A stretch of 37,356 nt of DNA. Origin: Ardenticatenia bacterium. Its GTDB lineage: Bacteria; Chloroflexota; Anaerolineae; 4572-78; NAK82. Shown piece after piece: positions 1-37,356 of the stretch (positions are counted from its first letter, which is position 1; the number at the start of each line of letters is the position of its first letter). The position numbers were made by a program, and so were the translations under genes. The notes under the pieces were generated by a model. The model ran no database searches and was not told where the DNA came from. It worked only from the letters and a program-made list of their open reading frames with translations. The DNA is taken from contig QEXY01000098.1 in NCBI GenBank assembly GCA_003130875.1, positions 1 to 37,356 of the forward strand, read 5' to 3'.

Positions 1-172
1 CGGCGTACGCGTCAGCGTGGGTGTCAACGTTGACGTGGGAGTACGCGTGGGCTGTGGTGTAAAGGTCGGCGTCGGCGTGCGCGTCAGTGTCGGTGTCAAT
101 GTCGGCGTCGCGGTCCGGGTCGGCGTGCGCGTCACGGTGGGCGATGGAGTGGCCGTGTCGATTGGTGTCGGC
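1..172 (-). repeat. Thr-Pro codon repeat (low-complexity coding repeat)
   Basis: On the plus strand this is a run of GTC/GGC/GTG/CGT hexamer-like units (for example GGCGTCGGCGTG and GTCAGTGTCGGT). Read in the gene frame on the minus strand it encodes alternating Thr-Pro, Thr-Arg and Thr-Leu dipeptides. It is a degenerate 6-18-bp coding repeat inside the secreted-protein gene and continues past the window start. Confidence 0.8.
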
Positions 173-1707
173 ATCGGATATGTGAACGCCACCCGCAGCA
201 TATATGTTCCCGAGCCACTCGCACGGTCCACGTACACCCGATAGCTCCCCGGTGGCGGATCGAGGAAGAAGCAGCGCTGGTCGGTTTCCGATGCATAATG
301 TTCAGGCTCACACGAGAACTTACTGGTTGGTAGCGGTTGACTGGGTTGCACCAAGAGGTCAAAATCGCGATACCCCCCTTCCCAGGGAAAGAACAGTTGC
401 AACCACAGTTGACGCAGGCCATGGGGCACCTGGAGTGTATAGACATGGCGATTCTCTCCCCCGGGGCAGAACGCACCGCCCGTGTCGCCCTCGACGAGCA
501 CCTGGGTCTGCTGTCCCAGGCAAGGTGTTGGGGTGAAGGTAGCGGTGGCAGGTGGCGGTGGTCCTATCACCTCATACGAACAGTCCGCTACATTGTCTTT
601 GATGTCCCGGTCGTGGGCCAGGCGCGCCTCAACCTCGATGCGATATTCGCCGCTCAAGATGCGCTCGGGTGGCCCCTCGACAGCAAAGACCGTGGTGTCG
701 CGATCGATTCGATCTTCCAATACACCGCAATACCATGTGTTGCATTGGTGGTTGGTAAAGGTCACGTCGCCGTTGTGGGCGCTCCACGGCTCAACCCACT
801 CGTCGTGGGTGCCTTTGCTGATGTTGTGCTCCCACACATACTTGTAGCCGGAGTAAGGACCTTGCTGGATGGTGACACTGTCCCCATCCTGAAACAGTTG
901 GATGTAACCGTCGGACGGCTGGCTGTCGATACCCTCGTGGTTCTTGGTGACGCCCTCCAGGTTGATTAACGCCCCCAAGCGGCTCCAGTTGAGCGTCACG
1001 CCGGTGCTCACGGGTTGCACAAAGGGCTCGATCAGATCGCAACGGTTGTCATTGTATTGGCGGCGACATTCGGCAATTGCGGCGTCGTTAATCCAAACCC
1101 CCGGATAGCGTAGGCTGGGCATCTCATACTTGGCGAGCAAGAGCTTGGGACCGTTATCGCGCTGCAGGTAGAAGTAGAGATTGAAGCGGCGGCTATAGGC
1201 GTTGGGCTGATACTCGGGTAACTTGTCAGCATTGCGATAATTGTCCACCTCAGCGCTGACACTGCCCTGCCAGCAATCGGTGATGGTCGTGTGCACGTTA
1301 GGAGCGTAGCGACAATCGGTGATGAAATAATCACTGCATTGGTCGGCACATACCGACAGCTGCCCCAGAACCATCTGCCAGCACTGCATCGTGTAGCCAC
1401 CAGGGGCACCGAGGAGCTCAGCGGCCACCGCCAGCAGGAACTCCGCCGCGGTGCGCCAGGCGGGCGCATCGCAGCCGGTCAGTTCATAGGCAGTGTCATA
1501 CCACGCATAATAGTTGTTGTGCCCAGCGAGGAAATACTGGTAGGCCAGGCAATTGATGGCACACGCGTTGTGCAGGCATCGGGGTTCGGGATTGTCACCC
1601 TGCGCTGCGACGGGACGGACTGGCGGCCAGGCACCATATGAGGTCACCAGGAGCAACAAACACAGCCACACTGCAAGCAGAACACGCCAGTGGCGTTGTG
1701 GCGCCAT
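1..1707 (-). CDS. Secreted cysteine-rich protein with Thr/Pro-rich tail (3' end outside window)
   Basis: The frame is open from an ATG at 1707 to the window edge, giving 569 visible residues and no stop. A consensus ribosome site (AAGGAGGT, 1712-1719) lies just upstream. The N-terminus is a typical signal peptide: MAPQRHWR, a Leu/Val-rich core, then a likely cleavage near APPVRPVAAQG (about residues 25-36). The mature part is rich in Cys, Tyr and Trp (for example CLHNACAINC and DCWQGS) and probably holds several disulfides. A short Thr/Pro stretch (TATFTPTPC) follows a middle domain, then a beta-rich region, then from about residue 512 a TPT/TRTPT repeat tail running off the window. Such tails are common wall-spanning or linker segments in Chloroflexota surface proteins. 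I recognise no catalytic domain. It lies 160 bp downstream of the SHMT-GcvT gene on the same strand. Function unknown; an exported surface protein is the safe call. Confidence 0.85.
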   Translation of the reverse strand, partial: MAPQRHWRVLLAVWLCLLLLVTSYGAWPPVRPVAAQGDNPEPRCLHNACAINCLAYQYFLAGHNNYYAWYDTAYELTGCDAPAWRTAAEFLLAVAAELLGAPGGYTMQCWQMVLGQLSVCADQCSDYFITDCRYAPNVHTTITDCWQGSVSAEVDNYRNADKLPEYQPNAYSRRFNLYFYLQRDNGPKLLLAKYEMPSLRYPGVWINDAAIAECRRQYNDNRCDLIEPFVQPVSTGVTLNWSRLGALINLEGVTKNHEGIDSQPSDGYIQLFQDGDSVTIQQGPYSGYKYVWEHNISKGTHDEWVEPWSAHNGDVTFTNHQCNTWYCGVLEDRIDRDTTVFAVEGPPERILSGEYRIEVEARLAHDRDIKDNVADCSYEVIGPPPPATATFTPTPCLGQQTQVLVEGDTGGAFCPGGENRHVYTLQVPHGLRQLWLQLFFPWEGGYRDFDLLVQPSQPLPTSKFSCEPEHYASETDQRCFFLDPPPGSYRVYVDRASGSGTYMLRVAFTYPMPTPIDTATPSPTVTRTPTRTATPTLTPTLTRTPTPTFTPQPTRTPTSTLTPTLTRTP

Positions 1708-1796
1708 CGCACACCTCCTTAGTTAAGTGTCTTCCTTCCCTCAATGGATCACTTGTGGCTGACTTTAGGGACGTCCTCTTGTCTCGAGAAACCGGC

Positions 1797-1833
1797 GCCC
1801 GGTCATCCAACCGATATGCATGGTTGACCGGGC
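1797..1833. other. Intergenic hairpin between SHMT-GcvT and the secreted-protein gene
   Basis: GCCCGGTC (1797-1804) is a perfect inverted repeat of GACCGGGC (1826-1833). An inner AACC/GGTT pair (1809-1812 with 1822-1825) gives a two-part stem around a 9-nt loop. Neither side has a real T-tract, so it is a weak terminator candidate at most. It could instead be an mRNA processing or stability structure between the two minus-strand genes. Confidence 0.4.
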
Positions 1834-1867
1834 CATTTTGCAAAGGCAAACGTTTACTCCTTCCCCT

Positions 1868-4800
1868 TCACTCCTCCCGTGCGCGTCGGAAGCGTGGCAG
1901 CACCGTCGCGGCATAGTGCAATGCCACCTCGTCTCCAAGGCGCAGGGATCTCAGATCGGTGCATCCCTTCTGGCCCGGATGGAAGATGCCGATGCGCGCT
2001 CCCACCTCTGCATAACGCTGTTCGACGTAAGCCATGCCTACCAGGAATCCATCCAACCCAGCTGCGCACGAAGTCACCCAGCCGATCATACGCCCACGCG
2101 CACTGACCACAGGATAACCCATCTTGGGAGGGGGCACTCCCTTCTCATTCATACGGAAGCGAATCACGCCCATCGGATTACCCCGCATGCGCGCCATAAT
2201 CGCCCGGCGCCCGACAAAGAAGGGTTTGTGGAGCTTGACGTAGGCGCCAAAGCCAGCTGCAAAAGGGTCGATGTCATACGGACCGGCCAGTTCATGGCCA
2301 TAGAGGGGCAGACCTGCTTCGGTGCGCGTTGAATCGCGCGCGGCAAGACCAGCCGGTTGCACCCCCAGGTCAGCGCCGACCTCTAAAATGCGCCGCCAGA
2401 GCGAGGGAGCGTGTTCGGGATGGACGAAGAGCTCGTACCCCATCTCCTCGCCGGTGTAGCCGGTGCGGGCGATGATCACGTCCAGTCCGCTCAAACGGCC
2501 CTGCATCAGGGCGGTGCGCGGTAGATGCTCCAATCCATCCCGTGTCGAGGTGTCATCCGCCAGGCGTACCAGGATGGCACGCGATTGCGGCCCCTGGAGA
2601 GCGATGTCCACGCGCTGCTGTTCACCCCATTGCGCGTCCTTGAGGTCTTGCAACACAGCCGGCGCCTCGATGGCCTTGCCAGGCGCATCCCGGTCCAGGA
2701 TGACAGCCCGTTGATTGACCGCGTTCAACCAGTCCCAATCCTTCTCCGCGTTAGCGGCGTTGACCACCATCAAATAGTCGTCGGCACGCAGGCGGTAGAG
2801 CATAATATCATCGATCACGTGGCCGTCCGGATCGAGTAGGTAGGAGTACTGCGACTGGCCGTCCTCCAGCCAGGCAACGTAGTTGGTCGTCACCGCATCC
2901 AGAAATGCGGTGGCGTGTGGTCCGCTGACGCGCAACACGCCCATGTGCGACACGTCGTACAGCGCCGCCGTCATGCGCGTGGCGCGATGTTCCTCGGCAG
3001 CGCTGGTATACCACAGCGGCATCTCCCAGCCAGCAAAGGGAGCGATATGACGTGTGCGCTGGCGATGTTCTTCATACAGGCAGGTGCGCTTGAGCGGTGC
3101 CTCATGCGGCGGTTGCCAGTGCCACTCGCTGCGCACGTCATCCGCTGCGGGGGGCAGGCTATGCTGGCCGATGAAATAGAGCTTATGCAGCACGAAGAGT
3201 TCGTGATGCCCAGCACGATAGAGGTCTGCACCGTAGCACGCATCGCCGGAGCGCCATAATGGCGCATCTTGTTCCCGAATGGCTGTCAGCAGGTCGTTCG
3301 CTGCAGCGTGCACGTCGTCCGGCAGCTTCTCGATTTCGTCCGTTGCCAAATCAGCTACTGTTACTGGTCCCTCTATCTTGGCAAACAGGTCGTGTGGGTC
3401 GAACAGCAGGTAGCCATCCGACAATCCGCGCAGCCACGCTTTGACGCGTTCCGCAACTGCTGCGTGCACAGCCACCAGGTAACGTGCGCGGCCACGCTGG
3501 TCAGGGGATAGGGAGCTGACGAAGACATCATCCAACACGCGGCCATCCTGTTCCAGGAGTAGAGCACGGCGCGGCTGTCCGACGGGCAGGTCGCTCAGGT
3601 CGGCGGTGACCACCTGTTGCATAAAGGCATGAGCACGCCAGCCGACAATGAGCAACACCGACCGCCTGCGCTGTCCTGAAGATTTCGGTGAGACAGAAGT
3701 TGTCGCCGCGGTTTCGGGCATCACGAAGAAGTGAGGATAGCCGTTGCGTGGCCCTGAAACATAAGGTGGAAAGGCATCCGCCAGATGAGCGACATCGCGC
3801 TTGACGGATTCCAGCACGTCCAGGGCAATCTTGCCGCGTGGCAGCGGTCCTGTGATGCCCTGATAGGTAAAGGGATGGATGGCACTAACAACACGATGAA
3901 TACAGTCCGCGATCAGCTCCATCTCGGCGATACCCATGCCACGCTGCGTGACCCATGGCGTGCCGAGCCGCACGCCACGCGCCTGGGCCGTCACACGATC
4001 GCTGGGCAATGTGTTTTTGTTCGCCACCAGGCCACAAAGCTCCAGGATGCGCACCACAATTTCACCCAATAAGGGATATCCCTCAGCACTTTTGATCGGG
4101 CGCAGGTCCACCAGGAGCATGTGGGTGTCCGTGCCACCGTAGGCGAGTCGCAACCCGCGCTGCTGCAATGCCTGGCCGAGCGCCTGGGCATTGGTGACGA
4201 TCTGGCGCATCATGGCTTTGAATTCGAGGGTGGCGGCGATCTTGAATGCCACCGCCATCGCCGCGAACTTGTTCGGGTGGGGGCCGCCCTGAGCACCGGG
4301 GAAGACGGCGGTGTCCACCCGGCGCGCCTTTTCCGGGTCGGTGGTCATGATCACGGCGCCGCGCGGGCCACAGATGGTCTTGTGTGTCGTGAAGACGACG
4401 ACATCCGCCAGCCCGACCGGGTTGGGATATACCCCGGCGCTAGCCAGGCCGGCCGGGTGGGCGATGTCGGCCATCAGCAGCGCCCCGCAGGCGTCGGCGA
4501 TCTCGCGGAAGCGCTTCCAATCCGGCGCCCATGGGTAAGAAGTGAACCCCGCCACAATCATCCGTGGGCGATGTTCCAGTGCGAGTGCCATAATGGCATC
4601 ATAATCCAGGCGCTCGCTGACCGGATCGACGCCGTAGGAAACGACGCGGTAACGACGGCCGGAGATGTGGAACGGACTGCCGTGGGAGAGATGCCCGCCC
4701 TGGAACAGGTTCATGCCCATCAGAGTATCACCCGGCTGCAGGAAGGCGTCGTATACCGCCAGGTTCGCCGCCGCACCGGAAAGGGGTTGCACGTTGACGT

Positions 4801-5188
4801 AGATACGCTCAGCAGGCACCTCGGGCGTGGCAAATAGCTCTGCACAACGGCGCTGTGCGAGCGTCTCAACGAAATGGACGTAGGTAGTGCCCTTGTAAAA
4901 ACGCCGGTCGCCGTAACGCCGATAATAGGCCAGCTGGTGGTCGAATTCCAACAAGAGATCGAGATTGTCCTGGGTCATCCGCGTGGGCGGATAACCTTCG
5001 GCGTACACATTGTTGAACACAGAGCCGAGCGCCTGGAGCACCGCTGGCGGGGCTATGCTCTCCGAGGGTATCAGGATGATCTGGCGCGCTTGACGCTCGG
5101 CCTCTAGCGCGATCAGATGTGCGATGTCGGCATCGATATGGTCCAGCTCGGCGGTCAGAAAGCGACGGGCGTACGCAGAGGTATCCAT
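1868..5188 (-). CDS. Fusion protein: serine hydroxymethyltransferase + shortened GcvT-like module + full aminomethyltransferase (GcvT)
   Basis: 1106 residues in one uninterrupted frame. Residues 1-470 are SHMT (serine + THF to glycine + methylene-THF): SESIAPPAV (42-50), VYAEGYP (61-67), SGAAANLAVYDAFLQPGD (137-154), DIAHPAGL (241-248), and the PLP lysine K270 in TTHKTICGPRG. Residues 508-680 look like a shortened GcvT domain: DGRVLDDVFV (548-557) mirrors DGHVIDDIML (788-797), and LHKLYFIGQ (668-676) mirrors LHKPFFVGR (986-994). Residues 700-1100 are a complete GcvT (aminomethyl-lipoyl-protein + THF to methylene-THF + NH3), with FAGWEMPLWY, YDVSHMG, the DD pair at 793-794 likely holding the catalytic Asp, and ARTGYTGE. 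ATG 5188 is chosen because an in-frame TAG lies upstream and there is no other start codon between; GGAGG is rather far (about 18 nt). No gcvH or gcvP is in the window. Expected to be cytosolic, coupling two folate-dependent one-carbon reactions. Confidence 0.93.
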   Translation of the reverse strand: MDTSAYARRFLTAELDHIDADIAHLIALEAERQARQIILIPSESIAPPAVLQALGSVFNNVYAEGYPPTRMTQDNLDLLLEFDHQLAYYRRYGDRRFYKGTTYVHFVETLAQRRCAELFATPEVPAERIYVNVQPLSGAAANLAVYDAFLQPGDTLMGMNLFQGGHLSHGSPFHISGRRYRVVSYGVDPVSERLDYDAIMALALEHRPRMIVAGFTSYPWAPDWKRFREIADACGALLMADIAHPAGLASAGVYPNPVGLADVVVFTTHKTICGPRGAVIMTTDPEKARRVDTAVFPGAQGGPHPNKFAAMAVAFKIAATLEFKAMMRQIVTNAQALGQALQQRGLRLAYGGTDTHMLLVDLRPIKSAEGYPLLGEIVVRILELCGLVANKNTLPSDRVTAQARGVRLGTPWVTQRGMGIAEMELIADCIHRVVSAIHPFTYQGITGPLPRGKIALDVLESVKRDVAHLADAFPPYVSGPRNGYPHFFVMPETAATTSVSPKSSGQRRRSVLLIVGWRAHAFMQQVVTADLSDLPVGQPRRALLLEQDGRVLDDVFVSSLSPDQRGRARYLVAVHAAVAERVKAWLRGLSDGYLLFDPHDLFAKIEGPVTVADLATDEIEKLPDDVHAAANDLLTAIREQDAPLWRSGDACYGADLYRAGHHELFVLHKLYFIGQHSLPPAADDVRSEWHWQPPHEAPLKRTCLYEEHRQRTRHIAPFAGWEMPLWYTSAAEEHRATRMTAALYDVSHMGVLRVSGPHATAFLDAVTTNYVAWLEDGQSQYSYLLDPDGHVIDDIMLYRLRADDYLMVVNAANAEKDWDWLNAVNQRAVILDRDAPGKAIEAPAVLQDLKDAQWGEQQRVDIALQGPQSRAILVRLADDTSTRDGLEHLPRTALMQGRLSGLDVIIARTGYTGEEMGYELFVHPEHAPSLWRRILEVGADLGVQPAGLAARDSTRTEAGLPLYGHELAGPYDIDPFAAGFGAYVKLHKPFFVGRRAIMARMRGNPMGVIRFRMNEKGVPPPKMGYPVVSARGRMIGWVTSCAAGLDGFLVGMAYVEQRYAEVGARIGIFHPGQKGCTDLRSLRLGDEVALHYAATVLPRFRRAREE

Positions 5189-5256
5189 AGACTTAAGACT
5201 TTGATTTCCTCCCTAGGGGTGATGCAAGATGTCGGGTCACTCTCTCACAGCTTCTC

Positions 5257-5285
5257 ATTGTACTCGTCTTACCTTGATCAGGCAA
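5257..5285 (-). promoter_or_regulatory. Probable sigma70-type promoter of the SHMT-GcvT gene
   Basis: On the minus strand, a -35 box TTGCCT (5285-5280) and a -10 box TACAAT (5262-5257) are separated by exactly 17 bp (5263-5279). Transcription would start near 5250 and give a leader of about 60 nt. I looked for a glycine riboswitch in the leader and upstream region and saw none. Confidence 0.65.
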
Positions 5286-5360
5286 TCGAGGCTTTCAACG
5301 CCAAGTTCATTTGGTCGCGCGTGCATAGGCACGCCCGATCCGCCTCTTGAGGTGCTCCCC

Positions 5361-5389
5361 TTGCTCCACAGCCGCTCACTTGGTAATAT
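5361..5389 (+). promoter_or_regulatory. Weak candidate promoter for the receiver-domain gene
   Basis: TTGCTC (5361-5366) and TAATAT (5384-5389) are 17 bp apart, about 90 bp before the start codon at 5480. Both boxes are imperfect, so this is only a candidate. The 291-bp gap between the divergent genes (5189-5479) otherwise shows nothing I recognise. Confidence 0.33.
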
Positions 5390-5479
5390 CAAGCCCGAGC
5401 GTACCGCTCACCGGTGTGGGAAAGAAAGCGAGATGCGCCTGGGCAGCATGTCACACCATCAGAGATGAGGCATAACCCT

Positions 5480-6430
5480 ATGAAACATGACATCCTGATT
5501 GCAGACAGCGACGAGGCATTTGCCTCCGTCCTCGCCGAACAGTTGGATGCTCTCGGCGAGTATCGAGTCACCGTTGTGAACGACGGAAACACCCTGCTGG
5601 AGAGAACTATCACTCACTCCTTCGATCTCCTCATCGTAGACGTAAAGCTACGAGATCCTGCATTGCCGGAGCTTCTCAATCGGGTTCGCACTTTAAGACC
5701 TTCTCTCCGCATTGTGGTGATCCCCTACCCTGGCAACAGGGTGCCCTTCACGCTCAAAGAGATCCCAGCCCACGGACTGCTCCCCAAACCTTTTATGATC
5801 GAGGAGCTTCCACTCCTAATATGCCGTGCACTTGAGGCGGAGACCGCAGTTCCTTTGGGACAGATGGCGGATTTATCCGATCCTCAGACAGACGAGCTCG
5901 ATGAAAATGGGTTATTCGCGTTGCTCCCAGAAGATGGATCAATATCCATCGGGAACGTCCAAGAGTCGGATCATCTAGCATCATCTCCAGCACAGGATGC
6001 TGCGTGGTGGGACATCGGCAAAGCGCCACCTGAAACAGGCCTGGAGGAGATCACGTTCTCCCCTGATCAGGCCGTGCCGATTCTCCGGGCACTTGAGCAC
6101 GAATTACAGGCAGATCTGGTGGTGCTGAGTTGTCAAACTGTTTTGCTGGCACACACCGGTAGCTTTCCACGGGCACGCTTGGAAGAATTCTGCCGATGTA
6201 TGGCTCGTCGTATCGAGAGTGGGGCTCAGATGATGCGCTTCCTCGGCGACGAGGATGAGAACATTGTTATGTTGCTTGACGAGGGACAGAAGCATCGAAT
6301 CTACACGACGCGGGTGACCCCAGCGATGTGGCTGACAGTGGCGCTTGAGTTCCGCGTTCCAGTGGGTTCCTTGCGCTATCACATCCGCAAAGCGGTGGAA
6401 CAACTCGCCAGCCTGGCGCATCAAGGATGA
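5480..6430 (+). CDS. Receiver-domain protein with C-terminal Roadblock/LC7-like region
   Basis: 316 residues from ATG 5480, chosen over an in-frame ATG at 5414 because GATGAGG (5464-5470) sits 9 nt upstream and the receiver fold begins immediately (MKHDILIADSDEAF). Residues 1-115 form a CheY-like receiver: acidic pair D9/D11, phospho-acceptor D54 in LLIVDVKL, and the conserved lysine near 102 in LLPKPF. An acidic linker of about 90 residues follows. The last 120 residues (ALEHELQADLVVLSCQTVLLAHTG onward) have the alternating helix/strand look of Roadblock/LC7 small-GTPase-regulator domains, a tentative match by pattern only. No DNA-binding helix-turn-helix is visible, so the output is probably protein-protein rather than transcriptional. 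The gene sits 114 bp ahead of the membrane spermidine-synthase-like gene on the same strand. No cognate kinase is adjacent. Confidence 0.8.
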   Translation: MKHDILIADSDEAFASVLAEQLDALGEYRVTVVNDGNTLLERTITHSFDLLIVDVKLRDPALPELLNRVRTLRPSLRIVVIPYPGNRVPFTLKEIPAHGLLPKPFMIEELPLLICRALEAETAVPLGQMADLSDPQTDELDENGLFALLPEDGSISIGNVQESDHLASSPAQDAAWWDIGKAPPETGLEEITFSPDQAVPILRALEHELQADLVVLSCQTVLLAHTGSFPRARLEEFCRCMARRIESGAQMMRFLGDEDENIVMLLDEGQKHRIYTTRVTPAMWLTVALEFRVPVGSLRYHIRKAVEQLASLAHQG

Positions 6431-6544
6431 AGGCCGTTCCGTTGTGCCACACCAAACTATCCAAACGCATGGCCATCTCCGATTGCCGTCGCTGTTGCAG
6501 TTCAAAAGTGGGTACATGACAAACAGAGCACTCCATTTGTCACC

Positions 6545-8812
6545 GTGCTCGAGCGAGAGGGATTTGTCGAGTTTGTGAAAGACCGTTCGCTTTCTCGCAT
6601 ATTGGACATCGGCGTTGCATTGGCCACGCTTGGGTTCATCTCGACCGTCAGCCAAGTGATGTTGATGCGCGAGCTGGTGGCGACTTTCTACGGCAACGAG
6701 CTTCTTTTTGGGCTGGCCTTGATGGCCTGGTTGATCTGGGGTGCTGTCGGCGCTTGGGGCATCGGTGGTCGCCTCACTCAGTGGAAGCGTACCTCGCCGT
6801 TCACCTTCGCGATAGGCATCAGTGCCATGGCGCCACTGCTCATAGCGCAAATGGTGCTGCTGCGCGGCATCCGGATCATTTTGGGGACCACACCGGGAGC
6901 TTACGTCGATTTCGGTAACACAGTGCTGACGGTCGTGCTCATCCCGACATTCTTCTGTCCGCTTGCTGGCCTCCTATTCACCTTGGGCACCCGATTGATG
7001 CTCGAGCGTCATGGAACAGCCGGCCAGGCCTATTTTTTCGAAAGCTGCGGCGCCGTTGTGGGCGGCTTGCTGGTCAGCTTTGTCTTCATCCACCTGCTGA
7101 GCGTCTTCCAAGTTATCCTCTCGCTCGGTGTGCTGGCCTTCACATCCGCATCCCACCTTATGTGGGACGGACAAAAGCATCACAGATCCCTGTTTCTTCC
7201 CCTCGCCATCGCCCTGGGCGCAGTCGCCTTGGCGGGTGGAATTGCGTTGGACCGATGGACACTGAGCTGGCAATGGCACGACATGGTGTCCTATGCGGAA
7301 TCACCCTACGGTCGCCTGACCGTTCAAGCGCGCGATGGCCAACGCGCCTTCTACACCAACGGCCTCCTTTCGTTTGAGACGCAGAGCACCTTCCCCGAAG
7401 AAGTTGCTCATTTTCCTCTGCTGGCACATCCCCATCCGCGTCACGTGCTGCTGATCGGTGGTGGTGTAGCCGGTAATCTGCGCGAGATATTAAAGCACCC
7501 CATCCAACATGTTACTTATGTCGAGTTAGATCCACAGGTCATCACAATGGCGCGAGCGCACCTGCCCCCCTCCGAAGCCAAGATGCTCGAAGAGCCACGC
7601 GTGCGTGTCATTCTATCGGATGGACGCCATTACGTGGCCAACGCTCCCAAGCATTCTTTCGATGTGATCATCCTCGATCTGCCTCCTCCGACCACCGGGT
7701 CGCTCAATCGTTTCTACACTCGGGAGTTCTTCGCTCAGGTTCGTCAGGCACTTCGCCCGGACGGTCTGTTTGCGCTCGGTCTCCCATCTGCTGAGAATTA
7801 CTGGAGCCCTGAGCTGATGCGACGCAATCTGAGCGTTTACGAGACGCTTAAGACCGCTTTTCCCAGATTGCTGGCCCTGACCAGCGGTGATCACCTGTTT
7901 TTCCTGGCTACCCCAGGCTCGTTCCCGATGAATGCTGCGGCGATGTCCGAAAGGCTGATCGCGCGTGCTATCCAGACCCGCCAGGTGACGCCGTCGTACA
8001 TCGAGTACGTTTTTTCGAACGACCGTTTCACCGCAGATCAGCAACGGCTGGCTTCTGGGAGGACAGTGCGCTTAAACGAGGATTTAGTGCCCATCTGTTA
8101 TTACTACGACCTGGCGCTCTGGCTGTCTCGTTTTTATCCCGCAGTGGGGGAGCTCTTCGAACGCGCCGGATTGATCAACCTCGCCTGGCTATCGCTGCCG
8201 TGGGTTCTCATCGTGTTGCTGACGCGTTACCGGCGGCATTGGGCGGTGCCTGTGGCAATTGCCGGCGTCGGCCTGGCGCACATGATGTTACAGGTGGTGA
8301 TCTTGATCGCATTCCAGACCGAGCATGGAACGGTATACTCCAGTGTGGGAATGGTGGTGACCGCGTTTATGGCAGGCCTGGCAGCGGGCAGCGCCCTGGG
8401 CAATCGGCTGACAAGGCTTTGGGAGAGGCGAGGTACCACTCGAACGGGAACCGCACAGAATGCGACAGCTCGCTCTGTGCGGTTCGGGCTGATAGGGATA
8501 CAGATGGGTGTGATAGGGCTCAGCGGGCTACTGGTGGGGCTGCTATGGCTGCCCTATGAGATACCCGCGGTCGCCTTCGGGGTGCTCGCTGCTGCAGCCG
8601 GTTGCATCACAGGAGCGGCTTTCCCCCTGGCCGTGCTGGCCCTGGGAGAATATACCGCCAGTGCAGCTGGCTGGCTTTATGGTGCCGACCTGGTGGGTGG
8701 AGCGCTGGGAGCTGGACTGGGCACCACCCTATTGTTGCCTCTGCTGGGCATCCCCCAAGTATGTGCCTTCACCGCGCTGATCGGCGTTGCCGGCCTCTTG
8801 TGCCTGTTATAA
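6545..8812 (+). CDS. Membrane-embedded spermidine-synthase-like protein
   Basis: About 755 residues. The N-terminal 20-235 is a block of hydrophobic helices (starting TLGFISTVSQVMLMRELVATFYGNEL), and the C-terminal 540-755 is a second block of helices with Gly-rich packing motifs. Between them (about 260-520) is a soluble spermidine-synthase/methyltransferase-like fold: the nucleotide-binding loop LLIGGGVAGN near residue 300, YVELDPQV near 325, a DGRHYV strand, and DLPPPTTGSLNRFYTREFF near 378. Classical aminopropyltransferases carry a D-rich catalytic motif; here it reads DLPPP, so polyamine synthesis is doubtful. Fused transporter-like/spermidine-synthase-like proteins of this layout are known, with unknown substrate. 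Start uncertain: GTG 6545 has no clear ribosome site, whereas GTG 6575 has GAGAGG upstream. It ends 28 bp before the convergent radical SAM gene. Confidence 0.82.
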   Translation: MLEREGFVEFVKDRSLSRILDIGVALATLGFISTVSQVMLMRELVATFYGNELLFGLALMAWLIWGAVGAWGIGGRLTQWKRTSPFTFAIGISAMAPLLIAQMVLLRGIRIILGTTPGAYVDFGNTVLTVVLIPTFFCPLAGLLFTLGTRLMLERHGTAGQAYFFESCGAVVGGLLVSFVFIHLLSVFQVILSLGVLAFTSASHLMWDGQKHHRSLFLPLAIALGAVALAGGIALDRWTLSWQWHDMVSYAESPYGRLTVQARDGQRAFYTNGLLSFETQSTFPEEVAHFPLLAHPHPRHVLLIGGGVAGNLREILKHPIQHVTYVELDPQVITMARAHLPPSEAKMLEEPRVRVILSDGRHYVANAPKHSFDVIILDLPPPTTGSLNRFYTREFFAQVRQALRPDGLFALGLPSAENYWSPELMRRNLSVYETLKTAFPRLLALTSGDHLFFLATPGSFPMNAAAMSERLIARAIQTRQVTPSYIEYVFSNDRFTADQQRLASGRTVRLNEDLVPICYYYDLALWLSRFYPAVGELFERAGLINLAWLSLPWVLIVLLTRYRRHWAVPVAIAGVGLAHMMLQVVILIAFQTEHGTVYSSVGMVVTAFMAGLAAGSALGNRLTRLWERRGTTRTGTAQNATARSVRFGLIGIQMGVIGLSGLLVGLLWLPYEIPAVAFGVLAAAAGCITGAAFPLAVLALGEYTASAAGWLYGADLVGGALGAGLGTTLLLPLLGIPQVCAFTALIGVAGLLCLL

Positions 8813-8840
8813 ATCAGCTCCCTGAACAGATCTGGAACGC

Positions 8841-9947
8841 TTACACCGCCTCTTCGCGCGCTCGCTGCCCTTCGGATGGAGAGCCCTCGTCCAGCGCCAG
8901 CTGTTCGTAGAAGGCGAGAGGACTGAGCTCTGGGAAATTGCCATGCTTTACCAGATGCAACCGAATGTCCAAGCAGAGGTCACATTTGGAGACATAGCCT
9001 TGGGGGGACTCCTGGTATCCGTAACCGCGTGCAAAGTCGAGCAGCGCGCGAATGTCCTCCGCGATCAAGTGGCGCAGCACTGGGTGTTCGCGCAAGTCTA
9101 TGCCATCGCGAATGAGGCGGTCGAGCTCACGCCAGCTTCCCAGCGAAATGCCACCACAAAATCCCGGCATGAAATTGCCGTAGTTATCGAAATGGTTGTG
9201 CCAGTCGCGCAGAAACGGCGGTTGACAGGGTTCGCCGAAGAACACCGATGCGGGATAGCTGCGGTAGTACGGCTTGAGCGCACGAGCGGCTCGCCCCATC
9301 AAGAACATCTCAACCGCGATGGTTCCACCCAATGTTGCCGCTAATGTCAGATAGCGCTCAAACGAGACCTTCCCCTGTAGACCTAACCGCTTAAACTGCC
9401 GGTAGAACTCTATCTGATAGATCATCACATTAGGGCCGAAAACCTCTTGGCTGATGCGGATACAACGCTCGGTGCGTTCGAAAGGGATGTATTCAACGTA
9501 GAAGGGATTGACCGAGATCATAATACCCTTGAGGCCGGCCCGTCGCAGGTGTTCCAATCGTTCACGGGTGACCGCATCACTGACGCACCAGGAGCAGTTC
9601 GTCTCGACAAAAGTGGACGGGATGTCCAGCTCCGCGGCCATTTGCACTGCCAAAACCAGCAACTTGAAGTTCAGAAAGGGCTCGCCACCCGTGAAATGCA
9701 AACCGTGGCTCAGGCTGACCCGCTCTCGCCCCCACGGGCTGGGCACGATATGGCCTGTCAGGGAAGAGAGGAGCTGGTAAAGATCGGACTCCGTGATCCA
9801 GTCTGCCTTCCACGCAGGTGAGCAAGCGTACATACAGTGCCGGCAAGCCGCTGAGCACTTATAGGAAAGGATCACACCAGCCGAGGCAGGTGCAGGCACC
9901 CTGACCCGAACGACATTCTCATTCTTGAGGGACGTTGCTCCCATCAT
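8841..9947 (-). CDS. Radical SAM protein with extra C-terminal cysteines
   Basis: 368 residues. The radical SAM 4Fe-4S motif CSAACRHC gives C31, C35 and C38 (CxxxCxxC), followed by the SAM-binding GGEP at 87-90, so it should bind a [4Fe-4S] cluster and cleave S-adenosylmethionine. The C-terminal half adds C241, C264, C322 and C325 (CDLC); these could hold an auxiliary SPASM/twitch-like cluster, though the spacing is not the canonical SPASM pattern. The substrate cannot be read from sequence; the size and extra cysteines suit a peptide- or protein-modifying enzyme. ATG 9947 lies inside the end of the endonuclease V gene (29-nt overlap), so the two are translationally linked. It is the last gene of the four-gene minus-strand operon starting at 12244. 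No small precursor-peptide gene is visible next to it. Confidence 0.88.
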   Translation of the reverse strand: MMGATSLKNENVVRVRVPAPASAGVILSYKCSAACRHCMYACSPAWKADWITESDLYQLLSSLTGHIVPSPWGRERVSLSHGLHFTGGEPFLNFKLLVLAVQMAAELDIPSTFVETNCSWCVSDAVTRERLEHLRRAGLKGIMISVNPFYVEYIPFERTERCIRISQEVFGPNVMIYQIEFYRQFKRLGLQGKVSFERYLTLAATLGGTIAVEMFLMGRAARALKPYYRSYPASVFFGEPCQPPFLRDWHNHFDNYGNFMPGFCGGISLGSWRELDRLIRDGIDLREHPVLRHLIAEDIRALLDFARGYGYQESPQGYVSKCDLCLDIRLHLVKHGNFPELSPLAFYEQLALDEGSPSEGQRAREEAV

Positions 9948-10668
9948 TCCAATCCCAAAGGGTTGCCTGATGAGGGGTTGAAGGCTCTGTGACGTTTTTT
10001 CCCATCCCTGTCGAGATCAGTTGATGTGCCAGGCGTGTCGGTTCGGGCAGGCGATAATGCGTGACGCAGCGCAACACCAGTTCGATGGCGCTCCTCAGAC
10101 TGACGCGATGACCGGGTGATACATAGAGCGGTTTCGTGCCCGGGCGCGAGCGCAGGACGGCGCCGATCACCTCAGCGCCGTCGTAAAGGGGTACCCAGGC
10201 GCCGCGCTCGTCCGCCACCGGCGCATGGTGCCCACAGAGGCGCGATTTCGCCACTCCGATCGACGGGATGTCGGCCAATAGGCCCAGATGACACGCCAAT
10301 CCGAAGCGACGCGGATGAGCAGTACCCTGTCCATCGCACAACAACACATCTGGCAAGCGCTGAAGACGATTGAGCGCTTCCAGGACGATGGGCACCTCGC
10401 GGAAGCCGAGCAACCCCGGCACATAAGGAAATCGTACCGGAGCGCTGACCACTACCTGCTCTTCAACCTGCATGTCCAGCAGATGCAAGACGACAACCGC
10501 TGCGTGCCCCAGGTCACCTTGACGTTCGACACTGACATCGACTCCGGCGACGCAGTGCACAGCCTCGAAACGGTCGTCACACACGACCTGCTGACGCAAC
10601 CGTTGCTGCAGCGCCACCGCTTCCTGAACCGAAAGACCCGCGTAATCCGGTATCGAGAAGCGTGGCAT
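9919..10668 (-). CDS. nfi: Endonuclease V (deoxyinosine 3' endonuclease)
   Basis: 249 residues, slightly longer than the usual 220-230 because of a C-terminal extension that overlaps the radical SAM start. Family motifs are intact: AGVDVS with metal ligand D44, the wedge/recognition motif PYVPGLLGFRE (81-91) with E91, CDGQG with D112, and GVAKSRL with K141. These correspond to the Asp-Glu-Asp catalytic set of the family. Endonuclease V nicks DNA one nucleotide 3' of deoxyinosine and starts repair of deaminated adenine. It lies 26 bp after the P-II-like gene and overlaps the radical SAM gene by 29 nt. Its place in an antiporter/P-II-like operon is probably just co-transcription, as no functional link is evident. 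Confidence 0.93.
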   Translation of the reverse strand: MPRFSIPDYAGLSVQEAVALQQRLRQQVVCDDRFEAVHCVAGVDVSVERQGDLGHAAVVVLHLLDMQVEEQVVVSAPVRFPYVPGLLGFREVPIVLEALNRLQRLPDVLLCDGQGTAHPRRFGLACHLGLLADIPSIGVAKSRLCGHHAPVADERGAWVPLYDGAEVIGAVLRSRPGTKPLYVSPGHRVSLRSAIELVLRCVTHYRLPEPTRLAHQLISTGMGKNVTEPSTPHQATLWDWNDGSNVPQE

Positions 10669-10694
10669 ACGGTCTCCTTACCTCGCCCCGGTCT

Positions 10695-11057
10695 CTAACG
10701 TTGTTCCATGCGCCGCAGTCCCCACGTCCGTGACACGGGAACGGTGAACATGATGCCGGTGTGTGGGTCGTCGAGCCGCCCGATCACCTTTTCGGCGGCA
10801 GTCACCAGCTTTTCGACATCGAACCCATCCGGCACCACCACGAACACGGTACGCTGTGCCTCTTCCTCCTTGCGGATCAGGCTGGCCAGCGAAGGCATCA
10901 ACGGCAAATCATCCGAAACGCCGAACTTGGCGATGTGACGTCCCAGACCGTGACTCTCAAATATCGTCGCACCGGAGATGCCACACTCCAACCAGGCCTT
11001 CAGCACCGCTTCGATCGCCTCACATTTGGTTGTCACTAGAACCACTAGGTCAGGCAT
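10695..11057 (-). CDS. P-II-like (GlnB-superfamily) small regulatory protein
   Basis: 120 residues of ferredoxin-like fold: LVVLVTTKCEAIEAVLKAWLECGISGATIFESHGLG, then a short loop, then TVFVVVPDGFDVEKLVTAAEKVIG and a final GIMFTVPVSRTWG strand. This is the beta-alpha-beta, beta-alpha-beta layout of P-II proteins, but the long T-loop with its modifiable Tyr and the GlnB signature are absent, so it is a P-II-like relative rather than a nitrogen P-II. Such proteins usually bind nucleotides and control a transporter encoded next to them. Here the start (ATG 11057) overlaps the end of the antiporter gene by 13 nt, which strongly suggests that the antiporter is the partner. The ligand (adenine nucleotide, cyclic nucleotide, bicarbonate or other) cannot be read from sequence. 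Confidence 0.8.
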   Translation of the reverse strand: MPDLVVLVTTKCEAIEAVLKAWLECGISGATIFESHGLGRHIAKFGVSDDLPLMPSLASLIRKEEEAQRTVFVVVPDGFDVEKLVTAAEKVIGRLDDPHTGIMFTVPVSRTWGLRRMEQR

Positions 11058-12244
11058 TCACGCGGTTCTCCCCAACAGAAAACGAAACGCAACAGGGGGG
11101 GCGTCACCAGTGTCGTCACGATTACCATGACCACCACATTGGTGAACAGGTTGGGCTGTATCAGTTGTGCATCAAGGCCGACACCTGCCACAATCAATCC
11201 AACCTCTCCGCGCGAGATCATCCCCGTGCCGACGCGCAACGACTCGCGCCATGACATACCCCCCAGTCGCGCACCCAGTCCACATCCCAAGATTTTAGAG
11301 ACAATCGCGACCAAACACAACAAGGCAGTCAATCCGATGTCGCTTCCGGAAAGCTGACGCAAATCGGCCCGCAGACCGATCACCACCAAGAAGATCGGCA
11401 CGAACAATGCATAATTCAGGGCGTGGATGCCGCGTTCGATCTCGGCACGTTGTGTGCTGCGTGCCAATCCCACACCGGCCACGAATGCCCCCGTGATCGC
11501 CGCAATACCTCCGAGATACTCGGCCGCCCACGCGAAGAGCAGGACGCTTGCCACCGTCACCGAGAGCACGGGCTCACTGATCGGCAGGCGTCTGGTCCAA
11601 TCGACAATGCGTGGCAACACCCACAGACCAACCAGGAACGCCACAGCCAAGAACAAGAACATACGCACGGCGATCCAAGCCAACTGCCAGGGCTGAGTAC
11701 CGCCGCCTAAGACCACCCCCACAAAGATGGAGAGCACGAGGATGGCCAGGATATCGTCCACCACCGCCGCACTGAGCAATGTCAAGCCCTCGCGGCTGCG
11801 CAGCCGTCCCAGCTCCATCAACGTTCGCGCCGAAATGCTCACGGAGGTCGCCGCCAGCACGATCCCCATGAATTCAGCGCTGGTCAGAGGATAATGAAAC
11901 TCGAGTCCTGCCAATGTGCCCAAGCCGACGGGGAAGACCACACCCAGGAACCCGACCAGCACCGCGGCACGGCCAGTCCTCAAGAGGTCGCCGAACTGGA
12001 TTTCCAATCCAGCGGCAAACATCAGAAAGATGACCCCCAGCTCGCCAAATTCGCGGAGGACGTCCAACGTATGAGCATTCTTAAAATAGTCCATCCCAAA
12101 TACGTTGAGGACGGAAGGACCTAACAACAGACCAACCGCCAGCTCACCCAGCACAGCTGGCTGTCCCAAGCGGCGCACCAGCCAGCCACCCACTTTGGCG
12201 GCTATGAGGACAATAGCAAGCCCGAGGAGCAGTGGTATCGCCAT
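11045..12244 (-). CDS. CPA2-family cation/proton antiporter (KefB/NapA type, membrane domain only)
   Basis: 399 residues and about 11-13 hydrophobic helices. Family features: GELAVGLLLGPSVL (33-46), the FAAGLEI helix (76-82), AATSVSISARTL (131-142), and the ion-binding acidic pair VVDDIL (D163, D164). It ends right after the membrane domain: the RCK/TrkA-N nucleotide-binding tail typical of KefB/KefC is missing. The overlapping P-II-like gene may supply that regulatory role in trans (inference). The protein should exchange Na+ or K+ for H+ across the inner membrane. It is the first gene of the operon, with a good promoter at 12326-12354. ATG 12244 has no strong ribosome site (upstream GCAGCTTAACA). 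Confidence 0.9.
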   Translation of the reverse strand: MAIPLLLGLAIVLIAAKVGGWLVRRLGQPAVLGELAVGLLLGPSVLNVFGMDYFKNAHTLDVLREFGELGVIFLMFAAGLEIQFGDLLRTGRAAVLVGFLGVVFPVGLGTLAGLEFHYPLTSAEFMGIVLAATSVSISARTLMELGRLRSREGLTLLSAAVVDDILAILVLSIFVGVVLGGGTQPWQLAWIAVRMFLFLAVAFLVGLWVLPRIVDWTRRLPISEPVLSVTVASVLLFAWAAEYLGGIAAITGAFVAGVGLARSTQRAEIERGIHALNYALFVPIFLVVIGLRADLRQLSGSDIGLTALLCLVAIVSKILGCGLGARLGGMSWRESLRVGTGMISRGEVGLIVAGVGLDAQLIQPNLFTNVVVMVIVTTLVTPPLLRFVFCWGEPRECLT

Positions 12245-12325
12245 TGTTAAGCTGCACCGTCCACAACGCAGAGTGTCACGAAGCGCTCCAGTCAGAGAAT
12301 GCGGAATATGAGACGTACCTACAAG

Positions 12326-12354
12326 ATTGTACTTGAGATCGAGTGGGCGGTCAA
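12326..12354 (-). promoter_or_regulatory. Promoter of the antiporter/P-II-like/nfi/radical SAM operon
   Basis: On the minus strand, TTGACC (12354-12349) and TACAAT (12331-12326) are 17 bp apart (12332-12348). Both boxes match the sigma70 consensus in five of six positions. The transcript leader would be about 75 nt. Confidence 0.75.
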
Positions 12355-12367
12355 TTCACCTGAGTGA

Positions 12368-12457
12368 GAGGGTGCTGAAAAAGTCCCTTGACCGCTCAAA
12401 TTTTCATAGGAAAATGGGCCAATAAAGCGGGTAACTAAAGACTTTTTCAACACCCTC
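12368..12457 (+). mobile_element. MITE-like element, copy 1 (90 bp)
   Basis: The ends are an 18-bp terminal inverted repeat with one mismatch: GAGGGTGCTGAAAAAGTC (12368-12385) against the reverse complement of GACTTTTTCAACACCCTC (12440-12457). The middle has a small inner hairpin, ATTTTC-ATAG-GAAAAT. It carries no coding capacity. It is nearly identical to the copy at 14585-14675 (four substitutions and one 1-nt gap) in the same orientation. No convincing target duplication is seen here. It lies between two divergent promoters, 13 bp from one -35 box and 12 bp from the other. Confidence 0.85.
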
Positions 12458-12469
12458 AGTATTTGAGGG

Positions 12470-12498
12470 TTGACTTTATGGTCAAGTGAGTGTATAAT
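12470..12498 (+). promoter_or_regulatory. Promoter of the FtsB/DivIC-like gene
   Basis: TTGACT (12470-12475) and a perfect TATAAT (12493-12498) are separated by 17 bp. It begins 12 bp after the right end of MITE copy 1. The start codon is at 12571, giving a leader of about 65 nt. Together with the minus-strand promoter and the MITE it fills the 326-bp gap 12245-12570. Confidence 0.85.
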
Positions 12499-12570
12499 GA
12501 GTATAGACATAACTTAGACGCAGTAGGCCCTCCCAGTTGTGCCGCTCTATCTCGATAACGGTGGCAGGCG

Positions 12571-13020
12571 ATGATCAGGCAGACAGGCAGAACACGTACG
12601 CCTCAATCTATGTTAATGTATCTCATTGTCGTGGCTGTCGTTGCTGCGTCTCTGTTTCTAATGATAGATTTTGGTGTAAGAGCAGCAACTCTCTTCCGGG
12701 CGCAACAGGAAGTACGTCAGTTAGAGTATGAGATCAACCGCCAGTTGCTCATCCAAGAGAAGCTACGTGCCCGCTTGCAATATGTGCAGAGCGATACGTA
12801 CATCGAAGAAATGGCACACACGCGCCTCAAGTGGACGCGTCCCAATGAGACACTGGTTGTCGTCGTGAATCCGCCTGCCGCTGAGGCGGCGATCCGAGAG
12901 GAGAGCACAGCCCCTGCCGTTACCACCTCTTCGGAGATGAATGACCTACCTGCCTTCATGCCCCCGTGGATGCATTGGTGGTGGCTTTTTTTTAAATCCT
13001 CTCCGCCCGAGATCTTCTGA
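12571..13020 (+). CDS. FtsB/DivIC (septum formation initiator)-like membrane protein
   Basis: 149 residues. A short basic N-terminus (MIRQTGRTRTPQS) is followed by one membrane segment (about 14-40, LMYLIVVAVVAASLFLMIDF). A coiled coil of about 40 residues follows (FRAQQEVRQLEYEINRQL onward), then VQSDTYIEEMAHTRLKWTRPNE, which matches the end of the FtsB/DivIC domain (..D..YIE..AR..L....P.E). Such bitopic proteins join the divisome and control septal peptidoglycan synthesis. The C-terminus is unusual: a Pro/Ala/Thr stretch and then a Trp/Phe-rich end (WMHWWWLFF). The last 29 nt overlap the convergent membrane-protein gene. ATG 12571 is preceded by GGTGGCAGGCG, a modest ribosome site. Confidence 0.8.
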   Translation: MIRQTGRTRTPQSMLMYLIVVAVVAASLFLMIDFGVRAATLFRAQQEVRQLEYEINRQLLIQEKLRARLQYVQSDTYIEEMAHTRLKWTRPNETLVVVVNPPAAEAAIREESTAPAVTTSSEMNDLPAFMPPWMHWWWLFFKSSPPEIF

Positions 13021-14296
13021 CCTCACCGCCCAGCATTGCCTTGACAGCGTGGTTGAACAGATTGAAGACACGATTCTCCTTGAAGCCCAGCGCCATGGCA
13101 AGGAGATAGAGTGCTGCCATATAGAATACGTGGGTCAACAGTTCGGCATCGCTCACCTGTAATCCCACCGGTTTCATCCCCAAAACGCGCATGAGGACAA
13201 ACATCCCTAAGTAAGCCATCGCACCTAGTATCATTCCCATAAAGGGCTTGCCCAGATAGGAAAGCGTATGCTTGTCGTCGAAGTTGCGCTCGCGCACATA
13301 TTTGAACACGTGATAGAAGATGGCAGCTACTCCGCCCAATCCTCCGAACACCAGCGCACGCAGGAATATGGTGGGGTTGATGAAAAAGTCGGGCGCTGTG
13401 CTAAGCCCAATCCATCTGAGCAGCCAGAGGGGATCGAAAACTAGATACACCGACACGAAGAACCATCCGATCCCCCATAAGGTAAGCGCGACGGGTGTGT
13501 ATATCTTGCTCACGCTGTTTTGTGCCCGATCGAGGCGTGTGTGTACCTGTTCGACACACCACTCGGCACGCGGCAACTCTTCTATCCTGCCCTGGGTGAT
13601 GATGGTTCGAGCTTCCATCAGCAATCGGTGACACCAATCGGTGACCTCTTGACCGATACTCGGCTGTTCGCTGCGGATGCGTTCGTATGCTGCCTCGATC
13701 GCCTGCTCAAGAGCACTCCATCGGTCCGGGAGAGGGGCAGGGTGCTGTGGAGCTGATAATGTTTCAGGTGAGGGAACCGTAGGTGTGGGCAAGGGCATCT
13801 CCGGTGTGGTGACGTGGTCAGAACTATGGTCTGACGCGGGCAGTCCAGCATCTTCACGTGGTGATGGGGAAACGCCATGCTCTGTGGGTGTGAGCAGCTC
13901 AGGCGGTGGGTGAGGCAATGGACGTATGGCTGTCACCGGCACCGGAGCGATCCACTCTTCAGCAGGTAAAGGAGTGGTCACTTCAGGTGAAGAGGGAGGT
14001 GGGGTTTCGGCGGTCGTTTCTTCTTCCTCACCTACCGCCATATCCGCCTCTTCGCTCAATAGCTTCTCGATCTCATCGATCTCTCGTGGGGAGCGTTCAT
14101 CTTGCTCCACTCCATCGAAACGCACCCGAATGCTCTCGCTGAGGGGATCACGCGTGTCTTGTGTCCGCACGGGTGCATCACGTGTCATCTCTTTGCGCGG
14201 TTGGGAGAGTACATCTATCTCAGACACCGGCTGCCGACGAGCCATGCCCAGCAATTCCAGCCCTCTGTCTTTGAGGCTAGTTTTGGTACGGATCAT
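12992..14296 (-). CDS. Multi-pass membrane protein with long acidic/Pro-rich N-terminal region, function unknown
   Basis: 434 residues from ATG 14296, chosen over an in-frame start at 14371 because AAAGGAG lies 7 nt upstream of it. Residues 1-200 are low complexity (Pro, Ser, Thr, Glu), including an acidic patch EEADMAVGEEEETTAE, and are probably disordered and cytoplasmic. A helical segment (about 200-265, WSALEQAIEAAYERIRSEQ onward) precedes four hydrophobic helices: near VALTLWGIGWFFVSVYLVFD, FLRALVFGGLGGVAAIFYHV, PFMGMILGAMAYLGMFVLM and LTHVFYMAALYLLAMALGF. A KEN/FNLFNHAVKAMLGG tail closes the protein. I do not recognise a family. It converges on the FtsB/DivIC-like gene with a 29-nt overlap and has a strong promoter of its own. 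Confidence 0.82.
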   Translation of the reverse strand: MIRTKTSLKDRGLELLGMARRQPVSEIDVLSQPRKEMTRDAPVRTQDTRDPLSESIRVRFDGVEQDERSPREIDEIEKLLSEEADMAVGEEEETTAETPPPSSPEVTTPLPAEEWIAPVPVTAIRPLPHPPPELLTPTEHGVSPSPREDAGLPASDHSSDHVTTPEMPLPTPTVPSPETLSAPQHPAPLPDRWSALEQAIEAAYERIRSEQPSIGQEVTDWCHRLLMEARTIITQGRIEELPRAEWCVEQVHTRLDRAQNSVSKIYTPVALTLWGIGWFFVSVYLVFDPLWLLRWIGLSTAPDFFINPTIFLRALVFGGLGGVAAIFYHVFKYVRERNFDDKHTLSYLGKPFMGMILGAMAYLGMFVLMRVLGMKPVGLQVSDAELLTHVFYMAALYLLAMALGFKENRVFNLFNHAVKAMLGGEVRRSRAERI

Positions 14297-14386
14297 TGCA
14301 GTACTCCTTTTTCCGCTGTGATGTCCGATGGAATCGGTCGCATACACTGCACCTTGAGCAGAGGCGGACAACCCATTGCTGTTCTC

Positions 14387-14415
14387 ATTATACCATACAT
14401 AATGTAATCTGTCAT
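14387..14415 (-). promoter_or_regulatory. Promoter of the acidic-tail membrane-protein gene
   Basis: On the minus strand, ATGACA (14415-14410) and a perfect TATAAT (14392-14387) are 17 bp apart. The start codon is at 14296, giving a leader of about 85 nt. Confidence 0.8.
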
Positions 14416-14527
14416 CATGTTTACGTAAAGAGGAAGCCCTTTTAATCTGCGGTTTGCTGACTTGTGCGATAGTTGGTCCACGTTTTTATAGAGCGCGCGA
14501 CCGCAGAGATGACAAGTGATGGCGAGG

Positions 14528-14556
14528 TGGCAATATTCTTCACTTCGTGTTATGAT
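14528..14556 (+). promoter_or_regulatory. Tentative promoter for the NfeD-slipin operon, upstream of MITE copy 2
   Basis: TGGCAA (14528-14533) and TATGAT (14551-14556) are 17 bp apart. The -10 box is good and the -35 box poor. If it is the real promoter, MITE copy 2 lies in the 5' leader of the NfeD mRNA and would form a hairpin there. The rest of the 464-bp gap 14297-14760 shows no gene. Confidence 0.4.
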
Positions 14557-14578
14557 GTAGGGGTGTAAGGAGAGAATG

Positions 14579-14681
14579 AGACGGGAGGGTGTTGAAAAAG
14601 TCCCTTGACCGATCAGATTTTCATAGGAAAATGGGCCAATAAAGCGGGGTAACTAAAGAGTTTTTCAACACCCTCAGACGG
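14579..14681. repeat. 6-bp target-site duplication flanking MITE copy 2
   Basis: AGACGG occurs directly before the element (14579-14584) and directly after it (14676-14681). A perfect 6-bp direct repeat flush with both ends of an inverted-repeat element is the expected scar of transposition. Confidence 0.8.
14585..14675 (+). mobile_element. MITE-like element, copy 2 (91 bp, with target duplication)
   Basis: Terminal inverted repeats GAGGGTGTTGAAAAAGTC (left) and GAGTTTTTCAACACCCTC (right) match at 17 of 18 positions. The inner hairpin ATTTTC-ATAG-GAAAAT is the same as in copy 1. It is non-coding and flanked by AGACGG on both sides. No transposase gene is in the window, so movement would depend on an enzyme encoded elsewhere. 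The whole element can fold into a long imperfect hairpin in RNA or single-stranded DNA. Confidence 0.9.
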
Positions 14682-14760
14682 TGAATTTGCACGCTTCACT
14701 TTGCACTGCCTGTGCGGCGGCTTCGTGGCGGGGCGGGATCACCAAGATAAACGAGGTGCG

Positions 14761-16149
14761 ATGAGAATATCAAGCGTCTGGTTAAGCAAAAGGAAAAGTC
14801 GGTTGGCAGCTATAGGATGCTGGCTAGCCTTGATCCTCTTCGTCGCTGTGGCTCCGGGTATGGCGCAGTCAAGTGTCTCGGACGCTGTAGTGCTGCTTAG
14901 GGTCACCGGCGTGATCGACCCGGTCGTGGCTGGCTACGTGGAGCAGGGGGTGCAAACAGCCACTGAGGAGGGTGCCCGATTGGTGGTTATCCAACTGGAC
15001 ACACCCGGTGGATTGGATACCGCGATGCGCACCATCGTGCAAACCATTATGAATGCCAAGGTACCGGTGGTGGTCTATGTAGCACCTTCCGGCGCGCGGG
15101 CGGCTTCCGCGGGTGTGTTCATCACGGCAGCAGCGCATGTAGCTGCGATGGCGCCAGGCACCAATATTGGTGCCGCGCGCCCGGTGGATATCGGACAGGG
15201 CGAGATGCCGGAAACTATGGCCGACAAGGTGACCAATGATGCTGTGGCCTATCTGGCCGCCATTGCCGAGCAGCGCAACCGCAACGTCTCTTTGGCTGAA
15301 AGATTGGTACGCGAGAGCCAGTCGCTTACAGCTCAACAGGCGTTGGAAGAACGCCTGATCGATCTGATTGCTGTTGATCTGAAAGCTTTGCTGGCAGCTT
15401 TGGAAGGGCGCACGGTTGAGGTGGCAGGTGTGCAGATCACACTCCATACGGCGGGTGTTCCCATAGTGGAACGTAACATGAACTGGTTGCAAGTGATCAC
15501 GCACGGCATCGTAGATCCGAACATTGCCTATGTGTTGCTCTCGCTGGGCACAATCGCCCTGGTCGCCGAATTCTGGAATCCAGGTGCTATCATCCCCGGA
15601 GTCGTGGGCGCCATCTGCTTAGTGTTGGCCTTTGTTGCCTTCGGCAGCCTCCCAGTTAATTATGGAGGTGTAGCGCTCATTATTCTAGCGATCATCTTCT
15701 TTGTGCTGGATCTTATGGTGGCCGGTTTTGGACTCACGATTGCAGGGGTTATCGCCTTTATCATCGGCTCGCTGTTTCTGTTCAGCCCCTTCACACCGCC
15801 TGAGCCGTCTATGCCCCAGCTCTCGGTGAGCCCGTGGCTGCTGATCGGTATGACTGCTATGTTGGTGCTGTTCTTCACCACCGTTCTGGCTGCCGGAGTA
15901 CGGGCGCAGTTGCGACCCAGTGCGATGCGGATCAACTTGCCGGTCGGCAGCACCGGCATTGCTGTGTCCGATTTGAAGCCGCAGGGGGTGATCCAAGCCG
16001 CTGGTGAGCAATGGACGGCGATCGTGGTAGAGGGGGACGTCCATGCCGGCGATGAGGTGGTTGTGGTAGGCCATGAAGGATTGCGAGTTAAGGTACGTAG
16101 GCAACAAGCAACAAGTGGAGCACGAGACGAAAGGAGCGAAACAGCATGA
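14761..16149 (+). CDS. nfeD: NfeD-family membrane-bound serine protease
   Basis: 462 residues from ATG 14761, which has GAGGTG 3 nt before it. A signal/anchor segment lies at residues 15-35. Residues 40-230 form a ClpP-like serine protease domain: LDTPGGLDTAMR (79-90), nucleophile S116 in ARAASAGVF, APGTNIGAARP (131-141), and the catalytic lysine K156 in ADKVTNDA; this Ser-Lys spacing resembles that of the archaeal stomatin-specific protease PH1510. Residues about 255-400 hold four to five membrane helices, and 405-455 an OB-fold NfeD C-terminal domain (LPVGSTGIAVSDLKPQGVI onward). The gene overlaps the slipin gene by 4 nt (ATGA). NfeD proteases are known to cut the C-terminus of their partner slipin in membrane quality control. 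Confidence 0.93.
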   Translation: MRISSVWLSKRKSRLAAIGCWLALILFVAVAPGMAQSSVSDAVVLLRVTGVIDPVVAGYVEQGVQTATEEGARLVVIQLDTPGGLDTAMRTIVQTIMNAKVPVVVYVAPSGARAASAGVFITAAAHVAAMAPGTNIGAARPVDIGQGEMPETMADKVTNDAVAYLAAIAEQRNRNVSLAERLVRESQSLTAQQALEERLIDLIAVDLKALLAALEGRTVEVAGVQITLHTAGVPIVERNMNWLQVITHGIVDPNIAYVLLSLGTIALVAEFWNPGAIIPGVVGAICLVLAFVAFGSLPVNYGGVALIILAIIFFVLDLMVAGFGLTIAGVIAFIIGSLFLFSPFTPPEPSMPQLSVSPWLLIGMTAMLVLFFTTVLAAGVRAQLRPSAMRINLPVGSTGIAVSDLKPQGVIQAAGEQWTAIVVEGDVHAGDEVVVVGHEGLRVKVRRQQATSGARDERSETA

Positions 16150-17033
16150 ACCTCTTCTTGATTCTGGTTATCGTCATCGTAGCAATCTGGTTGATCACTT
16201 CAGCCGTCAAGATTGTGCGAGAATATCAGCGTCTGGTGGTCTTCCGTTTGGGGCGTGCCATTGGACCAAAGGGGCCCGGCATTGTGCTGCTGATCCCCTT
16301 TGTGGACCGCCCGGTATGGGTGGATTTGCGCGAGGTCTATCTGGAGGTGCCCAAGCAAACGTGCATCACGAAAGATAATGCTCCCATTGACATTGATTTT
16401 CTGATCTACTGGAAGGTGGTGGATCCGCTGAGCAGCGTCATTCAAGTGAGCAACTTCGCCGGTGCATCACAAGGGATCGCCACCACCACGTTGCGCGCTG
16501 TGATCGGTGACATTATGCTGGACGATGTGCTAGCCAAGCGCGAGCAGATCAACCAGGTGTTGCGCGTCAAACTGGATGAGGTGACGGAGCGGTGGGGAGT
16601 CAAGGTCACCACAGTGGAAATCCGTGAGATCCTGCCGCCGAAGGAAGTGCAAGCGGCAATGAACCGACAGCTCGCTGCCGAACGTGAGCGGCGTGCCATT
16701 GTCACACAAGCGGATGGTCAGCGCGAGGCGGCGATCAAGGTAGCTGAGGGCGAGCGCCAAGCTACCATCCTGCGCGCCGAGGGCGACCGCCAGGCCGCCA
16801 TCTTACGAGCGGAGGGATTCTCACTGGCACTGGAGAAAATCTACTCGGTGGCGCGCACGATCGATGGCAAGACGATGAGCTTGCAATATCTGGAAACGCT
16901 CAAGACCTTGGGCAGCGGCCCGGCCACCAAGTTCGTGTTGCCCATGGAATTTACCAATTTGTTGCGCCCCTTTGTGGGCCACACCGCCGAGACAGTCACC
17001 AGTGCTGCTGAGGCAAAAAGCAGCGCCGAATAG
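16146..17033 (+). CDS. Slipin (stomatin-like SPFH/band 7 protein), NfeD partner
   Basis: 295 residues. An N-terminal membrane anchor (LFLILVIVIVAIWLITSAVKIV) leads into the SPFH domain: REYQRLVVFRLGRAIGPKGPG, DRPVWVDLREVYLEVP, and TTLRAVIGDIMLDDVLAKREQIN. A charged Ala/Glu/Arg coiled coil follows (about 175-225) with the repeating ILRAEGDRQAAILRAEG signature, then a hydrophobic C-terminal stretch. Slipins oligomerise into scaffolds on membrane microdomains. The start codon overlaps the nfeD stop by 4 nt, so the two are translated together. A stem-loop lies downstream at 17105-17142. Confidence 0.94.
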   Translation: MNLFLILVIVIVAIWLITSAVKIVREYQRLVVFRLGRAIGPKGPGIVLLIPFVDRPVWVDLREVYLEVPKQTCITKDNAPIDIDFLIYWKVVDPLSSVIQVSNFAGASQGIATTTLRAVIGDIMLDDVLAKREQINQVLRVKLDEVTERWGVKVTTVEIREILPPKEVQAAMNRQLAAERERRAIVTQADGQREAAIKVAEGERQATILRAEGDRQAAILRAEGFSLALEKIYSVARTIDGKTMSLQYLETLKTLGSGPATKFVLPMEFTNLLRPFVGHTAETVTSAAEAKSSAE

Positions 17034-17104
17034 CCGGTGTTCTAGAAATTTGGCATCCAATCCTTTCCTCCATAGCACATGTCTATTTGGAACACAGTTA
17101 CTAT

Positions 17105-17142
17105 GCCCTGATGGTGACTCAACGAGGAGGAGCCATCAGGGC
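17105..17142 (+). terminator. Stem-loop after the slipin gene
   Basis: GCCCTGATGG (17105-17114) and CCATCAGGGC (17133-17142) form a perfect 10-bp stem with an 18-nt loop. The downstream sequence AGATTGTAAC is not T-rich, so it is a terminator-like hairpin rather than a canonical intrinsic terminator. It is symmetric and could also act as a stability element. Confidence 0.5.
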
Positions 17143-17186
17143 AGATTGTAACAGTCCATTAGCATCTTCGTAGACTTACTGAAAAA

Positions 17187-19634
17187 TTGAAGCCCATCGC
17201 CCGTCTTCTTCAGCACATCAGCTGGCACGGTCACTTTGTCTCAATCGCATTGTTTGTGCTCTTGCCGGCGGCCTCGTTTTGCGAGCTCTTTTTCGGTGCC
17301 CAAACGTTGTGGCGTTCCGATATCACCTCCATCCATTATCCCTACCGTATCTTGGTGGCTGAGGAATGGCAGGCCGGACGAGTGCCCTTGTGGAATCCGT
17401 ATCAGCACGCCGGGACTCCATTGTTAGCCGAAGGACAGGTGGGGCCTCTGTATCCTTTGAACGCGCTCTTTCTCAGTCCATTGCCCCATTCGCTAGAGCT
17501 TTCGCTCTTTATTGTGTTGCACTATGTGCTGGCCGCGTTCTTTACCTATTTCCTGGCCCATGTGATCGGGTTGAGCGGGACGTCGGCAACTCTGGCAGCG
17601 TTATCCTTCGGCTTGGGTGGCGTTTTGATGGCTCAGGTGGGCAACCTCAACATTATGACTGGCATTGTCTGGTTGCCTCTTATCCTGAGTATGGCGGTGC
17701 TGGTGGCTCGCCGCAGGAATTGGGTGCTGGCGCAGTTGGCCGGGCTGCCTCTGGCGCTGCAATGCTTCACAGCGCAGCCGCAGATCGTCGTGTACACGTT
17801 TATAATCCTCACCGCCTACATGTTCTATCGTTTCATCATCGATGGCTTTAAGACACTTCGCCGAGCCGGCCCAAAGGACACAAAGCTCTCTGGACTCAGA
17901 GCTGTCTGGTATGCGGCGCAACCAAGTCTTTGCATCCTGGTCATGATGGTCAGCGGGTTGTTGCTCAGCGCGCCCCAATGGCTTCCGACGTGGGAGCTTC
18001 AGCAGCTCTCTATGCGGGCACAGGAGCGCGGTCTTAAGTTTATGACGAAGAACTCTTGGCCACCGATCATGGGGGTGAACCTGTTATTGCCGAGCGCTTT
18101 CGGCAATAACGTGATCGGTTTCAAGGGAGGCGATCCCTTTGGAGAGGATTTCATCTACGTGGGTTTCTTACCATTGGTTTGTGCATTCCTAGCATGGAGA
18201 GGGCGGATATCTCGCGATACTCCCTTCTTCTGGATACTTTTGACCAGCGCTGTGTTATTGGCGCTCGGGAGCTATACACCCCTGTATCGATGGTTCGTCC
18301 AGTATCTGCCGGTTCTCCCGCTTTTCCGCATTCCAGCCCGGTGGCTGATGGCCGTCAACTTGGCCTTGGCGATTTTGGCAGGATACGGCTTCCAATCTCT
18401 CCTGGAAAAAGGCCTTTCACGCCGTTTGTGGCTGCTCTGCACGGGGTGCTTTTTCATACTCGGATTGGGACTTATGTTCATATACGTTTTTCGCGCCTCC
18501 TTGTACGCTTGGGTGGAGTCGAACTGGAGTGGACTGGGGCAAAAGCTGACCTTGCGTTTCTTGGAAGTGGGCTTTGCCATCCAACCTGTTTATCAGACCG
18601 AGCGCCTGTTGTTGCGCTGGCTGTCGCCTTTGACGGTTCCGAGCGTCCTATTGGCATTTAACCTGCTCAACGGGTGGGTACTGTTTACCGGATATGCTTT
18701 TCGTATCCTTTCACGACGGATGTTCGCCATTGGGGTCATCGCAGTGGTTTCGCTCGATCTGGTTGTTGCCGGCGGCACTGCCATAAACCCGATTCGATCA
18801 GAGGACTGGTGGCACTCATTGTCGAGTGGTGCACGCTACGTGCTGGGGCATTTAGATGAACATAATAGCCGCGTATGGCCTCTTGGAATGGGCAGCGAAA
18901 TAGCCGCCGTGCGGAATTTGGGCCAGTACTTCCCTTCGGCCTATCGCGTGCGCAGTGCAGGAGGGCATGGATCACCCTTAATGCTGAAGCGCATGGACGC
19001 TTTCTTGCGCAAAGCACATCCGCTTCAGCAGGTACAACTCTTGGGCGTCCGATACATTCTCACCGAGGGACGCATGGGGGCTGATGTCGAAAGCGTTTTT
19101 GACCGCGTTTATCAGGATGAGAGCTCGGTCGTATATGAGAATCGTACCCCACTGCCGCGTGCGTTTATCGTGCATCGGGTGGTGGCAGTTCCTGACGGTG
19201 AATCAGCTTTGAAGAAGTTCACCGATCTGTCGATTGACCCGCGCCAGACAGTGGTGTTAGAAGTGGCCGACGGAGATGGCATAAAGAAGAGCGAAGATGT
19301 GCTCGGTGCAACAGGCGAGGTGCGTTTTATCCTCGATGATCCTCAAATCGTTGAGCTCGATGTACACACCAGCTCAGATGGATATTTGGTTTTGCTCGAT
19401 ACCTGGTATCCCGGTTGGGAGGCGACCGTGGATAGGGTTCCCACACCCATTTATCGTGCCAATTATATTGCGCGCGCCGTTCGCATTCCAACCGGTGAGC
19501 ATCGTGTGCGCTTCGTTTATCAGCCCCTTTCTTTTCGATTGGGGACCATATTAGCCTTTTTGGCGATGGTTTCGATGGCTGTGAGTGGACTGTTGAGCAT
19601 ATTCTTGCGCCAGTCGCGCTACGCTGCGCAGTAA
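17187..19634 (+). CDS. YfhO-like integral membrane protein
   Basis: 815 residues from a TTG start with no good ribosome site, so the true start may be slightly downstream. About 12-13 membrane helices fill residues 15-530, with loop motifs typical of YfhO/GT-C-like proteins: an acidic-then-aromatic first loop (TLWRSDITSIHYPYR, WNPYQHAGTPLLAEGQVGPLYPL) and LLPSAFGNNVIGF. A soluble extracytoplasmic beta-rich region follows (about 560-785, ending VLLDTWYPGWEATVDRVP), then a last membrane helix. Relatives are linked to glycosylation of cell-wall polymers, with the N-terminal loop holding the acidic residues of GT-C enzymes. The substrate is unknown. The 3' end overlaps the convergent SDR gene by 84 nt. 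Confidence 0.85.
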   Translation: MKPIARLLQHISWHGHFVSIALFVLLPAASFCELFFGAQTLWRSDITSIHYPYRILVAEEWQAGRVPLWNPYQHAGTPLLAEGQVGPLYPLNALFLSPLPHSLELSLFIVLHYVLAAFFTYFLAHVIGLSGTSATLAALSFGLGGVLMAQVGNLNIMTGIVWLPLILSMAVLVARRRNWVLAQLAGLPLALQCFTAQPQIVVYTFIILTAYMFYRFIIDGFKTLRRAGPKDTKLSGLRAVWYAAQPSLCILVMMVSGLLLSAPQWLPTWELQQLSMRAQERGLKFMTKNSWPPIMGVNLLLPSAFGNNVIGFKGGDPFGEDFIYVGFLPLVCAFLAWRGRISRDTPFFWILLTSAVLLALGSYTPLYRWFVQYLPVLPLFRIPARWLMAVNLALAILAGYGFQSLLEKGLSRRLWLLCTGCFFILGLGLMFIYVFRASLYAWVESNWSGLGQKLTLRFLEVGFAIQPVYQTERLLLRWLSPLTVPSVLLAFNLLNGWVLFTGYAFRILSRRMFAIGVIAVVSLDLVVAGGTAINPIRSEDWWHSLSSGARYVLGHLDEHNSRVWPLGMGSEIAAVRNLGQYFPSAYRVRSAGGHGSPLMLKRMDAFLRKAHPLQQVQLLGVRYILTEGRMGADVESVFDRVYQDESSVVYENRTPLPRAFIVHRVVAVPDGESALKKFTDLSIDPRQTVVLEVADGDGIKKSEDVLGATGEVRFILDDPQIVELDVHTSSDGYLVLLDTWYPGWEATVDRVPTPIYRANYIARAVRIPTGEHRVRFVYQPLSFRLGTILAFLAMVSMAVSGLLSIFLRQSRYAAQ

Positions 19635-21050
19635 GCCGGTGAAGATCAGCCGATGCGCGGGTAGCAATCCATACCAATAGAGGAAACCCAATAATCCCTT
19701 GGGCGCAAAGAATGCTGTCTGCACCAGTAATGTCCTGCCATCCGACTGGGGCAGCGCCTCGTACTGTAGCCAGGCATCGCCGGGCAGTTTCATTTCGGCG
19801 CGTAGCCGCAACAGGCGTCCTGGTTCGACCACTTCGACACGCCAGAAATCGAGCGCATCGCCCGGACGGACTTCATAGGGATGTCGCCGCCCCCGCCGTA
19901 ATCCGACGCCCCCTATGAGGCGGTCGACTGCGCCCCGTAGATGCCATGCCCAATCGGCATAAAGCCATCCCCGTTCGCCCCCTAGGGAGGTAAAAGCATG
20001 GTACGCTGCTTCAGGCGTTGCCGGCACCAACAAGCGCCGCTGTTCGATGATCATCCCTTCGCGCGTCTCGAGCACCAAAGGGGTGATGTCTCCGCAGCTG
20101 TTCACCAGGGCATCGCTCCACGCCGTTTCCACCTCTCCCGCGTTTAAACTGGCCAGCGCCCTGCGCACCGCGGTCAAATAGTCCACAGGTTCGATATGCG
20201 GAAACAGTCTGCGTGCCGTGTCATCACGCACGATGACCTCGTTGCGCAGGCCTTCTATCAAGGGCCGGGCAATATCGGCCGGAATGGGTGTCACCCAGTG
20301 CACCCAGTAAGAGGAAAGGCTCGGCGTCAACACTGGCACTGGTATCAGGTAGCGTCGTAGTCCGCGCACACGCGCATAGCCCAGCATCATGTCCCCATAA
20401 GTGAGCACATCCGCTCCTCCGATCTCGAGGATGCGTCCAACACTCTGCGGTGTACGGAGGGCATCCACTAAATATTGGAGTATTTCGTCGATCGAGATCG
20501 GTTGTACGCGGGTATAGACCCAGCGCGGGCAAATCATAACCGGTAAACGTTCCGTGAGATAACGGACCATCTCGAACGAGGCGCTGCCCGCGCCCACGAT
20601 AATCGCGGCACGGAATTCAGTGACCGGCACACCGTAGGAGCTCAGGACGCGGCCCGTTTCTTGGCGCGAGCGCAGGTGCGGTGAAAGATCTGCAGTGGGG
20701 TCTCCCAATCCTCCCAGATAAATAATCCGCTGCACACTGGCATCGTGTGCTGCTCGGGCGAAATTGTTTGCCGCAACAAGGTCGCGCTTATAAAAATCTG
20801 GGGCACCTGACATGCTATGTACCAGGTAGTAGGCTGCTGTAACCCCTCGCAATGCCTCGCTCAATCTATCAGACGACAGCACATCGCCCTGGACAACTTC
20901 CACCCGATCCACCCAAGATCGGCCTTGCAAGCGACCTGGATCACGCACCAAGCAACGGACCCGATATCCTGCCTCTAAAAGGCGCGGCACTAAGCGCCCG
21001 CCTACGTATCCTGTTGCCCCTGTTACCAGCACCAGATCATTTGATGACAT
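19551..21050 (-). CDS. SDR-type NAD(P)-binding protein with C-terminal DUF2867 domain
   Basis: 499 residues. The N-terminal Rossmann fold starts at residue 5 with VLVTGATGYVGGRLVPRLLEAG (TGATGYVGG at 10-18), followed by VRDPGRL, AAYYLVHSMSG and IYLGGLGD: an atypical SDR of the NAD(P)H-binding nucleoside-diphosphate-sugar-epimerase-like group. Residues about 330-485 match the DUF2867 layout seen in bacterial SDR fusions (LLVPATPEAAYHAFTSLGGERGW through LLGFLYWYGLLPAHRLIF). ATG 21050 has GGAG 8-11 nt upstream. It starts 28 bp after the lactate dehydrogenase stop, so it is probably the last gene of the operon headed by the histidine kinase. Substrate unknown. Confidence 0.87.
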   Translation of the reverse strand: MSSNDLVLVTGATGYVGGRLVPRLLEAGYRVRCLVRDPGRLQGRSWVDRVEVVQGDVLSSDRLSEALRGVTAAYYLVHSMSGAPDFYKRDLVAANNFARAAHDASVQRIIYLGGLGDPTADLSPHLRSRQETGRVLSSYGVPVTEFRAAIIVGAGSASFEMVRYLTERLPVMICPRWVYTRVQPISIDEILQYLVDALRTPQSVGRILEIGGADVLTYGDMMLGYARVRGLRRYLIPVPVLTPSLSSYWVHWVTPIPADIARPLIEGLRNEVIVRDDTARRLFPHIEPVDYLTAVRRALASLNAGEVETAWSDALVNSCGDITPLVLETREGMIIEQRRLLVPATPEAAYHAFTSLGGERGWLYADWAWHLRGAVDRLIGGVGLRRGRRHPYEVRPGDALDFWRVEVVEPGRLLRLRAEMKLPGDAWLQYEALPQSDGRTLLVQTAFFAPKGLLGFLYWYGLLPAHRLIFTGLLRSVARLAQEYAQQSTHSHRNHRQKG

Positions 21051-21078
21051 ATCGTTTCTCCAGAGACGAGTTACGTGG

Positions 21079-22026
21079 TCACAGCGCTCCCGCCAGTTGA
21101 TCCAACACAGTACGGATCAGCAGCGCACTGTTACGCAGCGCTTTTCTCTCTAGCGCATCGAGCTCTAAGGGCAATCGCGCAATGATTCCGTCGCCTCCTA
21201 CGAGGTGGGGCACCGAAAGGGTGATATCCTGTACATCTTCCACCCGTTGCAGCGGTGTACAGACTGTGAGCACGGCGCGTTGATCGTGGAGGATGGCGTG
21301 GACGAGACGCGCCAGGGCGGCTCCAATGCCGTAATAGGTGGCTCCCTTACCGGCGATGATATGATAGGCCGCGCTGCGCACGGCGTCATCAATCGCCTGA
21401 CGTTTCTCAGCGTCAAAGCAGATGCCACGCTCGCGGCAGAAGGTCTCTAGAGAGGCACCTCCTATGTTGACCATCGACCAGGTCAGCACCTCTGAATCGC
21501 CGTGTTCGCCGACCACATACCCGTGCACGTGTTGCGCATCTACCCCCAGTTCGCGCCCGAGCAAGGCGCGAAAACGCGCTGTGTCCAGCATCGTTCCCGA
21601 ACCCAGCACGCGACCGGATGGTACGTTGTGCTCCGCGGCATAATACGCTGCCAGATGAGTCATGATGTCCACCGGATTGGTGGCTACCACGAGCACCGCT
21701 TCGGGTGCCCAACGTAACACCTGGGGCACAATCTCACGGAAGACCGCCGCATTGCGTTCCAGCAGCTGCAAGCGCGTCTCTCCGGGTTGTTGGTTGACCC
21801 CTGCGCTCAGGATCACCACCTGGCTGCCGGCGAGATCGCGATAGCTGCCTCGTCGCACCTGCAAGGCGTGTGCAAAGGGCACTGCGTGGAGAACATCGTC
21901 CGCCTCCGCTTGTGCCCGCATCTCGTTCTTGTCTACCAGGATGATCTCGCGGCCGATCCCGCGCATGACAAGCGCGTATGCTGTGGTAGCGCCTACGAAG
22001 CCAGCGCCTACGATGCCGATTCGCAT
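21079..22026 (-). CDS. ldh: L-lactate dehydrogenase
   Basis: 315 residues, normal family length. The NAD-binding loop GAGFVG (7-12) is followed by D32 in LVDKNE, which favours NADH. Q80 in [10 protein letters not shown] marks lactate rather than malate specificity (malate dehydrogenases carry Arg there). Then come TNPVDIMTH (116-124), the substrate-binding Arg near 151 in LDTARFR, and the catalytic H175 in GEHGDSE. It interconverts pyruvate and L-lactate with NADH/NAD+. It lies 35 bp downstream of the response regulator gene and 28 bp upstream of the SDR gene, all on the minus strand, which suggests that its expression is tied to that two-component system. Confidence 0.94.
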
Positions 22027-22061
22027 AGTTCCTCCGAAATGTAGAGATGGGAAAGGAGATT

Positions 22062-22718
22062 TCAGCTATCTACTTCGATCAATCCTTTGCGGATTGCGTA
22101 TTTGATCAGCTGGGACAGACTCTGGAGACCTAATTTGTGCATGATAGCGGCGCGGTACTTCTCGACCGTCTTTTCGCTAAGGCAAAGGAGCTCCCCGATC
22201 TCACGTGTCGTATAACCCTCGGCCACCAACCGCAGAATTTCCTTCTCGCGCACACTGAGCTCCTCGTAATCAGAGCGGTTCTGGCTGGCAGAATGGGACA
22301 AATAGTCGCTCAGTACCGCCTTGGTCACAGCTGGGGAAAGATAGGCTTCGCCACGATAGACTGCACGGATGGCTCTTAATAACTCCTCTGGGTCGCTCTC
22401 CTTGAGCACATAACCCTGTGCACCTGCTTGCAACATGGCGAAAAAGTATTCCTCACGGTCGTGCATTGTCAGCGCCAAGATGCGCACGTGGGGCACACGT
22501 TCTTTGATCTGCTGGGTGGCTTCCATACCACTGACATCTCCCATAGCGATGTCCATTAACACCACATCCGGTTGGAGGCGCGAAGCTTGTTCGACGACAT
22601 CACAGCCACTGCCTGCCTCACCGACCACCTCGATGTCGGGATGTCCCTCTAGTAGCAGGCGAATGCCAGCTCGTACCAGGGAATGATCGTCAGCGATTAG
22701 CACGCGTATTCTGCCCAT
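22062..22718 (-). CDS. NarL/LuxR-family response regulator
   Basis: 218 residues from ATG 22718 with GGAGG 8 nt upstream; a GTG at 22733 is in frame but lacks a ribosome site. Residues 1-120 are the receiver domain: D10/D11 (IADDHS), phospho-acceptor D56 ([10 protein letters not shown]), T84, and K106 (YVLKES). Residues 150-212 are a LuxR-type helix-turn-helix ([38 protein letters not shown]). It should bind DNA as a dimer after phosphorylation. The kinase gene overlaps it by 29 nt, so the pair is almost certainly cognate. Confidence 0.95.
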
Positions 22719-23925
22719 GGCCTTGCCCTCCACCCCTTGCGGACGTCGAGTTCCAGTCTCCGTCCAATGGGATCTCGGCTAGCAACAGAGTGCCTGCCCC
22801 CGGACGTGTGCTGATATAAAACTTGCCGCCCAGCAAGGTAACGCGTTCTTCCATGCCCAGCAGACCCCAGGCCTGGCGCGGACCATTCATCACTTGGGCC
22901 AGGTCGAATCCTTGACCGTTATCACGCACTCGGACCAAGAGGCGTCCTTCCTGCTTGGTCAACGAGATGCTTGCCTGGGTTGCGTGGGAATGACGCGCGA
23001 TGTTGGTGATCGCCTCCTGTACCACACGAAACACTGCTGTCTCCACTTCATGCGGAAGGTTATCACGCAGGCCACTGGCGCGCAATTCCACCTGGATTCC
23101 AAGCGGTTCCAGATGCTTCTTGGTCTGGGCGCGCAAGGCAAGCGCAAGGCCAAGATCGTCCAGGACTTCCGGACGCAGGTCGAAAATCAGGCCGCGCAAG
23201 TCGTTGAGCGCCTGACTGGCAATGTTGCGGACGTTGGCCAACTTTTCTCGTCCGCTGACGAATTCAGGGGGCAAGCTGTTTTCCACCACTGTCGTGGTCA
23301 TAATAATGGCGGTCAGTGCCTGACCGATTTCGTCGTGCAATTCGCGTGCCAGACGAGCACGTTCTTGCTCTTGAGCTGTCAGCACTTTGCCCAACAAACG
23401 TTTCGACAGCTCATCTTTGCGGCGCAATTGCTCATACAGGGCGACCAGCTCACTCGTGCGCTCCTCGACGATCTCTTCGATCACCTCTTCCCATAGATGG
23501 CGGTCCTCACGGCTGGATTCCAATCGGGCACGCATCCGCTCCGCGTATGCTGCAACGTGGGGCAGATCCCGCAGTTCAGTAGAAGGCAGGAGCTCCTGGA
23601 GATCTTGCATGACATGGGAGGCGTTTCCTCGCTCGTCTGGGGCATCCTGGGAGGAGGGTGATGTGTGCGCTGCCTTGTGTGCCAGTGCCCAGCCCACCAG
23701 TCCGGCGAGCACATATGCGCCGATGCTCACCAGAGTGGTTGGTCCACCAAAGATGTTGGGGATCGGTATTACTTCAGGCGATCGAAACAGTGAGAGATTG
23801 TCGATGATATTTGTATGAGCAAGCCAAGCACAGCTGAGCACCCCTATCAGGCCAAGCCCGATTGGAACCCAGCCTCGTATCCGTCGCCACGTATGGGACA
23901 GCCTTTCCAGACTGCCGATTCGCAT
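22690..23925 (-). CDS. NarL-type (HisKA_3) sensor histidine kinase
   Basis: 411 residues from ATG 23925 with AGGAG 8 nt upstream; an in-frame ATG at 23979 lacks one. Two membrane helices (about 20-37 and 65-85) flank a short outer loop of some 25 residues, so there is no large sensory domain. A cytoplasmic coiled coil (140-185) leads to the HisKA_3 box with H197 in ARELHDEIGQ, then the HATPase domain with the N-box EAITNIARHSHA (304-315), DNGQGF (335-340), and the G-box GLLGMEERV. Autophosphorylation at H197 and transfer to the adjacent regulator are expected. With so small an outer loop it likely senses a membrane or cytoplasmic signal. The C-terminus is Gly-rich. Confidence 0.93.
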   Translation of the reverse strand: MRIGSLERLSHTWRRIRGWVPIGLGLIGVLSCAWLAHTNIIDNLSLFRSPEVIPIPNIFGGPTTLVSIGAYVLAGLVGWALAHKAAHTSPSSQDAPDERGNASHVMQDLQELLPSTELRDLPHVAAYAERMRARLESSREDRHLWEEVIEEIVEERTSELVALYEQLRRKDELSKRLLGKVLTAQEQERARLARELHDEIGQALTAIIMTTTVVENSLPPEFVSGREKLANVRNIASQALNDLRGLIFDLRPEVLDDLGLALALRAQTKKHLEPLGIQVELRASGLRDNLPHEVETAVFRVVQEAITNIARHSHATQASISLTKQEGRLLVRVRDNGQGFDLAQVMNGPRQAWGLLGMEERVTLLGGKFYISTRPGAGTLLLAEIPLDGDWNSTSARGGGQGHGQNTRANR

Positions 23926-24018
23926 CCTCGCACTCCTGGCGATCTGCCATCTCCCACAACGTCTGCGGGAGTTCACCATTCAGTGCGGCGACGAAGCATT
24001 GTGTGTCCTCTCATAAAT

Positions 24019-24024
24019 ATTATA
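24019..24024 (-). promoter_or_regulatory. Candidate -10 box for the histidine kinase operon
   Basis: On the minus strand a perfect TATAAT (24024-24019) lies about 95 bp before the kinase start, but no good -35 box is seen at 16-19 bp. It is weak without the second element and may be activator dependent. The 338-bp gap 23926-24263 holds this box, a degenerate repeat and a promoter for the plus-strand operon. Confidence 0.3.
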
Positions 24025-24049
24025 GCGCAAGTTATCGCGTAGAAAAGTG

Positions 24050-24132
24050 AGAATGTTCGAAAACGTTTGAGACAACCCTTACCAACCCAATTTTCTATGA
24101 AAATCTAAATGTCCGGAAGAAGGGTCTCGAAC
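24050..24132 (-). repeat. Degenerate MITE-related repeat (tentative third copy)
   Basis: Read on the minus strand, the core AGATTTTCATAG is identical to the middle of MITE copy 2. It is followed by an A-rich run and TGGG as in the MITEs, flanked on the left by GTTCGAGACCCTT and on the right by CGTTTTCGAACATTCTC, which resemble the GTTGAAAAAGTCCCTT and TTTTTCAACACCCTC ends. The two flanks are also inverted repeats of each other. The match beyond the core is loose, so it may be an old, decayed copy or chance. Confidence 0.35.
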
Positions 24133-24137
24133 TTCCA

Positions 24138-24166
24138 TTGCAGAATTTTGATTTTGATGATATACT
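24138..24166 (+). promoter_or_regulatory. Candidate promoter for the plus-strand operon 24264-30280
   Basis: TTGCAG (24138-24143) and TATACT (24161-24166) are 17 bp apart, about 98 bp before the first start codon. The -10 box is good and the -35 box partial. Confidence 0.45.
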
Positions 24167-24263
24167 AGAGGTGATACAGAGGTCTTTGACACGGGAGATT
24201 GCGGGTGACGGAACATCCGTCTCGCTGCGACGGCACATTCGGTGTGAAGAAAGGTACACCCCT

Positions 24264-24938
24264 ATGTCTACGTCCCCTGAGACCGAACAGTCCAGCCGTT
24301 TCCAGACGATGATGGCCATCTTGATTGCCCTGGTGACTCTGCTGGGTGCTGCGCTGGGGACACGCGCTGCTTTGATCAGCACGGCAGCCGGCGACGAAGA
24401 CTTCTACGGTCTTGCTGCTTCACTCAGCGCCGAAGAGACCGAAGCGCTTAACACCCTCACCATGTACCGGAATTATCGGGCATACGCAGCCTATACGCGC
24501 TACAATGTGTTAGGCGATCTGGTCGCAAAGGATTGGGAACAAACCAGCGATGAAACCCAATCCGAAGCACTGGGCCAAGCTATGCAGACGGCATGGGCAA
24601 TGGCGGTGGCTGTCAACAGGTTCTTCCCGGCACGCTATCTCAACCGGGACGGTCGATATGACCCAGAGCGCGAACTGGGTGAGGCGTGGGCAGAAGCGGC
24701 TATGAAGAAAGATCTCGACCCTCAGCCTCACTTTGCTGCGGCAAATTTGCTGCGCAGTAAGGTCAGCCGTTTGCTCATCATCATTATTCTGCTGACCGCG
24801 GCCGTATGGTTTTTCACCTTGGCACAAGGGTTGCGCCATGCATTGCGCTATGTGCTGGCAGTGGGAGGTGGAGGCCTGATGCTCGTGGGTATTGCGGCAG
24901 CGGTGCTGGAAGAGCTGGTGCATCGCGGAGGAGGTTAA
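24264..24938 (+). CDS. Three-TM membrane protein with extracytoplasmic domain, unknown function
   Basis: 224 residues from ATG 24264, with GAAAGG 9 nt before it; a TTG at 24138 in the same frame is less likely. One membrane helix (about 16-36, MMAILIALVTLLGAALGTRA) is followed by about 120 residues rich in Ala, Glu and Tyr (SAEETEALNTLTMYRNYRAY, FFPARYLNRDGRYDPEREL), probably helical and outside the cytoplasm, then two C-terminal helices (LLIIIILLTAAVWFFTLAQGL and YVLAVGGGGLMLVGIAAAVL). The same TM-ectodomain-TM-TM plan is repeated at the start of the next gene, so the two are probably distant paralogues. The next gene starts 7 bp downstream. No family recognised. Confidence 0.78.
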   Translation: MSTSPETEQSSRFQTMMAILIALVTLLGAALGTRAALISTAAGDEDFYGLAASLSAEETEALNTLTMYRNYRAYAAYTRYNVLGDLVAKDWEQTSDETQSEALGQAMQTAWAMAVAVNRFFPARYLNRDGRYDPERELGEAWAEAAMKKDLDPQPHFAAANLLRSKVSRLLIIIILLTAAVWFFTLAQGLRHALRYVLAVGGGGLMLVGIAAAVLEELVHRGGG

Positions 24939-24945
24939 ACCCCTG

Positions 24946-26649
24946 GTGGACGAACAGAGGCCACGCTCGTGGATGGAAACCATGTTCCACGGCGACCCGT
25001 TCGAGCGCCTTGTCGTGGCCATCATCACCTCGGTCACGGTCCTGGCAGCTATCATCACCCTGTTGCAGACCAATGCCTCCGCGCGCGCCGGCCAGATGGG
25101 CCGAGATGCCCAGAGCTATGCCATCCAGGCGATGGGCCGTCGCGTCACCGGCCAGGCCAACATGGATTATGCCTGGCATGCTTACCAGCTGTACGAAGAG
25201 CTGGACGTCCAGGCCCTGTTGGCTGACCGTTTTGACGACCCAGCAGCCGCGGCGCGCTATCGGGCATTGCGTACACGCATTGCCGAGCTGAGCCCTCTGC
25301 TCGCGCCCCCGTACTTCGATACCCAAAGTAATACATCCCCCAACGTCGAACGTTACGAAGCAGACACCTATCTGATAGAGGCAACGGCGCTCGCCGAGCG
25401 TTATGCCGTTGCCGCAGCGCTCAACAATGCCTGGACAGCAAAAGCGAACGCCTATGTCACCCATCTGGCTCTGTTAGCCGTCAGTCTGTTTCTCTTTGGC
25501 CTGGCGACCACAGTTGCCGGTTGGATTCGCTGGCTCTTCGTCGGTGTTGGATTGCTGATCACCGGACTCACCTTCGTCTGGATTCTGGTGATCACGTTGT
25601 CCCCGATTCGCAGTGTGTCGGGGCAGGCAATCCAATCGTTTGCCCAGGGAGTTGGCTATGCCCACCAGCGCGCGCTGGAGCAGGCGCGCGATGCTTTCAC
25701 TCGTGCCCTGCAAGAGACCCCTTTCTACGCGAACGCCTACTATGAGCGAGCAAACGTCCTTTATGACATGGGTGACTACGAGAGCGCAGTGCAGGACTAT
25801 TTAGCAGCCCAGGCTGCTGGGCGCGACGACGTGAATGTTGCGTGGAACCTGGGTTGGACGTATTACCTTCTCGGTCGCTTCGATGAGTCAATCGCCACTA
25901 GCCAACACGCTGTCGAGCTGGATCCCGCCCAAGTAGGGGTGCGCTTCAATGTGGCGATCGCCTGGCTGGCAAAGGGGGATGTCGAGCGTGCCCGCACTGA
26001 GTACGCCAAAACGATGGAGGTTACCGCACAACAGGTAGCTCAAGCTGTGGAAAAGGGCGGCAAGCCCCCTGCATCGCTGTGGACTTATATGGATGCCGCA
26101 GCACGCGATCTGGAAGGCTTGCTGGAGAGACTGCGGAACGCACCACGTCCCTGGACAGAGGCACCGCCCCGAGATAAAGTGGTGAATCCTCAAGCCGTTG
26201 AGGCCGCTGCGGAAGAGATCGTCAGACGGCTGAAAAGCTTCACCACGGCACTCGAATACAGCGGTAAGCCCTCCACTGCAGCGGTGACGGCCTCCATCTC
26301 CCCCTTTGAGTTCGCCATCCCAACATATGATGAGGAAGGTAACCTGATTGGGCGCACGATTGCAACTGCCTTTCCACAGGGTACTGACAAGGTGCTTGCT
26401 CTGTTCGACTACTCAGGTATGCGAGATGGACAGGAAGTGCTGTGGAAGCTTTATCATGACGGTTGGGAAGACCCTTCTTGGCGACTGATCGAGCAATGGT
26501 CTTTGGGTGAGTCGGGCAGCGCCGAAAAGCCCTTCAGCCTATCGTATACCAATTTGTATCAATTCACCCCGGGAGAGTTTAAGATCGAGATGTACGTGGA
26601 CAATCAGTTTGTCCAGCAGGGCACTTTTATCATTGAGCCGACTGAGTGA
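24946..26649 (+). CDS. Membrane protein with TPR repeats and C-terminal beta domain, unknown function
   Basis: 567 residues from GTG 24946, chosen because GGAGGAGG (24927-24934) sits 11 nt upstream; ATG 24973 is an alternative. One N-terminal helix (about 20-42), an extracytoplasmic helical segment, and two helices (about 167-190 and 198-220) copy the plan of the preceding protein. After that come about three TPR units (roughly 240-345): AYYERANVLYDMGDYESAVQDYLAA, VAWNLGWTYYLLGRFDESIATSQHAVELDP and GVRFNVAIAWLAKGDVERARTEYAKTM. The last 140 residues (about 425-565) look like an Ig-like beta domain (LALFDYSGMRDGQEVLWKLY, TPGEFKIEMYVDNQFVQQGTF). TPRs suggest a scaffold for partner proteins. The topology of the TPR region is not certain. 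Confidence 0.8.
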   Translation: MDEQRPRSWMETMFHGDPFERLVVAIITSVTVLAAIITLLQTNASARAGQMGRDAQSYAIQAMGRRVTGQANMDYAWHAYQLYEELDVQALLADRFDDPAAAARYRALRTRIAELSPLLAPPYFDTQSNTSPNVERYEADTYLIEATALAERYAVAAALNNAWTAKANAYVTHLALLAVSLFLFGLATTVAGWIRWLFVGVGLLITGLTFVWILVITLSPIRSVSGQAIQSFAQGVGYAHQRALEQARDAFTRALQETPFYANAYYERANVLYDMGDYESAVQDYLAAQAAGRDDVNVAWNLGWTYYLLGRFDESIATSQHAVELDPAQVGVRFNVAIAWLAKGDVERARTEYAKTMEVTAQQVAQAVEKGGKPPASLWTYMDAAARDLEGLLERLRNAPRPWTEAPPRDKVVNPQAVEAAAEEIVRRLKSFTTALEYSGKPSTAAVTASISPFEFAIPTYDEEGNLIGRTIATAFPQGTDKVLALFDYSGMRDGQEVLWKLYHDGWEDPSWRLIEQWSLGESGSAEKPFSLSYTNLYQFTPGEFKIEMYVDNQFVQQGTFIIEPTE

Positions 26650-26709
26650 ACTGGCACAAGGCGAATGTGCCACATAGGGTTTGCTGCGTGCAATCGCAGG
26701 AGGGTTGCT

Positions 26710-28536
26710 ATGAAACACAATCTGAAAATCGCGGTGATCGGCCTTCTGGTCCTGGTACTGTTCAGCGGCTTCCACTTGGAGAACTTCTCATCGGTCATAT
26801 ATGCCGCCGAAGCGGTGCTCCATCCTGCCAGGGCATGGGAGACTTCGGTCGTTCCCCTGGCACCTCAACCCGCACCAACTCCGCCAAGCCAACGTCTGGC
26901 TCGTTTTGACGAGGCGGCCGGTGCTTTCAGCGTGCGTTACCCGGCTGATCTGAGTCGCATTCGTTCGCTTGACGCTCCCGACATCTATGGATACACGTTC
27001 ACCAACGAGGCCGCAAGCACCACCTTAGCAGTCGGTTTCCTAGTGCTATCCGAAACCGACTTGAGCGATGGCGAATGGCGGGTGCTCCTTTCTGCAATGG
27101 GTCCGCAAGGGCTTATGCGCCGGTTGGGCGGCCGTTTTGACGACCCTCTCTTTGGTGAAGTGAAGCGTGAAGTTGGCGAGTCAGGTGCCCATCAGATTTA
27201 CTGGGAAGGCGAGTATGAGGAAGCTGAATCCTCTGAGGAGCTACTCTATAGTGCTCTCTTCGTCCAGGAAGCGGCTGGCATTTTGGCCATCACTGCCGTG
27301 GTGACCCCATCGGAGGACTGGACGGCGCGTCGCACGCTCTTCTTGGAAGCATTGGAAAGTTTGGAGTGGTCTCCGGAAGTGGTACGCGCTCAGTTCGGCG
27401 GCGTGGCTCCACCAACCGAGCCAGTGCCCGTCGAGGAACCCTCCGTTACTGAGGAGTCTCCCACGGTGACCGCTCCGACAGAGGAAGCAACCACGCTCCC
27501 TGAGGAAACCCCCGAAGAGGAAGTCGGCGAAATCTCTCCGGAGGCCATCATCGAATCCCTCCTTCACGAACCAACTGAAGAGCCGACGCTCACCGAGGAG
27601 GTGACCGAGGAAGTGGATGTCATCGCACCCGAAGAGACCCCGGAGGAGGAAGTCACCCCGGAGGAACCTGCTGAGGATGTGATCATCGAAGAGTCTACCG
27701 AGGCCACGCTACCGGGTGATGAGACGGTCACCTTCGAGGATCCCAATGGCGTGTTTGAGCTCACCTATCCGGCAGTCTTCGACGTGTCGGATGGGCCTTA
27801 TGTGGAGGATGAGGGATATGTCTATGGCGCTTCGATAGGAGGCGACTTAGACTATCTTGTGGGTGTGTACTTCCAGATCATAGCGGAGAAAGCGTTCTCC
27901 GATGCCCGCTGGGAGGAAGTGCTTGACGCGATGATTGAGAGTATGGTAGAGCAGGTGGGAGCGGATGCTGTCGAGGTCTATCGGGAGAAGGGGAAGCGTG
28001 GGCAGCATTGGGTTTATGTTGAGGCTGAGTCCAAATATGAGTACAGGCGGATGCTCTTCTACACGGAGGAGGCGTCCGGGGTGTTAGCCATATTGACAGC
28101 GCGCGTCCCGTTGGCCGAGTGGCCGGATTGGGAGGACGCTTTGCTGGATGTTGTGCGCAGCTTTCGCTGGTCGCCGGATGCGGCGCGTGGAGTGCTCAGC
28201 GGCGAGACCGACGAATCTCCCCCCAAGCCAACACCGGTCCCCACCCGAGCGCGAGCGACACCGACTCCCAAGAGCGTCCAACCCGCCATACCGGCTGGCA
28301 AGGGTGGGCTGGTGATGCTCAACTGTCGGGGCGACGTGGTGACGGTGGACGTCATTCCAGATGCCATCTTTCAAGAGTTGGCGCCCAAGACCGGCGAACA
28401 GTGTTTTCGAGGAAAGCCCATCTATCTGGATCCGGGCGAACACATTCTGAAAGCCTCGATTGCAGGTGTGCCCTCGCAAGGTGAGGCAACCATCACCATT
28501 GTGGAAGGCCAATGGTTTGAATTCACCTGGTACTGA
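26710..28536 (+). CDS. Secreted or anchored protein with duplicated domain and acidic Pro/Thr/Glu linker
   Basis: 608 residues from ATG 26710, preceded by GGAGGG (26699-26704); an upstream in-frame start has no ribosome site. An N-terminal signal or anchor (KIAVIGLLVLVLFSGF) is followed by domain A (about 70-235: FDEAAGAFSVRYPADLSRI through LEALESLEWSP) and domain B (about 340-495: FEDPNGVFELTYPAVFDVS through LLDVVRSFRWSP). The two share the order FxxPxGxFxxxYP, GxxYG/GYxF, SDxxWxxxLxAM, LFxxEAxGxLAIxxxxxP, and a closing W-S-P, the layout of PsbP-like/DUF1795-type domains. Between them is an acidic EEPTE/TPEEEV linker (about 235-335). A Pro/Thr hinge precedes a final beta domain (from VMLNCRGDVV). 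It belongs to the operon with the two membrane proteins. Confidence 0.8.
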   Translation: MKHNLKIAVIGLLVLVLFSGFHLENFSSVIYAAEAVLHPARAWETSVVPLAPQPAPTPPSQRLARFDEAAGAFSVRYPADLSRIRSLDAPDIYGYTFTNEAASTTLAVGFLVLSETDLSDGEWRVLLSAMGPQGLMRRLGGRFDDPLFGEVKREVGESGAHQIYWEGEYEEAESSEELLYSALFVQEAAGILAITAVVTPSEDWTARRTLFLEALESLEWSPEVVRAQFGGVAPPTEPVPVEEPSVTEESPTVTAPTEEATTLPEETPEEEVGEISPEAIIESLLHEPTEEPTLTEEVTEEVDVIAPEETPEEEVTPEEPAEDVIIEESTEATLPGDETVTFEDPNGVFELTYPAVFDVSDGPYVEDEGYVYGASIGGDLDYLVGVYFQIIAEKAFSDARWEEVLDAMIESMVEQVGADAVEVYREKGKRGQHWVYVEAESKYEYRRMLFYTEEASGVLAILTARVPLAEWPDWEDALLDVVRSFRWSPDAARGVLSGETDESPPKPTPVPTRARATPTPKSVQPAIPAGKGGLVMLNCRGDVVTVDVIPDAIFQELAPKTGEQCFRGKPIYLDPGEHILKASIAGVPSQGEATITIVEGQWFEFTWY

Positions 28537-28546
28537 GTAATCCCTG

Positions 28547-30280
28547 ATGGAAACCTTGCAACGGCCTTGGTTGCGCTTCTATGATGAGGGCGTGCCGCGT
28601 ACCCTGAGGTACGACCCGGTCACGATTCCCGACTTTTTGCGGACCTCGGCACGTCGCTTTCCCCACCATGAAGCGTTAGTCTTCCTGGGGCGGCGCATCA
28701 CTTACGCCCAATTGCAGCGCATGGTGGAACGTGTGGCGTGCGAGCTGTATCAGCTCGGCGTGCGCAAAGGGGATCGCGTGGCGATCATGCTGCCCAATTG
28801 CCCCCAAACGGTGATCGCATACTATGCGGCCCTGTCCATCGGCGCCGTGGCCGTCCTCACCAACCCACTCTACACCGAGCGGGAGCTGGAACATCAGTGG
28901 GGTGAGGCCGGCACGGAGATGGCTGTGGTGCTTGATATGCTCTGGCCGCGGGTCGCCACAGTGCGTGCACGACTGCCTCTCAAGCATGTCATTGTCACTG
29001 GCATCCAAGATTTTCTGCCATTTCCCAAGAACGTCCTGTTCTCATTGCGATTACGCCGCCAGGGGAAGAGGGGATGCATTCCCTATGGAGAAGGGGTCAT
29101 CCCGTTCCGTGCGTTGTTGGCATGTCGGGACGACTACCTGCCCTCTATTCCTTTATCACCCGATGATCTTGCCTGCCTGCAATTCACCGGTGGCACCACT
29201 GGACTGCCCAAAGGGGCTATGCTGACGCACCGCAACCTGGTGGCGAACGTGTATCAGATCCGCACGTTCCTGATGCAAGGCCACACTGAGGGGCAGGATC
29301 GTGTGGTGGGCATCTTGCCCCTCTTCCACGTGTATGGCATGAATGGTGTGATGAACCTGGGCATCCACCTGGCCGCGACCATCGTGCTGCTACCACGCCT
29401 GGATATTAAGATGTTGGTTGAGGCCATTCGAGATGAGCGCCCTACCTTCTTCCTGGGTGTGCCCCCGCTGTTTGTGGCGGTAGACCGTTATCCCGGCATC
29501 GAGCGCATCGACCTCACCTGCATCAAGGGCTGTTTCAGCGGCGGGGCACCCTTGCCGGTAGAAGTGATCCACTCCTTCGAAGCAAAGACAGGCGCCCGCA
29601 TCATGGAGGCGTATGGGCTGTCTGAGACTTCTTCGGTGACCCATGTCAATCCGCGTCGCGGCCTGCGCAAATATGGCAGTGTAGGCGTCCCTATCCTGGG
29701 CACCGATGCCAAGATCATGGACGCGGAGACGGGTACACGCGAGCTGCCGCCGGGTGAGGTGGGCGAGTTATGGATCAAAGGCCCTCAAGTGATGCTAGGC
29801 TATTGGAACCATCCCGAGGAGACAGCGCAAGTGCTGGTGGATGGGTGGCTGCGCACTGGCGACCTCGCCCGCATGGATGAGGACGGCTATTTTTACATCG
29901 TGGATCGCAAGAAAGATCTCATCGTCACCGGCGGCCTGAATGTATACCCGCGCGAAGTTGAGGATGTGTTGCGCCAACACCCTAAAGTGCATGAAGTCGC
30001 TGTGATCGGATTGCCCGACGTACTACGCGGCGAGAAGGTGGCCGCCTACGTAGTGCTCAAGCCAGGCGAACAGGCCACTGCAGCTGAATTGCGCGAATAT
30101 TGTCGCGCTCAACTCGCGCCGTACAAAGTGCCGCGCGCAGTGTACTTCCGCGAATCTCTGCCCCTATCCCCTGCCGGCAAGGTGTTGCGTCGTGTATTGC
30201 GCGAAGAGGTTTTGGCACAACAGCAAGCGGTATCGCTAAAAGATTTAGACGACACGATGGGCCGGTTCCTCACCGCGTAG
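28547..30280 (+). CDS. fadD: Long-chain acyl-CoA synthetase (AMP-forming)
   Basis: 577 residues, ANL adenylate-forming superfamily. The P-loop-like signature FTGGTTGLPKGAMLTHRN begins at residue 213, the A5-type motif YGLSETSSVTHVNP follows, then GWLRTGDLARMDEDGYFYIVDRKKD, the hinge region and GGLNVYPREVEDVL. The catalytic lysine motif LSPAGKVLRR is near the C-terminus. It should activate a fatty acid to acyl-AMP and then acyl-CoA; the exact chain length is not readable, and related CoA ligases cannot be excluded. It starts 10 bp after the preceding secreted-protein gene, so it is probably in the same operon, although no functional tie is evident. Its last 36 nt overlap the convergent PGDH-like gene. 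Confidence 0.88.
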   Translation: METLQRPWLRFYDEGVPRTLRYDPVTIPDFLRTSARRFPHHEALVFLGRRITYAQLQRMVERVACELYQLGVRKGDRVAIMLPNCPQTVIAYYAALSIGAVAVLTNPLYTERELEHQWGEAGTEMAVVLDMLWPRVATVRARLPLKHVIVTGIQDFLPFPKNVLFSLRLRRQGKRGCIPYGEGVIPFRALLACRDDYLPSIPLSPDDLACLQFTGGTTGLPKGAMLTHRNLVANVYQIRTFLMQGHTEGQDRVVGILPLFHVYGMNGVMNLGIHLAATIVLLPRLDIKMLVEAIRDERPTFFLGVPPLFVAVDRYPGIERIDLTCIKGCFSGGAPLPVEVIHSFEAKTGARIMEAYGLSETSSVTHVNPRRGLRKYGSVGVPILGTDAKIMDAETGTRELPPGEVGELWIKGPQVMLGYWNHPEETAQVLVDGWLRTGDLARMDEDGYFYIVDRKKDLIVTGGLNVYPREVEDVLRQHPKVHEVAVIGLPDVLRGEKVAAYVVLKPGEQATAAELREYCRAQLAPYKVPRAVYFRESLPLSPAGKVLRRVLREEVLAQQQAVSLKDLDDTMGRFLTA

Positions 30281-31204
30281 GACAGCCAGGCAATCCTGCA
30301 GCGCCATCCAACCCATCATGTTCATCGCACCATCCGCATGTGCGCCGATGTGTGGGGTGGCGATCACCTGAGGCAGCGCCAGAAGCGGGTGATCGGGCGG
30401 AGGTGGCTCAGTGGTGAAAACGTCCAGTGCCGCTCCGCGCACATAGCCGCTGCGCAGTGCTTCCAACAGCGCCACCTCGTCGATCAGCTCACCGCGTGCC
30501 GTGTTGATTAGGAAGGCACCCGGCTTCATCCGTGCCAGAAAAGCGGCGTTCACCATGCCATATGTCTCGGGTGATGCCGGCAGGTGCAATGACAGGAAAT
30601 CGGATTGTGCCACCACCTCATCCTGAGAGCACAGCGTAACTCCGTAGCGCTCTGCAAAGCTCCTATCGGGCACAGGATCATATGCCAACACGGTGCATCC
30701 GAATGCTTGCAATCGGCGTGCCACCTGTTTGCCGATGGCCCCCAAACCCAACAAGCCGACCGTCTTCCCCTCCAGAGAGAAACCCTCCGCGCGGGTGGCA
30801 GTGCCGGCTCGAAGGGCGGCGTTGGCTTGAGGGATCGAACGCGCCAGGGCCAACATGAATCCGATGGTCAGCTCGGCGACAGCGCCGGCGTTGGCACCCG
30901 GAGTGTTGGTCACCACGATGCCTCTCTCGCGTGCGGCGGCCAGATCGACGTTGTCTACCCCTACACCATAACGGGCGATGACCTTCAGCTCTGTTGCCAC
31001 TTCTATGGCCGCTCGGTCGATCTCGTCCAGGCCAGCGATGAATCCATGGCAGCCGGGCAGGAGCTCCTGCAGCTCCTTGGAGGTGTGGATGCGACCCCGG
31101 TAGATCACCTCACCGACCGCCTCCTCCAGGACGCTGCGCAGGCGTGGATCGTTCAGGCCATACGAACGGGGCGTGACCAGCACACGACAGGATTTGAGTT
31201 CCAT
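30245..31204 (-). CDS. D-3-phosphoglycerate dehydrogenase-like 2-hydroxyacid dehydrogenase
   Basis: 319 residues from ATG 31204, with GGAGGAG 8 nt upstream; an in-frame start at 31231 is less likely. It is a D-isomer-specific 2-hydroxyacid dehydrogenase: NAD-binding GLGAIG (153-158), and catalytic R237 (NTARGE), E266 (VFTTEPP) and H285 (ATPHIGAH). It lacks the ACT regulatory domain of longer SerA proteins, so it may act on another hydroxyacid rather than in serine synthesis. It starts 2 bp after the stop of the cupin isomerase gene and is the last gene in the minus-strand sugar cluster. Its tail overlaps the fadD-like gene by 36 nt. Confidence 0.87.
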   Translation of the reverse strand: MELKSCRVLVTPRSYGLNDPRLRSVLEEAVGEVIYRGRIHTSKELQELLPGCHGFIAGLDEIDRAAIEVATELKVIARYGVGVDNVDLAAARERGIVVTNTPGANAGAVAELTIGFMLALARSIPQANAALRAGTATRAEGFSLEGKTVGLLGLGAIGKQVARRLQAFGCTVLAYDPVPDRSFAERYGVTLCSQDEVVAQSDFLSLHLPASPETYGMVNAAFLARMKPGAFLINTARGELIDEVALLEALRSGYVRGAALDVFTTEPPPPDHPLLALPQVIATPHIGAHADGAMNMMGWMALQDCLAVLRGEEPAHRVV

Positions 31205-31206
31205 TT

Positions 31207-31800
31207 TCACCGCTCCTCCGGAGGACGCCAAAGCGGATTATCCACAACGGTCGGTTTGCCATTGCGCGCAACAACGCGCTTGCGGAAACCGAAACGCTCG
31301 ATGGTGGCGTAATCATGGCCAGCGTGGCCGGGATAGGCGAAGAAGGTCACTAATTTTTCATCACCCGTGTTAATGGAACGATGCGACCAATAAGGCGGGA
31401 TATAAAGCACATTGCCGGGCAGCAGCTCCTCCAGTGCCCAGTCACCTTGCGGCGTTTCCATCAACATATAGCCTTGGCCGCGCAGGCAATAGTAGATTTC
31501 AGCTGTTTCCAACACGGCATGAAAGTGGCCTTTGGTCATGAAATATTCGTCGCCCACCTTGCCTGGATGGACAATCGACAGGCCAGTCATCAGCTCGCCG
31601 GCTACTTCTGGGCGCGCAATCTCGTACACCTCATAGACGATCGCATCGCCCAGGGATAACATGGCAGCATAGGCGACCTGATCACGGTACTGCCCTAACA
31701 TCGAGGAGAGACGGCGCACGATATGGCGATCGAACGCAGCGAAGCTCTCCGGAGTAAGGGTGATTTGGTAAACAAACGGTGTTTTGCGTTCCAAGTGCAT
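31207..31800 (-). CDS. Cupin-type (archaeal-type) glucose-6-phosphate isomerase
   Basis: 197 residues, matching the roughly 190-residue cupin phosphoglucose isomerases first described in Pyrococcus and Archaeoglobus and unlike the large classical Pgi. The metal site is complete: H92 and H94 in TKGHFH, E101 in AEIYY, and H140 in YWSHRS; this spacing equals the family set (H88, H90, E97, H136 in Pyrococcus) shifted by four. It should interconvert glucose-6-phosphate and fructose-6-phosphate with a bound divalent metal, although related cupins can act on other sugar phosphates. It lies between the zinc dehydrogenase (11 bp) and the PGDH-like gene (2 bp) in a four-gene operon. Confidence 0.9.
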   Translation of the reverse strand: MHLERKTPFVYQITLTPESFAAFDRHIVRRLSSMLGQYRDQVAYAAMLSLGDAIVYEVYEIARPEVAGELMTGLSIVHPGKVGDEYFMTKGHFHAVLETAEIYYCLRGQGYMLMETPQGDWALEELLPGNVLYIPPYWSHRSINTGDEKLVTFFAYPGHAGHDYATIERFGFRKRVVARNGKPTVVDNPLWRPPEER

Positions 31801-31811
31801 AGGCAGATCTC

Positions 31812-32861
31812 CTATTGCGTGGGATCAAAGACGATTTTGAGGGCACTGCGTTGTTGCGCGGCGGCGAACGCCTCGGCAAATTGTTCTAGCGGATAGGTGC
31901 CGCTCACCAGACGGGTCAGGTCGATGCGACCGGCACGCACCAATGCCGCGGCACGCCAACAGTCATAAGTGCTGCACGCGGTGGTGCCGGTGACCAATAG
32001 CTCCTTATAGTGGATCAGGTTGGTGTCCAGGGGCACGACGGAACGGTCCTTGGGCAGGCCACCGAAGAAGTTGACGCGGCCACCCAAAGCGGCAAGCTCC
32101 AGAGCGTTCTGCTGGGCTGCCTCGGCAGGTGCCGCGACGATCACCACATCGGCACCTGCCCCGTGGCTCTCCGCAAGCACCAACTGCCGCAGGTCTTCCT
32201 GGGTGACATCCACGGTACGGTCGGCTCCGACGGCAGCAGCCAATGCTAGACGCGCGCCCCACACTTCGCTCACGATAATACGCGCAGCACCGCGCACACG
32301 TGCCAACATCGTATGGAGAATGCCGATCGGCCCAGCTCCCATAATGAGCACCACGTCGCCGGCTCTCACTGCCACCGCATCCTGACCACGCAACACGCAG
32401 GCAAAGGGCTCGATGAGCGCTGCCGCTGCGGGATCGACCGTCTCATCAAGGGGTATCAGGTTGCCCTGTTGGAGCGCCGCGGCTGGGATGCGCACGTACT
32501 CAGCAAAAGCACCGTCTATAGTGATGCCCAGGGCACAATAATCTGGACAGCGATTGTTGTTGCCACTGACACACTGGCGGCAGTGGCCACAACCTGTGTT
32601 GGGCGCCACGAAGACACGTTGACCCACTTGCCAGCCCGAAACTCCCTCACCCAGCGCGGCGAGCTCACCGACTACCTCGTGGCCGGGAACGCGCACGACC
32701 CCAGGGGGGTAGTGGCGATGAGCCCCGTGCAGGATGCGCAGATCGGTGCCACAAATTCCGGCGCGGAGCACCCTGAGCAACACTTCGCCCGGACCAAGGG
32801 AGGGAACAGGGCGTTTTTCCAGACGCAGATCCTCTTTACCGTGGTAGACAAGCGCCTTCAT
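31812..32861 (-). CDS. Zinc-dependent alcohol/polyol dehydrogenase (MDR family)
   Basis: 349 residues. Catalytic zinc ligands include C37 (GICGTD) and H61-E62 (PGHEVVG); the structural zinc cluster is C91, C94, C97 and C105 (CGHCRQC, then NRCPDYC). The Rossmann motif GAGPIGI follows. The closest layouts are sorbitol and threonine/polyol dehydrogenases, so it probably oxidises a secondary alcohol of a polyol or sugar with NAD(P)+. The start codon overlaps the end of the Gfo/Idh gene by 4 nt (ATGA), so the two are translationally coupled. Confidence 0.9.
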   Translation of the reverse strand: MKALVYHGKEDLRLEKRPVPSLGPGEVLLRVLRAGICGTDLRILHGAHRHYPPGVVRVPGHEVVGELAALGEGVSGWQVGQRVFVAPNTGCGHCRQCVSGNNNRCPDYCALGITIDGAFAEYVRIPAAALQQGNLIPLDETVDPAAAALIEPFACVLRGQDAVAVRAGDVVLIMGAGPIGILHTMLARVRGAARIIVSEVWGARLALAAAVGADRTVDVTQEDLRQLVLAESHGAGADVVIVAAPAEAAQQNALELAALGGRVNFFGGLPKDRSVVPLDTNLIHYKELLVTGTTACSTYDCWRAAALVRAGRIDLTRLVSGTYPLEQFAEAFAAAQQRSALKIVFDPTQ

Positions 32862-33919
32862 TGCCCGGTACCTTGGGTGGCGCCTTCGGCGAACACTTCG
32901 CTCAGGAGGACGGGGCGCTCCTCCAGAAAGGACTTGGTGGCGGCCAACACACTAGCCACTGCCCAGCGACCGTCCTCACCACCCACCCGCGGTGAGGTGT
33001 CGCGCTGGATGCATTGGATGAAATGCTCCATCTCACGGATATAGGCCCAGGCAAAGCGCTGCGGCCAGGTGCGGTATATGGGGATGGTGAGGCCGCGTTC
33101 GCGGTTGGTACACACCACGACAGCCTGTCCCTGGAGCTGGCCGATCTGCAAGATTCCACGTTCGCCCACGATCTCCACACGTGCATCATATCCATATTCA
33201 CATGGACAGACACCGGAGATGCTACCCAGGGCGCCGCTCTCAAAACGGATGTTCACAATAGCCGTGTCGTAGAAATGGGGTGTATCCACACCGTGGGCAG
33301 CGCCCTTGAAGTTGGCCACTTCAGCATAGACGCGTTGTGGGTCGGAAGCGGCCAACCAGCGCACGCAATCCCAATCATGGCTGTTGACCTCGGCCAGCAT
33401 TCCGTTGGAGGTCCTCAGGTCACGAGCCCAGGGTGGAGGCAAGCCCGGTCCGTGCCCCAGCGACTTGACTAACATCGGCTGGCCGATCTCACCAGCCTGG
33501 ATGCGTTCCCAAGCGGCTTCGAATTCGGGATCAAAGCGGCGCATGAAACCCAATTGTAGGTGGACACCGGCGCGTTGGGCAGCCGCGATGATGGCATCAC
33601 ACTCCGCCAACGTCAGCGCCATTGGTTTCTCCAGCAAGATATGTTTGCCTGCCTGCGCAGCCATAATGGCGAGCGGGGCGTGAGTGAACGTCGGCGTGGT
33701 GATCGCTACGGCCTCGAACTGTCCCCACTCCAGCGCTGCCTCAAGCGTGGGAAACGTGGCATCGCACGGAAATTCAGCACCAGCTGCAGCAAGCGCTTCA
33801 GGCACCGTTTCGACAATACAAGCCAAATGGGCAGAGGGCAGATAGTGGGTGAGCGTGCGGGCATGCACCTTGCCGGCACGCCCGGCACCAACCAGGCAGA
33901 CGCGTGTTGGAGCGGGCAT
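32858..33919 (-). CDS. Gfo/Idh/MocA-family NAD(P)-dependent oxidoreductase
   Basis: 353 residues from ATG 33919, with GAGAGG upstream; an in-frame start at 33979 lacks a ribosome site. The N-terminal Rossmann loop GAGRAGKVHARTL (11-23) is followed by the family EKPMALT motif (97-103) with catalytic K98, then the C-terminal alpha/beta domain. Members oxidise sugars, inositols or sugar derivatives. Being first in the operon with a polyol-type dehydrogenase, it probably handles the first substrate oxidation. The substrate is unreadable; inositol is one possibility. Confidence 0.88.
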   Translation of the reverse strand: MPAPTRVCLVGAGRAGKVHARTLTHYLPSAHLACIVETVPEALAAAGAEFPCDATFPTLEAALEWGQFEAVAITTPTFTHAPLAIMAAQAGKHILLEKPMALTLAECDAIIAAAQRAGVHLQLGFMRRFDPEFEAAWERIQAGEIGQPMLVKSLGHGPGLPPPWARDLRTSNGMLAEVNSHDWDCVRWLAASDPQRVYAEVANFKGAAHGVDTPHFYDTAIVNIRFESGALGSISGVCPCEYGYDARVEIVGERGILQIGQLQGQAVVVCTNRERGLTIPIYRTWPQRFAWAYIREMEHFIQCIQRDTSPRVGGEDGRWAVASVLAATKSFLEERPVLLSEVFAEGATQGTGQ

Positions 33920-33987
33920 CGAATATGTTTCCTCTCGGATATTTTCTCTTCTTATAGCATCGAAGGCAGAGCGCGTCAAAGCATGAG

Positions 33988-34016
33988 TTGACGGGATGCC
34001 ACGGGTGCGCTACAAT
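33988..34016 (+). promoter_or_regulatory. Promoter of tRNA-Leu
   Basis: TTGACG (33988-33993) and TACAAT (34011-34016) are 17 bp apart, and the mature tRNA begins 14 bp after the -10 box. Both boxes match consensus in five of six positions. Confidence 0.8.
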
Positions 34017-34030
34017 GTAAGGGATTTTAA

Positions 34031-34113
34031 GGGCCGGTGGCGGAATGGCAGACGCAGGGGACTTAAAATCCCCTTCCCCTCGGGGAGTGTGGGTTCGACC
34101 CCCACCCGGCCTA
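34031..34113 (+). tRNA. tRNA-Leu (anticodon UAA)
   Basis: 83 nt and class II with a long variable arm. The acceptor GGGCCGG (34031-34037) pairs with CCGGCCT (34106-34112) with one G-U, followed by discriminator A34113. U8 and the D-arm GGCGGAATGGCAGACGC follow. The anticodon stem GGGGA/TCCCC encloses the loop CTTAAAA, giving anticodon TAA. The variable arm is TTCCCCTCGGGGAGT. The T-arm is GTGGG-TTCGACC-CCCAC. CCA is not encoded. Confidence 0.96.
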
Positions 34114-34204
34114 TTGGGTTTGCTAAATATGACATAACCCTCGGGGATCAGGTAGCTGGCTGCAGCGTGGCCGGGTGGCAGTGTAGCCCTTATCAGGGAG
34201 AGCA
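34114..34204 (+). other. Leader region between tRNA-Leu and the intrinsic terminator
   Basis: This stretch has no ORF. It holds a small hairpin CCCT-TATC-AGGG (34187-34198) and GTGGCCGGGTG (34167-34177), which can pair with CACCGGCAC (34216-34224) in the terminator loop and 3' arm. That offers a possible alternative fold to the terminator. I recognise no known riboswitch. Confidence 0.4.
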
Positions 34205-34242
34205 CGGGCGCGTGTCACCGGCACGTGTCCGTTTTTCTTTTT
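34205..34242 (+). terminator. Intrinsic terminator before the sugar-isomerase operon
   Basis: CGGGCGCGTG (34205-34214) and CACGTGTCCG (34222-34231) form a 10-bp stem (two G-U pairs) with loop TCACCGG, followed at once by TTTTTCTTTTT (34232-34242). It is 91 bp beyond the tRNA and 26 bp before the next start codon. It either ends the tRNA transcript or acts as an attenuator for the operon. Confidence 0.8.
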
Positions 34243-34268
34243 ATACCACTCACAGGGAGAGATGAGGA

Positions 34269-35483
34269 ATGGAACCAAGCAAAGCTCGTGCCATCGTGGA
34301 AAAAGCATTGGTCCAGGGAAATGGCATCTTGCGCCTGAAGCCGGCCTGGGTGGCGCGCGATTTTTTGCCCCCTGGCTATCGCCTGGGTCTCAAGGAAGAA
34401 GAATACGACGTCGGTGAGCGCGGTTATATCTGTGAACGTTGGCTCGCCTCAGTGACCAAGGCTGACAACCGTATCGGCCCCCCCGATGAGGGACTCAGCT
34501 ATCTGGCCCTCGATAGCGGAGAGCAGCTTACCCTTAAGGAAGCAGTAGAGGTGGCGGGTGCCGAGATCATGGGCACTGAGTACGCCCGTACCCACAAAGG
34601 ATTGGGGCGGCTGGCTAAGATCTACGATTTTGCTGCCCGCATCCCCTATCACATCCATCAGAGGAAAGAAGACGTCGCACCGCTGGGCCGCAACCCCAAG
34701 GAAGAAGCCTACTACTTCCCCGAAGGGCTGGATATGGGACCGCATCCGGAGACTTTCTTCGGTGTGCATCCCCATATTGTCGAACAGAAAAAGATGGACC
34801 TATTATTGCCCCACTTGGTGGAGTGGAAGGACGACCTGATCTTGCGTTATTCACGTGCTTACCTCTTGGTGCCAGGTGAGGGTTTCCATCTGCCGTCCGG
34901 TGTGCTTCACGCGCCGGGAACAGCGGTGACCATCGAGCTTCAGGAAGACTCTGACGTCTTCGCCATGCTGCAGGCCAAGGTCGCCGGTAAGATTATCTCC
35001 AAGGATCTGCTGTTCAAGGATGTGCCCCCAGATAAGCGTGCCCAGTTGGGCGAGCGCGCCGTCCTGGAACAGATCGATTGGGAAACCAGCGGTGACCCTT
35101 ACTTCTACGAGAACCGCCATACTGCTCCGATCTTGATCCAGGAAACTCAGCAGGAGGGAGGTGAGGAATATTGGATCTATTACAACACCACCAAGTTTAG
35201 CGGTAAGAAACTCGTGGTAAAACCGGGCAAGAGTTTCATCAGCGTAGACAAGGGGGTGTATAACATCCTGGTGTGGCAGGGCGAAGGCCGTTACGACGGT
35301 CACCCGATTAAGGCGCGTGACTTCGATCAGGACGAGTTGCTTATCACGTATGCCAAGGCCACGACGCCCATCAAGGTGGAGAACACCGGGCGTGAGGACT
35401 TGGTGATCATCAAGTTTTTCGGGCCAGACATTAACCTGGACGTGCCGATGATCCCACGTTATCCGCCAGGATCGGCAGCATAA
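34269..35483 (+). CDS. Mannose-6-phosphate-isomerase-like cupin protein
   Basis: 404 residues from ATG 34269, with GATGAGG just upstream. It shows a class I phosphomannose-isomerase-like zinc site: H128 and H130 (YHIHQRKED), probable E146 (EEAYYF) and H214 (SGVLHAPGT). A second cupin-like half follows (WIYYNTTKFSGKKLVVKPGKSFISVDKGVYNILVWQGEG). The isomerase substrate is not certain, since related proteins handle mannose-6-phosphate and other sugar phosphates. It lies 26 bp after an intrinsic terminator and leads a plus-strand operon with a TIM-barrel isomerase (49 bp gap) and a zinc dehydrogenase. Together with the divergent cluster it suggests sugar or polyol catabolism. Confidence 0.75.
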   Translation: MEPSKARAIVEKALVQGNGILRLKPAWVARDFLPPGYRLGLKEEEYDVGERGYICERWLASVTKADNRIGPPDEGLSYLALDSGEQLTLKEAVEVAGAEIMGTEYARTHKGLGRLAKIYDFAARIPYHIHQRKEDVAPLGRNPKEEAYYFPEGLDMGPHPETFFGVHPHIVEQKKMDLLLPHLVEWKDDLILRYSRAYLLVPGEGFHLPSGVLHAPGTAVTIELQEDSDVFAMLQAKVAGKIISKDLLFKDVPPDKRAQLGERAVLEQIDWETSGDPYFYENRHTAPILIQETQQEGGEEYWIYYNTTKFSGKKLVVKPGKSFISVDKGVYNILVWQGEGRYDGHPIKARDFDQDELLITYAKATTPIKVENTGREDLVIIKFFGPDINLDVPMIPRYPPGSAA

Positions 35484-35532
35484 CATCACAGCATAAAGAC
35501 ATTTCAGCAATCTAGAATCAAGGAGGTTCTCG

Positions 35533-36435
35533 ATGGGTAAAAAGAAGATTTCAATCGGTGCATGGGCTTATATTTGGGGAGGCTATCAAGAAGCGCCCAT
35601 CCCTCTGCCCGAGGTGCTCAAGCGCCTGAAAGAACTGAAGTTCGATGGCGTTGAGTTGGCAGCATTTCCCCCACATCTTGATCCGGCGGAATACAACACG
35701 CGTGCCAAACGCCTGGAGATCAAGAAGATGTTGGATGACCATGGCTTGGCTGTCAGCGGCCTGGCTGCCAATTTCAGCGCGGTGCCACCCGCACTGGTCA
35801 GCCCCACCCAATACATCGAGGTGGTGATGACCAACCTGGACATCTGCCATGACCTGAATATCCCCAAGCTGCGTGTGGATACCATCAGCCCGCCCACTGA
35901 AATCCCCGGTGGCATGGATTATGAGACGTGCTTCTGGCGCGTGGCACAGGTCTTCCATCGCGCTGCCGAGGTGTGCGCCCGCGAAGGTGTCAAGCTGGTC
36001 TGGGAATTCGAGCCCGGTTTCCTCTTCAACAAGCCCAGCGAAGTGGTGCGCATGGTCTATGCGGTCGATCATCCTAACTTTAGTGTCCTGTTCGACTCGT
36101 GCCATGCCTATATGTGTGCCGTGGTCGGCGCACGTCAGCTGGGCGAGAAAGAGACATTGCCCGGCGGAGTAGTGCAGTTCGCCCATATGTTGACCGGAAA
36201 GATCGGCCACGTCCACTTCATCGACTCGGACGGCACCTTGCACGACGACGAGACCAGCACGCATGCTCCCTTCGGACAGGGTGTGCTCAACTTCGATGAG
36301 ATCGTCAAGGCGCTGCTGGAAGCCGGCTACACTGACGAATGGTGGCCCATCGACTTGTGCTTCTGGCCCAAGGCGTTGGAGGCGACCGCAGGTGCCAAGG
36401 CGTTCATGGATCAGTTGGCCGCGAAGTTTGCATAA
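35533..36435 (+). CDS. Sugar phosphate isomerase/epimerase (xylose-isomerase-like TIM barrel)
   Basis: 300 residues of the AP-endonuclease-2/xylose-isomerase-like TIM-barrel family. Likely metal and active-site strands are WEFEPGF (about 157-163), LFDSCHAY (about 184-191), VHFIDSDG (about 225-232) and the closing WWPIDLCF. The N-terminus reads ISIGAWAYIWGGYQE, with strand LKFDGVELAAFPPHLDP. The family includes inosose dehydratases, hydroxypyruvate isomerases and ketose epimerases. AAGGAGG (35520-35526) precedes the start. It sits between the cupin isomerase and the zinc dehydrogenase genes in one operon. Confidence 0.87.
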   Translation: MGKKKISIGAWAYIWGGYQEAPIPLPEVLKRLKELKFDGVELAAFPPHLDPAEYNTRAKRLEIKKMLDDHGLAVSGLAANFSAVPPALVSPTQYIEVVMTNLDICHDLNIPKLRVDTISPPTEIPGGMDYETCFWRVAQVFHRAAEVCAREGVKLVWEFEPGFLFNKPSEVVRMVYAVDHPNFSVLFDSCHAYMCAVVGARQLGEKETLPGGVVQFAHMLTGKIGHVHFIDSDGTLHDDETSTHAPFGQGVLNFDEIVKALLEAGYTDEWWPIDLCFWPKALEATAGAKAFMDQLAAKFA

Positions 36436-36465
36436 GACGATAAGCTGAGGCAGGAGAGACGTGTT

Positions 36466-37356
36466 ATGGCTGAGAAGATGAAAGCTCAGGTGTTCTACGA
36501 AGCGGAGAAGATGGAGCTGGAGGAAATTCCCATCCCGAAGGTCACCGACGTGGACGTTCTGGTGCGAGTGAAGAATTGCGGAATCTGCGGCTCCGACATC
36601 TCCTATTACTACGGCTTGAGCCCGCTGGGTACCCCGACCGGCAAGGGGCCACTGGTATTGGGTCATGAATTCACCGGTGAGGTGGTGGAGGTAGGTGCGG
36701 TCGCCAAGTCGATGAACCTGTTCAAGCCGGGCGACCGCGTGGTGGTCAATCCGGTTCAGAACTGCAACGCATGCTATGCCTGCGCCGCCGGACACACCAA
36801 CCTGTGCACCAACCTCTATGTGCCGGGGGTGTCTGCCAACGGAGGCTTTGCCGAGTACTGCATCTCGCGCTACACCGGCCTGTTCAAACTGCCCGACAAC
36901 GTCAGCTATGCCGCGGGCGCCTTTACCGAGCCGCTTGCCTGTGCTGTATACGGCATGAAGAAGCTGGCCATCGAGCCAGGGCAGTTCGTGGCGATCTTCG
37001 GGCCGGGGCCGATGGGCCTGATGATGGTACAGATGGCCAAAGCAATGGGCGCCGGCAAGGTAGCTTTGATTGGCACGCGCGACTACCGGCTGGAAGACGG
37101 CAAGAAGATGGGCGCGGATTACGTCTTCAACACCAAAGACGAGAAGTCGCCCTACTACGTCAAGAACCTCAAGGAAGCGATCGCCGATCTGACGCACGGT
37201 GCCCTGGCCGACCGAGCGATCGTGCCCACCAGCGCCAACGAGGCGTTTGAGCAGGCGCTCGACATCACCGGCAACGCGGCTATCCTGGTACACTTCGGCC
37301 TGCCCAATACGGACGATGTCATCCACGTGCCTGCACTGGCCACCCACACCATGGAC
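36466..37356 (+). CDS. Zinc-dependent alcohol/polyol dehydrogenase (3' end outside window)
   Basis: 297 residues are visible from ATG 36466, which has AGGAGAG upstream; the frame is open to the window edge. Catalytic zinc ligands include C41 (GICGSD) and H67-E68 (LGHEFTG). The structural zinc cluster is C100, C103, C106 and C114 (CNACYAC, then NLC). The Rossmann loop IFGPGPMGLMM follows. It is the second MDR polyol-type dehydrogenase here; it aligns only loosely with the one at 31812-32861, so the two probably act on different substrates. It is the third gene of the operon. Confidence 0.9.
   Translation, partial: MAEKMKAQVFYEAEKMELEEIPIPKVTDVDVLVRVKNCGICGSDISYYYGLSPLGTPTGKGPLVLGHEFTGEVVEVGAVAKSMNLFKPGDRVVVNPVQNCNACYACAAGHTNLCTNLYVPGVSANGGFAEYCISRYTGLFKLPDNVSYAAGAFTEPLACAVYGMKKLAIEPGQFVAIFGPGPMGLMMVQMAKAMGAGKVALIGTRDYRLEDGKKMGADYVFNTKDEKSPYYVKNLKEAIADLTHGALADRAIVPTSANEAFEQALDITGNAAILVHFGLPNTDDVIHVPALATHTMD

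Follow-up and report, generated by a model that had tools for sequence, protein, structure and literature searches.

Methylene-THF is common to serine hydroxymethyltransferase (SHMT) and the glycine cleavage system, which together form the core of serine-glycine one-carbon flow. The same pair underlies the photorespiratory glycine-to-serine step of plants and the reductive glycine pathway. SHMT and the T-protein of glycine cleavage (GcvT) are normally separate proteins. GcvT-type domains fused to another enzyme are found in dimethylglycine dehydrogenase/oxidase, sarcosine oxidase alpha and trimethylamine N-oxide (TMAO) demethylase, in which the GcvT-type domain hands the partner's one-carbon product to THF. 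Here we describe a gene from an Ardenticatenia bacterium, located in a stretch of 37,356 nucleotides (the window), that joins SHMT and GcvT in one chain. The SHMT-GcvT chain differs from those fusions in that the partner is PLP-dependent and uses methylene-THF in its own right, and in that the chain contains a second, degraded GcvT domain. No published description of an SHMT-GcvT fusion was found in the open-licence literature, which does not prove the fusion unknown, and no work on channelling between T-protein and SHMT was found among the open-licence papers searched. Provisionally, we regard the domain arrangement as new and undescribed; both enzymes are well known, and the fusion is not a new kind of enzyme.

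Domain architecture of the fusion

The gene is an ATG-initiated frame on the minus strand that runs without an internal stop (Table 1); the plus-strand reading of the same interval contains many stops and was rejected. The first-pass annotation had proposed a single polypeptide of SHMT, half a GcvT and a full GcvT, and the uninterrupted frame, the profile searches and the structure comparison agree on this. From the N-terminus, the chain comprises a complete SHMT, a shortened GcvT-like module and a complete GcvT. Pfam searches found SHMT and two GCV_T stretches (GCV_T E-value 6.4e-86; residues 704-981 and a partial match at DNA positions 3422-3655), and GCV_T_C (PF08669) reached 24.8 bits, slightly short of its cut-off of 25.9. 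A full-chain structure prediction, for which 53 family members served as input, had a mean pLDDT of 89 and a pTM of 0.88, and recovered the SHMT and T-protein folds.

Table 1. Positions of the fusion gene and its parts in the window, and of glycine riboswitches at related loci.
Feature	Position	Strand	Basis
SHMT / half-GcvT / GcvT fusion gene	1868..5188	-	ATG start; stop codon 1868-1870; 1106 aa
SHMT domain, PLP lysine K270	3749..5188 (residues 1-480)	-	Pfam PF00464, 1.8e-116; structural Z ~51
SHMT insertion, ~25 residues, between YAEGYP and RFYKG	4907..4981 (residues 70-94)	-	T. thermophilus SHMT alignment breaks exactly there
Middle module, shortened GcvT folate domain with degraded active site	3149..3667 (residues 508-680)	-	GCV_T profile, hhalign, PDB GcvT, fold match
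Nearly invariant core of middle module, W-L-R-x-L-S-D-G-Y-x-x-F-D-x-x-D-x-x-x-K-x-x-G	3368..3436 (residues 585-607)	-	Conservation over 53 members
Complete GcvT (T-protein) with probable C-terminal barrel	1871..3103 (residues 696-1106)	-	PF01571 1-253/255; NCBIfam gcvT above cut-off; Z 46.9 to 1wos
Glycine riboswitch RF00504	L077:1029-1190	same as fusion	216 bases before fusion
Glycine riboswitch RF00504	L087:6435-6535	same as fusion	Upstream of fusion or its likely operon
Glycine riboswitch RF00504	L114:6282-6376	same as fusion	Upstream of fusion or its likely operon
Glycine riboswitch RF00504	L131:6228-6419	same as fusion	Upstream of fusion or its likely operon

The N-terminal domain is a complete SHMT with its PLP lysine at K270, as had been noted from the sequence. 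The SHMT family model matched over its full length (389 bits, cut-off 27), NCBIfam NF000586 scored 421 bits (cut-off 335), and SHMT crystal structures matched model residues 10-481. K270 is invariant in the family and aligns with K226 of Thermus thermophilus SHMT; Y62, E64, Y98, H166, D241, H244, K270 and R407 are identical in 53/53 members, most of the SHMT and GcvT residues checked being positioned by alignment with solved enzymes. Compared with GlyA (PF00464; E. coli 1dfo, T. thermophilus 2dkj, B. stearothermophilus 1kkj), the whole fold is alike, and the PLP lysine and the listed catalytic and folate-site residues are common to both. Unlike GlyA, the fusion carries a 25-residue insertion after YAEGYP, a fused GcvT tail, and F97 (or Y) where RYYGG has its first tyrosine. 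The insertion was found in all aligned members and is characteristic of the family. In sequence it adjoins the active-site residues Y62/E64 and Y98, a position from which it could alter the substrate range.

The full GcvT placed by the first-pass annotation at residues 700-1100 was likewise recovered at the C-terminus. TIGR00528, the gcvT equivalog, scored 283 bits (cut-off 236), residues 699-1106 matched the Thermotoga maritima T-protein 1wos over 356 residues, and the fold match extends to residue 1106. D794 is the catalytic Asp, equivalent to D96 of T. maritima GcvT, and Y781, D794, N810, Y911, E919 and R951 are identical in all 53 members. Set against stand-alone GcvT (PF01571 + PF08669; T. 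maritima 1woo/1wos, B. subtilis 1yx2), the fusion domain appears to be a complete two-part protein and keeps all listed folate and catalytic residues. It differs from stand-alone GcvT in sitting behind SHMT and half a GcvT, and in one extra residue in TGEExGYE.

Spread and re-splitting of the fusion

The window derives from a fragmented genome (195 contigs), in which an assembly error or a frameshift could join neighbouring genes, as the first-pass annotation had warned. We consider this artefact refuted and its residual probability negligible, because independent full-length copies exist in other genomes: a sister species encodes a frame 83% identical over the full length, and the fusion also occurs in two single-contig genomes (G034, G050) and in several phyla. 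We scanned bacterial and archaeal genomes, one per species, with an SHMT segment specific to the family and obtained at least 595 matching stretches, at least 556 of which encode a relative. Among the best 80 of these relatives, nearly all frames uncut by contig ends carry SHMT and GcvT together; the exceptions (L076, L098, L115, L135) are apparently broken frames or lie on short contigs. The fused relatives among the best 80 belong to Chloroflexota (Anaerolineae, Thermoflexus, Anaerolinea, Bellilinea), Bipolaricaulota, Aerophobetes and Thermoplasmata archaea; the search of other genomes that had been suggested thereby found the fusion in several phyla. Across 300 sampled genomes of the window's phylum, at least 57 have, among the matches listed, an open frame of at least 1030 residues with the middle module. 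SHMT and GcvT distances over the 53 members correlate (0.84, permutation p 0.001), as would be expected of two parts that move together. Chloroflexota-like fusions were also seen on contigs labelled Pirellulales, Spirochaetes and Proteobacteria (L079, L124, L101), which may reflect gene transfer or mis-binning.

In one family of the class the gene is in two pieces again, divided by a stop that falls within the middle module (L054:6556-8316 (-); G204, G291, G321, G335). SHMT keeps the half domain there (~590-640 aa) and GcvT has a gene of its own; the two genes are neighbours in three of the genomes. Since this family separated the fusion again, the physical link between SHMT and GcvT is dispensable there. 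In the split relative G027, the SHMT gene ends just after the core of the middle module (...WWRALSDGYVIFDEAHPEAPLPGPVAVI-stop).

The middle module

The middle segment had been read as a shortened GcvT on the strength of two repeated motifs, and both are borne out: D-G-R-V-L-D-D at 548-554 corresponds to D-G-H-V-I-D-D at 788-794, and LHKLYFIG at 667 to LHKPFFVG. Profile and fold comparisons agree with this reading. GCV_T profile positions 51-123 matched the middle module (E-value 9.8e-10), hhalign aligned it with the chain's own C-terminal GcvT (99.5% with short forms, 100% with long forms), and profile searches against PDB GcvT gave E-values of 6e-16 and 2.7e-34. When the module was predicted alone (pLDDT 87), T-proteins were the best fold matches (Z 15.8 over 159 residues), and its strands and helices follow one another as they do in the first half of the C-terminal GcvT. 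An unrelated origin was ruled out by the profile and fold searches. YgfZ (1nrk) and IBA57 (6qe3), GcvT-fold proteins that are not T-proteins, matched nearly as well as T-proteins by fold (Z 14-15), but GcvT was far ahead by sequence profile, and this assignment was also rejected. The module resembles YgfZ and IBA57 in combining a GcvT fold with the absence of the T-protein active site; it differs from them in being shorter, in lying inside a fusion and in its descent from a complete GcvT folate domain.

As an active GcvT the module falls short: an Asp occupies the D96 position in only 24/53 members, and the window protein has no Asn at the N112 position. Folate binding by the half domain, one of the roles suggested by the first-pass annotation, is unlikely in the window protein because it has lost both the N112 equivalent and, by deletion, the segments with Y188/E195/R227 (T. 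maritima numbering). The relatives differ in how much of the domain they keep. In Aerophobetes and Thermoplasmata, the middle module retains the whole GcvT folate domain (GCV_T 1-238) and lacks the barrel alone, but the active-site residues of these long modules are already eroded. Most long forms of Anaerolineae have a reduced N-terminal part, and many members, the window protein among them, have lost the stretch with the later folate-site residues by deletion. The GCV_T profile fails to detect the module in Anaerolinea and Bellilinea. On a tree of the SHMT and GcvT columns only (branch support by a quick method), the distribution of long and short modules, two classes defined by our own cut (over 260 or not), needs at least six parsimony changes.

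One segment of the module remained nearly invariant while the flanking sequence was lost: W585, D597 and G607 are conserved in 53/53 members, D591 and Y593 in 51/53, and K604 in 49/53. The middle module is what is left of a once complete GcvT folate domain, which has lost its active site and been cut down on several occasions. Because the core remains on SHMT where the gene was split again, we infer that it belongs functionally with SHMT and is not merely a spacer. The remnant is probably a structural or docking piece belonging with SHMT, and more than a linker. A middle domain worn repeatedly to one conserved core offers a clean case of an enzyme domain turned non-catalytic.

Genomic context and proposed function

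Of the 30 fusion-bearing genomes searched, a few (such as G027, G057 and G058) have the gene split or truncated at contig ends. SHMT is represented by the fusion alone in 17/30 genomes, and the fusion is both the sole SHMT and the sole GCV_T match in 13 (G025, G030-G034, G036, G040, G048, G061-G064), as judged by profile searches over the contigs of mostly incomplete genomes. In these 13 genomes, the fusion should therefore supply both functions. GcvP and GcvH are encoded in 30/30 fusion genomes (GcvP in 10/14 controls), and formate-THF ligase in 27/30 compared with 4/14 controls. Gene order also connects the fusion with glycine cleavage. It heads a fusion-gcvH-gcvPA-gcvPB cluster in G041, is directly followed by gcvH in G051, L088 and L089, and precedes gcvP in L087 with a short frame (probably gcvH) between them. 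The order is gcvH-gcvPA-gcvPB-c1-fusion in L101 and aminotransferase-fusion-transketolase-gcvH-gcvP in L131. Four related loci have glycine riboswitches on the strand of the fusion (Table 1).

The window copy has a different setting. At other places in its genome and in that of the sister species (G000, G001) lie an ordinary GlyA gene and a complete gcvT-gcvH-gcvPA-gcvPB operon, which makes the fusion formally redundant there. Neither gcv neighbours nor a glycine riboswitch were found at the window fusion; no Rfam match lies nearby, and no riboswitch, terminator or promoter specific to this copy rose above chance. Because ordinary GlyA and GcvT are also present, the role of the fusion in this genome is less certain, and it may be a spare, conditional or specialised copy.

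We consider it likely, reasoning from sequence and gene context, that the fusion is a bifunctional SHMT/T-protein that couples glycine cleavage with serine metabolism; in genomes lacking stand-alone copies, the simplest reading is that it is the cell's SHMT and T-protein. The C-terminal domain would act as the T-protein of glycine cleavage, converting the aminomethyl group on lipoyl-GcvH to ammonia and 5,10-methylene-THF (or the reverse), and the N-terminal domain would be an active SHMT that forms serine from methylene-THF and glycine (or the reverse). Working together with GcvP, GcvH and lipoamide dehydrogenase, such an enzyme would turn two glycines into one serine plus CO2 and ammonia, or the other way round, and a single chain would carry both of the steps that involve folate. 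The middle module is a second GcvT folate domain that has lost catalysis and probably serves a structural or docking role with SHMT. The architecture and its conservation, the intact active sites of SHMT and GcvT, the loss of the middle one, the sole-copy status in 13 genomes, the association with GcvH/GcvP and the glycine riboswitches are observations; activity of both domains in vitro, the direction of flux, the docking and any channelling are inferred from them.

How closely the two activities would be coupled separates two further readings. The chances are about even that the fusion is plainly tethered, a sub-case of the bifunctional reading in which both enzymes are active and benefit from equal expression and proximity only, neither channelling nor any particular function of the middle module being involved. 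The re-splitting in one family fits this, as does a module shortened several times (six parsimony changes) to the point of escaping GCV_T detection in Anaerolinea and Bellilinea; the W-L-R-x-L-S-D-G-Y core, nearly invariant while its surroundings disappear and retained with SHMT after the split, argues against it. A more elaborate reading, to which we assign a low probability, is a single-chain serine synthase in which the degenerate GcvT docks the T-protein onto SHMT and guides methylene-THF directly between the sites, turning two glycines into one serine, or the reverse, without folate release. Channelling of methylene-THF within the fusion is an attractive guess, offered here as a hypothesis. 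If true, single-chain serine synthesis would be widely used in Chloroflexota, Bipolaricaulota and some archaea. As the sole copy of both enzymes in many genomes, the natural fusion provides a ready-made test for methylene-THF channelling, and it might also serve as a component in designs for the assimilation of formate or CO2.

Alternatively, and especially in the window's genus, the fusion might act on a different substrate, for example as an aldolase or transferase for 2-methylserine or another beta-hydroxy amino acid, joined to a GcvT-type demethylase that loads THF with one-carbon units. Such a role would suit G000 and G001, in which GlyA and a gcvT-H-PA-PB operon exist apart from the fusion; it would also fit the insertion peculiar to this family's SHMT, close in sequence to the active site, and the presence of demethylases such as TMAO demethylase among GcvT relatives. 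We nevertheless hold it to be quite improbable: the fusion is the sole SHMT and GcvT in 13 genomes, its relatives have glycine riboswitches and gcv neighbours, and its NCBIfam scores lie above the SHMT and gcvT cut-offs and far below those of demethylases. The bifunctional SHMT/T-protein remains our preferred reading.

Other neighbouring genes were recorded as well. Upstream of the fusion and on the same strand, 17 loci (Anaerolineae, Bipolaricaulota) carry a member of a family of ~390 aa that no Pfam or NCBIfam model matched above cut-off; it usually adjoins or overlaps the fusion (L090:4833-5924 (+), L046:5154-6431 (+), L101:6468-7655 (+)), and its D-I-D-T-P-T-D-L motif may resemble those of nucleotidyltransferases. 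This family was not found in the window's genome. Divergent from the window fusion lies a response-regulator gene, adjoining a gene for a 755-aa protein with a spermidine-synthase-like domain at 285-411 (6545-8812 (+)). A radical SAM protein weakly similar to YydG-type peptide epimerases (8841-9947 (-)) overlaps an endonuclease V gene, and a P-II-like protein adjoins an Na+/H+ exchanger (10695-12244 (-)), a possible regulator-transporter pair.
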